Shown one piece after another: positions 1-51,181 of a stretch of DNA of 51,181 bases; the stretch's first letter is position 1; every line of letters starts with the position of its first letter. The position numbers and the translations under genes are program-made. The stretch lies in the NCBI GenBank assembly GCA_017469405.1, contig JAFUGL010000012.1:1-51181 (forward strand), given 5' to 3'. The notes beneath the pieces were generated by a model. The model was not told where the DNA came from and did not search any database. It saw nothing but the letters and a program-made list of their open reading frames with translations. The DNA is from Lachnospiraceae bacterium (GTDB lineage: Bacteria; Bacillota; Clostridia; Lachnospirales; Lachnospiraceae).

Positions 1-45
1 TCAAATAATGCAATACATAATATTATAAACTTCAGGAGGATTACC

Positions 46-252
46 ATGATTACATATGAACCGTTTTGGGAAACATTAGAAAAATCTGATAAAAACTGGT
101 ATTCATTGGTACATAAGGACAATATAAATCCTGCTACTTTGCACCGATTAAAGCATAACAAGCCTATATCAACAGTAACTATTGATTTATTATGCAGCAT
201 ACTTAACTGCAAAACTGAAGATATAATAAGATACATACCGGATAAAAAATAG
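46..252 (+). CDS. Small XRE/Cro-type helix-turn-helix regulator
   Basis: This 68-residue protein looks like a minimal Cro/C1-type DNA-binding domain with nothing added. The segment NPATLHRLKHNKPISTVTID (about residues 28-47) fits the recognition helix and following helix, and 'LLCSILNCKTEDIIRYIPD' is the usual C-terminal part of this family ('iC.iL.c...dii.y.p'). An AGGAGG ribosome binding site lies 7 bases before the ATG. Small HTH proteins of this type are common in Firmicutes and act as transcriptional repressors or as controllers of mobile or toxin-antitoxin loci. Only 45 bases upstream are visible, so its operon context cannot be judged. It converges on cbiB, and its stop codon overlaps the hairpin at 251-270. 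The family call is fairly sure; the target is unknown. Confidence 0.8.
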   Translation: MITYEPFWETLEKSDKNWYSLVHKDNINPATLHRLKHNKPISTVTIDLLCSILNCKTEDIIRYIPDKK

Positions 253-271
253 GACCGCAAGAGCGATCCTA
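244..271 (-). terminator. Intrinsic terminator at the end of the cobalamin gene run
   Basis: On the minus strand an AGGATCGC / GCGGTCCT stem (251-270) closes a 4-base loop and is followed by ATTTTTT (244-250). It overlaps the cbiB stop codon, so it would end the long minus-strand cobalamin transcript. On the plus strand the same hairpin has no T-run, so it is unlikely to stop the HTH gene efficiently. Confidence 0.7.
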
Positions 272-1225
272 TAACATACATATAAAAATAAACGATAATA
301 ATAATTCGCATAAAAACGAAGTTATATAAAGCAAAACATTTGCTCTCTTTATATCTTCAAAAGAAACCTTTCTTATATCGTCTCCAATATAATCCTTTTT
401 TACAAGTTTTCCAAAATAATACGCATCTCCCGCAAGCCTTATACCCAATGCACCTGCACATACACTTTCAGTTTGAGCCGAATTGGGACTTGCATGATTT
501 CTACTGTCTCTTTTATATATCCTATATGCATTTTTTCCATTAAAATCCTTACCGGATATAAAACTTGAAACAATCATAAGATATGCACTTATTCTGGATG
601 GAATATAATTGACAACATCATCAAGCTTTGCAGCACATCTTCCAAAATATAAATATTTATCATTTTTATATCCTACCATGGAATCCATAGTATTGATTGC
701 TTTATATAAAAATCCAAGTATGGGACCGCCCAAAGCTGTATATATCATTGGTGCTATGCATCCATCAGATGTATTTTCAGCAACTGTTTCAATAGCTGCC
801 TTTGCTACACCTTCTTTATCAAGAGGTTCAACATCTCTTCCAACAATCATTGAAACCGCTTTTTTTGCACCTTCAAGATCATCATTTTTGAGCTTTTTAT
901 ATACCTTCATACTTTCAACTTTCAGACACTTAATACTAAGTATCTGATATGTCATAATTATTTCAATAATCATCCCCGCATATACATTTATATAATATCC
1001 AAACAGCAAAATAAAAGCTGTCAATATGCCGGTTATCAAAATAACAGTTACTACCAAAAACTTTCCATTACGAAGTGCTTTTTTTTCATCTTTATTATTC
1101 CATTTTTTTTCAAATAAACCGATAAGCGCACCTATGGCTCTTATCGGATGTGGCCATGAAACAGGATCACCTAAAATCAAATCCAGTAAAAAGCCTGATA
1201 TAAATGCTATCAAATGATATTTCAT
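269..1225 (-). CDS. cbiB: Adenosylcobinamide-phosphate synthase CbiB/CobD
   Basis: This integral membrane enzyme attaches (R)-1-amino-2-propanol O-phosphate (or a related amino alcohol) to adenosylcobyric acid, giving adenosylcobinamide phosphate. The N-terminus carries the hallmark 'LDLILGDPVSWPHPIRAIG'. The middle has 'AVSMIVGRDVEPLDKEGVAK' and 'ETVAENTSDGCIAPMIY', and the last third has 'RDSRNHASPNSAQTES', all typical of CbiB. Several hydrophobic segments fit a polytopic protein, and 318 residues is the family's normal length. Its ATG overlaps the stop of the upstream AAA+/protease gene by 4 bp, indicating translational coupling. It is the last gene of the riboswitch-headed run and ends in a terminator. 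Confidence in the enzyme is very high. Confidence 0.97.
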   Translation of the reverse strand: MKYHLIAFISGFLLDLILGDPVSWPHPIRAIGALIGLFEKKWNNKDEKKALRNGKFLVVTVILITGILTAFILLFGYYINVYAGMIIEIIMTYQILSIKCLKVESMKVYKKLKNDDLEGAKKAVSMIVGRDVEPLDKEGVAKAAIETVAENTSDGCIAPMIYTALGGPILGFLYKAINTMDSMVGYKNDKYLYFGRCAAKLDDVVNYIPSRISAYLMIVSSFISGKDFNGKNAYRIYKRDSRNHASPNSAQTESVCAGALGIRLAGDAYYFGKLVKKDYIGDDIRKVSFEDIKRANVLLYITSFLCELLLSFIFICML

Positions 1226-4200
1226 TTTTTATAAAATTCCTTATATATTTTCACAAATTCATCTCCGGACAACTCTCCATTTATATCTTTGTCGTCAAGG
1301 AGCTTGTTCGCAAGGTATTCTATAAAATCCTTCTTTTCTTCTATTATTCTTGTAGCTCTTGCATCCTCGTCCTTAAGTATAGACATAGCTGTAGTTTTTC
1401 CGATTTCACCCATAGCATAAATTTTAATCATGTTCTCAGCATATTTTTTTGCTCTTCTATAATCACTTGAAACACCGGTAGTATTATATCCGTAAAAAAC
1501 TCTTTCAGCATTGCGTCCCGCCAAAAGGATAGCGATTTCATTTCTCATATCAAGTTCAGACATATTTCCACCGGTTCTTTCAGGTAGTTCAACTCTTCCA
1601 AGACTTCCTACCTTGCCTTTGGCACTGATGGATTTCGGTATATAATTATTAATGCTGCCTTTACTTGTTTCAAGTCCTGTAACATACATTACAACTGCGT
1701 GACCACACTCATGAATTGCTGTTTTCTTAATCTCCTCTTTAGTAATCTTCGCAGGATCATAGAGCTTTGATCTATTTGCAGCATTTTCAATTATTTCCTT
1801 ATGAGTCGGTATATCAGCCACAGTTATATCTCTATATTTTTTTACATTATTAATGTCAAACCTTGCGGCACGCTTAAGCAAAATCTGGTGCATTACACGA
1901 TCAACAAATCTTCCGTTTCCAAAATTAGGCACGGAGCTGAAGAAATACATTATATCATGTACCTTTTTAAGTGCAGCATCACTTGTTTTAAAGCCTGAAG
2001 CAGCCATTTTCTTTTTATAGATTTCAACCAGTTCATCAGGTTTATAATCCTCAAACTCAAAGGTGTAACCTATTCTTGAGCTAATACCCGGATTCATATT
2101 AAGAAAATCCTTCATTTCTTCTGTATATCCAGCAAATATAACAATTAAACTATCCTTCTTTTCTTCCATAGCCGTAATCAGCGTTTCTATGGCTTCATGT
2201 CCGAAACCTTTATTATTTCCCGCACTATCATCCAGAGAATATGCTTCATCTATAAATAGGACACCATCCGTCGCTCTTTTAATAACCTCATCGGTTTTCA
2301 TCGGTGTCTGTCCTACATAACCGGCAATTAAATCCTTTTTTTCTACAACCGTCAGCTTATCTGTTTTCAGTATTCCTATGGAATATAATTCTTTAGCTAT
2401 CATCTTGGCAACAGTTGTCTTACCGGTACCCGGATTACCTGTAAATAACATATGCATTGAAAAATCCGAAATCTTTATTCCACGATTACTCAGATATTTT
2501 TGATATGTTACCTGGTTTTTAAATTCCTCAATTTTATTTTTTATATTATTAAGGCCAATCATATCTTCCAGCATAAAGCTTGCATCATCGGAATTTTTTT
2601 CAGCAATGTAATTTCCGAAATCCTCGGATTTAATTATCTTTTCATCAAAGGATTTATTAATCATTCTGCTGGACCAATTTCGTCTGGCTTCATCATATAT
2701 ATTTCTGACATCTCGTGCATTACCAAAAAACTTTTCTGCACGTTTTTTTCGAATTGCATCCTCTAAAACCTGATCTGCTGCATTATCCAATTCAAATCCA
2801 TCTTCTCTTAACCATTTATAAAAAATCTCTTTTAAATTTTCTATTGAATAATCTTCAAATTTTATTTCAAATGCAAATCTGCTCTTTAAACCCAGGTTGC
2901 TTGCCAAGAGTTCTTTCATCTCATCTTCATAGCCGGCCATTATTACAACCATTCTATCAGGATTGTTTTCCATTTCCGTTAAAAGCGTCTGAAGGGCAAG
3001 CATACCGTTTTCACTACCGTTTACAAATCCGTAGGCTTCATCTACAAACAGTATTCCACCGGTAGCCTCTTCAATTTTTTGCATCATTTTTCTGACAGAT
3101 ACATTTCTCCATCCCGACACAATATCTGTAGGCTTTACTTCTATGACCTTCCTTTTCTCTGTCAAGCCCATTGAAAAAAACAAATCACCCATTTTTCTTG
3201 CCACAGTTGTTTTTCCTGTTCCGGGATTACCTGTAAACAACATATGAAGAGGTCTTTTTCTTTTATCACCTTTCTTTTTATCTTCTTTTTTACCTTCTCG
3301 CTTAGCTTTTTCGCTTTTATCGTATAATAACCCGGTATATATGCCTCTTACGGTTTCTGAAACTTTATTCAGTCCTACCAAATCATCCAGTGATCTTAAA
3401 ATCATCTCCGGAGTTTGAACATCTGAATTATACTTTGGTATGCAATCCGACGCTATGATTTTTTCATCTCTGATCTTAGCATAGTAAAGAGAATATATAC
3501 GATTTCTTAAATCTACAGCAAATCTATCGCCCTTCAGCTCTGCTTCATCATAGACAGCATCCATATACTTTTTCAATTCAGTTTCAAAATCTTCTGAAAA
3601 TTCAAAGGTTTTATCTTCCTTTAACAATACCAGACATCTATTATATACCTGTTCCTTCGTCATAGGAATAACTCTTACATGATGACGGAAGGTTCTGTAA
3701 TATAGCTCCGTATTTTTTCTAAAGCTTTCCCATACATACTGATTTGTTACAATAACAAAAGAAATCTCCGGTTTTGCTTGTGCAGTATCCACTATCAGTT
3801 TCCACAACCGATTAAACGTTTTTCCGATTTCAATTTGTTCAATCATTGCATTTCCTGTAGAAGCTGTTTCAAAATCAAGCTCCGGATGCGCAGTAAAGCT
3901 TTTTATGCAAATTATATTTTTATCATCTACGCCCTGTAAAAGATCATCAACTGATTCTCTGTTTATGTTGCGTGTTTTCCATTTGTCACTATCCAGAATT
4001 GTATATTTTTTATCATCACCTGTGATCGCCTTTGCAAGCTCTGCGATAATTGAATCAGAAAAATCCGCTTCATCAATAGATAAAATAAGATTACTGTATG
4101 GAAAAATTGTTCCGTTTTTTGTATTAATATCATTATTTATCTGAAGTTTTCCGATAACAAACTCATCTATCCTTTTTTTACCTTCATCTGACAGATTAAA

Positions 4201-5592
4201 ATCAATTCTATCCTGACTTTCATGCAATGAATTTAATCTGGTGATTATTCTATTTTTTCTTGCCTCGTTACGATCTATATGTATGGTTTTACTTTCATAA
4301 TCCGGATTTAATTTATACTCATAATCTTCTGTTTTATCTGAAAACAATTTATCAAATAAATCCATTACCGAATCAAGCACGCCGGGCAGAATCTTTTCCT
4401 CTTTAAAATCATTTTCATATAATCTTCTTAATATAAATCCATAGCTGTTGCTAATATAATAATCTACCGTTTCATCAATAGTTTCTGCATCACTCATCAA
4501 TTTAATAAAAGCATCATTTTCTTTCATCCATGCTTTTTGCAATTTTGTTCCTTTAAAATAATAGTCAACAAAGAACCTTTTATTATCCTTTTTATTCCAA
4601 AAATTCAAATTATCAATATAATTGCAACGGACGAATTCGGCAAACTCCTCCTGATTGTAGAAATCTGCTACTAAACTTTGCGCCTCCGAAATAGCATATA
4701 TATTTTTATTGGCCATATGAATTTCCGAATTCAGCATATTATAAACATCAGACAAAATTATCCATAAAACATCATCATTGTTCCATAAGGATTTATCAAT
4801 CATATTTACATCGTCTATACCGTCGTCCGGTAAACTTTTAAGTATAGCTTTTGCAATTCTTGACAACTCATAAGAATTAACAGGATATACATTATGAACC
4901 ATTTCAACCAATCTATCTATCGCTCTTCTTTGATACAAATTTATTCTATCAACATTTATCATTTCAATTTCATTGATAACCTTAGCAGTTAAAGATCCGT
5001 TCATATTATAAAATTCACATAATTCAAACAAATCAATATCTTTTCCCGAATCCGGATAAAGATAGTTAAATAAAACAACAGAAATTATACACTCAGTTAT
5101 TAAACACTGCGCATCATAACTTAATTCATCTATATGGCTTAAATCATTCTGATAGTTAGAGTAGTATTCTCTTACCTCATCTTTAGCATACTTATCGGCA
5201 GGCTTTTGAGCATCAAATTCGTCTCTATTGTATATATATACATTTCTTTCAAGAATATCAACATATGACATTCCACCCATCAACAAACCATATGTCAAAT
5301 CATTTACATAATAACTGCTTCCCAGACATAAACCTATTCTTTTTAATGCTGTAGCAAGCAGAATTTCATTTTTATTGAGTACGTACTTATTTCCCACATA
5401 TGATTCAATCACAGAAAAATACTTGATTAAGTTTTTCAATTCAAAATATAAAGATAATAAATACTCATCCTTTTCTCTATCAGTACCATTACTGTTAGAA
5501 TCCTGTAAACTTTTCTCTGAATCAACCATACTTACAGCCTTCAAAATTATGTTCTTTATTAAGCTCTTTTGTTTATCAATTGATTTACTCAT
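1222..5592 (-). CDS. Giant tandem AAA+ ATPase (CbxX/CfqX type) fused to an FtsH-like M41 metalloprotease
   Basis: This 1456-residue protein has an N-terminal part of about 480 residues that I do not recognise, then a stretch (about 490-700) that looks like an AAA domain without a Walker A. Two complete CbxX/SpoVK-type AAA+ modules follow: Walker A GNPGTGKTT at about 787-795 and 1051-1059, Walker B LFVDEAY / LFIDEAY at about 848 and 1111, and Arg-finger segments GLKSRF and GISSRI. The C-terminus is an M41 peptidase with HECGH at 1294-1298, and the segment AGRNAERVFYG...SSDYRRA supplies the third zinc ligand (Asp at about 1377). FtsH proteases carry one AAA domain and N-terminal membrane helices; I see no membrane helix here. 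It overlaps the genes on both sides by 4 bp (ATGA junctions), inside the cobalamin operon. The domain call is firm. Its role, perhaps remodelling or degrading a B12-related protein, is inference only. Confidence 0.9.
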   Translation of the reverse strand: MSKSIDKQKSLIKNIILKAVSMVDSEKSLQDSNSNGTDREKDEYLLSLYFELKNLIKYFSVIESYVGNKYVLNKNEILLATALKRIGLCLGSSYYVNDLTYGLLMGGMSYVDILERNVYIYNRDEFDAQKPADKYAKDEVREYYSNYQNDLSHIDELSYDAQCLITECIISVVLFNYLYPDSGKDIDLFELCEFYNMNGSLTAKVINEIEMINVDRINLYQRRAIDRLVEMVHNVYPVNSYELSRIAKAILKSLPDDGIDDVNMIDKSLWNNDDVLWIILSDVYNMLNSEIHMANKNIYAISEAQSLVADFYNQEEFAEFVRCNYIDNLNFWNKKDNKRFFVDYYFKGTKLQKAWMKENDAFIKLMSDAETIDETVDYYISNSYGFILRRLYENDFKEEKILPGVLDSVMDLFDKLFSDKTEDYEYKLNPDYESKTIHIDRNEARKNRIITRLNSLHESQDRIDFNLSDEGKKRIDEFVIGKLQINNDINTKNGTIFPYSNLILSIDEADFSDSIIAELAKAITGDDKKYTILDSDKWKTRNINRESVDDLLQGVDDKNIICIKSFTAHPELDFETASTGNAMIEQIEIGKTFNRLWKLIVDTAQAKPEISFVIVTNQYVWESFRKNTELYYRTFRHHVRVIPMTKEQVYNRCLVLLKEDKTFEFSEDFETELKKYMDAVYDEAELKGDRFAVDLRNRIYSLYYAKIRDEKIIASDCIPKYNSDVQTPEMILRSLDDLVGLNKVSETVRGIYTGLLYDKSEKAKREGKKEDKKKGDKRKRPLHMLFTGNPGTGKTTVARKMGDLFFSMGLTEKRKVIEVKPTDIVSGWRNVSVRKMMQKIEEATGGILFVDEAYGFVNGSENGMLALQTLLTEMENNPDRMVVIMAGYEDEMKELLASNLGLKSRFAFEIKFEDYSIENLKEIFYKWLREDGFELDNAADQVLEDAIRKKRAEKFFGNARDVRNIYDEARRNWSSRMINKSFDEKIIKSEDFGNYIAEKNSDDASFMLEDMIGLNNIKNKIEEFKNQVTYQKYLSNRGIKISDFSMHMLFTGNPGTGKTTVAKMIAKELYSIGILKTDKLTVVEKKDLIAGYVGQTPMKTDEVIKRATDGVLFIDEAYSLDDSAGNNKGFGHEAIETLITAMEEKKDSLIVIFAGYTEEMKDFLNMNPGISSRIGYTFEFEDYKPDELVEIYKKKMAASGFKTSDAALKKVHDIMYFFSSVPNFGNGRFVDRVMHQILLKRAARFDINNVKKYRDITVADIPTHKEIIENAANRSKLYDPAKITKEEIKKTAIHECGHAVVMYVTGLETSKGSINNYIPKSISAKGKVGSLGRVELPERTGGNMSELDMRNEIAILLAGRNAERVFYGYNTTGVSSDYRRAKKYAENMIKIYAMGEIGKTTAMSILKDEDARATRIIEEKKDFIEYLANKLLDDKDINGELSGDEFVKIYKEFYKK

Positions 5593-6257
5593 TTTTTCCT
5601 CCGTATAGATTGTAATTTTCCTTCAACAAATTCAAGTACGTATCCTTCCCCGTTTTTCACCTGAAAATCAAAGAAGTCTTTATCTGTAAGATTGCTTAAA
5701 ACAGCCATGATTGTTCCACCATGAACAACTGCCGCAGCTTTTAATTCCTTTGAAGATTTTTCCTCTTTAAACAAAGGATAGTTTTTTTCAAATTCCGAAC
5801 CGACAAACAGATTGTGCTTTACCATGTAAAGCTCACAAACACCTAAACATTTTTCAAGGCCTATTAAGGATCTGTTAATGAATGAATAAAGCATCTCTCC
5901 ATCAGGTATTTCACCTTTACATCCCGAATCAACCCAGGCTTTGTATGAAGGATTATCAGCAAGTTCCTTATAATCCTTTCCCTCAAATTGTCCGAAATTG
6001 ATTTCCTTCCATTCATTTATTACTTTTACGGTCTGATTTGGAAATAATATATCTGCAGTTTCTTTACACCTTAACATCGGACTTGCAAAAATCAAATCAT
6101 ATCTTCCGTAAATGTTTTTCTTTTCCTCTATCTCTTTAATACCTTTTTCAGAAAGAGCCTCATCAGTCCAGCCGATATATTTTTTTTCATCATTAAGTCT
6201 TGTACTGCCATGACGTATCAAAGTTAAAACTATTTTTTCTTTTACAGAATCATCCAT
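5589..6257 (-). CDS. cobC: Histidine phosphatase, probable alpha-ribazole phosphatase (CobC-like)
   Basis: The protein belongs to the phosphoglycerate-mutase-like histidine phosphatase superfamily. The phospho-accepting histidine lies in LIRHGSTRLN (about residues 13-22). It continues with YIGWTDEALSEKG, the segment 'FASPMLRCKETADIL', the acid 'NFGQFEGKDYKEL' and a second histidine in AAVVHGGTIMAVL. In cobalamin assembly CobC removes the 5'-phosphate from alpha-ribazole phosphate or adenosylcobalamin phosphate, the last step of nucleotide-loop assembly. The assignment to this substrate rests on the context among cobU, cobS, cobT and cbiB; the fold alone would also allow a broad-specificity phosphatase. 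The ATG has a GGGGGA site 8 bases upstream, and the 3' end overlaps the AAA+/M41 gene by 4 bp. Confidence 0.85.
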   Translation of the reverse strand: MDDSVKEKIVLTLIRHGSTRLNDEKKYIGWTDEALSEKGIKEIEEKKNIYGRYDLIFASPMLRCKETADILFPNQTVKVINEWKEINFGQFEGKDYKELADNPSYKAWVDSGCKGEIPDGEMLYSFINRSLIGLEKCLGVCELYMVKHNLFVGSEFEKNYPLFKEEKSSKELKAAAVVHGGTIMAVLSNLTDKDFFDFQVKNGEGYVLEFVEGKLQSIRRKK

Positions 6258-6323
6258 ATTAAGCTATCCCCCATCACTCTAAAATATAGTCTTTCCTGTC
6301 AATATTGGTACCTTAATAAAAAA

Positions 6324-6731
6324 TTATTTTATCCTTTGTCCTACCCCACAGGTTACCCTTATAACCTCATCAGCATTTTGAGCAAGCATACACTGAAACC
6401 TGCCTGTTTTTTCCCTATAAATTCTTTCATTTTTATCGATAGGAACAATTCCGTTTCCTACCTCATCGGTTATGATTATAACATTATTAAATTTACTGAG
6501 TATATTTCCCAACAGTTCTTCCGGATCTTTTCCATCGTCCAATTCCTTTTTTATCAGACTGTTTATATTATTTAATATAATCTGTCTGTCTGAAAATAAA
6601 CCGTCAGAATATCTTTCAAGCTCTGCTATATCCTCTACTTCAAAATCAAAAATATCATCTCCCCCTGTCTGATATTTTTCTTTCACGTATTCAAGCTTTC
6701 CCTGTGCATAACCACCGATAACTAAAATCAT
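6324..6731 (-). CDS. Short CobU paralogue with a degenerate P-loop
   Basis: This 135-residue protein aligns with CobU (adenosylcobinamide kinase / guanylyltransferase) over its start and its end. It begins MILVIGGYAQGKLEYV, where CobU has a GGxxSGKS P-loop, so the Ser/Thr after the lysine is missing. It ends with DEVGNGIVPIDKNERIYRE...GRFQCMLAQNADEV, which is strongly CobU-like (EvGxGivP...R..G...q.lA..AdeV). The middle is shortened, and the RHxxRR-type segment carrying the guanylylated histidine is absent. A full-length cobU is present two genes upstream, so this copy may be regulatory, may act with another subunit, or may perform a partial reaction. An AAGGAG site lies about 13 bases before the ATG, an unusually long spacing. 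The family is sure; the activity is doubtful. Confidence 0.8.
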   Translation of the reverse strand: MILVIGGYAQGKLEYVKEKYQTGGDDIFDFEVEDIAELERYSDGLFSDRQIILNNINSLIKKELDDGKDPEELLGNILSKFNNVIIITDEVGNGIVPIDKNERIYREKTGRFQCMLAQNADEVIRVTCGVGQRIK

Positions 6732-6798
6732 TTATTCTTATATTCTCCTTATATCCTTACCGTCTTACTTATCTTTCTTCAAAAAGATAAATTATTGA

Positions 6799-7614
6799 TC
6801 ATAACAACCCAATACCAACAGGCAGATTAGATAGCCAAAAGCCATATGCTGCAACTACTATAGTTAAAATAACTTCGAGACATACAACAAAATATCCGGC
6901 AGTATCTCCGGTTATCCCACCAAGCTCTTTTTTAGTCTTCCACCAATAATATATAATATAAACTATTGACGCCACTGCGACAAGTATACTTAAAATTGAA
7001 TTACACAAAAACATATATCCAAAACAGATTATAAGTTCTATTAAAAGAACAGCTTTTACAAAGCCTTTTTTTGAGTCAGCGCTGTCAGAAAATGTATGAA
7101 GCATGCCATCTTCCTTTGCCCCCTTAAAAGCCAAAGCCAAAAATGCACTTAAAATTCTTGAAAGTACAAATATACCTGCAAACACTCCAAATATCTCATC
7201 CATAAAAAAATCATTATCACCAAAAAATGAAAACGCTCCCATAAAGCAAAGTCCCCATGCTGCAAGCATAATAACAGAAAATGCACCGATATGTGCATCC
7301 TGCATTATCTTAAGCTTTTCCTCTTTGCTTTTATACGATTTAAACGCATCCATGGTGTCCATAAATCCATCTATATGAAAGCCTCCTGTCACAATAACAG
7401 GTATTGCAGTACCTATACAGGTATAAGTTAAAGTACCAATACCAAAGTACAAGCAAATATAATTCCACAGATATAAAAGTCCGCCGATAACTACTCCCAC
7501 AAAAGGGAAAAAGATAAAATGATATCTCATATCTTTTTCCTCCCACTTAAACTGTGGCATAGGTATCTTGGAATATATTGAAAATGCTATGCAAAATGCT
7601 TTTATTATTTCCAT
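6799..7614 (-). CDS. cobS: Adenosylcobinamide-GDP ribazoletransferase (cobalamin synthase)
   Basis: CobS is the membrane enzyme that joins adenosylcobinamide-GDP and alpha-ribazole (or its 5'-phosphate) to make adenosylcobalamin (phosphate). The signature segment GGFHIDGFMDTMDAFKSY is followed by KLKIMQDAHIGAFSV, and a later GGITGDTAGYF matches the second conserved acidic loop. The remaining sequence is strongly hydrophobic, with six or seven likely membrane helices. The length of 271 residues is normal. The ATG is preceded by AAAGGA at 7 bases. It sits between cobU and the short CobU paralogue, as expected for a nucleotide-loop operon. Confidence is very high. Confidence 0.96.
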   Translation of the reverse strand: MEIIKAFCIAFSIYSKIPMPQFKWEEKDMRYHFIFFPFVGVVIGGLLYLWNYICLYFGIGTLTYTCIGTAIPVIVTGGFHIDGFMDTMDAFKSYKSKEEKLKIMQDAHIGAFSVIMLAAWGLCFMGAFSFFGDNDFFMDEIFGVFAGIFVLSRILSAFLALAFKGAKEDGMLHTFSDSADSKKGFVKAVLLIELIICFGYMFLCNSILSILVAVASIVYIIYYWWKTKKELGGITGDTAGYFVVCLEVILTIVVAAYGFWLSNLPVGIGLL

Positions 7615-7682
7615 TTCTTTATCCTTTATTTATTAATTATCTTCATTACCAATTTCAATAATATAATTAAATATTTTGCTTA

Positions 7683-7770
7683 TTATTAATCTACTTTATC
7701 CTGATTGGAATTCCTGCAAACACTTCTTATTAATCTACTTTATCCTGACCGGAATACCTGCAACCACTTC
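7683..7770 (-). repeat. Tandem 44-bp duplication of the 3' end of cobU
   Basis: Positions 7683-7726 and 7727-7770 are two adjacent copies of the same 44 bases with four substitutions. The right copy is the true end of cobU, coding for the last dozen codons and the stop. The left copy lies behind the stop codon and would code for a similar C-terminal peptide ending GIPIRIK. This looks like a small tandem duplication that left a non-coding relic. Confidence 0.85.
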
Positions 7771-8313
7771 CCAGACCTCATCGGATATTTCGGCAAGAAA
7801 AACATTTATATCTCCTAAAGTCTTTATGTATTTCATAGTTTCATCATCATATATGTTACCGTCTTCAAATACATTGTTTGAAACAATTATAAGATTGTTA
7901 CAGGAATCCTTAAGCTTAATAATTTCATCTTTTATTTTATTAAATACTCCCTCGTATTTATCAAAAGATTTTTCTTCACTTACTTTTTTATCATATATAG
8001 AAGGGTCACTTATTGCATCAGAAAACATCTCATTTGCCACCACGTTAGACATACACTCTAGCAATATATCACTTTTTGCTTCTCTTAATTCTAAAGCTAT
8101 GTTTCCTAAATCTTTCGGCTGTTCAATAGTCGTAAAACCTTTTCCTGCTCTTTGCATACGATGTCTTTTAATACGTTCTTCATCTTCAGCATCATAAACC
8201 TGCATGGTTGCAAGATAATATAGTGGTATACCACTTTTATTTAATTCAGTTATCTTCTTTTCGGCAAATGCAGACTTACCGCTTCCGCTTCCGCCATAAA
8301 CCAAAATCATCAT
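7735..8313 (-). CDS. cobU: Bifunctional adenosylcobinamide kinase / adenosylcobinamide-phosphate guanylyltransferase
   Basis: CobU phosphorylates adenosylcobinamide and then attaches GMP to make adenosylcobinamide-GDP. The P-loop is intact (VYGGSGSGKSAFAEK, about residues 5-19). The segment RIKRHRMQRAGKGFTTIEQP carries the histidine that becomes guanylylated. LLECMSNVVANEMF and NLIIVSNNVFEDG match the metal-binding and nucleotide-binding parts, and the end DEVWEVVAGIPVRIK is the classic C-terminus. At 192 residues it is slightly longer than the usual 180. It overlaps the stop of cobT by 4 bp, so the two are translationally coupled. A 44-bp duplicate of its 3' end lies immediately downstream. 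Confidence 0.96.
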   Translation of the reverse strand: MMILVYGGSGSGKSAFAEKKITELNKSGIPLYYLATMQVYDAEDEERIKRHRMQRAGKGFTTIEQPKDLGNIALELREAKSDILLECMSNVVANEMFSDAISDPSIYDKKVSEEKSFDKYEGVFNKIKDEIIKLKDSCNNLIIVSNNVFEDGNIYDDETMKYIKTLGDINVFLAEISDEVWEVVAGIPVRIK

Positions 8314-9416
8314 ACAAATCTCTTATACGCCTCAATACTTATATCATCAAATGTTGTCTGTTCGTTATAAAGTGAAAGTGCCATATCAAGCAAGGAAAAC
8401 ATCATTACCGCACCTGTACCCTCGCCAAGAGCAAGCTCTCCATATATCACCGGTTTAAGCTTAAGTTCATCAATAATATACCCCATAGCCGGTTCCTTGC
8501 CCATATGCGAAGCAAATATAAATTTGTTAATTTCAGGAAAGAGTCTGACTGCAACAAGTGCCGCAACAGCACTTATAACACCATCAAGAACTACAGGAAT
8601 ATGATAAACCGCTCCACCGATTATAACTCCTGCAAGACCCGCTATATCAAGACCACCAACCGTCTGAAGTATGGTAAGTACATCCGTATCAGATTTTAAT
8701 AGCTCATATTTATTTAAAGCATCATTAATTACTTTTTTCTTTTTTTCAAGACCTTCATCACTTAATCCTGCACCACGTCCGACAAGCTCTTTTTCATCAC
8801 ATTTAAGAAGCGCCGCAGCAACAGCACTGCTTGTGGTTGTGTTGCCGATTCCCATCTCGCCTGTTCCGATTACAGCATATCCCTCATGCTTTAAGTCAGC
8901 CACCATATCCATTCCTGTCTGTATGGCAAGATACATTTCCTCTTTTGTCATGGCAGGCTCTTTGACAAAATTCCTAGTACCCATCGAAACCTTCCTGTCA
9001 AGCACACCGGGTATTATTTCGTCCGACTTTATACCTATATCAACAGGTATAATTTTAGTATTATTAACTGCTGCCATCCTGCATACCGATGATTTATTTT
9101 CACCCATAGCCCCGGCAACCGCTAAAGTGACCTCATAGCCACTCTGACTTATACCCTCTTCAACTACACCGTTATCCGCACACATAACGATAATTGCTTT
9201 TTTTCCAAGATTTAATTTATCTGTTTTTAATATGCTTCCCATCCTTGCCGTTATATCTTCAAATACGCCGAGACTGTCAAGCGGCTTGGCTGCATTATCC
9301 CAACGTTTTTTTACAGAAGCATAATATGTACTGTCAGGCAGAGTAATATTGAATTTTCCGGTTAAAACATCTTCAAATAAATATTTATTCATATTTCTAA
9401 ATTCCCAGTTCATCAT
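8310..9416 (-). CDS. cobT: Nicotinate-nucleotide--dimethylbenzimidazole phosphoribosyltransferase
   Basis: CobT activates the lower-ligand base by making alpha-ribazole phosphate from nicotinate mononucleotide. Typical segments are 'VMCADNGVVEEGISQSG', 'VAGAMGENKSSVCRMA', 'GTGEMGIGNTTTSSAVAAAL' and the C-terminal LGEGTGAVMMFSLLD, whose glutamate is the catalytic base in the family. Length is 368 residues, close to the usual 350. The first ATG pair (9411-9416) has no clear ribosome binding site. A start at the in-frame ATG at 9392 (protein MNKYLFEDV) would be closer to family length, so the first 8 residues are uncertain. It overlaps cobU by 4 bp. An unrelated ABC exporter pair separates it from cobQ. 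Confidence 0.96.
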   Translation of the reverse strand: MMNWEFRNMNKYLFEDVLTGKFNITLPDSTYYASVKKRWDNAAKPLDSLGVFEDITARMGSILKTDKLNLGKKAIIVMCADNGVVEEGISQSGYEVTLAVAGAMGENKSSVCRMAAVNNTKIIPVDIGIKSDEIIPGVLDRKVSMGTRNFVKEPAMTKEEMYLAIQTGMDMVADLKHEGYAVIGTGEMGIGNTTTSSAVAAALLKCDEKELVGRGAGLSDEGLEKKKKVINDALNKYELLKSDTDVLTILQTVGGLDIAGLAGVIIGGAVYHIPVVLDGVISAVAALVAVRLFPEINKFIFASHMGKEPAMGYIIDELKLKPVIYGELALGEGTGAVMMFSLLDMALSLYNEQTTFDDISIEAYKRFV

Positions 9417-9483
9417 GAAAATACTTTAATGTAGAAAAAGAGTATCATTTGTTAATTTTAATATTTTAATCATTAATCAACAA

Positions 9484-10272
9484 CTACGCCTTCAAATCCT
9501 TTTTGGTATACTTCACATATGCTATAACAATACCTACAACCATAAATACCATACCGATTAAAAGGTACATAACATTTATTGATTTATCATTAATTATGTC
9601 CGAACCGTCAGTGTAACCGTAAGGTGTAATATACTTTAAAAAATCAGCCTTATCGGATATGTTAGCAATCAGATTCAGGAAATAAAAAGCAGCCGTTATT
9701 CCGATTCCTATACCTATCCCGGAACTGCTTATATACGCAGAGATTCCAAAGCATATTCCACCTATTTCAAGCTGCATCATAAGCTGCGCAAAATGATACA
9801 AAAGAATCTCTGTCCAAATAATCTTCTCTCCTATTGCAGCCATCGATAAAACGGCAAGGCAAAGGATGATAATATTCATCAAAACAATCATAATAAAAAC
9901 AGATATAAGCTTTTCGGTTATAACCTTTTTTCTTGATACCGGATGCGTAAATAAAAACTCCGCAGTTCTTTCCTTTTCTTCCTTCATAAGCGCTGTCACT
10001 CCCGATATCGCAGCAAAGAAGGCTCCGCCTATACCAAGTATATTTCCGCACTCAACAGCATAAAACCCGATAAGTGTTCCGAAGTTTAATTTATCCATAC
10101 CAAAGGCAGATGAAAATGTACCCATAGATGCAAATACCTTTGTTGCCTCATCCATTTCATTTTTCATCTCAGGATATAAGAATATACAAGCCAGAATAAA
10201 AAATCCTATAGCTGCTGTCCATATAATAAATGCACCCTTGTTTTGTTTTAACTCATGCTTTAAAATAATCAT
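9484..10272 (-). CDS. ABC-2 type permease
   Basis: This 262-residue protein has about six hydrophobic segments and the layout of an ABC-2 export permease. It starts MIILKHELKQNKGAFIIW, has a long extracytoplasmic part near residues 35-60, and has the cytoplasmic loop KEEKERTAEFLFTHPVSRKK (about residues 94-113), typical of permeases where TAEFL..hPvsR contacts the ATPase. It ends in a single helix and a lysine-rich tail. The gene directly upstream on the same strand encodes its ATPase. The substrate is unknown; drug, peptide or sodium export have all been assigned to this family. It lies among the cobalamin genes, but nothing in it points to corrinoid transport. Confidence 0.88.
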   Translation of the reverse strand: MIILKHELKQNKGAFIIWTAAIGFFILACIFLYPEMKNEMDEATKVFASMGTFSSAFGMDKLNFGTLIGFYAVECGNILGIGGAFFAAISGVTALMKEEKERTAEFLFTHPVSRKKVITEKLISVFIMIVLMNIIILCLAVLSMAAIGEKIIWTEILLYHFAQLMMQLEIGGICFGISAYISSSGIGIGIGITAAFYFLNLIANISDKADFLKYITPYGYTDGSDIINDKSINVMYLLIGMVFMVVGIVIAYVKYTKKDLKA

Positions 10273-10365
10273 TCTCCACTTGTCTCCCCACAGTTTTCTA
10301 AATTCTTTTATTTTTTACTTCATATAAGTAAAAATCAAAAATTCATATTTAATCACTCACATAAC

Positions 10366-11232
10366 TTACGCTTCATAATAATTCATAAAAATTTCTTCCA
10401 AGGTCGGTTCTGTTATCGTAAGGTCTTTTATTTCACTTTCTGACATAAGCCTAAGAAGCTTCTTTATATCACCCGTATATAAAAAGCTTGTTGTTCCCTC
10501 GTTTTGCTGTAAATCCGAAACACCCTTAAGAGTCGTTGTATCAAAAGTACCTGAAAATGTTATTTTTTTAGCTCCAGTTTCTTCAAGCTTTTCAACCTTA
10601 TCGGATACAATAATTCTTCCGTCTTTTATAAATGCTGCCGTATGGCAATAACTTTGCACCTCCGAAAGAATATGTGAGGATAAGAATACTGTTGAACCGT
10701 TACTGTTTTCTTCAGAAAGTATCTTGAAAAATTCCTTTTGCATAAGGGGATCAAGGCCCGAGGTTGGTTCATCCAATATCAAAAGCTTAGGCTGATGCTG
10801 TATGGCACAGATTATTCCGACCTTCTTTCTGTTACCAAGTGAAAGTGCATCCACCTTTTTGGATGTATCAAGATTTAATCTTTCGCACAGCTCCTCTGCT
10901 TTTTTGGAACAATCCTTTTTCCTCATATCAACAGAAAGCTTAATAACCTCTTTAACGGTCATTTTGTTGTAAAAGTTGATTTCAGAAGGGAGATATCCTA
11001 TGCTGTCAAGGATTTTATCATGGTCACCTACTATATCCATATCGAATATTGAAGCCTCGCCGGATGTAGGTGCGATGAGTCCAAGCAATGTTCTTATAGT
11101 AGTTGATTTGCCTGCACCGTTTGGTCCGATAAAGCCAAAAAAATCCCCCTCATCCACAGACAAATTCAAATTCTCAATACCAATTATGTCCCCGTATTTT
11201 TTTTTCAGATTATTCGTCGTAATTGCTTTCAT
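10366..11232 (-). CDS. ABC transporter ATP-binding protein (ABC-2 exporter type)
   Basis: This 288-residue protein is a complete nucleotide-binding subunit. Walker A is GPNGAGKSTTIRTLLG (about residues 35-50), the signature motif is in 'LSLGNRKKVGIICAIQHQPK' (LSLGN in place of LSGGQ, as in many exporters), Walker B is LLILDEPTSGLDPLM, and the switch histidine is in VFLSSHILSEV. The C-terminal 70 residues form the extra domain common in BcrA/NatA-type subunits. The start has GGGGAGAG 8 bases upstream. It is 93 bp from its permease. The unit interrupts the cobalamin genes and probably exports something unrelated. Confidence 0.92.
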   Translation of the reverse strand: MKAITTNNLKKKYGDIIGIENLNLSVDEGDFFGFIGPNGAGKSTTIRTLLGLIAPTSGEASIFDMDIVGDHDKILDSIGYLPSEINFYNKMTVKEVIKLSVDMRKKDCSKKAEELCERLNLDTSKKVDALSLGNRKKVGIICAIQHQPKLLILDEPTSGLDPLMQKEFFKILSEENSNGSTVFLSSHILSEVQSYCHTAAFIKDGRIIVSDKVEKLEETGAKKITFSGTFDTTTLKGVSDLQQNEGTTSFLYTGDIKKLLRLMSESEIKDLTITEPTLEEIFMNYYEA

Positions 11233-11316
11233 ATAATATACTCTCCCCGATAAATAATATCTGATAATAATAACAGCTATATTTTATCATAAAGCAATAT
11301 TATTTAAAACAAAAAA

Positions 11317-11343
11317 GTGACAAGGTGCCAGGCATTCTGTCAC
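11317..11343. repeat. Short near-perfect palindrome in the intergenic region
   Basis: The 27 bases from 11317 begin GTGACAAGGTGCC and end GGCATTCTGTCAC. They fold on themselves over 13 pairs with two G-T pairs, one mismatch and a one-base turn. It lies between two divergent genes, upstream of the monooxygenase promoter. It could be a REP-like palindrome or an operator; there is no T-run for a terminator. Confidence 0.5.
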
Positions 11344-11360
11344 ATTAAATTAATTTATCA

Positions 11361-11389
11361 TTTACTGTCCGCTTAATGATATGTATAAT
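11361..11389 (+). promoter_or_regulatory. Sigma-A-type promoter of the small monooxygenase gene
   Basis: TTTACT (11361-11366) and a perfect TATAAT (11384-11389) are 17 bases apart and end 21 bp before the ATG of the plus-strand gene. The only plus-strand gene in the cobalamin locus thus has its own promoter. Confidence 0.65.
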
Positions 11390-11409
11390 ATACATAGAGG
11401 TGAACGAAA

Positions 11410-11733
11410 ATGATAACAGTTAATCTATATTATACAGGTAAAAACGGCAGTGCCCGAAAGTTTGCCGAAGAGATGGAACGCAGCAAAACGGCGGATATGA
11501 TTCGTGCCGAAAAGGGAAATATTCGATATGAGTATTTTTTTCCTATGAATGATCCGGAGACAGTTTTATTGATTGATGCCTGGGAGAGTCAGGAAGCCAT
11601 TGATGCTCACCATGCCTCACCTATGATGCAGACGATATCAAAGCTGCGCGAAAAATACGACTTGCATATGAAGGTTGAAAGATATGTTTCTGATGATATG
11701 CCAAAATCTGATGAAGGGTTTATACGGACATAA
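11410..11733 (+). CDS. Putative quinol monooxygenase / ABM-family protein
   Basis: The 107-residue protein resembles the antibiotic biosynthesis monooxygenase (YgiN-like) ferredoxin-fold family. It starts with a beta strand [22 protein letters not shown], then [21 protein letters not shown] and [18 protein letters not shown], where W[12 protein letters not shown] is the usual family pattern. Members act on quinols or aromatic compounds without cofactor, but many have unknown substrates. An AGAGGTGA site lies about 6 bases before the ATG. It runs against the surrounding genes from its own promoter, and its last 14 bases overlap the 3' end of cobQ, so the two transcripts converge. Confidence 0.8.
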
Positions 11734-13345
11734 TCTCATAAACCTTATCCATATCCATAAACTCTCTTAAGGTATCTGCAAGTTTGTCATATTCCGCTTC
11801 CTTAATATCCTTATAGCTCTTTATATCAATATTTTCAAGATTTACATTTTTTCTTTCTGCCAATGCCTTTATGATTGTTTCTGCTATATCACCTTTATCA
11901 AATATTCCATGTACATAAGTTCCGTAAACATTTTCCTTTTGAACCACAGGGCTATATGTATTATCTGTAGTGTCCATATTATCTGCACTCTCAGAAACGC
12001 CCATATGTATTTCATAGCCTTCAAATTCTTTTTCTGATAATGCTTCAAATAAACCTGTCAGCTTTCCAATCCTTCCGCTTATCTGCTTACGTGTTTTTTC
12101 CTCACAGATATGCGTATCTATCAGAAGAAGTCCCATACCTTCTATGCATCCGCCTTCTTCATTTCCTTCCTCGTCGTAAATCATATAGCCAAGCATCTGA
12201 TAACCGCCACAGATTCCAAAAACCGGTGTAGATGAATATGATCTTTCTTCATACTCTTTGTTACCATCCATACCCGCCAGATCTAAACAAACATTTTTTT
12301 CATCTGCTAACTTCTTAATCTTAGCTTCAAATCCGCTTTCTCTTAGCCACCTCATATCCCCAATTGTATTCTTACTTCCGGGAAGAATTATCATATCAGG
12401 ATTACCAAGTGAATTTACATCATTCACATAGCGTAGATTAATTATGTCCGTCTGTTCAAATACATTAAAATCCGTAAAATTAGATATATGAGGAAGTCTG
12501 ATAACAGCTATATCAAGCTTAAACTCTCCATCATTTTCATTATTTATCAAGCTTAAATTACTATTGTTTTTACATGCTTTTACACTTTTATCGAATCTAT
12601 TTTTATTTACTCTTTTTCCATCAAATCGTTCCGTCAGGCTGTCCTCGTCATCAAGGTTAAGACTCATATACGGCACTACTCCGACAACATCAACATTACC
12701 TTTTTCCGAAAGCATCTCTATACCCGGATCAAGTATTGTCTTATCACCACGGAACTTATTTATAACAAGACCCTTAACGCGTGCCCTCTCATCCTCCTCT
12801 AAAAGCATAAGCGTACCAAGAAGCTGTGCAAACACACCGCCCCTGTCTATATCACCCACAAGGATAACAGGAGCATCTGCAAGCTTTGCCATGCCCATAT
12901 TTACGATATCATTTTCCTTAAGGTTAATCTCTGCCGGACTTCCCGCACCCTCGATTACGATAATGTCATACTCCTTATCAAGCTTCTCATATGCCTTCAT
13001 AATTTCTGGCACTAATTTTTTCTTATACTCAAAATACTCTCTGGCCTTCATATTGCCTATTACTTCACCATTTACAATAACCTGAGAACCTAAGTCACTT
13101 GTCGGCTTAAGAAGTATAGGATTCATAGCCACATCAGGCGCAATTCCTGCTGCCTCCGCCTGCATAACCTGTGCACGTCCCATCTCAAGACCATCGGCAG
13201 TTATATATGAATTAAGCGCCATATTTTGCGACTTAAATGGACACACCTTATAACCATCCTGCTTAAATATTCTGCAAAGTCCTGCCACTATTAAGCTTTT
13301 TCCCACATTTGACATGGTTCCCTGAACCATAATAACCTTAGCCAT
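11720..13345 (-). CDS. cobQ: Cobyric acid synthase (CobQ/CbiP)
   Basis: CobQ amidates four carboxylates of adenosylcobyrinic acid a,c-diamide to give adenosylcobyric acid, using glutamine and ATP. The N-terminal dethiobiotin-synthetase-like domain has the P-loop [19 protein letters not shown] and the segment [20 protein letters not shown]. Further on come '[13 protein letters not shown]' and '[13 protein letters not shown]'. The C-terminal class I amidotransferase-like domain has the nucleophile in [12 protein letters not shown] and the histidine in [11 protein letters not shown] length of 541 residues is slightly above the usual 490-510; the extra lies in low-complexity stretches such as the [15 protein letters not shown] linker. 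The start has AAGGGG 6 bases before the ATG. Its 3' end overlaps the convergent monooxygenase gene. Confidence 0.97.
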
Positions 13346-13448
13346 AGATACCCCTTAATCTAATCCGTTAAAATCTTAATCAACTTACCATAACAGTTAC
13401 ATAACCTATTCGTTGAAATTCACCTAAAGAAAACAGCTTAATTCTATC

Positions 13449-14219
13449 TTATTCATAGAAATCCACCTTTGAAAAATACATCTTAAACGCATCTTCATCT
13501 ATATCAAATAAATCCATAATTATATTCTTCTTAAACACCTCTTTAGGCGTACCGTAGCCGGAGATATTTTCGCCCTTTACGCAAAGCACCTTGTCAGATA
13601 TCTTGCCTGCCAGTTCTATCTCGTGAAGGGATAAGATGACAGCCACCTTTTCTATTTTAGCCATCCTCTTTAAGACCTCCAAAAGCTCTATCTTATACTT
13701 TATATCAAGGTATGAGGTCGGCTCATCCAAAACCAGTACTTCGGGTTTTTGACATATAGCCCTTGCCAGAAGTACGCGCTGCTTTTGTCCGTCACTCAGC
13801 TTTTGAAAATCCCTGTCCTTAAGCGAGAGTATTCCGACCATCTCCATTGACTCAAAAATTACTTTCTCATCCTCTTTACTTAAGATTCCCATTTTACCTG
13901 TATAAGGATATCTTCCCAGTGCTACTACATCATAGCATGTAAGAAGCTCCGGTCTCACACGCTCAGTCAAAAGTACGGAAACTTTTTTTGCCATATCCTT
14001 GTAATTAATATCCTTTAAATCATTTTCACCGATAAAAACCGTGCCGGAAACCACCTCAAGCTGTCTGGTTATACTTTTCAAAATTGTAGACTTTCCTGAA
14101 CCGTTAGGCCCGATAAGCGTAAGAATCTCACCCTTGCTTACACCAAACTCTATATCCTTTATAATTGGCTTGCCATTATATCCGACTGAAAGTTTCGATG
14201 TTTTTAAATAATAATCCAT
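13449..14219 (-). CDS. ABC ATPase of a corrinoid/iron-chelate importer (BtuD/FecE-like)
   Basis: This 256-residue nucleotide-binding subunit has Walker A GPNGSGKSTILKSI (about residues 37-50), a Q-loop region typical of FecE proteins (VSVLLTERVRPELLTCYDVV and ALGRYPYTGKMG), signature LSDGQKQRVLLARAI, Walker B VLVLDEPTSYLD and switch histidine SLHEIELA. It is three bases downstream of the permease stop and has GGGAG 6 bases before the ATG. Family knowledge allows vitamin B12, heme or siderophore uptake. The riboswitch and the B12 genes make corrinoid uptake most likely. Confidence 0.93.
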   Translation of the reverse strand: MDYYLKTSKLSVGYNGKPIIKDIEFGVSKGEILTLIGPNGSGKSTILKSITRQLEVVSGTVFIGENDLKDINYKDMAKKVSVLLTERVRPELLTCYDVVALGRYPYTGKMGILSKEDEKVIFESMEMVGILSLKDRDFQKLSDGQKQRVLLARAICQKPEVLVLDEPTSYLDIKYKIELLEVLKRMAKIEKVAVILSLHEIELAGKISDKVLCVKGENISGYGTPKEVFKKNIIMDLFDIDEDAFKMYFSKVDFYE

Positions 14220-14222
14220 TTC

Positions 14223-15275
14223 CTACTCCCTCTTGCTGCCCTTAATCAGCATCGCAATAACTATAGGTGCACCAAATACCGCCGTAACAGTGCTTATATT
14301 AAGCTCCGTTGGTGAAAATGCAGTCCTAGCTATAAGGTCACATACCATACAGAATATACTTCCCCCTATAAAGCATGCCGGTATGACAATTATCGGCTTG
14401 GATGTACGAAGCCCTCTTTTTATAAGATGAGGCACCGCGATACCGACAAAGGATATAGGACCGGCAAAGGCTGTAACGCATGCCGAAAGAACGCTCGACA
14501 AAAGAATAAGCACAACCCTGAACACCCTTATATTTACACCAACACTTTTTGCATAAGCCTCTCCAAGTAAAAATGCGCTTATCGGCTTTGCAAGTATAAA
14601 TATGATAATTGATGTAATCGTTACTATAATAAATGCAATAAAAACATCACGCCAGTTAGATGCCGAAAAACTTCCGAGCGACCAGCCGTGAAGATTGATA
14701 ATATCAGAATCACTTGCAAATGTTATGATAAAATCCGTAATAGCTGAGCATATGTAATTAATCATTATACCGCCGATTATAAGAACCGACATGGACTTAA
14801 TGTATCTGGATAAAACAAGAATAAATGCTATCGAAAGCATAGAACCGGCAAATGCCGCAATTACAAGAGAAATGGATGAAACTCTTCCGAATTTCTCAAG
14901 AAAGAAAACAAGGGTAAGAGCAACCACCATCTTGGCACCCGAAGAGATACCAAGAATATAAGGACCCGCAATAGGATTATTGAAAAATATCTGAAGCAAA
15001 AGTCCCGACAAAGAAAGCGCTCCTCCTAAAATCGCAGCCATACAAATCCTCGGAAGTCTTATATGCCAGATAATATTATAATAACCCTTCTCTCCCTCTC
15101 TCAAAAAAATAATCTTAAAAATCTCCGGTACGGAAATATCAACCGAACCGATATTAATATTCAAAATTGTAATAATAACAAACAAAACAAACATGAAAAA
15201 AAAGAATAAGGTATATCTCATTCTGTTGCCTGAATTATTAATCTCAATATCATTCAAATCTCTCTTTTTTTTCAT
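14223..15275 (-). CDS. ABC permease of a corrinoid/iron-chelate importer (BtuC/FecCD family)
   Basis: The protein has about ten membrane helices and the FecCD landmarks: 'IIWHIRLPRICMAAILGGAL' near the start (RLPR...LvGaaL), 'NPIAGPYILGISSGAKM' and 'AGPISFVGIAVPHLIKR' (gpi.FvGL.vPhl.R) in the last third. I chose the ATG at 15275 (MKKKRDLND) because GGAGAAAA precedes it at a good distance. The longer in-frame start at 15341 would lie inside an inverted repeat and lacks a binding site. With this start the protein is 350 residues, the family's length. It pairs with the ATPase downstream and the lipoprotein upstream. Confidence 0.93.
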   Translation of the reverse strand: MKKKRDLNDIEINNSGNRMRYTLFFFFMFVLFVIITILNINIGSVDISVPEIFKIIFLREGEKGYYNIIWHIRLPRICMAAILGGALSLSGLLLQIFFNNPIAGPYILGISSGAKMVVALTLVFFLEKFGRVSSISLVIAAFAGSMLSIAFILVLSRYIKSMSVLIIGGIMINYICSAITDFIITFASDSDIINLHGWSLGSFSASNWRDVFIAFIIVTITSIIIFILAKPISAFLLGEAYAKSVGVNIRVFRVVLILLSSVLSACVTAFAGPISFVGIAVPHLIKRGLRTSKPIIVIPACFIGGSIFCMVCDLIARTAFSPTELNISTVTAVFGAPIVIAMLIKGSKRE

Positions 15276-15338
15276 GTCTTTTTTCTCCAAATTACATATA
15301 ATAATCAAACATATTATATACTTTATCACTGTGTAAAT

Positions 15339-15384
15339 CAAATTGAGTGTGTTTGCGTTGAAACTTGTCTACACACTCAATTTG
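15339..15384. repeat. 13-bp perfect inverted repeat between the lipoprotein and permease genes
   Basis: CAAATTGAGTGTG (15339-15351) and CACACTCAATTTG (15372-15384) form a perfect 13-bp stem with a 20-base loop. On the minus strand it follows the binding-protein gene and precedes the permease gene. There is no T-run, so it may serve as a processing or stability hairpin that separates expression of the abundant lipoprotein from the membrane subunits. Confidence 0.7.
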
Positions 15385-15396
15385 TCATAGAAAAAC

Positions 15397-16584
15397 TCAA
15401 TGTATCCTGTAAAGGAATTCAAGCGTTTCAGCATCATCATCAGTCAAAACGGTATGGAAATCTCCGATTATATTTCCTATAACATCCGTAGCCTGAAACA
15501 TATTTTTTTCCGTACACCACACATTGTCATTTTTAACTGCCTTAAACTCTGCAAAAAGCGCATTTTTATCTATTAATTCATCTATACTGTGAAGTGGATT
15601 ATCAATTGTTGCATTATATATAAGATAGTCAACATCCTTCGCAGTATTATAAAACTCTTCCATAGTAATATTTGTACTTGATGATGCCTTTTCATCATCA
15701 GCCCCAAGGTCATCAAATATGTAATCTCCGCCTGCTATCTCAATCATCTTTGGTATGTAATCAGAGGTCTTTCGCACGACAACAGATCCGGATTCATTTA
15801 TATAAAAATATGCGACAGTCTTACCTGTGCTTTCATAATCCGAAAGCTCCTCAACATATTTTTTCTGCTCAGCAAAAAATGCATCTGCTTCATCCTGTCT
15901 GTCTGTTATCTCTGCATAAACCTTTATCCATTCGCTTCTTGCAAGAGGATGATCCTCATAGCTTGAGCAGTCGATAAAAACCGTAATCCCAAGCTCCTCC
16001 AATTTTTCCTGAACTTCAGGAGTATGAAGAATCATTGTATTTTCTATTGCAAGCTTACATTCATCATCCATCAGATATTCATAATCAGGCTCCGAATACT
16101 TACCTGCAAATACAATCCTTTCCTCCTCCATAGCTTCCGTAACAGCATCTATATGCCAGTCTTCGGCATTAAGAGATGTGGTTCCTACCATATCAAGTGC
16201 ATCCATAGCATTAAATAATGCCATAGTTGAGGTTGAAGCAAGATATATATCAGAAACAGGCTTTTTAATTATATAATAATCCTTTGCACCCTCAGGCACA
16301 TCCTTACCCTCCGGCACAAGAAGATAATTTCTTCCGTCACTTACACTGATAAGAGAATAACCTTCCTCATATCTGTAAATTGTAAAACACTCCGCATAAT
16401 CAAGCGAAACGACTTCTTTAAAATGAAGCCCCTCTATCAAAGGGGCTTCTTCATTAATTGCATCTGTGTCACTGCTAACTTCGTTATTAGATTTTTTATT
16501 TGCTCCACAGCCTGTCAGCATAAATGAAAATATCAACAGAATGCAAAGCAATAAATTTATATTTCCTGTCTTTTTACTTGTCAT
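15397..16584 (-). CDS. Substrate-binding lipoprotein of the importer (BtuF/FecB-like)
   Basis: The 395-residue protein starts with a lipoprotein signal, a hydrophobic stretch ending in FMLTGCGANKK, so Cys25 or Cys26 would be lipidated and the protein would sit on the outer face of the membrane. The rest resembles type III periplasmic binding proteins for chelates: 'KKPVSDIYLASTSTMALFNA' and 'MVGTTSL' near the start, 'EPDYEYLMDDECKLAIENTM' in the middle, and 'KTVAYFYINESGSVVVRKTS' before the second lobe with 'GGDYIFDDLG'. The N-terminal linker is Asn/Ser/Glu-rich. It is first in the importer unit, followed by permease and ATPase. Its place under the cobalamin riboswitch argues for corrinoids. 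Confidence 0.88.
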   Translation of the reverse strand: MTSKKTGNINLLLCILLIFSFMLTGCGANKKSNNEVSSDTDAINEEAPLIEGLHFKEVVSLDYAECFTIYRYEEGYSLISVSDGRNYLLVPEGKDVPEGAKDYYIIKKPVSDIYLASTSTMALFNAMDALDMVGTTSLNAEDWHIDAVTEAMEEERIVFAGKYSEPDYEYLMDDECKLAIENTMILHTPEVQEKLEELGITVFIDCSSYEDHPLARSEWIKVYAEITDRQDEADAFFAEQKKYVEELSDYESTGKTVAYFYINESGSVVVRKTSDYIPKMIEIAGGDYIFDDLGADDEKASSSTNITMEEFYNTAKDVDYLIYNATIDNPLHSIDELIDKNALFAEFKAVKNDNVWCTEKNMFQATDVIGNIIGDFHTVLTDDDAETLEFLYRIH

Positions 16585-16663
16585 TTTTAATTTCCTATAA
16601 TTAATATGAATATTTCATTTTTATAATTTAAATTATAATATATCAAGTTTAAAATTCTAATTG

Positions 16664-17629
16664 TTACTTAATTGTCGTCGAATCAAAATAAAGTGTATAT
16701 TCTATCTCATGAGGCTCACTCATAGCAGTTGTATCTGCTATAACCTTCATATTCTTATCAAATATAGTTACAGGTATCTCAAATACAGAATTACCCTCTG
16801 TATTAACAGGCAGATATTTCTCCCCGTTTACAACCATGTAATCATAATTAGGGCTGCTCCAAACGATAGTTGCGATACATTCTCCGTTTTCTACCTTAAT
16901 GTCAGCCGGCGAATCAACACTTGCCTTACCTGAACCGCCTGCAAGACTTACCTCTACAGAATAAGTTCCGTCTGAAAGTCCAAGAGAATCAACTGTTGTA
17001 AATACACCCTCCTTAAAGGCATCTATAGGAAGTGAATCCACACGGAAAAGTATGGTTCTGTCGTACCATTTTTCCTTATTCTTACTGTATGCAGCACAAG
17101 GTATACCCTCATCTAAAGCTTCTACAGGAAACTCAAAACTATGTGAACCGTCCTCCGCTTCATCAAACGGGATGTAATCTGCTTCATCTGCATCTACCGC
17201 TTCCAATCCTGTTCCCGGATAGAGATAAAGATAGCTTGTTCCGCTCATATGCATGGTTGCAGTCATCTTACCGTCTGCTACAGTCAATTCACAGCTTACA
17301 ATCTTAAACATAGAAGAGCTGGAAGAAACAGTAACATCATATACACCATCATTAACCTGATCTGCATATACAGGCACCATACCCTCTTCAACAACCTCAT
17401 CAATAGTTGTCATCTCTGAAGCATCGGCAACCTTATCCGAAGAATCCGATGCAGTAGCCTCTTCGGTATCAGCTTCGGTTTCTGCTGCCGCATCCCCTAT
17501 TGTAGCCTCCTCTGTAATTTCTGTCTCGCTTACAGCAGTTGTATCATCCTTCTTATTATTACCACAACCTGTCAAACCCAGTGTTATAAAACATGATACA
17601 ATAGCAGCCTTACTAAAAAACTTTTTCAT
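16664..17629 (-). CDS. Lipoprotein with two tandem NEAT-like beta domains
   Basis: This 321-residue surface protein begins with a lipoprotein signal (CFITLGLTGCGNNKK) and a Thr/Glu/Ala-rich linker of about 60 residues. Two related domains follow. The first starts near DGVYDVTVSSSSSMFKIVSC and contains KMTATMHMSGTSYLYLYPG. The second starts near DGTYSVEVSLAGGSGKASVD and contains ECIATIVWSSPNYDYMVVNG. Both have the order 'DG.Y.v.v', 'v..g...at...s...Y.y...g' and an acidic 'PFD/PVN...F..PV' part. This resembles NEAT or iron-transport-associated beta-sandwich domains, but I cannot prove that family. It stands between CbiK and the importer lipoprotein, so a role in capturing a corrinoid, heme or cobalt at the surface is reasonable inference. 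Confidence 0.75.
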   Translation of the reverse strand: MKKFFSKAAIVSCFITLGLTGCGNNKKDDTTAVSETEITEEATIGDAAAETEADTEEATASDSSDKVADASEMTTIDEVVEEGMVPVYADQVNDGVYDVTVSSSSSMFKIVSCELTVADGKMTATMHMSGTSYLYLYPGTGLEAVDADEADYIPFDEAEDGSHSFEFPVEALDEGIPCAAYSKNKEKWYDRTILFRVDSLPIDAFKEGVFTTVDSLGLSDGTYSVEVSLAGGSGKASVDSPADIKVENGECIATIVWSSPNYDYMVVNGEKYLPVNTEGNSVFEIPVTIFDKNMKVIADTTAMSEPHEIEYTLYFDSTTIK

Positions 17630-17661
17630 AATTTTCTTCCTCTTATAATTTAAAAATTATT

Positions 17662-17717
17662 ATAGCAACCACACCATAGTTGACATATAATATGTAAAAC
17701 TATGATGTGGTTGCTAT
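17662..17717. repeat. 20-bp intergenic hairpin between cbiK and the NEAT-like lipoprotein gene
   Basis: The arms 17662-17681 and 17698-17717 pair over 20 positions with a single wobble, leaving a 16-base loop. It follows the cbiK stop by 6 bases on the minus strand. The T-rich stretch after it (AATAATTTTTAAA) is weak, so it could be a leaky terminator or an mRNA-stabilising 3' hairpin that lowers downstream expression. Confidence 0.7.
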
Positions 17718-17722
17718 ACAAA

Positions 17723-18763
17723 TTAGTTAAGCTTATCTATAGCCTCCTGGGCATGCTGGATATAAAGTTTCTGGATATCAGAAAACTCACCAAGACCTCT
17801 TAATACACATACAACCTCATAGCCCTCTGCTTCAAAGGCTGACTTCCATGAATCCTCATCATCACCGGCCATATCATTGTTAGCATGGTCACCTGCTACA
17901 ACCATAAGAGGCTCAAGAACTACTCTTTCGTATTCACCCTCGCCTACTGCCGCAATTAAATCCTCAAGACTTGGCTCTGCCTCAACAGTACCGATGAAGT
18001 AATTCTCATAACCGAGTTCATCTATAATCTCCTGCATATGAGCATATACACCGTTTGAATCAGCCTCGGTACCATGTCCCATAAAGCAGATTGCAGTCTT
18101 ACCGTCATCATACTCACTTGTTGCTGCAACTATAGCCTCTGCAACAGCCTTAAAATCTTCATCTGTAGTAAGAAGCGGCTCACCTATGCTAATCTGATCA
18201 AAAGCATCTGCATACTGACTGATTTCGTCAACCAAATCATTATACTCATAACCACTCATAAGATGTGTAGGCTGAACAACAAGTGTCTTAACACCATTTG
18301 CAACAGCTCTGTCAAGAGCCTCACCTACATTATCTATAACCTCACCGTCACGACTCTTTACATGGTCGATTATAATCTGACTTGTAAAACCTCTACGTAC
18401 ACTGTAATCCTTAAATTCATCCGCAAGAGCTCCCTCGATAGCACCGATTGTAAGTCTTCTACTATCATTAAAGCTTGTACCAAAGCTTACAACCAAAAGC
18501 TCTGATTCACCTATATCATCCTGATTCAAAGGATTATCAAGACTTGCATCACCTGTAGTGTAATCCTCCTCATCTTCCTCTTCTGCCTCTTCAGCAGCTT
18601 CCTCTGTTGCCTCTTTGGTTGCTTCTTCAGTAGCATCCTCTGTAACTGCCTCTGTTGTTGTCTCCTCTGCTGTGGTAGTCTCCTTGTCAGACTCATCCTT
18701 TCCACAGCCTGCTGCGAGTACCATACAACCTGCAAGTGCAAGTACCAAAAGTTTCTTTCTCAT
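17723..18763 (-). CDS. cbiK: Exported CbiK-like sirohydrochlorin cobaltochelatase (lipoprotein)
   Basis: The enzyme family inserts Co2+ (or Fe2+) into sirohydrochlorin. The chelatase domain starts at ELLVVSFGTSFNDSRRLTIG. It has the metal-ligand histidine in LVVQPTHLMSGYEYND, a second in ICFMGHGTEADSNGVY, and VVAGDHANNDMAG. Unlike cytoplasmic CbiK it begins with a lipoprotein signal (LALAGCMVLAAGCGKDE) and a strongly acidic Thr/Glu/Ala linker of about 60 residues. I start it at the ATG at 18763 because AAAGGAGG is well placed there; an upstream in-frame start would add a non-signal extension. With this start it has 346 residues. It is the first gene behind the cobalamin riboswitch. An extracytoplasmic CbiK is known in Desulfovibrio (CbiKP); here it may act in metal or tetrapyrrole handling during uptake. 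Confidence 0.9.
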   Translation of the reverse strand: MRKKLLVLALAGCMVLAAGCGKDESDKETTTAEETTTEAVTEDATEEATKEATEEAAEEAEEEDEEDYTTGDASLDNPLNQDDIGESELLVVSFGTSFNDSRRLTIGAIEGALADEFKDYSVRRGFTSQIIIDHVKSRDGEVIDNVGEALDRAVANGVKTLVVQPTHLMSGYEYNDLVDEISQYADAFDQISIGEPLLTTDEDFKAVAEAIVAATSEYDDGKTAICFMGHGTEADSNGVYAHMQEIIDELGYENYFIGTVEAEPSLEDLIAAVGEGEYERVVLEPLMVVAGDHANNDMAGDDEDSWKSAFEAEGYEVVCVLRGLGEFSDIQKLYIQHAQEAIDKLN

Positions 18764-18984
18764 AATAACATTTCCTCCTTTAATGTGATACAAAACAAGT
18801 ACGAAAATAAAATCCACTCTTATCCGTTTGTTTTCCCGTTATTATACTTCACAGAAAAATCCTCCATAAAGTAAAATAGTCTTCCACATAAGCGTAAAAG
18901 ACATTAAAAGAAGAACCCGAAATAATTCGTGTTTTAACGGTACGATTAATGCCTCGTAATCCGGGATTTTATCCCTGTACCCTA

Positions 18985-19180
18985 AATAATCGGCAGGTTT
19001 CCTGGCTTAAGCATCCTCATACAAGATATACCTTCCCAATAAATAAATTATCAGTGGCTGCAAAAATATGCTGTTGACACATATAATTGCACATATCCCA
19101 TACTCCTCTAATACAGTGACGAGATCGTGCAGGATTCACACCTGCTTCCCTTTTAACGTCAAGACCTTTCATATGCAGCA
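18985..19180 (-). promoter_or_regulatory. Cobalamin riboswitch
   Basis: Read on the minus strand the leader contains the family's conserved elements in order: GGTCTTGACGTTAAAAGGGA (about 19148-19167), GGTGTGAATCCTGCACG with CGTCACTGTA (about 19105-19145), GCCACTGATAATTTATT, GGGAAGG, and the B12 box AAGCCAGGAAACCTGCC (18992-19008). Ends are approximate. Downstream of the box a GGGATAAAATCCC hairpin inside a GGTAC/GTACC stem may be the expression platform. It controls cbiK and probably the genes after it, which would be switched off when cobalamin is plentiful. The 609-base gap between cbiK and the nitroreductase gene is essentially filled by this leader, its promoter and one terminator. Confidence 0.93.
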
Positions 19181-19257
19181 TCAATATTTAAAATGAAATA
19201 AGCATAATCTTCGTCTATCGGCACCGACTACCGCATGTATCTAATTTTCATTCGCAT

Positions 19258-19286
19258 ATATTAGCACAATTTATTACATAAATCAA
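19258..19286 (-). promoter_or_regulatory. Promoter of the riboswitch-controlled transcript
   Basis: On the minus strand TTGATT (19281-19286) and TAATAT (19258-19263) are separated by exactly 17 bases. Transcription would start near 19250, about 80 bases ahead of the riboswitch core, giving a leader of nearly 490 bases before cbiK. Confidence 0.6.
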
Positions 19287-19325
19287 TCTTTTTGGACAGA
19301 ATAAATTTTCATCATATTTTATAAC

Positions 19326-19361
19326 CGAAATAAAACCCCGACAATTATAACTGTCAGGGTT
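19326..19361 (-). terminator. Intrinsic terminator of the nitroreductase gene
   Basis: On the minus strand AACCCTGACA and TGTCGGGGTT (19334-19361) form a 10-bp stem with one wobble and an 8-base loop, followed by TTATTTC. It lies 12 bases behind the nitroreductase stop and shields the riboswitch transcript from read-through. Confidence 0.75.
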
Positions 19362-19372
19362 CATTGCTTATA

Positions 19373-20032
19373 CTATTCAACCTTCCTACCTGAAGCTACC
19401 TCAAAATGATATTTCGCAATTCCAAGGTCCACCTTAACGCAAGGTCCTCTGCCTGATACTACAGCCACAGGCTTGCCATCCTTAATGCCAAATTTAAACT
19501 TCTGTTGATTGACTGCTGTAGGTGCAAGAAGAGCTGCCTTAACACCTTTTTCGAACCAATCCGGCATATCACCTTTAGAAGCTACAACCTCTTCTATGCT
19601 CTTGCTTTTTCTTTCCACGCCATCAGTTTCACCATATCCAAAAGCTATAACAACGCATAACCTGTCACCATCATCAAGCATCTTTCTGACCTTACCTCTG
19701 CTAAATGTAAGCGCTGCCCAGCAGGTATTAAGTCCAAGAGTCTGTGCATATAAAGCTATTTTTTCTCCATAGTAACCGCATTTTTCATCATTATCCGTAT
19801 TTTTATCTCCTGCCATTATGATGAGATTATTCGCATTTTTAAAATTACCGTAATGAGCAAGCTTTGAGTCAAATATCTCCGGATCGTCATATACAACCTT
19901 TATCGAAAGACCGCTTTCATTTTTACACTCCTCAACAAAGGCATCAAGTTTTGTTCTTACATCCTCTGCAACAGGTTCATCCTTATAGGATCTTACCGAA
20001 TGTCTTTTTTCAATTGCTTCTAAAATATCCAT
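19373..20032 (-). CDS. Nitroreductase-family protein
   Basis: The N-terminus MDILEAIEKRHSVRSYKDEP is the standard start of FMN-dependent nitroreductases, where the Arg-His-Ser-x-Arg segment binds the flavin phosphate. NTCWAALTFSRGKVRKML and VVIAFGYGETDGVERKSK match the central part, and LLAPTAVNQQKFKF corresponds to the 'aPSa.N.Q.w.f' motif. The 219-residue length and the TM1586-like layout fit a putative NAD(P)H oxidoreductase. I chose the ATG at 20032, 8 bases after GGAG, over a TTG 6 bases upstream that sits too near the binding site. Substrate unknown; the BluB branch of this superfamily makes the B12 lower ligand, but nothing specific to BluB is visible here. Confidence 0.88.
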   Translation of the reverse strand: MDILEAIEKRHSVRSYKDEPVAEDVRTKLDAFVEECKNESGLSIKVVYDDPEIFDSKLAHYGNFKNANNLIIMAGDKNTDNDEKCGYYGEKIALYAQTLGLNTCWAALTFSRGKVRKMLDDGDRLCVVIAFGYGETDGVERKSKSIEEVVASKGDMPDWFEKGVKAALLAPTAVNQQKFKFGIKDGKPVAVVSGRGPCVKVDLGIAKYHFEVASGRKVE

Positions 20033-20059
20033 GCCCAATTCTCCTTTTTTATTATCTTA

Positions 20060-23000
20060 TTACTCTGTCCTAAGTGCCGCCACCGGATCGCTCTTTGCAG
20101 CCTTTCGTGATGGTATTATGCCACCGATTAATGTAAGTATCACAGATAGCAATATCAATGATACTCCTCCAAAAAATGGAAGTGCCGCCCTTATAGGCTG
20201 ATCCGTAAATGATGCGATAATATGATTTATAGGAACTATCAGTATAAGTGTCACAATTATACCCATGATACCCGCAAGTAAACCTATTATAAATGTGTCT
20301 TCGTTAAATACCTGGGATATATTATGCTTTGATGCACCAATAGCCCTTAAAATACCTATTTCCTTACGTCTTTCCAATACGCTTATATATGTGATAACAC
20401 CTATCATAATGGATGAAACCACAAGAGATATGGATACAAATGCAATAAGTACATATGTAATAGCATTGGTAATATCCGTCACCGAACTCATAAGGGTACC
20501 GACTATGTCAGTATATGCTATAACCTTATCTTCATCCTCTATCCTCATTCGCTCATTGTATCCATCCAATATTTCCTTGATTTTCTCCTTACTCTCAAAA
20601 TCAATAGGATATATAATGATTGAGCTTGGTTTTTCTCTTTCAACATAAGAAAGCTTTCTTAAATTACCTTCATAAGTAGCTGTTTCTTTTGAAAGCATTG
20701 CAGTAAAAAGCTCACTCATCTCCTGCTCGGACATATTTAATGTAATAGCCTCTGCAAATGCTTCCTCATCAAAGGAAAAAGCATTTTCCATTTTTTCACC
20801 TATATTGCCCATAGCACTTTCCATACCGGTCTTTATTCGACTGCCAAGCACTTGCATAGCACTCTGCATCATAGTCTCCATACCTTTTGCTATCCCCATG
20901 GAAATCTCCTGTGAATAACTTCCCATAGTTTGTGCCATACGATTTTCAAGCTCTGTTGTATCCAGACTCTTTGCTACTCCATTCATAATAATTTCAGTTG
21001 CCTCAGGCGTAGCTAGATAATCAGAGAAAGACGCTAAAAGTTTGGTCGGATCCGGCATATTATTTTGAGCTGCATACGCTATATAGCCGGCATATATTTG
21101 TTGCATAAGCTTATTAGCCTGATCGTCTGAAATCGATATAGACATCAGATTGCTAAGCATACTGTTTTCAGCCTGACTTATGATTCCCTGCGCTTCCGGT
21201 GTTGCCAGATAATCTCCGATATGAGCCTGCATATCCTCAGGTGTGATATATCCGTTTGCAATAGCCCATGCCGAATATCCTGACACCAGACTTGTTCCAA
21301 GAGAAGTAAGCTCATCTGTACTTATAATCTGTTGTCCTGATGATTGAATTATTTCCCTTAAGTTTTCAGTGATTATCTGTCTTGCGGCATCGGTATTTAA
21401 ATAATTACCAATAGCTGCCTGCATATTGGCATAGTTTGTCGATGGATCTTTTGCCGCATATGCTATATAACCGGACATTATCTGTTCAAACATTTCCTGT
21501 TGCGCTTCCTGCGACATATTAAACTTAACTCCACTAAGCATACCCGCAATTTCTTCATCGGAAAGCTCCGGTAAAGACAGATTAAAATCAGCCGGATTAA
21601 CAACTGCAGATAAATCTGTTCCACTCATATCTAAGCCTGAGAAATCAAAAGCAAGTGCACTTTCATCTATCTTAAATGCCTCCTGCATCTTATCCTCATC
21701 GACGGAAAACATATCTTCCATACCCAACTCATCTCTATTTTCTTCTTCACCAAACTTAAGTCCTGTAAATACATTTATATCCGGATTAGCAAGCTGAGCT
21801 TTAACAATCTCACTCTTTCCGGCCTGTTCCTGAACATGTTCTGATAATGTGTAAGGATAATTAATTCCAAGCTGCAACATTGTAGTAACTGCATCTTCCT
21901 TAGGCTTAACAACTCCGACAATTGTCACATCCTCACAATCATTTAAGAGTTTCTCCATATATTCCTCATCACCGGATTTATCTGTCCATAAATTATATTT
22001 TTCATCATAAGAATATAAATCTCCGGGATTTACAAGTTTAAATGATATACCGATAAGATCCTCATATTTATATGTAGCTTCCTCTATATCTATATCAATT
22101 TCCACACCTGTTGTAAAAGCATCAACCATTTCATCAAGTTCCGTTGCATCACGTAATCCCATCGCATATGTAGCAACATCCGCCAGACCTCCACGAGATG
22201 TAAGTACGACTATGCATTCATTATAATTCTCCGGCCAATGTCCTGCCATTACATCATACTGTCCTTCATAAAGACCGCTATCCTTTGGCATTTCAAAAAA
22301 CACATTGGTACTGCTTACTGAAGACAAAATACTACTCATAGTCCCAGTATTGCCAAAACCAAGAGAAGAAAATGTCAAATCCGGATTTACCTGACGTATC
22401 TTTCCATTTCCTGTCTGATAAAGAAGCGGTGACACTCCATAGGTATACTCTATAGCCCTAGTCACTTCAGACATTCCACTTTCCGGACTATCTATGAACT
22501 TTTTCAAAGATTCCAAATCATTTGAGGTAATAGTAGCAAATGCTTTGGATGCCATTTTTATTTCCTGAACCTCAACATCTTCTCTTTTCTTATCATCAGT
22601 ATCATCAGTATCCTCCTCATCCGCATACTCCGGCATAAGTGAAGACAAGTCAAAGCTCTGACTGGTAATCTGCAACGGATACTCCTTTAAGGTTTCTTCT
22701 TCAACAGTTTTAATATATATATCTACACCATTTGAAAGTGATAAAATAAGTGCAATTCCGATAATACCGATTGAACCTGCAAATGCCACAAGCAAAGTTC
22801 TTGCAAGTTTGGTACGTAAATTATTAAAACTTAAAGCAAGTGCCGTGGCAAATGACATGGAGCTCTTTCCCATATTCTTATGAACTGCACCCTCATCCTT
22901 TAATTCTTCATCAGATACCGGATTAGTATCAGAAATTATTACACCATCTTTAAGTCGAACAATCCTATTAGCATATTGTTCTGCAAGCTCTGGGTTATGT

Positions 23001-23590
23001 GTAACCATAACTACAAGTCTATCCTTTGCCACCTCTTTTAAAAGATCCATAATCTGAACACTGGTCTCAGAATCAAGTGCACCTGTCGGCTCATCCGCAA
23101 GTAAAATCTCCGGATCATTTACCAATGCTCTCGCTATGGCAACACGCTGCATCTGTCCACCTGACATCTGGCTTGGAAGCTTATGCATATGCTCTTTAAG
23201 TCCAACCTTTATAAGTGCCTCCTCAGACCTTTTCTTTCGTTCCTTCTTTGACACGCCTGAGATAGTAAGAGCCAATTCAACATTGGCAAGTACATTTTGA
23301 TGCGGAATCAGATTATAGCTTTGAAATATAAATCCAACAGCATGATTTCTGTAAGAATCCCAATCCCTGTCGGAATACTTCTTTGTAGAAATACCATTAA
23401 TTATAAGATCTCCGGCATTATAACGATCCAGACCACCGATAATATTAAGCAAAGTGGTCTTACCGGAACCACTCGGACCAAGTATAGCCACAAATTCATT
23501 ATCACGCAGTGAAAGACTTACATCATTTAATGCAACCTGCACTCGTCCACCGGTTTTATATTCTTTTCTAATTCCTTTAATCTGAAGCAT
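20060..23590 (-). CDS. ABC transporter with ATPase and FtsX-type permease in one chain
   Basis: The 1176-residue protein begins with a MacB/LolD-like ATPase: Walker A GPSGSGKTTLLNII at about residues 37-50, signature MSGGQMQRVAIARALVN, and Walker B ILLADEPTGALD. A linker follows, then a first membrane helix near residue 265-290 (LARTLLVAFAGSIGIIGIAL). About 700 extracytoplasmic residues come next, and then three C-terminal helices with the FtsX loop SVLERRKEIGILRAIGAS. The extracytoplasmic part contains at least three related 60-70-residue repeats (about 700-900) built around GY.A.A...YL.TPEA..II. The start has AAAGGA before the ATG. Large single-chain ABC proteins of this sort occur in Lachnospiraceae; their substrate is not known. 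Export or mechanotransmission at the cell wall are both possible. Confidence 0.9.
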   Translation of the reverse strand: MLQIKGIRKEYKTGGRVQVALNDVSLSLRDNEFVAILGPSGSGKTTLLNIIGGLDRYNAGDLIINGISTKKYSDRDWDSYRNHAVGFIFQSYNLIPHQNVLANVELALTISGVSKKERKKRSEEALIKVGLKEHMHKLPSQMSGGQMQRVAIARALVNDPEILLADEPTGALDSETSVQIMDLLKEVAKDRLVVMVTHNPELAEQYANRIVRLKDGVIISDTNPVSDEELKDEGAVHKNMGKSSMSFATALALSFNNLRTKLARTLLVAFAGSIGIIGIALILSLSNGVDIYIKTVEEETLKEYPLQITSQSFDLSSLMPEYADEEDTDDTDDKKREDVEVQEIKMASKAFATITSNDLESLKKFIDSPESGMSEVTRAIEYTYGVSPLLYQTGNGKIRQVNPDLTFSSLGFGNTGTMSSILSSVSSTNVFFEMPKDSGLYEGQYDVMAGHWPENYNECIVVLTSRGGLADVATYAMGLRDATELDEMVDAFTTGVEIDIDIEEATYKYEDLIGISFKLVNPGDLYSYDEKYNLWTDKSGDEEYMEKLLNDCEDVTIVGVVKPKEDAVTTMLQLGINYPYTLSEHVQEQAGKSEIVKAQLANPDINVFTGLKFGEEENRDELGMEDMFSVDEDKMQEAFKIDESALAFDFSGLDMSGTDLSAVVNPADFNLSLPELSDEEIAGMLSGVKFNMSQEAQQEMFEQIMSGYIAYAAKDPSTNYANMQAAIGNYLNTDAARQIITENLREIIQSSGQQIISTDELTSLGTSLVSGYSAWAIANGYITPEDMQAHIGDYLATPEAQGIISQAENSMLSNLMSISISDDQANKLMQQIYAGYIAYAAQNNMPDPTKLLASFSDYLATPEATEIIMNGVAKSLDTTELENRMAQTMGSYSQEISMGIAKGMETMMQSAMQVLGSRIKTGMESAMGNIGEKMENAFSFDEEAFAEAITLNMSEQEMSELFTAMLSKETATYEGNLRKLSYVEREKPSSIIIYPIDFESKEKIKEILDGYNERMRIEDEDKVIAYTDIVGTLMSSVTDITNAITYVLIAFVSISLVVSSIMIGVITYISVLERRKEIGILRAIGASKHNISQVFNEDTFIIGLLAGIMGIIVTLILIVPINHIIASFTDQPIRAALPFFGGVSLILLSVILTLIGGIIPSRKAAKSDPVAALRTE

Positions 23591-23711
23591 ATACTTTTCC
23601 TTTCTGTTTAATCAGCTTTATATAGCAAACCCCTTCTAAATAATTGCGCACAATTTGCTTTTGCAAAATACATTTTAACACTTAATATATTGAAAGTAAA
23701 GAATTATTATT

Positions 23712-24404
23712 TTATTTTACAAGAAGCTCAAGTTGTTCGTTTAAAACACCTTCATCTATGGTTCCGATCTGATAAGCTTGGATAACTCCATCTTTATCTA
23801 TGAAGAAAGTCATAGGAATCGAAGAAACCGCATAAGTATAAGCCCCGTCATACTCTGTATCAAAGCCTATTGGAAAACTGAAGCCCTTATCATCAACAAA
23901 GGCTTTTGCACTTTCTACAGTATCGCGGCTTCCGTCGGTCAAATCTATAAATAGAAAATTTATATCCTCACTATACTTTTTATATGCCGTATCAAAATAA
24001 GGCATCTCCATCTGGCATGGTCCGCACCAGGTCGCCCAGAAGTTAAGAACAACCGGCTTTCCGAAATAATCCGAAAGATGAACCTCTTCCCCATCCATAT
24101 TGAGGAACTTAAAATCCGGTGCAGTCGCTGCCTGCTCATCACTTCCCGAACCTGCTTCAGTCTTATCTTCCTTATTACCTTCCTTAGCTGCAGCTTCGGT
24201 TTCACTCTTACCGACAGTATTATCGTCTGTATTTTCTATTTTATTATCCTCTGTTATTTCCTCTGTCGTTGTCTCAACGGATGTCTTCTCATCCTTCTGC
24301 TTGTCCTTATAATTCTTTGAAAGATAATTATATCCGATTCCTGCACCGCCTATTACAACCACCAAAAGAAGCACTATCAAAACTGTTTTTAAATACTTAT
24401 TCAT
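23712..24404 (-). CDS. Membrane-anchored thioredoxin-like protein (TlpA/ResA type)
   Basis: An N-terminal helix (VLIVLLLVVVIGGAGIGYNY) anchors the protein. An acidic Thr/Glu/Lys linker of about 70 residues leads to a thioredoxin fold with FLNMDGEEVHLSDYFGKPVV, the active site FWATWCGPCQMEM and the cis-Pro segment VSSIPMTFFIDKDG. This is a thiol-disulfide oxidoreductase acting outside the membrane, probably reducing disulfides with electrons delivered by the CcdA protein encoded just upstream. I chose the ATG at 24404, 6 bases after GGAGG; a TTG two codons upstream overlaps that site. The CcdA stop lies next to this start, so the pair is an operon. Confidence 0.93.
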   Translation of the reverse strand: MNKYLKTVLIVLLLVVVIGGAGIGYNYLSKNYKDKQKDEKTSVETTTEEITEDNKIENTDDNTVGKSETEAAAKEGNKEDKTEAGSGSDEQAATAPDFKFLNMDGEEVHLSDYFGKPVVLNFWATWCGPCQMEMPYFDTAYKKYSEDINFLFIDLTDGSRDTVESAKAFVDDKGFSFPIGFDTEYDGAYTYAVSSIPMTFFIDKDGVIQAYQIGTIDEGVLNEQLELLVK

Positions 24405-24406
24405 AA

Positions 24407-25123
24407 TCAACCTCCGATCGTAAATAATGCCATAAGCTTATTGAGCCATCCCATTGCCATCATTATACCCACAACGATTAAAAAACTTCCACATATAATA
24501 TTTATAACCTTATAATGTCTCTTAATAAAATCAAATACATTTTTCAATTCATTTATCAAAACTGCTGATATTATAAAAGGTATTCCGACTCCAAGCGAAT
24601 ACACTAAAAGCAACAAAAATCCTTTTCCTGCTCCGCTTCCTGTCGATGCCATCATAAGTGCCGCACCAAGAAAGCTTCCTACACATGGCGTCACACTTAT
24701 TGAAAATACAACGCCAAATAAAAATGCAGAAAAAAGACTTTTCACTTCAACATTATTTTGTTTTTGTTTTAAAAACGGAAGTCTTAAAACCTCCATAAAG
24801 GATAACCCAAGAACTATAACAATCATACCGCAGATTACATTTACAATTCTTTGATGTTTAATCAAAAGAACACCGAGAGAACCTGCAAATACTCCCATCA
24901 GGCAGAAAACAACCGTAAATCCAAGCACAAAAAAGAGTGCTCCGGGCAGAGCCTTAAATCTTCCTTTATCTCTTTTATCATCTGCCACATCATATTTTGT
25001 TTCAAAACCCTGTTCAATCGGTACCGCTCCGGCAAAGTAGCTTAAATATATGGGAAGCATGGGCAGCATACAAGGAGAAATAAAAGATATTATTCCCTCT
25101 AAAAAGGTTATCAAAAAATCCAT
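24407..25123 (-). CDS. ccdA: Cytochrome c biogenesis protein CcdA-like thiol transporter
   Basis: The 238-residue protein has six membrane helices. It opens with LEGIISFISPCMLPMLPIYL, where the Pro-Cys near the first helix is one half of the redox pair, and has FSISVTPCVGSFLGAALMMA with the second cysteine in the fourth helix. CcdA/DsbD-beta proteins carry reducing power from cytoplasmic thioredoxin across the membrane to an external thioredoxin-like partner, here the TlpA-like product of the next gene. An additional loop (about residues 35-55, charged, YDVADDKRDKGRFK) is larger than in short CcdA proteins. The start has GAAGGAG 5 bases ahead. Confidence 0.93.
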   Translation of the reverse strand: MDFLITFLEGIISFISPCMLPMLPIYLSYFAGAVPIEQGFETKYDVADDKRDKGRFKALPGALFFVLGFTVVFCLMGVFAGSLGVLLIKHQRIVNVICGMIVIVLGLSFMEVLRLPFLKQKQNNVEVKSLFSAFLFGVVFSISVTPCVGSFLGAALMMASTGSGAGKGFLLLLVYSLGVGIPFIISAVLINELKNVFDFIKRHYKVINIICGSFLIVVGIMMAMGWLNKLMALFTIGG

Positions 25124-25177
25124 ACATACTCCTTCTTTAATTCAAAGCTCATAGCTATTTCAGATAAAAATATTATT

Positions 25178-26560
25178 CTATATCGGAAGCTTTTTATTCA
25201 CTCTTCTGAAAAATATTAATGTAAATGTAAGTGATACAACCTCAGCTATAATAAAGCTCCACCATACATTATTGACATTTCCCGTAAGGGATAAAAGCCA
25301 TGCCACCGGAATTAAAACCAAAAGCTGTCTGCATATAGATACAATCAATGAATATATACTCTGTGAAAAAGCCTGAAATACAGAACCAAGCACTATACTG
25401 CAGGCTGCAATCGGAAAATGTATAGCGATAATCCTAAGTGCCGGTACTCCTATTTCAAGCATATTATCAGAGGCATCAAATACCTTAAGCAATAGCCCCG
25501 GAATAATTTCAAATACTATTGTTCCCACTGTCATTATGCAGATAACAAGCTTTAACGCAAATTTAAGCGACTCATTAATTCTATCCTTTTTACCTGCCCC
25601 AAGGTTATATGCCAGTATAGGTATTACTCCGTTATTTACACCGAAGACCGGCATAAAGAAGAAGCTTTGGAGCTTGAAGTATGAACCAAATACCGCAGTT
25701 GCGGTATCTGAAAATTTACCTAAAATCTTATTCATGCTATAGGTCATAATCGAACCTATGGATATCATAAGAATTGACGGCACACCCACGGCATAAATTG
25801 CCTTTACAACCTCCGCCTTAGGCTTAAGTATTTTCTTAAAGGATAACCTGATATCCTTATTAAACTTAACATTCATATATACACCGAGACAGGATGCCGT
25901 TATCTGTCCAAATACGGTTGCGATTGCAGCACCGGCGATACCCATTTTAGGAAAACCAAAATAACCGAAAATAAGTATCGGATCAAATATCATATTTATA
26001 ACCGCACCGGTAATCTGTGATATCATGCTGTGAAAGGTTCTTCCTGTTGACTGAAGCAGTCTTTCAAAAGTCATCTGCATAAATACACCAAGAGAAACGC
26101 AGCAGCATATAGAAGTATAGGTTATACCGTATTCCTGAATAGTTACATTATCAGTCTGTGAAATAATAAAAGGCTTTGCCAATGTAAGACCGACAATTAA
26201 AAATAACAAATAACTGAAAAACTCAAGAAGTATACCTGTATTGGCAGCCTCATCAGCCTTGTCAAAATTCTTTTCTCCAAGGGATCTTGATAAAAGCGCA
26301 TTTATACCGACTGCAGTTCCCGAAGCGACAGCAAACATAACATTTTGCATAGGGAATGCAAGGGTTACCGCAGTAAGAGCCTCCTCGGAAATCCTTGATA
26401 CAAACACACTGTCCACTATGTTATAAAGTGCCTGAACAAGCATGGAAACCATCATAGGAAGTGACATGCTTACAATAAGTTTTTTTACAGGCATAACACC
26501 CATTTTATTTTCTTCAGGTACTTTAATATTTTCATTTTTTAATACTAATTCTTCTTCCAT
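25178..26560 (-). CDS. MATE-family multidrug/Na+ or H+ antiporter
   Basis: This 460-residue polytopic protein has about twelve helices in two homologous halves. Typical segments are 'MPVKKLIVSMSLPMMVSMLV' and 'YNIVDSVFVSRISEEALTAV' at the start of the first half, 'GTAVGINALLSRSLGEKNFD', and 'FGVNNGVIPILAYNLGAGKK' in the second half. MATE proteins export cationic drugs and metabolites in exchange for Na+ or H+. The sequence falls in the large Firmicutes NorM/DinF-like group, for which substrates are mostly unknown. It is a single-gene unit between CcdA and the DUF308 gene. Confidence 0.93.
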   Translation of the reverse strand: MEEELVLKNENIKVPEENKMGVMPVKKLIVSMSLPMMVSMLVQALYNIVDSVFVSRISEEALTAVTLAFPMQNVMFAVASGTAVGINALLSRSLGEKNFDKADEAANTGILLEFFSYLLFLIVGLTLAKPFIISQTDNVTIQEYGITYTSICCCVSLGVFMQMTFERLLQSTGRTFHSMISQITGAVINMIFDPILIFGYFGFPKMGIAGAAIATVFGQITASCLGVYMNVKFNKDIRLSFKKILKPKAEVVKAIYAVGVPSILMISIGSIMTYSMNKILGKFSDTATAVFGSYFKLQSFFFMPVFGVNNGVIPILAYNLGAGKKDRINESLKFALKLVICIMTVGTIVFEIIPGLLLKVFDASDNMLEIGVPALRIIAIHFPIAACSIVLGSVFQAFSQSIYSLIVSICRQLLVLIPVAWLLSLTGNVNNVWWSFIIAEVVSLTFTLIFFRRVNKKLPI

Positions 26561-26595
26561 TATGTAACTCTTTTCTATCTAAACTAACATTTTTA

Positions 26596-26621
26596 AACTG
26601 ATTATTAACCTTATATCAGTT
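26596..26621 (-). terminator. Weak hairpin terminator after the DUF308 gene
   Basis: AACTGAT and ATCAGTT (26596-26602 and 26615-26621) form a 7-bp stem with a 12-base loop behind the minus-strand DUF308 gene. The following TTTAAAAATG is only partly a T-run, so efficiency is doubtful. Confidence 0.4.
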
Positions 26622-26636
26622 CAATTTTCGTATTAT

Positions 26637-27245
26637 TTAATCCTCGTCATCATCAACATCTATAGCTTCTACATCAATGACCTCATTTTTATTATAAACC
26701 AGATTCTTCTTTCTACGGTTAAGCTGCATATAAATACCTACTACACCGTTATAAACAAGCACAATACCCACAATCCTTACAATAGTATTCATCGTACCAA
26801 AAGGGTTTGCAGCGATAAGAACACCCACACCTACAGTGATAAACGAAAACAAAATCGGAATTTGCCATCCGGCAGAATAAAATCTTCTGAAGGTCATCGC
26901 CTGTGCAATTCCAAAGGCACCGTATATAGCTATACCGACACCTGTTAAAACAGGGAAGATGGATATAACCAATCCACGATTAGTAAGTACAATTATTCCG
27001 GCAACTATTCCTATAATCGCTCCTATAAGCTGAAACATAACATAAGCATTTTTATCCTTTTGAGTAAGTGATGAGATAAGTGCAACCGCACCTGCCACAA
27101 TAATTACAATACCCAAAGCTTTAACTGCCGTATCAAGTGTCTGACCCGGATAAAATATAAGCACAAGACCAAGTGCAACTATAATTATCAGTTTAAGAAT
27201 ATTGGTAAATTTTGATTTTAATTCTTCATTATTATTTTTACTCAT
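26637..27245 (-). CDS. DUF308 (HdeD-like) membrane protein
   Basis: Six short hydrophobic helices in 202 residues, with repeated 'G...I..G' pairs (VALGLVLIFYPGQTLDTAVK, VLTGVGIAIYGAFGIAQAM, IVGIVLVYNGVVGIYMQL), fit the DUF308/HdeD family of small integral membrane proteins. Their function is poorly known; the E. coli member is linked to acid resistance. The C-terminus is a highly acidic tail (VDVEAIDVDDDED). I start at the ATG at 27245, 8 bases after GGAGG, instead of an adjoining TTG. It has its own unit, divergent from the PHP gene. Confidence 0.85.
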   Translation of the reverse strand: MSKNNNEELKSKFTNILKLIIIVALGLVLIFYPGQTLDTAVKALGIVIIVAGAVALISSLTQKDKNAYVMFQLIGAIIGIVAGIIVLTNRGLVISIFPVLTGVGIAIYGAFGIAQAMTFRRFYSAGWQIPILFSFITVGVGVLIAANPFGTMNTIVRIVGIVLVYNGVVGIYMQLNRRKKNLVYNKNEVIDVEAIDVDDDED

Positions 27246-27427
27246 CAAAGTTTCCTCCTTAATGTTTAAAATATTTCATTATTAATATATATTATTTATT
27301 ACTTTTTTTGATAATTTCGAACATATACGCTACATTATAATGAACAATTATTATAATATCAAGTTTTTTATATAATAATCAATACAAATAATGCCCAAAA
27401 ATATATTTAATAAGTCAATCGTTTTAA

Positions 27428-27456
27428 TTGTTTTATCTTCAAAACTTTGATATTAT
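27428..27456 (+). promoter_or_regulatory. Promoter of the PHP-domain gene
   Basis: TTGTTT (27428-27433) and TATTAT (27451-27456) are spaced by 17 bases, 32 bp before the start codon. The 243-base divergent gap between the DUF308 and PHP genes otherwise holds only AT-rich sequence. Confidence 0.55.
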
Positions 27457-27488
27457 AACTTAATGTAAAGAAAGAAGGAGGCAGAAAA

Positions 27489-28325
27489 ATGGACTTAATA
27501 GATTTACACGTACACTCAAATGCATCAGATGGTTCCCTTACCCCAAGCGAGGTAGCAGATGAAGCTATAAGAATGGGACTTAAGGCTATCGCGCTTACAG
27601 ACCATGATACGGTAGACGGAATACCTGAAATTTTGGAATATACAAAGGATAAGGACTTAGAGGTTGTTCCGGGGATAGAAGTATCCTGCTATTATAAAAA
27701 GCGCGAAATACACATACTTGGATTTTATATAGATTATGAAAATGAAGGACTTCAAAAAGAGCTTAATTTCTTAAAAGAGCAAAGAGAAAACCGTAATATA
27801 AAAATGGTTGAGCTTATGCAAAAGGATGGTATGAATATCACGATGGAAAAGCTTTTACACGGCAATCCTGACAGTGTAATTACAAGAGCTCATTTTGCCA
27901 GAGTTTTAGTGGAAGAAGGTATCTGCAAGGACAAGGAGGTTGCTTTCAGAAAATACATCGGCGTAGGCTGCAAGTACTATCTTCCAAAGCCACAGGTGCC
28001 TTGTGAAAAAGCGATGGACATATTATCAAAGTATGCAAAATGTTCATTTCTTGCTCACCCACTTTTATACCATTTTGGCTATGCACAGATTGAAGAACTT
28101 GTTGATTATTTGAAGACACTTGGGCTAAAAGGAATCGAAGCCTATCACTCTTCAAATAATTCTTACGAAAGTGATAAGCTTCGTTCAATCGCGCTTCATC
28201 ATGATTTACTTATATCCGGCGGTTCGGATTTTCATGATGTAGTTAAACCTAATATCCAAATGGGTAAAGGACGCGGTGGTATGAAGATTCCTATGCGCCT
28301 TTTAGACTTAATCAAGAGCAATTAA
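27489..28325 (+). CDS. PHP-domain phosphoesterase (RNase AM / YciV-like)
   Basis: The 278-residue protein has the four PHP motifs: DLHVHSNASDGSLTPSEVAD at the N-terminus (H-x-H metal ligands), ALTDHDTVDGIPEI, PGIEVSCYYKKREIHILGF, and the C-terminal GGSDFHD. Metal-dependent members of this group hydrolyse nucleoside 3',5'-bisphosphates or trim 5' ends of RNA. The insertion domain between motifs (about residues 85-160) is the usual one for the YciV branch. GGAGG is placed 7 bases before the ATG. Its 3' end overlaps the convergent ATPase gene by 18 bp. Confidence 0.92.
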   Translation: MDLIDLHVHSNASDGSLTPSEVADEAIRMGLKAIALTDHDTVDGIPEILEYTKDKDLEVVPGIEVSCYYKKREIHILGFYIDYENEGLQKELNFLKEQRENRNIKMVELMQKDGMNITMEKLLHGNPDSVITRAHFARVLVEEGICKDKEVAFRKYIGVGCKYYLPKPQVPCEKAMDILSKYAKCSFLAHPLLYHFGYAQIEELVDYLKTLGLKGIEAYHSSNNSYESDKLRSIALHHDLLISGGSDFHDVVKPNIQMGKGRGGMKIPMRLLDLIKSN

Positions 28326-30110
28326 ATTATATTCTGTATTTAATTCCTTAAGTCTGTTTTCCACCCTGTAATCCGATGAAAGTATAATAATCTGGCTTGT
28401 ACTGAATTTTCTTACTATATCGATGGCATTTGCAAGAAGGTTGTTCTCCAATCCGTCAAAAATGCCATCCAGGATAACAGGCATATTTTTATCAAGCATG
28501 CTTTTTGCAATTGCAAATCTGATAGAAAGATATATCTGTCTCATATCATTATCATCAAGGCTGTCAAAATCAACATATCCGCTCTGACTCATAACCATCG
28601 GTTTATTATTTTCATTTATATACAAATCATTAAATTTATTGTTTGTAAGCTTGGAAATAATATCCGAAACATTATTATTTATCATATAACTATATGATTT
28701 ACTTATATCTTTTGACAAATCATTTATAGTATTTATGGCAAGGTTAATGGCATGGATTTCTTTCTTTGCTTTATCAAGTTTCGCCTCCTGGCTTTTCTTT
28801 TCCTCCTTAAGCTCATCTCTTCTTGCCATATCCTTAAGAATCATTCTTTCCTCATCAGCAAGTTCTTCCCTCTTATCAAGAAATTCTTTTGCAAATGACA
28901 TATCGATTTCAACTTCTTCATAAGTCTCTGTTTTTCTTTCAAGCTCATAAATTATACGTTTAAATTCTTCCTCAGAAGGTGTTCTCACATCCTCATCAAA
29001 CACACCCTTTGCATATAGTCCCTCAACTATAGTAACTATTACAAAAAGTATAGTACATATTATAAATATCTGTCTTACAGCATTATCAAAAGGTAGAATA
29101 TAAACAATAGCAGCAATAATTCCTACAACAAAAATACCTGTAAGAATTATAAACCAAATTCTATCAGTCAACTTTACTTCAGGCTTATAGTCTTTCAATA
29201 AATCTGCATTTAGAAAAATATTATCTTCTGATACTTCTTCTGATTTATCTTCACTTGCAGATAAAGATTTTTCTTTTATATTATCATCTGCTTTAGCATT
29301 ATCATCTGAAGTCTGTTCAGAATTTACCTTTGATTCATCAACCGATTCGGTAATTGTTTTTTTATCTGAACTTTCTTCCTCTTTTTCATCATCTTCTTTG
29401 GCAGGTCTTGATTGAATAAGTCTTCTTGCTTCTCTCTTTCTTCTGGCAGTCTCAATAGCAAGATTTTCTTCTATATCACGCATTTTTTTTCTGACACTTT
29501 TTAATCTTGCATCAACATCTTCAAAATCCTCAAGTTCAGAATCAATGATGTCAATATTGTCTGTTATGGCAGATGTATCGAATTCTTTTCTTTTTTTCTT
29601 CAAATAAAAAATACTTTTATTCAACTCAACTGAAGCTGCACCTGATACAATCATATTACTGAAATCGTGCTTGATGTAGCCTTCATAGTCATCATCCTTG
29701 TTGTCAATACATAAACCATTTACAAAATCATCTCTACAGCATTTAAACAGTCTGCCATCAAGACTATCATTTTCAATTTGTACATCTCTTCCCGAATTCA
29801 ATTCAAGAACATTTGTCCTGCTGTTTTTTTTGGCAAAGCTTCTTTCAACAAAATATGTTTTATCATCATCCTTTAAATTTGCTTTTCCTGAATATACTCT
29901 GCCATCGTGCGGCTTATATGATTCAAATTTATTATTTTTTTCATTTAAGGCACAATTTGAGAAACCAAAAAGCATGGATACGATAAAATCCTTTATAGTA
30001 GATTTTCCCGAATCCTTCTTTCCGCTTATTACATTTATTCCCGGTTTTAAAACAATCTCTTTATTATTAAATTTACCAAAACTCTTAAGCAGTAATTTAT
30101 TAAGATACAT
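28308..30110 (-). CDS. YhaN/SMC-like AAA ATPase with two internal membrane helices
   Basis: The N-terminus MYLNKLLLKSFGKFNNKEI and the P-loop VISGKKDSGKSTIKDF (about residues 30-45) match YhaN/RecF/SMC-type ATPases. A predicted coiled coil follows (about 170-230). Next is an acidic low-complexity linker, and then two hydrophobic helices around residues 310-350 (WFIILTGIFVVGIIAAIVYI and IFIICTILFVIVTIVEGLYA). A second coiled coil comes next, and the C-terminal Walker B region is MPVILDGIFDGLENNLLANA. I use the ATG at 30110, one base after the stop of the nuclease-like gene; upstream TTG/GTG codons lack a spaced binding site. B. subtilis YhaN is longer (over 900 residues), so this is a compact form. 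It probably works with its partner in DNA or RNA end processing at the membrane. Confidence 0.85.
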   Translation of the reverse strand: MYLNKLLLKSFGKFNNKEIVLKPGINVISGKKDSGKSTIKDFIVSMLFGFSNCALNEKNNKFESYKPHDGRVYSGKANLKDDDKTYFVERSFAKKNSRTNVLELNSGRDVQIENDSLDGRLFKCCRDDFVNGLCIDNKDDDYEGYIKHDFSNMIVSGAASVELNKSIFYLKKKRKEFDTSAITDNIDIIDSELEDFEDVDARLKSVRKKMRDIEENLAIETARRKREARRLIQSRPAKEDDEKEEESSDKKTITESVDESKVNSEQTSDDNAKADDNIKEKSLSASEDKSEEVSEDNIFLNADLLKDYKPEVKLTDRIWFIILTGIFVVGIIAAIVYILPFDNAVRQIFIICTILFVIVTIVEGLYAKGVFDEDVRTPSEEEFKRIIYELERKTETYEEVEIDMSFAKEFLDKREELADEERMILKDMARRDELKEEKKSQEAKLDKAKKEIHAINLAINTINDLSKDISKSYSYMINNNVSDIISKLTNNKFNDLYINENNKPMVMSQSGYVDFDSLDDNDMRQIYLSIRFAIAKSMLDKNMPVILDGIFDGLENNLLANAIDIVRKFSTSQIIILSSDYRVENRLKELNTEYNLIALD

Positions 30111-30111
30111 C

Positions 30112-31176
30112 TTATCCACCAATTTCTACCAATGCATCAACACCATAACGCAAGGCTTTTTTTCGTATTTCCTCATTTTCCAAAGCATCATCATTCGATA
30201 AAGTACTTATGAATTTTCCAACAATATTACTTTGATTTTCCTGCATAAGCTTATTCAAATCATAATACTCTTCTGTCCTGTTGATAATCTGATTAATATA
30301 ATACTTTGACTTTAATATACTCAGGTCAATATCGACTTTGCTATCGATTTTACCCTTAAGCATAATTCTATAAATGTTTTCTTTCCCTAAAGAAAGAATC
30401 TTCTTTTCAACCACATCATTTATAGACTGATTATCCATATCACTGTCAAGTTTTATTGCAGTATTAACATAACTTCTCTTATTGCACGGAACCCACGTTA
30501 TACCTGTACGGCCTTCTTCATCAACCTCACCATATATATATCCATGTTTACCGGTTTCTGTATAATCAAGAGGCTCAAGCGAACCTGAAAACGCCATTTT
30601 ATTTTTTAAGATATGTTTAACCTTATGGATATATCCAAGCGCTATATAGTCAAAATCCTTTCTGGCAAGCCTTTCAGTTGAAAACGGCATATGATTTGCA
30701 TCACCACCATGTCCAAGCAAAATATTATATGCTCCTTCACGGCCGGGATTTAACTTTTCCAATACTCTTTCTGTATATTCCGGTTTAGCATAACTAAAAC
30801 CTGTAATACACACATTTAAATCCTCTATATATGCATTAGCAGCTTTTCCCGCCGGAAAAACTATGATATTTGATGAAAAGCCAAATTTAGAATAAGCCGA
30901 ATCAACAGACATATAATCAGATGAACCTGCTATAATCACAACCTTGGTTTTATATAACTTTTTTAATTCAACATCTATTCTTCGCAATTCACTTTCGGTA
31001 GGCGGAGCATCAAATAAATCTCCTGCTATAAGCAAAAGATCAATCTGAAGTTCATCACAAACCGTAAGAACATTCTTAAAACTGTCAAATATTTCCTCGG
31101 ATCTGTTGTCACTCCAAACTCTTCCTCTATCAGGTTTTCTTCCCAAATGGACATCTGAAATGTGTATAAATTTCAT
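30112..31176 (-). CDS. SbcD/YhaO-like metallophosphoesterase
   Basis: This is a calcineurin-like phosphoesterase of the Mre11/SbcD branch. Motifs in order are MKFIHISDVHLGRKPDRGRV (D-x-H), LLLIAGDLFDAPPTESELRR (G-D-x-x-D), AGSSDYMS in place of the usual GNHD, then ILLGHGGDANHMPF and YIALGYIHKVKHI (G-H-x-H replaced by G-Y-I-H). The GSSD and GYIH replacements are common in YhaO-like proteins. The C-terminal 150 residues carry a capping and partner-binding region. With the downstream ATPase it forms an SbcCD-like nuclease complex by analogy; no biochemical proof can be read from sequence. The genes are one base apart. Confidence 0.88.
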   Translation of the reverse strand: MKFIHISDVHLGRKPDRGRVWSDNRSEEIFDSFKNVLTVCDELQIDLLLIAGDLFDAPPTESELRRIDVELKKLYKTKVVIIAGSSDYMSVDSAYSKFGFSSNIIVFPAGKAANAYIEDLNVCITGFSYAKPEYTERVLEKLNPGREGAYNILLGHGGDANHMPFSTERLARKDFDYIALGYIHKVKHILKNKMAFSGSLEPLDYTETGKHGYIYGEVDEEGRTGITWVPCNKRSYVNTAIKLDSDMDNQSINDVVEKKILSLGKENIYRIMLKGKIDSKVDIDLSILKSKYYINQIINRTEEYYDLNKLMQENQSNIVGKFISTLSNDDALENEEIRKKALRYGVDALVEIGG

Positions 31177-31341
31177 TTTATAAATACCTCATAATACTTT
31201 AACATAAGTACTCATATTTTAAATCTCAATCTTGTCTATTATAATACGAAATAATAAACTCTGCAAGAAAATATATAATTATATAATAGTCTTTAAGATA
31301 ACAGTATTATAGATTTATTATAAACATATATATTAAATTTA

Positions 31342-31596
31342 TTATTCATTTACTTTACTATATTTGTTTTTAGTGGCCATTCCACCTCTGATATGTCGTT
31401 CTGATTTATTAACATCAAGTATACTTCTTACCTTTTTTGCAAGCTCCATATTTAACATTGGCAATCTGTCTGCTGCATCTTTATGAGCAGTAGACTTACT
31501 TACACCAAATTCTTTGGCAGCCTGTCTTACCGTTGCATTGTTTGAAACTATGTACTCACCTATACTTAGCACTCTCTCCTCAATATAATCTCTCAA
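31342..31596 (-). CDS. spoIIID: Sporulation transcriptional regulator SpoIIID
   Basis: SpoIIID is the mother-cell DNA-binding protein that works with sigma-E and prepares the switch to sigma-K. The 84-residue sequence starts with RDYIEERVLSIGEYIVSNNA, has the helix-turn-helix ATVRQAAKEFGVSKSTAHKD, and ends with the basic ERHIRGGMATKNKYS tail that contacts DNA in this family. I choose the TTG at 31596, 7 bases after GAGG, which gives the canonical M-R-D-Y start; another TTG two codons upstream sits too close to GAGG. In many Clostridia spoIIID follows spoIIQ-like peptidase genes; here it stands alone, divergent from a C39-like peptidase gene. This gene is the best evidence that the organism can sporulate. 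Confidence 0.95.
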   Translation of the reverse strand: MRDYIEERVLSIGEYIVSNNATVRQAAKEFGVSKSTAHKDAADRLPMLNMELAKKVRSILDVNKSERHIRGGMATKNKYSKVNE

Positions 31597-31643
31597 AATC
31601 AAACCTCAAAAAAACCGTTTTTACAGTTTATGCAATTAAATAA

Positions 31644-31672
31644 TTGTGTAGTACATTTACATATGTTAAAAT
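31644..31672 (+). promoter_or_regulatory. Promoter of the C39-like peptidase gene
   Basis: TTGTGT (31644-31649) and TAAAAT (31667-31672) are spaced by 17 bases in the 110-bp region between divergent spoIIID and the peptidase gene. Confidence 0.5.
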
Positions 31673-31706
31673 ATTAATGATAAATTTTATTTATCCGGAG
31701 GTAGCT

Positions 31707-32507
31707 ATGAAGAAAAAAATAATTCTTATTATTATAGCCATTTTAGTTATAGTATGTGGTGTTATTTTTGTTCTGTTTCATAAAAAAAACAAAAAAGAAG
31801 CTCCTCCTGCCAAAGCATATTTTGAAGTAAACGGTCTTTCCTTTGATTTTTCCATAGAATCCTTTGCAAGAGCAAATGAAGAAACCGGTGAGGTTGAGAT
31901 TCCTACCATGGACTTTCCTGAAAACCCGGACAAGGTTGAACTTACTCTGGAACTGATTTATCAAAATCCCGAGTACCCTGCCGGCTGTGAATCCATGGCA
32001 CTTACCATGCTTTTAAACTATTTTGGATATAATCTTGAAAAAAATGAAATAATAGATAACTATCTTATATATTCTGATGACAATTATATAATCGGATACA
32101 AAGGTCGTCCGGATATATCTCCCGGCGGTGGCTGCTATGCCCCTGCCCTTACCAATACCGCAAACAGATTTCTCATACAGAACAAAAGCTCATATAAGGC
32201 AAACAATATAAGCGGAACCGATTTAAAGAATCTGTTTCCGTATATCGCCAAAGGTTACCCGGTTCTTGTATGGACAACTGTCGGATTAAAGCCATGCAAT
32301 AAAGCATCGTATATATACAAATACGGCGACACCAACTATACATGGGTATACAATGAGCATTGCGTAGTTTTAACCGGATACAGCATACCTGATAACACTA
32401 TAACTGTCTATGATTCAATAGATGGTATTATGACTTATAATACCGATGAATTCCAAAAAATCTATGATGACATGTGGAAGATGTCCGTCGTACTTGAACC
32501 AAAGTGA
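31707..32507 (+). CDS. Membrane-anchored C39-like cysteine peptidase
   Basis: One N-terminal helix (IILIIIAILVIVCGVIFVLF) anchors the 266-residue protein. The extracellular domain has the papain-like triad in order: PEYPAGCESMALTMLLNYFG with the nucleophile cysteine, YNEHCVVLTGYSI with the histidine, and TVYDSIDGIM with the aspartate. This matches the C39_2 group, found in Firmicutes as wall-associated peptidases or acyltransferases rather than bacteriocin-leader peptidases; there is no ABC domain. I start at the ATG at 31707 because GGAGG lies 6 bases ahead; the reading frame stays open upstream to 31644 but has no signal there. It is followed directly by a fold-back element. Confidence 0.85.
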   Translation: MKKKIILIIIAILVIVCGVIFVLFHKKNKKEAPPAKAYFEVNGLSFDFSIESFARANEETGEVEIPTMDFPENPDKVELTLELIYQNPEYPAGCESMALTMLLNYFGYNLEKNEIIDNYLIYSDDNYIIGYKGRPDISPGGGCYAPALTNTANRFLIQNKSSYKANNISGTDLKNLFPYIAKGYPVLVWTTVGLKPCNKASYIYKYGDTNYTWVYNEHCVVLTGYSIPDNTITVYDSIDGIMTYNTDEFQKIYDDMWKMSVVLEPK

Positions 32508-32511
32508 CACG

Positions 32512-32655
32512 GGGTGTGAGCCTTGTCAAAAATTTTGTATATACTTCAATTTCATGAAAAAATGTGCACGCATGGCACGTGTTACTTAACGCCATGCTTT
32601 GCACATTTTTTCATGAAATCTGATATACTACCGGTATACAACAAGGCTCACACCC
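32512..32655. repeat. Fold-back element, copy 1 (144 bp)
   Basis: The outer arms are GGGTGTGAGCCTTGT (32512-32526) and its perfect complement ACAAGGCTCACACCC (32641-32655). Inside, a GTATAT/ATATAC pair leads to a perfect 18-bp stem (32551-32568 with 32600-32617). An inner 7-bp stem GCATGGC/GCCATGC (32570-32576 with 32591-32597) follows, with a 14-base loop holding CACGTG overlapping its edge. It lies between the stops of two convergent genes. A second copy is at 42365-42507. It could be a miniature mobile element, a bidirectional terminator or a structured RNA; there is no coding potential. Confidence 0.9.
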
Positions 32656-32665
32656 ATGTCGCATA

Positions 32666-34606
32666 CTAATTCATCTGTTCAATCCGATCCGGGATTTTCT
32701 TTATGACTTGCATAAATTCATCTTCTGCTACGGCCTTTGAATAATACCAGCCCTGCATATAATGGCAGCCTATCTCTGCCAGATGCTCCTTTTGTTCCCT
32801 GGTTTCCACACCCTCTGCAACTATCATATAATTAAGTGCGTTGAGCATCCTTATAGTGTACTCAAGTGTAATGCCTGCTTTGATATTTTCAAATGCATCC
32901 CAGACGATATACTTATCAATTTTGATGATATGGAACGGCATATGGTTGATATAATCAAGATTTGAATAACCTGAACCGTAATCATCAAGTGATAAGGTAA
33001 TACCATATTCTACAATCTTTTTGATATTTTCATTTACTATATCAGAACCACCTACCATGTTGGCAGTTTCTGTTATCTCGATATTAATCTGCGAAGGTTT
33101 TACCTCGTATTCTTCAAGTATATCTATAACCTTCTTATAATACTCCGGCTGCTGGAGCTGTACCGGACTTATATTTACCTCTATGTATTCGATGGAACTT
33201 TCAGAAAGTTTATTGTCACGAATAAACTTACATACCGAACGAAGTATCTGATCTCCAAGTGAAATGATAAGACCATTTTTTTCGGCTATAGGTATAAATA
33301 CCTCCGGCGATATCCATCCAAGCTTTTCATCATTTAATCTGACGAGAGCCTCAGCAGAATTATAAATATTTTTCTCAACGGAGAAAATAGGCTGGTAATA
33401 AACCATAAGCTCGTCTCTGTCTATAGCAAGCTTTACCGCTTTTTCGATTTCCTTCTCGCTTCTCATCTTGGTAAGATCCATCTCACCCGCAACGGATATT
33501 CCACCCTTATTTGTTTTCTTAGCCATAGACATGGCATAATCCATAATCTCGACAAGATTTCCGTAATTGTCAGCATCCTTAGGACACTCAAAGCAACAAG
33601 TAGAGGAGGACATCATTACACCTGCAGCAGATTCGCTATACCACGGATGTTTGAAACGTTCTTCTATAATACCGGCTAAAAGCTTTGCATCTTCAACAGA
33701 TATCTTATTACAGACAACGCCAAACTGGTCTGAACCATATCCAAACACTTCGTCCACACCATCTACGCCTCTTAAGTAATTTCCAACCTGCACCAAAAGA
33801 TTATCTCCGATATCAACACCATAGGTTTTATTGATATACTTAAAATCATCCATGGCAACAAGGATAATGGAAAACTGCTTATTTCTTTCCAAGCGGTACT
33901 CCAGATACTCTCTCATACAATCCTTGTTATAAAGCTGTGTCAGATTATCAATATAAAGTGCCGGATTGAATATGTAATTGTAAAGTGTGAGACATACGAT
34001 TATATATCCAAAGCATAAGATAGATATTGTAAACTTAAGCTGAACCACAAACATAAGTGTGGAAAAAACTATACTTGCTATAAGTATGTAAACCCTTGAT
34101 GCCGGTATCTGCTTTCTCTTTACAATTATAACAGCAATTCCGGTTACAACTGCGACTCCCGATAAAAGGGCATACAAACCGCCAAATTTTCCAATTGCAT
34201 ACTCATTGTTATAGAAGTAAAAACCGATTTTAGTAAACGGTGTAGCCGCATCTATTATCATGGTTATGCTCAATATTATATATAAGAATATTTTTAAAAA
34301 CTTCTTATTTTTATCGGAAACATGCATATATTCAAAGACAAAGCACGCATATATAACCGTTATAAGACATGCGATAAATGAATAAAATGCCATAAAAACA
34401 TTGAAGCCGAATTCACCAATAATTCCACTCTTAAAAAGAGTAACTCCTATTGATTCAATTATTGTACAAGCCAATACAGAGAGATTAAATTTCAAGAAAA
34501 AGACATAACTACTCAAAGGTATCTTCTTTTGATGCAGATACCATGCTAAAAGCATTACACTTATAATAATTGTTGCAATATTATAATCCAGCTTCCATTC
34601 CAACAT
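32666..34606 (-). CDS. Membrane GGDEF-EAL protein, probable cyclic-di-GMP phosphodiesterase
   Basis: The N-terminal 220 residues hold about seven hydrophobic helices, which may sense a ligand or envelope signal. The GGDEF domain follows, but its signature is degenerate (EVFGYGSDQFGVVC), so cyclase activity is unlikely; it may bind GTP as an allosteric module. The EAL domain is complete: NSAEALVRLNDEKLGW, IEVNISPVQLQQP, IEITETANMVG, SLDDYGSGYSNLDYI and VAEGVETREQ, with the catalytic Glu, Asn and Asp residues in place. The protein should hydrolyse cyclic-di-GMP. I prefer the ATG at 34606; a TTG at 34621 has an AAAGGA site too, so the first five residues are uncertain. It converges on the fold-back element. 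Confidence 0.9.
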   Translation of the reverse strand: MLEWKLDYNIATIIISVMLLAWYLHQKKIPLSSYVFFLKFNLSVLACTIIESIGVTLFKSGIIGEFGFNVFMAFYSFIACLITVIYACFVFEYMHVSDKNKKFLKIFLYIILSITMIIDAATPFTKIGFYFYNNEYAIGKFGGLYALLSGVAVVTGIAVIIVKRKQIPASRVYILIASIVFSTLMFVVQLKFTISILCFGYIIVCLTLYNYIFNPALYIDNLTQLYNKDCMREYLEYRLERNKQFSIILVAMDDFKYINKTYGVDIGDNLLVQVGNYLRGVDGVDEVFGYGSDQFGVVCNKISVEDAKLLAGIIEERFKHPWYSESAAGVMMSSSTCCFECPKDADNYGNLVEIMDYAMSMAKKTNKGGISVAGEMDLTKMRSEKEIEKAVKLAIDRDELMVYYQPIFSVEKNIYNSAEALVRLNDEKLGWISPEVFIPIAEKNGLIISLGDQILRSVCKFIRDNKLSESSIEYIEVNISPVQLQQPEYYKKVIDILEEYEVKPSQINIEITETANMVGGSDIVNENIKKIVEYGITLSLDDYGSGYSNLDYINHMPFHIIKIDKYIVWDAFENIKAGITLEYTIRMLNALNYMIVAEGVETREQKEHLAEIGCHYMQGWYYSKAVAEDEFMQVIKKIPDRIEQMN

Positions 34607-34640
34607 AATAAAACCCCGCAAAACAAATCCTTTTGTTTTT

Positions 34641-35591
34641 TCATTCTAATATTACATTTAAATCCAAATCCATACCATTTCCGGATAATCTTCCTTCACT
34701 GGTATACTGCCATACAGTATAAAGATAAGGAAAATCAGGCTGGTTAGCATAGTGTGCAAGCCAAAGCTTATAATTACCGACTCTTGCCATATCCAGTTCC
34801 TGCACAAACCAGTTACGATTCGAATAAACCATAGGTTCATAGCCGGCCGCCTTAACAGTTTCGCAAAAGCCTACTATACTGTCTGTTCTTGCTTCGATAT
34901 CAAGGTCTTCGGTTCTCGCACCTTCAGCATATATTATCTCCGTATCTATAACTACAGGGCCCTTTACATTGTAGTCTTTTATCAAAGAGAGCGTATATTT
35001 TGCTTCTTCAACTCCCTCATCATAGTTTACTGCCTGAGTAAAAAAATATACTCCGACATCAAGTCCTGCTTCAAGCGCGCCTTCTATATGGCTTTCAAAC
35101 ATATCATCTGTTACTATGGAGCCCGTTCCGTAACCACGATAACCTGCTCTTATTATAGCCATATCAACACCGGCTGCTTTTACTGCCTCCCAGTCAACAC
35201 CTGTCTGATAAGAAGATACGTCTACTGCAACATGGGAAATTCTATTTGCATCACCATCATGGTAATACATAAGACTTTCACCATCTTCAATAAAAAAGTT
35301 ATCCGGCTCATAATCATTTCGCGGAACACCGCTTGCTATTTTATAATACTCGAAATTTGGAGCATCTCCTACCAGCACATAAGCCTTTCTTACATAAGCC
35401 CAATAATTCGCTTGAATCATATCATATTCAGTATCAGGTGTAAGTGTCCAACCACGTGCATCTGTATCAGTTTTTATAAATACAGGATTATCCTTATTAA
35501 AGGTAATATTTATCATGATTATGAGAGCAACCAGAACAATTATCATAGCGATTATCAATACCGATATAACTCTCTTGAAACTCTTATTCAT
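34641..35591 (-). CDS. GH25 lysozyme-like cell-wall hydrolase
   Basis: After an N-terminal membrane helix (VISVLIIAMIIVLVALIIMI) and a linker of about 100 residues comes a glycoside hydrolase family 25 barrel. It begins with AVDVSSYQTGVDWEAVKAAG and continues with DMAIIRAGYRGYGTG, VGVYFFTQAV and VVIDTEII, where the acidic pair of the active site lies. WFVQELDMARVGNYKLWLAH and TVWQYTSEGRLSG follow. These enzymes cut the N-acetylmuramyl bond of peptidoglycan. The gene is directly upstream of the cyclic-di-GMP gene on the same strand. GGAG sits 8 bases before the ATG. Confidence 0.92.
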   Translation of the reverse strand: MNKSFKRVISVLIIAMIIVLVALIIMINITFNKDNPVFIKTDTDARGWTLTPDTEYDMIQANYWAYVRKAYVLVGDAPNFEYYKIASGVPRNDYEPDNFFIEDGESLMYYHDGDANRISHVAVDVSSYQTGVDWEAVKAAGVDMAIIRAGYRGYGTGSIVTDDMFESHIEGALEAGLDVGVYFFTQAVNYDEGVEEAKYTLSLIKDYNVKGPVVIDTEIIYAEGARTEDLDIEARTDSIVGFCETVKAAGYEPMVYSNRNWFVQELDMARVGNYKLWLAHYANQPDFPYLYTVWQYTSEGRLSGNGMDLDLNVILE

Positions 35592-35667
35592 TGCTTTATC
35601 TCCGGATTAAGCGATTTAATTAGATTAACTCTAACATATTTTAATGATATAATCAACAAATCGTCAT

Positions 35668-37719
35668 TTATTTTTTATTTAAAACAGCTTTTTTCCCTTC
35701 AGAACCTATATTAACTATCAAATATCCTGCATATAAAAGCATAATTCCCATCAAAATAAACATTATAATATCCGTTAATGAAAAGCTCTTACCTACAAAT
35801 GATAAGAAAACTCTCCAGAATTTATCCGGGTAATAAAGGCTTATACAAGATATTGCATTGTTTATAAAATGCATAATCATACCCGGAAGCAAGCTTTTTG
35901 ACTTATGAGCTACATAACAGATAACATATCCCAAAAATGCTGTTGCAAAAAATCTTACAATGCTTGTATGATATACGCCAAATAAGCATGCAGATATAAG
36001 TATAGCGGTTTTAGGCTTAAACTTATTTTCAAAAGCAGTTAAAACATATCCCCTGAACATCATTTCCTCGCATAAAGCAGGTACAAGCGCAACCACGAAA
36101 AGTGTTGAAATAATATTGTCACCAATTAGAGAATTTTGAAGTTCAGTTGCCTCACTTGCACTTGATGGGAAGATTGCACTGACAATATTGGTAATGACCA
36201 TACCAAGTAAAATGGCTCCAAATATCATCAGAATTCCTCCGATGATATATCTCAAAGAAGAGCCTTTAATTCTAAAGGTTCTCTTAATATCCTTCTTAGT
36301 ATATATTGCTGCTGCAAGCGGAATCAACAAAATCAAAAACTGGGTTCCAAGCACACCGAAGTACCCAAACTTAAGCTGAATTGCTCCTCCTATATAAATC
36401 ATTGCAAACATGGTTATGAAGAGCACAAGTATAGTATCTCCAAGCTCCGGTACTCCACCGGCTTTTATATTCTTTCTTCTTTCAAATATCTGGACTCCGG
36501 CAGCCGATTCTCCGAAAAGTATGGCCTCACTATTATATATTCTTCCAAGAATCCATATAGCTGCAAGTCCATAAAAAACATTACTCAAAAGTACAAGAAA
36601 AACCACTTTTGCATCATACTTAAACGATAACATATCCCTTATCAAAAGGCTTATATTTGCTACTGGAATAAGTGCAACCTTATCATTTAACTTTACATTT
36701 GGAATAAAACCTATAAAAGATGCAAACATAACCACTAAAGAAAGCGGAGTTATATAATTATTTGCTTCCTTATAAGTTTTTGCAAAAGCTGTGACGCACA
36801 TAGTTATTGCACTAATAAAAACAGCAAATGCAAACACACATAAAACACCAATTAATATGGCAGGTATAAATTTACTTATCGCTACACCACCGGCAGTATT
36901 AGTATAAGCACTTGTCATATTGTACATATATACACCTACTCCTGAAATAGAAATAACATTTAAGAGAGCAGATATTATACCTATAGTTGCAACAACCAAA
37001 AATTTGCTTACTATTATCTCACTATTGGTTACCGGTAAAGTTAGTAATGTCTCAAGGGTACCCCTTTCTCTTTCTCCGGCAGTCGTATCTATAGCAGGAT
37101 ACATGGTTCCCATCAAAAGGCTTACAATAAGCATAAAAGGAAGTATACTTGATAAAAGGCTTCCTGCTGTTTCTTCATTTGTTGATGCGTCTTCATAGGA
37201 AATCTCTATCGGATTGAGTATCTCATCAGAGTCAAGTCCCAAATCATCAAGCTTTTCATCCGTAATAAGATTAGAATAATCCGAAAGCCACTCAAAAGCT
37301 TTGCCTGCTGCATAATTTGAATTTGTTACTGACGATAGATAATGTATCTCAAAGTGGTCCTTTCCATCCTTATTAACTATTTTTATATATGCATCAATAT
37401 CCTCATTTGCAAGCGCTTCCTTAGGATTTCTAATATCCTCCAAAACAAGAAGAGAATAGTCCTCAAAACTAAAATAATCATAGTCCATAAACGGAGTATT
37501 CCAGTAATTAATATTCACGTCATTTTCATCATATATGCCAATTTGATAAGTATGTTTTGACATATTGGTTGTTATGGCAGCCATCATCTGAAGGCTTATT
37601 ACTATCAAAAGCGGATATAAAATTATAGGAACAACCACCATCATAATTACAGTCTTCTTATCTCTTATGACATCCAGCAATTCCTTTTTATACAGACTCT
37701 TTACATTTTTCATATTCAT
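35668..37719 (-). CDS. ABC-2 permease fused to a CPBP-family intramembrane protease
   Basis: The first 430 residues are a NatB-type permease: MNMKNVKSLYKKELLDVIRD at the start, a large external loop, then 'ERERGTLETLLTLPVTNSEI' (cytoplasmic coupling segment) and several helices. The last 220 residues are a CPBP (CAAX-like) metalloprotease with the glutamate pair ALVPALCEEMMFRGYVL and the histidines GVYHTSIVRFF and PGMIMHFINNAIS. This composite is known as a recurring family in Clostridia. The CPBP part may mature or degrade a peptide exported by the permease. The ATPase gene is just upstream on the same strand, 6 bases away. Confidence 0.92.
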   Translation of the reverse strand: MNMKNVKSLYKKELLDVIRDKKTVIMMVVVPIILYPLLIVISLQMMAAITTNMSKHTYQIGIYDENDVNINYWNTPFMDYDYFSFEDYSLLVLEDIRNPKEALANEDIDAYIKIVNKDGKDHFEIHYLSSVTNSNYAAGKAFEWLSDYSNLITDEKLDDLGLDSDEILNPIEISYEDASTNEETAGSLLSSILPFMLIVSLLMGTMYPAIDTTAGERERGTLETLLTLPVTNSEIIVSKFLVVATIGIISALLNVISISGVGVYMYNMTSAYTNTAGGVAISKFIPAILIGVLCVFAFAVFISAITMCVTAFAKTYKEANNYITPLSLVVMFASFIGFIPNVKLNDKVALIPVANISLLIRDMLSFKYDAKVVFLVLLSNVFYGLAAIWILGRIYNSEAILFGESAAGVQIFERRKNIKAGGVPELGDTILVLFITMFAMIYIGGAIQLKFGYFGVLGTQFLILLIPLAAAIYTKKDIKRTFRIKGSSLRYIIGGILMIFGAILLGMVITNIVSAIFPSSASEATELQNSLIGDNIISTLFVVALVPALCEEMMFRGYVLTAFENKFKPKTAILISACLFGVYHTSIVRFFATAFLGYVICYVAHKSKSLLPGMIMHFINNAISCISLYYPDKFWRVFLSFVGKSFSLTDIIMFILMGIMLLYAGYLIVNIGSEGKKAVLNKK

Positions 37720-37725
37720 AGTAGA

Positions 37726-38481
37726 TCAGTCCTCCCCTCTTCCGATAAGATTACTGAACACTTCTCTTAAATCATTTGATTTGCCGAGTTCCTTTAATTC
37801 CTCTACTGTTCCCTGAGCTGCAATTTTTCCTTTATCAATCATTATAATTCTATCACAAAGTTTTTCCGCCTCTTCCATATAATGTGTAGAATAAAGAACT
37901 GCTTTTCCCTCTTTCTTTTCCTTGAGCATGAATTCCACAATTGAATTACTGCTTATAATATCAAGTCCAAGTGTCGGTTCATCAAATATATAAAGCTTTG
38001 GATTATGTATTATGCATCTTGAAATAGATGCTCTCTGAGTCTGACCTGTAGAAAGCTTTTCGATTCGATTATCAATAAAACTATCCAAATTAAGCAAACC
38101 TGAAATCATGGATATCCGTGAATTAACATCAGCTTCACTCATACCATATAAATTTCCTGCCATAGTCAAAAGTTCTCTTGTGCTGAGTCTGCCATATAAT
38201 TTAGTATTACCCGAAAGATAACCTATGGTTTTCTTTATTTCAGTTTCATTCTTAAATTTTTTTCCATCCAGAGTAATGTCAATACTGCCCGATGTAGGCT
38301 TCATGAGACAGCCCAACATACGCAAAAGAGTTGTTTTCCCGGCACCGTTAGGGCCGATAATTCCAACAATTTCTCCAAGATTGACCTTAAGTGAAATATC
38401 ATCAACAGCATTAAAGCTCGTCTTTACATTATGCTTTTCATTTCTTACAAATGTTTTGATAAGATTATTTGCTTCAAGCAC
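37726..38481 (-). CDS. ABC ATPase of the CPBP-fused exporter (NatA-like)
   Basis: Walker A is GPNGAGKTTLLRML (about residues 43-56), the signature is LSTGQTQRASISRCI, Walker B is LYIFDEPTLGLDI and the switch histidine is VLYSTHYMEEAEKL. At 251 residues it is a normal ABC-2-type ATPase. It begins with GTG, about 10 bases after AAGGAG. It sits between the esterase-methyltransferase fusion gene (14 bases upstream) and its permease, so all three may be co-transcribed. Confidence 0.92.
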   Translation of the reverse strand: MLEANNLIKTFVRNEKHNVKTSFNAVDDISLKVNLGEIVGIIGPNGAGKTTLLRMLGCLMKPTSGSIDITLDGKKFKNETEIKKTIGYLSGNTKLYGRLSTRELLTMAGNLYGMSEADVNSRISMISGLLNLDSFIDNRIEKLSTGQTQRASISRCIIHNPKLYIFDEPTLGLDIISSNSIVEFMLKEKKEGKAVLYSTHYMEEAEKLCDRIIMIDKGKIAAQGTVEELKELGKSNDLREVFSNLIGRGED

Positions 38482-38495
38482 TGATACAATTCTCC

Positions 38496-40202
38496 TTACA
38501 TATTAGTTATATAAGCTTCGCTTCCAAGCTTTACATGTATTATCTTATGATTATAAGTCACTTTATTGTAAAAAGCCTTAAATCCTGTACGTGGCTTAAG
38601 CTTAACATCCTTAGGCAAATACATCATTACAGGTTCTTCCTGCATGATCTTATAATCTGATCTCCAGCTGTTGAACAATTTATATGCATCATCTATATAA
38701 AATCGCTTTTTCTTTTTTATAAATACACTGTTTTTAAAAAGAAAATTAATATAATTAGTTGCTCCTTTGGTTGATGCCGCAAAAACAAGTTCAGAATTCG
38801 GAAATCTGTCAGCTATCTTTTCAACAAGATCACATACATCATTTCTCTTCATATAGGACAATGTATCATTGCACACAAACATTACTCCCTGATTTCTCTT
38901 GCAGGAAATATCATCAATCCATGAAAAATCAAGGATACTTCTGCCAATAGTTTTTTCTCTATCCCTCTCACCATACATAGCTCTTCTTACTGACATAATA
39001 TTGTGTGTATCCACGCTATACCATTGTATTCTTCCGTTATCAAGCCTTCCAAACATATTGTCAAGTCCACACCCTAAATTGACAACCGTACATTTGGGAA
39101 ATTTCATAATATACTGTTTAACTTTTGCATCACATGCTGCCATTGTTGTGGCGAGTATCAAATTTCTGTATTCACTCAACTTAGTATTTAGCTTTGTAAA
39201 ATCAAATTTATGGTCATATATAAATTTAGATGCCCACTCATCCTTAATTATATCCGGATAACGCTTTGACCAATCAGACAAAAGCTTAAGCGGATATATA
39301 TCTGCCAAAGAGTTATCATAGGTATTATCTATTACATCTATCAGATATCCCCAGGCATTTTTTGAAATTTCATTCTTTTCATATATCATAAAGTCATGAT
39401 TTGCATCATCAAATTCAAAAAATCTCGTACTTAAGCCCTGAGATTTTGCTTTATTATAAAAAGCTCTTGAATAACAGTTAAACATATCCTCCACTCCGGA
39501 AAATAATATTACATCATCACATAAATCAGTATAATCTCCATAGTAAGGACTTGTATAATCGGTTTTAACCGCATAATCTTTTACCCAATAATCATTCAAA
39601 AAATCCTTTAATGTCTGATTAAAAAATACTCGACCACCACGATCTATCGTATCACTGATGATTTCTTCAAGATCTTTGTCAAAAAACTCTGTATCTATAA
39701 GCGGGGAAAGCATGATCAGCTGGTCAGGTTTTCTTAAACCCTCTTTCCATGCCAGCATAGCAAGAGAAAGTGCCAATCCCGCTCCTGAAGAATCACCAAG
39801 AAGAATAATTCTTTTTACATCCATTCCCATAGCAAAATCCGAATATGCCTTGCAAAGCATCTTAAATGTATCTTTACAACTGTTTTCGGGAGCAAGCGGA
39901 TACATAGGCACAAAAAGTCCACAGCCGGTTTTTAGAGCCAATTTCGTGATAAAATCCCACTGTTCACTATCAATATTATAGAACATGGAGCTGCCATACA
40001 GATAAATTATATATGTTTCATTGAAGCCATCTCTGGGAATCATTCTAAAGCTTTTATACCCTGACTCGAGGAATTCATCTATTTCAAATAATTTATTAAA
40101 TCTATCCGGAACCTTATCTATATACTTTTTTCTATCATTTAAAATATAATTTTTAATTCCTTCAGTATTAAGTTTGACAACACTTTTAGAAATTTTTTTC
40201 AT
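38496..40202 (-). CDS. Fusion of an alpha/beta-hydrolase esterase and an LCM-type methyltransferase
   Basis: The N-terminal half (about 1-300) is a hormone-sensitive-lipase-like esterase: the oxyanion segment is IYLYGSSMFY where HGGG is usual, the nucleophile is in ILLGDSSGAGLALSLAML (about residue 137), the acid lies in the VEDMFNCY region, and the histidine is in ANHDFMIYE. The C-terminal half (about 330-568) resembles leucine-carboxyl/PPM-type methyltransferases: TVVNLGCGLDNMFGRLD (S-adenosylmethionine motif at about 374), then IQWYSVDTHNIMSVRR. Both halves look complete. A single chain carrying an esterase and a carboxyl-type methyltransferase is unusual. The substrate is unknown. The gene is close upstream of the ABC exporter. 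Confidence 0.85.
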   Translation of the reverse strand: MKKISKSVVKLNTEGIKNYILNDRKKYIDKVPDRFNKLFEIDEFLESGYKSFRMIPRDGFNETYIIYLYGSSMFYNIDSEQWDFITKLALKTGCGLFVPMYPLAPENSCKDTFKMLCKAYSDFAMGMDVKRIILLGDSSGAGLALSLAMLAWKEGLRKPDQLIMLSPLIDTEFFDKDLEEIISDTIDRGGRVFFNQTLKDFLNDYWVKDYAVKTDYTSPYYGDYTDLCDDVILFSGVEDMFNCYSRAFYNKAKSQGLSTRFFEFDDANHDFMIYEKNEISKNAWGYLIDVIDNTYDNSLADIYPLKLLSDWSKRYPDIIKDEWASKFIYDHKFDFTKLNTKLSEYRNLILATTMAACDAKVKQYIMKFPKCTVVNLGCGLDNMFGRLDNGRIQWYSVDTHNIMSVRRAMYGERDREKTIGRSILDFSWIDDISCKRNQGVMFVCNDTLSYMKRNDVCDLVEKIADRFPNSELVFAASTKGATNYINFLFKNSVFIKKKKRFYIDDAYKLFNSWRSDYKIMQEEPVMMYLPKDVKLKPRTGFKAFYNKVTYNHKIIHVKLGSEAYITNM

Positions 40203-40253
40203 TGACGTCTCCCAAATTACACTTTTTAACAGTATATTATATTATAACATTAA

Positions 40254-40287
40254 TAAAAGAAAAAAGGAATTTAAAAAATTCCTTTTT
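40254..40287 (-). terminator. Intrinsic terminator of the LCP gene
   Basis: AAAAAGGAATT (40261-40271) and AATTCCTTTTT (40277-40287) form an 11-bp stem with a 5-base loop. On the minus strand it is followed by TTCTTTTATT, 22 bases behind the LCP stop. Confidence 0.75.
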
Positions 40288-40308
40288 CTTACTGCATATT
40301 TATGCTGA

Positions 40309-41430
40309 CTATTCAAAGGTTTGAGGTATAACATTTATCTCTTGCGCCCCTACACCGGTTTCATTTTGTATGGATGAACTGATTTGCTGAACCTTAGCTG
40401 TCGGAACATATCCGGCTTCACCAAATAAATACTCATGTAAAGCAGATACGTTTGAAGATAAATCTGCCGGCACAATGATGGATCCCTTTGTATCATGTGT
40501 AATAGGCGCATACGCAAATGGGAATCCAACAGTATCTCCAAGCTGATATTCAAACACTTCCTTCGCCAATGCTTTTATTTCATCCTCTGTCAGGCTGGTT
40601 GCTATCTGAGGAAATACATCATCTATAATACTATCTATAGTTGCCAGATCTGAAGATTTAGCTTTTGCAAAAACCTGAGTTAAAACATCTCTCTGCCTTT
40701 CAGTTCTTGTTATATCTCCCTGATCTGTACTTCTTATTCTTGCATACGCTGTTGCCTGCGTACCATTGAGCAACAAATCGCCTGTGGTAAATACACCATC
40801 CGAATATATTCCCGTTACAGCTATCTGTTCTGTTATAGCAAGATTCAAAGTAGGAAGCTCGTTTTCTTCAACATGAACAGTTATACCTCCCAAATCATCT
40901 ATCGCTTTTGTAAGTCCAAGGAAATTAACTGTAACAAAATCTGTAATCTGAAGATCCAGATTAGCATTAAGCGTCTTTATTGCAAGCTGCGGTCCACCAT
41001 AAGAATATGCTGCATTGACCTTTGCTGTAATACCCGAATCATTTTCAATTTCAAGTAATGTATCTCTATATATTGATACAATTTTTACTTCATTGGTCTT
41101 GGTATTTATACTGGCTATCATTATTGAATCGCTTCGAGTTCCCTGTCCCAGATTGGTTACATCTCTGGAATCAACACCAAACAAAGCTATAGTCTTATAA
41201 TTTTCCTGATTCGTCACATCCAAATCAGCATTTATTGAAAGATCATCTTCATCAATTTCCACCTTGTTTATTTTTTCAATTTTCGAATCAACATAATATA
41301 AACTATAACCAACTATCATAAGTCCTAAGATAATCAGCTCCGCAAAAAAAGCAACTACCCATTTTCCAATTGATTTATTGCTCCTTGCTGCTGACTTTTT
41401 ATTATTAGTATTTTTATTATTCTTACTCAT
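40309..41430 (-). CDS. LytR-CpsA-Psr (LCP) family glycopolymer ligase
   Basis: The 373-residue protein has a lysine/asparagine-rich cytoplasmic start, one membrane helix (WVVAFFAELIILGLMIVGYS) and an LCP domain: TIALFGVDSRDVTNLGQGTR, then DSIMIASINTKTNEVKIVSI and YRDTLLEI, where the Arg and Asp residues bind the polyprenyl phosphate. Further on are 'NAAYSYGGPQLAIKTLNANL' and YARIRSTDQGDITRTERQRD. LCP proteins attach wall teichoic acids or polysaccharides to peptidoglycan. The ligand here is unknown. The start has GAGAGG 7 bases ahead. It is divergent from a glycosyltransferase gene, consistent with a wall-polymer theme. Confidence 0.94.
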   Translation of the reverse strand: MSKNNKNTNNKKSAARSNKSIGKWVVAFFAELIILGLMIVGYSLYYVDSKIEKINKVEIDEDDLSINADLDVTNQENYKTIALFGVDSRDVTNLGQGTRSDSIMIASINTKTNEVKIVSIYRDTLLEIENDSGITAKVNAAYSYGGPQLAIKTLNANLDLQITDFVTVNFLGLTKAIDDLGGITVHVEENELPTLNLAITEQIAVTGIYSDGVFTTGDLLLNGTQATAYARIRSTDQGDITRTERQRDVLTQVFAKAKSSDLATIDSIIDDVFPQIATSLTEDEIKALAKEVFEYQLGDTVGFPFAYAPITHDTKGSIIVPADLSSNVSALHEYLFGEAGYVPTAKVQQISSSIQNETGVGAQEINVIPQTFE

Positions 41431-41509
41431 AATTTAACCTCTCAAATAAAAATCGGTTTTTATCCATCTGATATATGATAACTTATTACAGAAAAAAAAA
41501 CAACATCAA

Positions 41510-41538
41510 TTGTAATTATTTTTTTGCTGTGTTATACT
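41510..41538 (+). promoter_or_regulatory. Promoter of the glycosyltransferase gene
   Basis: TTGTAA (41510-41515) and TATACT (41533-41538) are spaced by 17 bases, 28 bp ahead of the start codon. Confidence 0.6.
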
Positions 41539-41566
41539 ACAGAGTAGCAAAAATGGTGGTAGAAAA

Positions 41567-42343
41567 ATGGATAGCAGTAATATTTTAGATTTTTTAATAA
41601 GCGATGAATTAAATAGCAGCTCAAAAAAAGAATGTCTTTGTGTGATAATGCCGGCATATAATGAAGGAATGCATATACGTGAAAATCTTTTAAAAGCTTC
41701 ACAAATCATATCCGGTTTTGTTCATAACTATAGAATAATTGTAGTAAATGACGGCAGTTCAGACAATACTCTTGAAGAAATCATTTCGGCATCAAATGCT
41801 GATTCCAAAATTTCTTATGTAAGCTATAAACCAAATCAGGGAAAAGGAAAAGCTATAACCAATGGCGTATTATATGCAAACTCTGACTATGTTGCATTTC
41901 TTGATTCTGATCTTGAACTTAACCCTGTTATGCTTAAGGGATTTCTTAAAGCAATGAAAGAAAAGAAAGCAGATATAGTCATAGGTTCAAAGCTTCATAA
42001 GGATTCCAAATTGGAATACCCATTTATTCGAAGGATAATGAGTATCGGATATTATATAGTTTTAAAATTGATGTTTAGGCTTGAAATCAAGGACACACAG
42101 ACAGGAATAAAGCTCTTTAGAACTCCTGTAATAAAATCACTTACAGAAAATATGATAACAGACGGATATGCATATGATATAGAAATACTTGCCAAGGCAA
42201 ATAAAGCCGGATGCCGTATAATAGAAATGCCGATAGAATTAAAATTCAAGCGTGAGCGAAAAGAAAAATCACGTATCTCACTAAAAACCAGTTTTAAAGT
42301 TTTTAAAGACACAATAAAGATAAAGAAAGCATTAAAGGATTGA
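41567..42343 (+). CDS. Family 2 glycosyltransferase (dolichyl-phosphate-mannose synthase-like)
   Basis: The GT-A fold is clear from CVIMPAYNEGMHIRENLLKA, IIVVNDGSSDNTLEEI, KPNQGKGKAITNGVLYANSD and the metal site VAFLDSDLELNP (D-x-D). 'RIMSIGYYIVLKLMF' and DTQTGIKLFRT are typical of polyprenyl-phosphate hexose transferases (DPM1-like). The 258-residue protein has no C-terminal membrane region, only a short amphipathic part, so it would work at the inner leaflet. It likely makes an undecaprenyl-phosphate-linked sugar for wall or glycan decoration. The gene is divergent from the LCP gene and ends just before fold-back copy 2. A weak GGTGGT site precedes the ATG. Confidence 0.9.
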   Translation: MDSSNILDFLISDELNSSSKKECLCVIMPAYNEGMHIRENLLKASQIISGFVHNYRIIVVNDGSSDNTLEEIISASNADSKISYVSYKPNQGKGKAITNGVLYANSDYVAFLDSDLELNPVMLKGFLKAMKEKKADIVIGSKLHKDSKLEYPFIRRIMSIGYYIVLKLMFRLEIKDTQTGIKLFRTPVIKSLTENMITDGYAYDIEILAKANKAGCRIIEMPIELKFKRERKEKSRISLKTSFKVFKDTIKIKKALKD

Positions 42344-42364
42344 GGATAAAAGTAGTGATAAACA

Positions 42365-42507
42365 GGGCATGAGCCTTGTCATATTTATTGTATATGTTTC
42401 ACTATATAAAAAAATGTGCACGCATGGCACGTGTTACTTTACGCCATGCTTTGCACATTTTTTTATATAGTCTAATATACTTCTGTGATGTGACAAGGCT
42501 CACGCCC
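42365..42507. repeat. Fold-back element, copy 2 (143 bp)
   Basis: The outer arms are 42365-42381 (GGGCATGAGCCTTGTCA) and 42491-42507 (TGACAAGGCTCACGCCC), which pair with one mismatch that is a G-T pair on the minus strand. A perfect 20-bp stem (42401-42420 with 42452-42471) encloses the same inner 7-bp stem (42422-42428 with 42443-42449) and 14-base loop as copy 1. The central 50 bases differ from copy 1 at a single loop base. The outer part of the stem reads ACTATAT where copy 1 has TTCATG, yet both arms changed together. It again lies between convergent genes. Confidence 0.9.
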
Positions 42508-42538
42508 CGAGACACACTGTATTTAGAGCTTTTTTATT

Positions 42539-43549
42539 TTAGAACTTACCTGCTTTTGCTGCCTCTTCGATAGAAACTGCAACTGCAACTGTCATACCAA
42601 CCATAGGGTTGTTACCTGCACCGATAAGACCCATCATCTCAACGTGAGCAGGAACTGATGAAGAACCTGCGAACTGTGCATCTGAATGCATACGTCCTAA
42701 AGTATCAGTCATACCGTATGAAGCAGGACCTGCTGCCATGTTATCAGGATGAAGTGTACGTCCTGTACCACCACCTGAAGCAACTGAGAAGTACTTCTTA
42801 CCCTTCTCATTACATTCCTTCTTGTAAGTACCTGCAACCGGATGCTGGAATCTTGTAGGGTTAGTTGAGTTACCTGTAATAGATACGTCAACGCCTTCCT
42901 TCCACATGATTGCAACACCTTCAGGTACTGAGTTAGCACCATAGCAGTTAACCTTAGCACGAAGTCCATCTGAATAAGACTTACGTGAAATCTCTTTTAC
43001 TTCATTTGTATATGGATCATATTCAGTCTCAACAAATGTAAATCCGTTGATACGTGAGATAATCTGTGCAGCATCCTTTCCTAAACCGTTAAGGATAACT
43101 CTAAGAGGCTTCTGACGAACCTTATTAGCCTTCTCAGCGATACCGATTGCACCCTCTGCTGCTGCAAATGACTCATGACCTGCAAGGAAAGCGAAACACT
43201 CTGTCTCTTCCTCAAGCAACATCTTACCTAAATTACCATGTCCGAGACCAACCTTACGAGTATCTGCAACTGAACCAGGAATACAGAAAGACTGAAGTCC
43301 TTCACCGATTGCTGCTGCCGCATCAGCTGCTCTTCTGCAGCCCTTCTTAATTGCTATAGCTGCACCTACAGTGTAAGCCCAGCAAGCATTTTCAAAACAG
43401 ATAGGCTGAATGCCTTTTATCTGATTGTAAACGTCTAAACCAGCATCCTTTGTAATCTTCTCTGCTTCTTCGATTGAGGAGATACCATAGCTGTTTAAAA
43501 CTTTGTTGATTTGATCAATTCTTCTTTCATATGATTCAAATAATGCCAT
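42539..43549 (-). CDS. GGGtGRT-family protein of unknown function
   Basis: The 336-residue soluble protein carries the motif that names the family, SVASGGGTGRTLHPDNMAAG (about residues 247-266). It also has KGCRRAADAAAAIGEGLQSF, IPGSVADTRKVGLGHGNLGK, and the Gly-rich end GLIGAGNNPMVGMTVAVAVS. I recognise the family name used in public databases but no function has been established that I know of. The following gene encodes a NifU/IscU-like scaffold, and this pairing recurs in Clostridia, which suggests an iron-sulfur or metal-cofactor role. The codon choice (GCA/GTA-rich, few rare codons) suggests high expression. GGAGG is 8 bases from the ATG, and the intergenic space to the upstream gene is 18 bp. 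Confidence 0.9.
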   Translation of the reverse strand: MALFESYERRIDQINKVLNSYGISSIEEAEKITKDAGLDVYNQIKGIQPICFENACWAYTVGAAIAIKKGCRRAADAAAAIGEGLQSFCIPGSVADTRKVGLGHGNLGKMLLEEETECFAFLAGHESFAAAEGAIGIAEKANKVRQKPLRVILNGLGKDAAQIISRINGFTFVETEYDPYTNEVKEISRKSYSDGLRAKVNCYGANSVPEGVAIMWKEGVDVSITGNSTNPTRFQHPVAGTYKKECNEKGKKYFSVASGGGTGRTLHPDNMAAGPASYGMTDTLGRMHSDAQFAGSSSVPAHVEMMGLIGAGNNPMVGMTVAVAVSIEEAAKAGKF

Positions 43550-43567
43550 CTTCGTTACCTCCTCTTC

Positions 43568-44275
43568 CTACTTATCAAGCTCTTTGTCTGTACGTGGGTC
43601 AATTAACTTAACTGCATCGGCAACTCTTCCGTACTGTCCACAAGACTTCTCGTAAGCAGTATTAGGATCATCACCCTTCTTGATGAAGTCAGTCATCTTA
43701 CCGAGGTTAACGAACTTATAACCGATTATTAAATCATCAGCATCCAAAGCTATAGCAGTTACATAACCCTCAGCCATCTCTAAGTAACGAGGTCCCTTTG
43801 CAAGAGTACCATACATAGTACCAACCTGTGAACGAAGACCCTTACCTAAATCCTCAAGACCTGCACCAACTGCAAGACCATCCTCTGAGAATGCGCTCTG
43901 TGAACGACCGTAAACTATCTGTAAGAACAGCTCTCTCATAGCTGTATTGATAGCATCACAAACAAGGTCAGTATTAAGAGCTTCCATAACAGTAAGACCA
44001 GGTAAAATCTCTGCTGCCATAGCTGCAGAATGAGTCATACCTGAACAGCCGATAGTTTCTACTAAAGCTTCCTGAATGATACCTTCCTTAACATTGAGTG
44101 AAAGCTTGCAGGCACCCTGCTGTGGTGCACACCAGCCAACACCGTGTGTAAAACCGGAGATATCTTTTACTTCCTTTGCCTGTACCCATTTTGCTTCTTC
44201 AGGAATCGGTGCACTACCATGGTGTACGCCCTGAGCAACCGGACACATGTTTTCAACTTCCTTTGTGTAAATCAT
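43568..44275 (-). CDS. NifU/IscU-like iron-sulfur cluster scaffold-family protein
   Basis: The 235-residue sequence has cysteines in IYTKEVENMCPVAQG, GVGWCAPQQGACKLSLNVKE, LVETIGCSGMTHSAAMAAEI, ALNTDLVCDAINTAM and EKSCGQYGR. The segment 'ETIGCSGMTHSAAMAAEIL' resembles the IscU 'f.g.GCa.s.asas.l.e' region, which is the basis for the family name. The protein is longer than IscU (about 130 residues), so it is a distinct subfamily. It is the first gene of a pair with the GGGtGRT gene. The start has AAAGGAG at 7 bases. A specific function is not established. Confidence 0.82.
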   Translation of the reverse strand: MIYTKEVENMCPVAQGVHHGSAPIPEEAKWVQAKEVKDISGFTHGVGWCAPQQGACKLSLNVKEGIIQEALVETIGCSGMTHSAAMAAEILPGLTVMEALNTDLVCDAINTAMRELFLQIVYGRSQSAFSEDGLAVGAGLEDLGKGLRSQVGTMYGTLAKGPRYLEMAEGYVTAIALDADDLIIGYKFVNLGKMTDFIKKGDDPNTAYEKSCGQYGRVADAVKLIDPRTDKELDK

Positions 44276-44311
44276 GTCGAAACTCCTTTCAATTATTTAA
44301 TTTTCATTAAA

Positions 44312-44336
44312 ATGTTTTCGTAGGCATCGAAAACAT
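44312..44336 (-). terminator. Hairpin between yajC and the NifU-like gene
   Basis: ATGTTTTCG (44312-44320) and CGAAAACAT (44328-44336) form a perfect 9-bp stem with a 7-base loop, followed on the minus strand by TTTAATG. It may terminate yajC or sit in the leader of the NifU-like gene, whose start codon is 37 bases further on. Confidence 0.45.
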
Positions 44337-44382
44337 CATCATGTACATTTTCTCACAAACGAAAAAATAAGTCTACTATTTT

Positions 44383-44730
44383 TTACTTCTTTTCCTTGCC
44401 AAGTTTACTGTCTGACTTTTTATCTTCTTCATCATCGCCGGAATCCTTGACAATAGCTGAACCAGCCTTTTCTACCTCGGCAATTGCATTTTTATGCATC
44501 GGAATTCTACAATGTCTGTCATTACCAAACTCTACTATAACAGTTGTATCATCAACTATATCAAGTAAGGTTCCGTAAAAGCCTCCGGTAGTCATTATAC
44601 TGTCACCGGGCTCCATAGCATTGTGCAAGTCCTCCATCTGCTTTTGCTGTTTCTTCTGTGGCTTATAAATCATAAGGTACATAAGACCAAAAAAGAAAAT
44701 CAGATAAAAGATTATTAAAAATATCTGCAT
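44383..44730 (-). CDS. yajC: Preprotein translocase accessory subunit YajC
   Basis: The 115-residue protein starts with one hydrophobic helix (LIIFYLIFFFGLMYLMIYKP), followed by QKKQQKQMEDLHNAMEPGD and SIMTTGGFYGTLLDIVDDTT, the conserved KPQ..Q k....l..GD.V.T.gG..G.I pattern. The C-terminus is a charged Asp/Glu/Lys tail. YajC associates with SecDF-YidC at the membrane. It lies directly downstream of tgt on the same strand, an arrangement seen in many bacteria. AGGAGG precedes the ATG by 7 bases. Confidence 0.94.
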   Translation of the reverse strand: MQIFLIIFYLIFFFGLMYLMIYKPQKKQQKQMEDLHNAMEPGDSIMTTGGFYGTLLDIVDDTTVIVEFGNDRHCRIPMHKNAIAEVEKAGSAIVKDSGDDEEDKKSDSKLGKEKK

Positions 44731-44877
44731 TTTGTTTCCTCCTAAAACATATTAAATCTCACTCAACATATATTATTATAAAAAGGGGAAATATGCAAGT
44801 GATTTGATTACAAAATTACATAATAATTCATATGTATTTTACTTGATTTGCAAACAAGGCCGCTTTTGAAACAAATA

Positions 44878-46008
44878 TTATTCACCTGCTTCAAAATCAC
44901 TTATAAACTTCGATTTGAACGTAAGAAAGCTATGCGCCTCAATTGCATTTCTTATGTCTTCCATAAGATGATTGTAAAAATAAAGATTATGCAGCACACA
45001 AAATCTCATACCAAGCATTTCCTTAGCCTTAAGCAAATGTCTTATATATGCCCTTGAATATCTTCGGCACGCAGGACATCCACAGCCTTTTTCTATAGGC
45101 TCATCATCCGTTTCATACTTGGCATTAAAAAGATTAATCTTGCCATGATGTGTATATACATGTCCGTGTCTTCCGTTTCTGGAAGGATATACGCAGTCAA
45201 AAAAGTCAACTCCACGTTCAACCGCTTCGAGTATGTTAAGCGGCGTACCGACACCCATAAGATATGTTGGTTTATCCTGTGGCAAGTAAGGCACAACTGC
45301 CTCGATTATTCGATACATTTCCTCGTGGGTTTCTCCTACCGCAAGACCGCCTATGGCATATCCGTCAAGATTCATGTCAGCTATGGTTTTGGCATGCTCG
45401 ATTCTTATATCATCAAATACACCACCCTGATTGATACCGAAAAGCATCTGTTTGTTGTTGATGGTATCCGACAGAGAATTGAGCCTTTCCATCTCCTTCT
45501 TACAACGCTCTAGCCATCTGGTCGTCCTGTCAACCGAAGGCTGTATATAACTCCTTTCCGCAACCGAAGAAGGACACTCGTCAAAAGCCATGGCGATGGT
45601 TGATGCAAGATTGGACTGAATCTGCATGCTCTCTTCAGGTCCCATAAAAATCTTTTTACCGTCTATGTGGGAATTAAAATAAACACCTTCTTCTTTAATC
45701 TTACGAAGTCCGGCAAGGGAAAATACCTGAAATCCACCCGAATCTGTAAGTATGGGCTTATCCCAGGACATAAACTTATGTAAACCGCCTAGTTTTTTAA
45801 CAATTTCATCACCCGGTCTCACATGCAGGTGATAGGTATTGGAAAGCTGCACCTGGGTTCCTATACCTTCCAGATCTTCGGTGGATACCGCACCCTTTAT
45901 CGCCGCAACCGTTCCTACATTCATAAATACAGGAGTTTGTATCACTCCGTGAGGAGTATGAAGCTCACCCCTTTTTGCACTGCCGTCTGTTGTAATTAAT
46001 TTATACAT
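44878..46008 (-). CDS. tgt: tRNA-guanine(34) transglycosylase
   Basis: Tgt exchanges guanine-34 of GUN-anticodon tRNAs for the queuosine precursor preQ1. Landmarks are MNVGTVAAIKGAVSTEDLEG, NTYHLHVRPGDEIVKKLGG, the catalytic-nucleophile region ILTDSGGFQVFSLAGLRK, AMAFDECPS, GGLAVGETHEEM, PTYLMGVGTPLNILEAVERG, and the zinc-site cysteines in GCGCPACRRYSRAYIRHL with the later CVLHNLYFY histidine. Length 376 is normal. The start has a weak GTGGTGA-type site. Downstream is yajC. Confidence 0.97.
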   Translation of the reverse strand: MYKLITTDGSAKRGELHTPHGVIQTPVFMNVGTVAAIKGAVSTEDLEGIGTQVQLSNTYHLHVRPGDEIVKKLGGLHKFMSWDKPILTDSGGFQVFSLAGLRKIKEEGVYFNSHIDGKKIFMGPEESMQIQSNLASTIAMAFDECPSSVAERSYIQPSVDRTTRWLERCKKEMERLNSLSDTINNKQMLFGINQGGVFDDIRIEHAKTIADMNLDGYAIGGLAVGETHEEMYRIIEAVVPYLPQDKPTYLMGVGTPLNILEAVERGVDFFDCVYPSRNGRHGHVYTHHGKINLFNAKYETDDEPIEKGCGCPACRRYSRAYIRHLLKAKEMLGMRFCVLHNLYFYNHLMEDIRNAIEAHSFLTFKSKFISDFEAGE

Positions 46009-46092
46009 GATTTCACCACTTTTCTTTGTTTATATCTTGCACATTTTACCATAAATGCGGATATATTCATAGTAAGAATTTATAATTAACTA

Positions 46093-46121
46093 TGGACTAA
46101 TTCACAAAATAAAACTATAAT
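46093..46121 (+). promoter_or_regulatory. Promoter of the 90-residue gene
   Basis: TGGACT (46093-46098) and TATAAT (46116-46121) are spaced by 17 bases, 33 bp before the start codon, in the gap divergent from tgt. Confidence 0.55.
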
Positions 46122-46154
46122 AAGCTTTAGTTTAAAAACAAGATGAGGTAAATT

Positions 46155-46427
46155 ATGTTCAGAGTTTGGGGCAAAACCGTCAAGCGCGGTCATATGATAA
46201 ATGAATACACAGCCTGTATAGAGGACTACACCATGACACGTACCAAAAAGGTCTATGCGGCCTTGGATGAGATATGCGAAAATCTTCACATATCCAAGCC
46301 CTATTGGTTAAAGCTAAACCAAAAGGACTTCATAAAATTTGCCAAGACAAGATTTACCCAGGATAATTTTATGGATAAGATAGATTTTGATTATCTGGAG
46401 TTTCAGATAATCGAAGAGGATTATTAA
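46155..46427 (+). CDS. Uncharacterised 90-residue protein
   Basis: I do not recognise a named family. The protein is soluble and rich in aromatic and charged residues (MFRVWGKTVKRGHMINEYTA, AALDEICENLHISKPYWLKL, FIKFAKTRFTQDNFMDKIDF), and it ends in an acidic EEDY. The pattern suggests a small alpha/beta fold. It has a TGAGG site 6 bases before the ATG and a promoter of its own, so it is very probably real. A 7-bp hairpin (46433-46460) separates it from the following ABC exporter operon. Confidence 0.75.
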   Translation: MFRVWGKTVKRGHMINEYTACIEDYTMTRTKKVYAALDEICENLHISKPYWLKLNQKDFIKFAKTRFTQDNFMDKIDFDYLEFQIIEEDY

Positions 46428-46432
46428 AAATA

Positions 46433-46460
46433 AAGCTGCATATTTAAATAAACGCAGCTT
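46433..46460 (+). terminator. Short hairpin before the ABC exporter operon
   Basis: AAGCTGC (46433-46439) and GCAGCTT (46454-46460) form a 7-bp stem with a 14-base AT-rich loop. No T-run follows, so it could be a weak terminator or an mRNA boundary. Confidence 0.35.
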
Positions 46461-46498
46461 AATATGGATATACATATAATTAAGGAGTAATTAAATAA

Positions 46499-47119
46499 AT
46501 GTTTAGCATTGAAAACATTTCCAAATCATACGGAAAAAATCAGGTTATAAATAATGTATCATTTTATGCAAATGAGGGCGAAGCTGTAGGTATACTCGGG
46601 ATAAACGGATCCGGTAAATCTACACTTCTTTCATGTATAGCGGAAAAATACGCCGAAACAGGTGTAGGATATCTGCCGCAGAACAATCCGCTTTTTGATG
46701 AACTAAAGCCGGTTGACAATATCCGTATGTGGTGTTCGTTAAAGAAGGGTGAGATAATAGAAAGACTTAATCAGTCTCCGCTCGTAGAGCTTGGTGTAAA
46801 TGAATTTATGGATAAGCCCGTATCTGCTCTTTCGGGTGGTATGAAAAAGCGATTAAGTCTTGCTACGGTTTTAATTAACAACCCATCCATCCTGCTTATG
46901 GACGAACCCTTTGCCTCACTTGACCTTCCTGCCAAACAGGATATCCTTGTTTATATGCAGGGCTTTAGAGCACAGGGAGGAACCATAATAATTGCTTCAC
47001 ACGACGAAGAAATATTTAATTTCTGCAATAGAGTGCTTCTTCTTAAAAACGGAAGCCTTATAGATACAAATGAGCTTAGACAAAATGGTATTAGCTTTGT
47101 GGATATGCTTAGATACTAA
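46499..47119 (+). CDS. ABC ATPase of a three-gene ABC-2 exporter
   Basis: This short 206-residue subunit has Walker A GINGSGKSTLLSCI (about residues 36-49), the Q-loop in VGYLPQNNPLFDEL, signature LSGGMKKRLSLATVL, Walker B ILLMDEPFASLDLP and switch histidine IIIASHDEEIFNF. It lacks the extra C-terminal domain of larger exporters. AAGGAG lies 11 bases before the ATG. Two permease genes follow on the same strand, so the complex probably has one ATPase dimer and two different membrane subunits. Confidence 0.92.
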   Translation: MFSIENISKSYGKNQVINNVSFYANEGEAVGILGINGSGKSTLLSCIAEKYAETGVGYLPQNNPLFDELKPVDNIRMWCSLKKGEIIERLNQSPLVELGVNEFMDKPVSALSGGMKKRLSLATVLINNPSILLMDEPFASLDLPAKQDILVYMQGFRAQGGTIIIASHDEEIFNFCNRVLLLKNGSLIDTNELRQNGISFVDMLRY

Positions 47120-47168
47120 AAAATAAAATGACAGCTTGTTAAATATGATTTATAAATCGAGGTTTACA

Positions 47169-48287
47169 ATGTCGCGCACAAGACTTTTTTTCAACTTAAT
47201 AAGAGCAGATATAAAGCGGCTTGGAAGATACATTCCGTCGCTTTTAATTGCTATGCTTTTGATACTCACTCTGGTTTTATCAGCAGGCAGTTATCTCTCA
47301 AAAAATATTTATAAAGCTGAAATGTACGAAACAGCAAAGATAGCCTATTATCTCGATGAGGATGGAGATGAAAGATATATCAATCTTGCCATAGACTATC
47401 TCGGAGCCATGAAGAGTATGCGCGAAACAGCTAATATTATCGAGGTCGGAAGCGTCGAGGAAGGCTATAAGCTTTTGGATGAAAAGGAAGTTTTATTTTT
47501 TATCTACCTCCCTGCCGGCTTTTACAAAGGCATAATGACAGGCGACAATCCAACGATTAATCTTGTGGTCAGAGACACAACCACCATCGCTGCCTATATT
47601 TCAAATGAGCTTTTCCTATCACTTGCCAAATACCTCGCCATAGCGCAGGCAGGCATCTATAGTGCCCTTGACACGGCTTGGGCACATGAAATGAGTGACA
47701 ACGATGTAACCAGAATAAATAATCTTTCCAACAAAGTATTCTTTGAAAAGGTTCTGGGAAAGGATGCATCAATAAATGTTGTTGAAGCAACCTCAGAAGG
47801 AAGCTATTCACTTAAAAAGCACTATGAGGCGGCAGCAATTATGTTAAGCCTTTTATTTATGGCATTTATACTTATACCGTATATTCAAAACTATGGTAGT
47901 GGAATATCACATAAGTTAAACGCAATGAAAATCAGCAAGTTTCACATTTTTGTAAGCAATTTTTTATGTGTGTTAATAGCAGTTTATATCACATATATAC
48001 CTTGCTGGATTGCAGTTTCCGCATTAAATACCCATTTTAATTTCAAGGGATTATATACAGCATTATTATCAGTTTTAATCATCGCACTTATCATATCGAT
48101 TATAGGCAGCCTTTGTAAAAGTGTATTTTCCGGAAATCTGATTATGCTTTTTGTCGCAATCGCCATAGCATATGTCGGCGGTGGAATAATCCCACACGCC
48201 ATGCTCCCAAGTGTGATACAGCATATATCAGATTACATGCCGGGACAATATATAATTTCCAATCTTGCGCATTCATTATTTGGATAA
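47169..48287 (+). CDS. ABC-2 type permease, subunit 1
   Basis: The 372-residue protein has one N-terminal helix (IPSLLIAMLLILTLVLSAGS), an external domain of about 180 residues, and five or six C-terminal helices, the layout of the YhgE/Pip-like and DrrB-like ABC-2 membrane subunits. I choose the ATG at 47169 (protein MSRTRLFFN) because GAGG is 6 bases ahead, rather than an upstream in-frame start without a site. The external loop includes LVVRDTTTIAAYISNELFLS, typical of ABC-2 proteins. Substrate unknown. Confidence 0.85.
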   Translation: MSRTRLFFNLIRADIKRLGRYIPSLLIAMLLILTLVLSAGSYLSKNIYKAEMYETAKIAYYLDEDGDERYINLAIDYLGAMKSMRETANIIEVGSVEEGYKLLDEKEVLFFIYLPAGFYKGIMTGDNPTINLVVRDTTTIAAYISNELFLSLAKYLAIAQAGIYSALDTAWAHEMSDNDVTRINNLSNKVFFEKVLGKDASINVVEATSEGSYSLKKHYEAAAIMLSLLFMAFILIPYIQNYGSGISHKLNAMKISKFHIFVSNFLCVLIAVYITYIPCWIAVSALNTHFNFKGLYTALLSVLIIALIISIIGSLCKSVFSGNLIMLFVAIAIAYVGGGIIPHAMLPSVIQHISDYMPGQYIISNLAHSLFG

Positions 48288-48340
48288 AGGATTTGCTGAT
48301 CTGTCATATTAAATCAACAAGATATATGAAAGGAAAGGTC

Positions 48341-49288
48341 ATGAAAATATATAACCGATTTACAGTGCTCACAAAAAGAATATTTTCAAAAAAGCTATAT
48401 ATATGCATGCTTCTTTTAATCGTAGCAATAACTGCCATATATAAGCTTCTTCCTGCGCGCGAAAAAAGTGCCGAGATAAGAGTCGGCATATATATGGAGG
48501 ATGCTTCCGATTATGCTGACAGCTTTATAACTGATATATCCAAGAACAATTCCCTATACATCTTTTACTTCACAGACAGTGAGGAAAAGCTCATCTCGGA
48601 TGTCCAGTCCGGCTATGCAGAGTGCGGATATGTTGTTCCTATGAACTTCTTTAAGGATTTTATAGAGGGAACAAATGAGAGCAACAAAGTAACCTTATAT
48701 GTGATCCCATCAACTACACTTGCATCTGCTATCTCTGAAACATTTTTCAGCTCCGTGATAACTGTATGCTCCTATGACATCCTGACTACCGGAACAGGAC
48801 TATACGATTACGAGGACGAAATAAAGGATCGAATGGATGAATACATGAAGGGTGATGAGCTCTTTAAAGTAACTGCCGCAACAGACGGTTCCTATGACTA
48901 CAAAACCACTACTTACACCATCGACCTTCACATATATGAGCTTATCATACTCCTGCTAATTTTCTCCGGTCTGCTTGGATACTACTCCTACGCAAAGGAT
49001 GCCGAAGAAAGCATATATATCGCATTACGAAGCTCCGACAGATTTATACTCAAGACACTTTATATCCTAACGGCTATACTTCCGATCACATTGGTAGGTG
49101 TTGTTTGTGCTGTTATAGCTTCTTATAGTGTATCGGTTATACTTAACATACTTTTTTGTGCTGTGGCGGTTCTTTTGTCAACGATTATTCTTAGCTTCAT
49201 AATAAAGAAAAGCACCTATCTTACGAAGGTGCTTCCTATGATTATGTTAGTTGCAATTGTGGTGGTGTTTGTTGCGGGAATTGGGTGA
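48341..49288 (+). CDS. ABC-2 type permease, subunit 2
   Basis: The 315-residue protein has the same plan as its neighbour: one N-terminal helix (LYICMLLLIVAITAIYKLLP), an external domain with SAEIRVGIYMEDASDYADSF and 'VTLYVIPSTTLASAISETFF', and about five C-terminal helices. The start at the ATG at 48341 (MKIYNRFTV) has AAAGGAAAGG ahead; the frame is open upstream without a binding site. The two permeases are distant homologues, which suggests a heterodimer. The gene ends at the convergent Abi-family gene, 7 bases away. Confidence 0.85.
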   Translation: MKIYNRFTVLTKRIFSKKLYICMLLLIVAITAIYKLLPAREKSAEIRVGIYMEDASDYADSFITDISKNNSLYIFYFTDSEEKLISDVQSGYAECGYVVPMNFFKDFIEGTNESNKVTLYVIPSTTLASAISETFFSSVITVCSYDILTTGTGLYDYEDEIKDRMDEYMKGDELFKVTAATDGSYDYKTTTYTIDLHIYELIILLLIFSGLLGYYSYAKDAEESIYIALRSSDRFILKTLYILTAILPITLVGVVCAVIASYSVSVILNILFCAVAVLLSTIILSFIIKKSTYLTKVLPMIMLVAIVVVFVAGIG

Positions 49289-49295
49289 GTGATAT

Positions 49296-50162
49296 TCACT
49301 TATACAATAACATTGATTTCCAACGATAAGGAAAATCCAAATGTTGCATAGATATGTATGATTTATATTTTTTTACCAGCTTTATCAAAGGTTTTACAAA
49401 CTTTTTGTTCCATTTATCATGGTCAGGATATAACATTTTCAATGTATAAAGTTGTGCAAACAATCTTCGTGTAGGAATATACTTTTCACTCTGAGGTATT
49501 TTAGGCAAAGCAGGAAAAATCCAATAATATAATCTTGCATAATGTGCACATCTATTTCTTAAGTCTGTTAAACACCTCAACCAACTTTCCAATGTTTGGT
49601 AATTTACACCATAAATTTTCGAAGCAATAGCTGCTTTATCCTGATTATGCATATCTTTATAAAAATATGATAGCATTCCTACAGAGAAGAATTCTATTAT
49701 AACCCAAATAGAAAAATGACCATTATACTTGTTTTGATGATGTTTAACAACCGATGAATTCGAGTTCTCTGATATACAACTATTCACTCGTTTCTTAAAC
49801 TTCACATGATTATGCCTTAAATTAAAATTATTAGCATCCATATAACCTTCCGAACCATATTTTTGAGCATGATAATACGAAAAAGAACCTCTTAAATAAA
49901 CCTCAATATCTTCTATGATACTTGCAATCAAATTACGTAAATCCGAATCAAATTCGTATATAGCTCTTAATTGTTCTATCGGTATTGGACTAAAACATTT
50001 CTTTTGACTTTTATCAATAAATGGAAGAAGATAACCCTTTAATCTGTAATAATTAACTGATTGAAGTATTTCTCTTGCAACAGATTCATCAGCAATTATA
50101 ATATTTTTATTTTTTAATTTACTAATTTGCTGTTTATAATTCTTTGGTGATTGTAACCGCAT
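49296..50162 (-). CDS. Abi_2 / AbiD-AbiF-family abortive-infection HEPN protein
   Basis: The hallmark of Abi_2 proteins, SVNYYRLKGYLLPFIDK, is at about residues 37-53, followed by AIYEFDSDLRNLIASIIEDI and EVYLRGSFSYYHAQKYG. The C-terminal half has the R-x4-H ribonuclease motif in LTDLRNRCAHYARLYYW (RNRCAH), the catalytic pattern of HEPN domains. At 288 residues it is family-length. I start at the ATG at 50162 because GGAGG lies 5 bases ahead; the reading frame continues upstream to 50198 but crosses a hairpin. Abi_2 proteins stop phage growth, probably by cutting RNA once activated. The gene has its own promoter-hairpin leader and lies 585 bases from the CRISPR array. Confidence 0.92.
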   Translation of the reverse strand: MRLQSPKNYKQQISKLKNKNIIIADESVAREILQSVNYYRLKGYLLPFIDKSQKKCFSPIPIEQLRAIYEFDSDLRNLIASIIEDIEVYLRGSFSYYHAQKYGSEGYMDANNFNLRHNHVKFKKRVNSCISENSNSSVVKHHQNKYNGHFSIWVIIEFFSVGMLSYFYKDMHNQDKAAIASKIYGVNYQTLESWLRCLTDLRNRCAHYARLYYWIFPALPKIPQSEKYIPTRRLFAQLYTLKMLYPDHDKWNKKFVKPLIKLVKKYKSYISMQHLDFPYRWKSMLLYK

Positions 50163-50167
50163 ATTAC

Positions 50168-50225
50168 CTCCAAAAAAATGTGCTCCCATTTTACACATCG
50201 TTGAGAGGTGTGGGAGCTCCTGTTA
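50168..50225 (-). ncRNA. Short structured leader RNA of the abi gene, possible abiF-type RNA
   Basis: On the minus strand a transcript starting about 7 bases after the -10 box would begin near 50225. It would fold GCTCCCACAC...GTGT...TGGGAGC (50182-50217): a 7-bp stem plus a CAC/GTG extension with a TAAAA bulge. It then runs into ACATTTTTTT (50171-50180), an intrinsic-terminator pattern, immediately before the GGAGG of abi. The loop bases ACCTC are complementary to the GAGGT of that binding site. Structured RNAs upstream of Abi_2 genes (the abiF motif) are known from comparative genomics; assignment to that family is inference. Confidence 0.6.
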
Positions 50226-50230
50226 CTATT

Positions 50231-50258
50231 ATTATACACAATAATCCTAAAAAAACAA
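50231..50258 (-). promoter_or_regulatory. Promoter of the abi leader RNA
   Basis: On the minus strand TTGTTT (50253-50258) and a perfect TATAAT (50231-50236) are 16 bases apart. The rest of the 290-base gap between abi and the next gene (50163-50452) is AT-rich with no other signal that I can support. Confidence 0.65.
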
Positions 50259-50452
50259 TCCAAAAATAAAATTTTTTCATATTTTTTATTTTAGCCTTGC
50301 CTATTAGTAATTTACCAATCAAATTTATGCTTTTTATAAGCAAAATCCATCTATTTCGAATATATATGTAAATGGCAAACTATTTTTAATAGATTATGGA
50401 AAAACTCTTGCAATTTACAACAAAGTGTAAAAGTTTTAAAAACAAGAAAGTA

Positions 50453-50647
50453 TTAATTTGTTTTATTAATATAATCCTGCATAAACTCCATAAGTTTTCC
50501 GGCTTGACTATCACCATTTTTATCGCAAGCTTCCTTAAAAGCTTCTACTATTTCTTTTTTCATTTTGTACGTTTTACTAACCCAACCTGCTTTAGCTTCA
50601 TACTTTCTAGTTGCTATTGTTTGTTTACTTGGATTTCCGACTGGCAT
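50453..50647 (-). CDS. Small ribbon-helix-helix-like DNA-binding protein
   Basis: The 64-residue basic protein starts MPVGNPSKQTIATRKYEAKA, continues with GWVSKTYKMKKEIVEAFKEA (a strand followed by the first helix, as in CopG/Arc folds), and ends CDKNGDSQAGKLMEFMQDYI (second helix). Similar small proteins are found on conjugative elements and plasmids in Firmicutes. AGGAGG lies 9 bases before the ATG. Its leader runs through the decayed end of the CRISPR array, and a TATAAT lies inside one decayed repeat, so transcription may start there. The function is unknown; it may control its own gene or the neighbouring abi unit. Confidence 0.72.
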   Translation of the reverse strand: MPVGNPSKQTIATRKYEAKAGWVSKTYKMKKEIVEAFKEACDKNGDSQAGKLMEFMQDYINKTN

Positions 50648-50672
50648 ATTTTATACCTCCTATTTCATAAGT

Positions 50673-50717
50673 TAACGCTACTCTCAAACCATCATCGCCC
50701 TCATTATACTCTCAAAC
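50673..50717 (-). repeat. Two decayed CRISPR repeats at the array's trailer end
   Basis: Two shortened repeats stand head to tail: 50673-50689 keeps the last 12 bases of the repeat as written on the plus strand (CTACTCTCAAAC), and 50690-50717 keeps GCCCTC and TACTCTCAAAC with about seven central bases missing. The space 50718-50747 is a 30-base former spacer. On the minus strand these are the last repeats, so decay marks the trailer. The second contains TATAAT facing the small DNA-binding gene. Confidence 0.75.
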
Positions 50718-50747
50718 TATGCTGCAAGATATGTATAACGAGGGTGG

Positions 50748-51181
50748 GTTTTGGAGCCCTCTGGATTTACACTACTCTCAAACCATAAAGGGTACACACG
50801 GCAAAAAACCATAGTTTTGGAGCCCTCTGGATTTACACTACTCTCAAACCAAAGGTACGGGCAGTTATGACTTTCGATGTTTTGGAGCCCTCTGGATTTA
50901 CACTACTCTCAAACATAATCGGAGAGTATCGGTCACGGATTATTGTTTTGGAGCCCTCTGGATTTACACTACTCTCAAACTTTCTAAGTCAGGTATTTCT
51001 TGTTTTGCTTGTTTTGGAGCCCTCTGGATTTACACTACTCTCAAACAGAATGCAGGAGGCAGTGGATGGATACAAGGTTTTGGAGCCCTCTGGATTTACA
51101 CTACTCTCAAACATCATAAATTCCATAGAAAGATTGGAAAGGTTTTGGAGCCCTCTGGATTTACACTACTCTCAAACTTAA
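50748..51181 (-). CRISPR. CRISPR array, type II-like repeat, seven full repeats and running off the window
   Basis: Seven identical 36-bp repeats begin at 50748, 50814, 50879, 50945, 51011, 51077 and 51142. They are separated by six unique spacers of 30, 29, 30, 30, 30 and 29 bases. The plus-strand repeat begins GTTTTGGAGCCCTCTGG and ends ACTACTCTCAAAC. Read on the minus strand it starts GTTTGAGAGTAGTGTAA and ends CCAAAAC, the form of type II-A repeats in Firmicutes, so the array is probably transcribed leftward with the leader beyond 51181. The decayed repeats at 50673-50717 agree. No cas gene or tracrRNA is visible in the window. Confidence 0.97.

Follow-up and report, generated by a model that had tools for sequence, protein, structure and literature searches.

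Domain architecture of the fusion gene

The window, i.e., the whole analyzed stretch of 51,181 nucleotides from a Lachnospiraceae bacterium, belongs to one MAG assembled in 138 contigs. At 1222..5592 on the minus strand it carries a gene for a single intact chain of 1456 aa, composed of a degenerate AAA module, two complete CbxX/SpoVK-type AAA+ modules and a C-terminal M41 peptidase domain (CbxX-AAA/M41 fusion); all parts listed below lie on the minus strand. The N-terminal region (residues 1–440; 4273..5592) is mostly helical in a low-confidence model and is followed by the degenerate AAA module without Walker A (residues 441–725; 3418..4272). AAA module 1 (residues 731–1000; 2593..3402) has its Walker A at 3208–3231 and an AAA_lid_6, and AAA module 2 (residues 1004–1270; 1783..2583) has its Walker A at 2416–2439 and likewise a lid. 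The M41 domain (residues 1283–1456; 1225..1746) contains the HECGH motif at residues 1294–1298 (1699..1713), which supplies zinc ligands 1 and 2 and the catalytic Glu, and Asp1377 (1462..1464) as the third zinc ligand; its Pfam match is above the cut-off yet partial, covering positions 3–114 of the 191 in the profile. The chain lacks membrane helices, with a maximum hydropathy of 1.52 versus 2.57 and 3.18 for the FtsHs of the same genome. The original prediction, made from the sequence of the window, had described these domains, their zinc ligands and a soluble chain, and it is confirmed in each respect. The predicted structure has a pTM of 0.46, at which domain placement and oligomer are not predicted.

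Residues 1–440 gave no Pfam match, and a phmmer search of this region against the PDB returned nothing under E 0.08. It is the fastest-changing part of the protein, with 22–25% identity to the three nearest full-length relatives, compared with 54–65% for AAA2 and M41, which fits the expectation for a targeting region. Elsewhere in the window, an abiF RNA (RF03085) scored barely over its gathering score at 50181–50217, beside an ORF at 49296–50198 on the minus strand, and this site is perhaps an abortive-infection locus.

Position within the cobalamin gene row

The fusion and cbiB end a gene row headed by a cobalamin riboswitch (18975..19184, minus strand), in the order riboswitch–cbiK–BtuF/C/D-type transporter–cobQ–ABC pair–cobT–cobU–cobS–short CobU-like gene–cobC–fusion–cbiB. 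The upstream neighbor cobC (5589..6257, minus strand) encodes a histidine phosphatase scoring below the cobC equivalog cut-off, and the downstream neighbor is cbiB (269..1225, minus strand). As originally proposed, four-base overlaps are present on both sides: the cobC stop and the fusion start overlap within AAAAAATGA (5589..5597, minus strand), and the fusion stop and the cbiB start overlap within AAAAAATGA (1222..1230, minus strand). This placement makes co-transcription with the row possible, and in this genome the fusion is probably carried by the cob transcript. The short CobU-like gene (6324–6731) encodes a 135-aa CobU paralogue between cobS and cobC whose match to the CobU profile is confined to the C-terminal portion of the profile; homologues accompany cbiB at 14 further loci in the genus and, by eye, also occur in G008. 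The ABC pair (9484–11232) consists of an ABC-2 permease and an ABC ATPase, and a similar-looking pair lies at the corresponding place in G008 (L219:13394–15000).

G008 is the relative with the most similar cbiB. Its cobC (93% identical) and its cbiB (82%) meet in a direct ATGA overlap with no fusion between them, and the junction reads AAAATGA, compared with AAAAAATGA at both junctions of the window. In six further relatives (L188–L193) cobC also adjoins cbiB without the fusion. These junctions are most simply read as a single clean insertion at a short sequence that they share (ATGA), with both overlaps preserved, and we infer that the change was an insertion instead of losses; the place of the fusion among B12 genes looks like a one-off.

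The fusion stands beside cbiB at one of the 22 cbiB loci in the genus, namely that of the window, and none of the other 21 has a fusion within ~1.5 kb of cbiB. Around the 21 other fusion copies, best BLAST hits of 246 ORFs in 24 stretches, searched for the cob biosynthesis genes of the window or G008, included no cob homologue as far as the contigs reach, several of them ending close to the fusion. Apart from the fusions themselves, matches to the window gene row in these stretches were generic (ABC ATPases, a transporter), one being an ABC-F-like protein with 25–27% identity to the B12-transporter ATPase. The cbiB gene was found in 22 of the 37 genus genomes, i.e., in 3/7 with the fusion and 19/30 without it (Fisher p 0.41); fusion and cbiB are thus not associated among these 37 genomes, some of which are incomplete.

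Distribution of fusion copies

At least 22 copies of the CbxX-AAA/M41 fusion were collected, including that of the window and nearly all from its class; 17 are full or nearly full, three are cut by contig ends (L038, L040, L083) and two are shortened (L332, L333), and all copy counts are lower bounds. Nine copies in seven genomes of the genus were picked from a protein search of 61 genomes, giving a patchy presence in 7 of 37 genus genomes. Over these 37 genomes, an M41 profile made from the nine copies scored 239–289 bits for the nine, by construction, with the next match at 106 bits and no tenth fusion copy found. The family search (397 genomes) yielded, among the matches listed, at least two copies in G712 and at least one in G530. 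Seven more came from the class search (391 genomes), in G813, G1064, G995, G1111, G873, G1094 and G938, the weaker of which score no higher than FtsHs and were distinguished by frame length and P-loops. A scan of genome contigs with the nine-row alignment A1, in which the best 80 of 552 loci were kept, revealed a CbxX AAA followed by HExGH in three of these 80 (L047, L048, L083); when the genome contigs were scanned with the 342-aa C-terminal stretch instead, no relative emerged. The L047 copy is near-identical to the first one of G712 and lies at the same locus, which leaves fewer independent cases. L047 is labelled Lachnospiraceae by NCBI and groups with G712, which makes Lachnospiraceae the probable family and Clostridia the probable class of the genomes searched. 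The order search (392 genomes, E 1e-25), judged by bits and frame lengths, gave nothing over 116.1 bits except the window's own protein, and the phylum search (398 genomes, E 1e-40) gave the window's own only, at a cut-off that would have missed some class copies found at E 1e-34.

The number of intact Walker A motifs varies among the 17 full copies, being one in L039, L041 and L337–L340, two in the window, L034–L037, L047, L331, L335, L336 and, with one variant motif, L048, and three in L334. The two shortened copies look damaged or reduced: L332:1131–2111 starts after Walker A, at Walker B of the last AAA, and in L333:7685–9259 (524 aa) Walker A is altered and the N-terminus looks unrelated. 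G019 has a broken tandem CbxX copy (L042:6584–9982) at the iscU/gapdh site where G013 has an intact fusion; this copy gave no M41 match, and its alignment to the window protein ends at residue 1268, before the peptidase. In G161, an M41 match (C6:15285–15869) falls within a reported open frame of 24310 aa, probably a masked or artefactual stretch. Phage or plasmid carriage was considered and rejected, with plasmid and phage matches (13 and 5 records) at 26–39% identity and most of the annotated ones named FtsH; among 74 viral-contig loci, the GNPGTGK motif occurred in none of the six frames of at least 700 aa with a P-loop and HExxH.

Conservation of active-site residues

The original prediction would have been refuted by loss of the zinc ligands among homologues; no such loss was found. 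HExGH and the third zinc ligand are kept in 17/17 aligned copies, in which the relatives are 25–43% identical to the window protein, and also in all five partial copies. Walker A and Walker B of AAA2 are likewise present in every aligned copy (17/17), the arginine finger in 16/17 and the pore-loop Tyr in 13/17, the pore-loop aromatic being missing in four. This conservation of motor and zinc residues supports ATP-driven degradation of particular targets, and the M41 domain of the fusion is probably an active, soluble zinc protease, as predicted from its sequence.

Origin of the motor and the peptidase

According to a 2023 preprint on SpoVK (PMC10659427), the SpoVK/CbbX/EccA clade is defined by GY at sensor 1, an Asn upstream of the arginine finger and a sensor-2 Arg. 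AAA2 has each of these features in 17/17 aligned copies, and AAA1 of the window has all three. The Asn sits six positions before the Arg of NPGxxSR, a spacing that does not match the preprint's wording (four residues upstream of the finger). CbbX is the best structural match of the fusion, which also shares AAA_lid_6 with the clade and differs from CbbX, SpoVK and EccA in having tandem motors joined to a peptidase. Its scores, summed over two domains, stay below the NCBIfam equivalog cut-offs of the CbbX, SpoVK and EccA models (373.4/459.25, 414.6/422.95 and 349/466.65 bits, respectively, as fusion score/cut-off), and TIGR01241 (FtsH) gives 77 bits versus a cut-off of 600.

A quick maximum-likelihood tree was built from 105 AAA domains, with long branches flagged by the program. 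In it, all 29 fusion AAA domains group with 40 CbxX-type domains from M41-less frames (support 98), and the FtsH AAAs form the opposite group with the peptidase-side AAAs of other fusion classes (97). The CbxX-type rows had been selected by motif, and no named CbbX, SpoVK or EccA protein is among them. The M41 tree, built with more care, sets off each of three groups by a branch: the peptidases of 22 fusions, 29 FtsHs and nine peptidases of classes B and C. Support for the fusion branch is 92/46, by which a single capture of the peptidase is not contradicted, though not demonstrated; that the fusion arose only once lacks strong support. Together, the two trees point to an FtsH-type peptidase on a CbxX motor, with an FtsH-like motor retained in classes B and C.

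With FtsH the fusion shares HExxH and the third Asp zinc ligand. It differs, as the original prediction had noted, by its CbxX-group motor, its dead AAA module in addition to two intact ones and the absence of a membrane helix, and also by its length of 1456 aa compared with 620 and 690 aa for the FtsH frames of its own genome. The fusion would be an AAA+ zinc protease driven by a motor other than that of the known kind. No paper describing a CbxX-AAA/M41 fusion was found in the open-licence literature.

Other AAA-M41 fusion classes

Large AAA-AAA-M41 proteins of 1147–1237 aa with an FtsH-like peptidase-side motor constitute class B (L034:2607–6179, L211:6176–9625, L214:4877–8365, L215:4807–8301, L216:4510–7953, L217:6160–9873, L341:2353–5847). 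These Clp-like proteins, for example L034 and L217, have two AAA modules and an M41 domain, as in the fusion; their peptidase-side AAA groups with FtsH (97), whereas that of the fusion does not, and the M41 domains of classes B and C make up a group of their own (100/97). The first AAA of L034, the sole class B member scanned with Pfam, is of the AAA_2 kind, and L214 and L215 have, by reading, a Clp N-domain-like stretch at the N-terminus. In G012, a class B gene directly adjoins a CbxX-M41 gene. Class C comprises two AAA-M41 genes in one G031 cluster (L212:2695–6813 and L212:16280–19999). This cluster further encodes a T4SS-coupling-type ATPase, a ClpP-like protein and an SF1-type helicase, which is split and has a homologue beside the CbxX-M41 gene in L035.

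FtsH-ternary conflict systems, as described in PMC7159879, resemble the fusion in placing an inactive AAA before an active one in a single chain and differ in having an FtsH-type AAA within vWA-MoxR clusters. Among nine window neighbors scanned with Pfam, neither vWA nor MoxR was detected. The IetAS defence system pairs an AAA gene with the subtilase gene ietS, and the same nine neighbors include no subtilase.

Neighborhoods of other copies

Many copies are single and lie beside unrelated genes, several of whose names are a reading of ORF starts. Genes close to the fusion include iscU/nifS-like genes in G013, gapdh-pgk-tpi in G013 and G031, htpG and cysS-like genes in G031 and G009, with cysS also in G010, prfB and valS-like genes in G712 and L047, fatty-acid-like genes in L083 and an ABC-F-like gene in G813. 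In G031, the HSP90 (htpG) gene is directly upstream of a single-motor fusion (L039:279–2252), and in G009 an htpG homologue (L041:7123–7644), partial at the contig end, is located shortly upstream of the fusion.

In G032 and G012, the fusion belongs to gene clusters that also encode helicases, a helicase-nuclease, AAA_5 proteins or a further AAA-M41 protein. The two fusion copies of G032 are separated by 17 kb, and the region that holds them encodes two AAA_5 proteins, an SF1-type helicase, an ATPase of the T4SS-coupling type and a fusion of UvrD helicase and PD-(D/E)XK nuclease. All-against-all ORF comparison of 32 stretches revealed no partner recurring in most loci; the sets that emerged were small and mostly reflected synteny between near relatives, those that looked functional being the helicase and T4SS-coupling-type ATPase sets. 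T4SS-coupling-type (TraG/VirD4-like) ATPases occur near AAA-M41 fusions of all three classes (L036:14181–15554, L047:8235–9611, L212:10823–12070, L217:13308–14000), linked by BLAST and in three of the four also scanned with Pfam, and a ClpP-like gene is found near two of them (L047, L212). A Pfam scan of 28 hand-chosen proteins from other AAA-M41 loci (among them one class B fusion and three proteins of the class C locus L212) recognized no B12-dependent enzyme and gave one generic MeaB match (E 0.004, below its cut-off) on an AAA_5 protein.

Possible function

We consider it likely that the fusion acts in the cytosol as an AAA+ metalloprotease, self-contained and of a kind little known so far, with its activity deduced from conserved residues. 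A dedicated-chaperone motor would here drive an FtsH-type peptidase: the two intact CbxX/SpoVK-clade AAA+ modules would form stacked ATPase rings that pull the substrate chain through the pore and feed it into a ring formed by the C-terminal M41 zinc peptidase domains, which are of FtsH type, and the N-terminal 440 residues together with the ATPase-dead AAA module would probably select and dock the substrate or its adaptor. The domains, the conserved ATPase and zinc residues, the CbxX motors and the absence of a membrane anchor are observed, as are the class copies in unrelated neighborhoods and the fusion-free cobC/cbiB junction in relatives; hexamerization, ATP-driven threading, proteolysis and a narrow target are what we infer from them. 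The fusion would thus probably unfold and destroy chosen proteins, which need not be B12 proteins.

The B12 genes gave rise to a different idea, namely that of an activase-protease whose sole clients are B12 enzymes or the B12 assembly complex. It draws on the exact four-base overlaps with cobC and cbiB, on the riboswitch upstream in the same row and on the action of known CbbX-clade proteins on single targets, as described in PMC10659427. This was the role envisaged by the original prediction, and it is not upheld: no cob homologue was found near the 21 other copies as far as their contigs reach, G008 has an empty junction, the neighbor tabulation lacks a recurrent cob/cbi link and places homologues outside B12 loci, and in the genus the fusion occurs at a single cbiB locus without association between the two genes across genomes. 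We regard such a role as very improbable. That the cobC–fusion–cbiB arrangement is an assembly chimera is scarcely credible; the gene does end 1.2 kb from the contig end of a fragmented MAG, and its junction is seen at none of the 21 other genus cbiB loci, but both junctions are four-base overlaps beside genes closely matching the G008 pair, the G+C content of the fusion (0.327) falls within the 0.316–0.394 of the row genes, and the fusion gene has relatives in other genomes.

A part in an anti-invader (defence/conflict) system, with the protease as effector, is unlikely for the fusions at large and possible for the subset in the G032 and G012 clusters. It would account for the patchy presence in the genus, the helicases, nuclease, AAA_5 proteins and T4SS-coupling-type ATPase of the G032 cluster and the similar ATPases near L047 and two other AAA-M41 loci, and in PADLOC the AAA parts score with the IetA, TRIP13 and DolB models (1.3e-16 at best). 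However, these matches are confined to the AAA modules, many single copies sit among housekeeping genes (iscU, gapdh-pgk-tpi, cysS, htpG, prfB-valS), and no partner recurs in most loci. The known remodelling role of the CbbX/SpoVK clade and the partial M41 profile match could instead suggest a remodelling chaperone whose M41 no longer cuts and only builds a ring, as in FtsHi proteins; this we find improbable, since a dead peptidase would not need the zinc ligands that are kept across such divergent copies.

Returning to the metalloprotease, we lean towards a separate kind of bacterial energy-dependent protease, in which SpoVK/CbbX motors captured an FtsH-type peptidase and which would have one to three intact rings, fast-changing N-terminal targeting parts and a narrow target each. 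To our knowledge, the bacterial AAA+ proteases described form a short list (Clp, HslUV, Lon, FtsH and proteasome-like). Interest moves from B12 to the motor, and the question raised is whether an activase motor can become a degradation motor by adding a peptidase, and whether it then retains a single target. M41 proteases with extra rings and without a membrane anchor would also be useful for structural work. The authors of PMC10659427 state that they found no sign of peptidases fused to or associated with the SpoVK/CbbX/EccA clade and suggest that its members assist assembly and activation, not degradation; the CbxX-AAA/M41 fusions contradict the former statement, and a separate kind of protease, if true, would overturn the rule stated there that the clade is not peptidase-linked. 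A motor clade hitherto described as remodelling single targets has a peptidase-bearing branch with conserved active sites.
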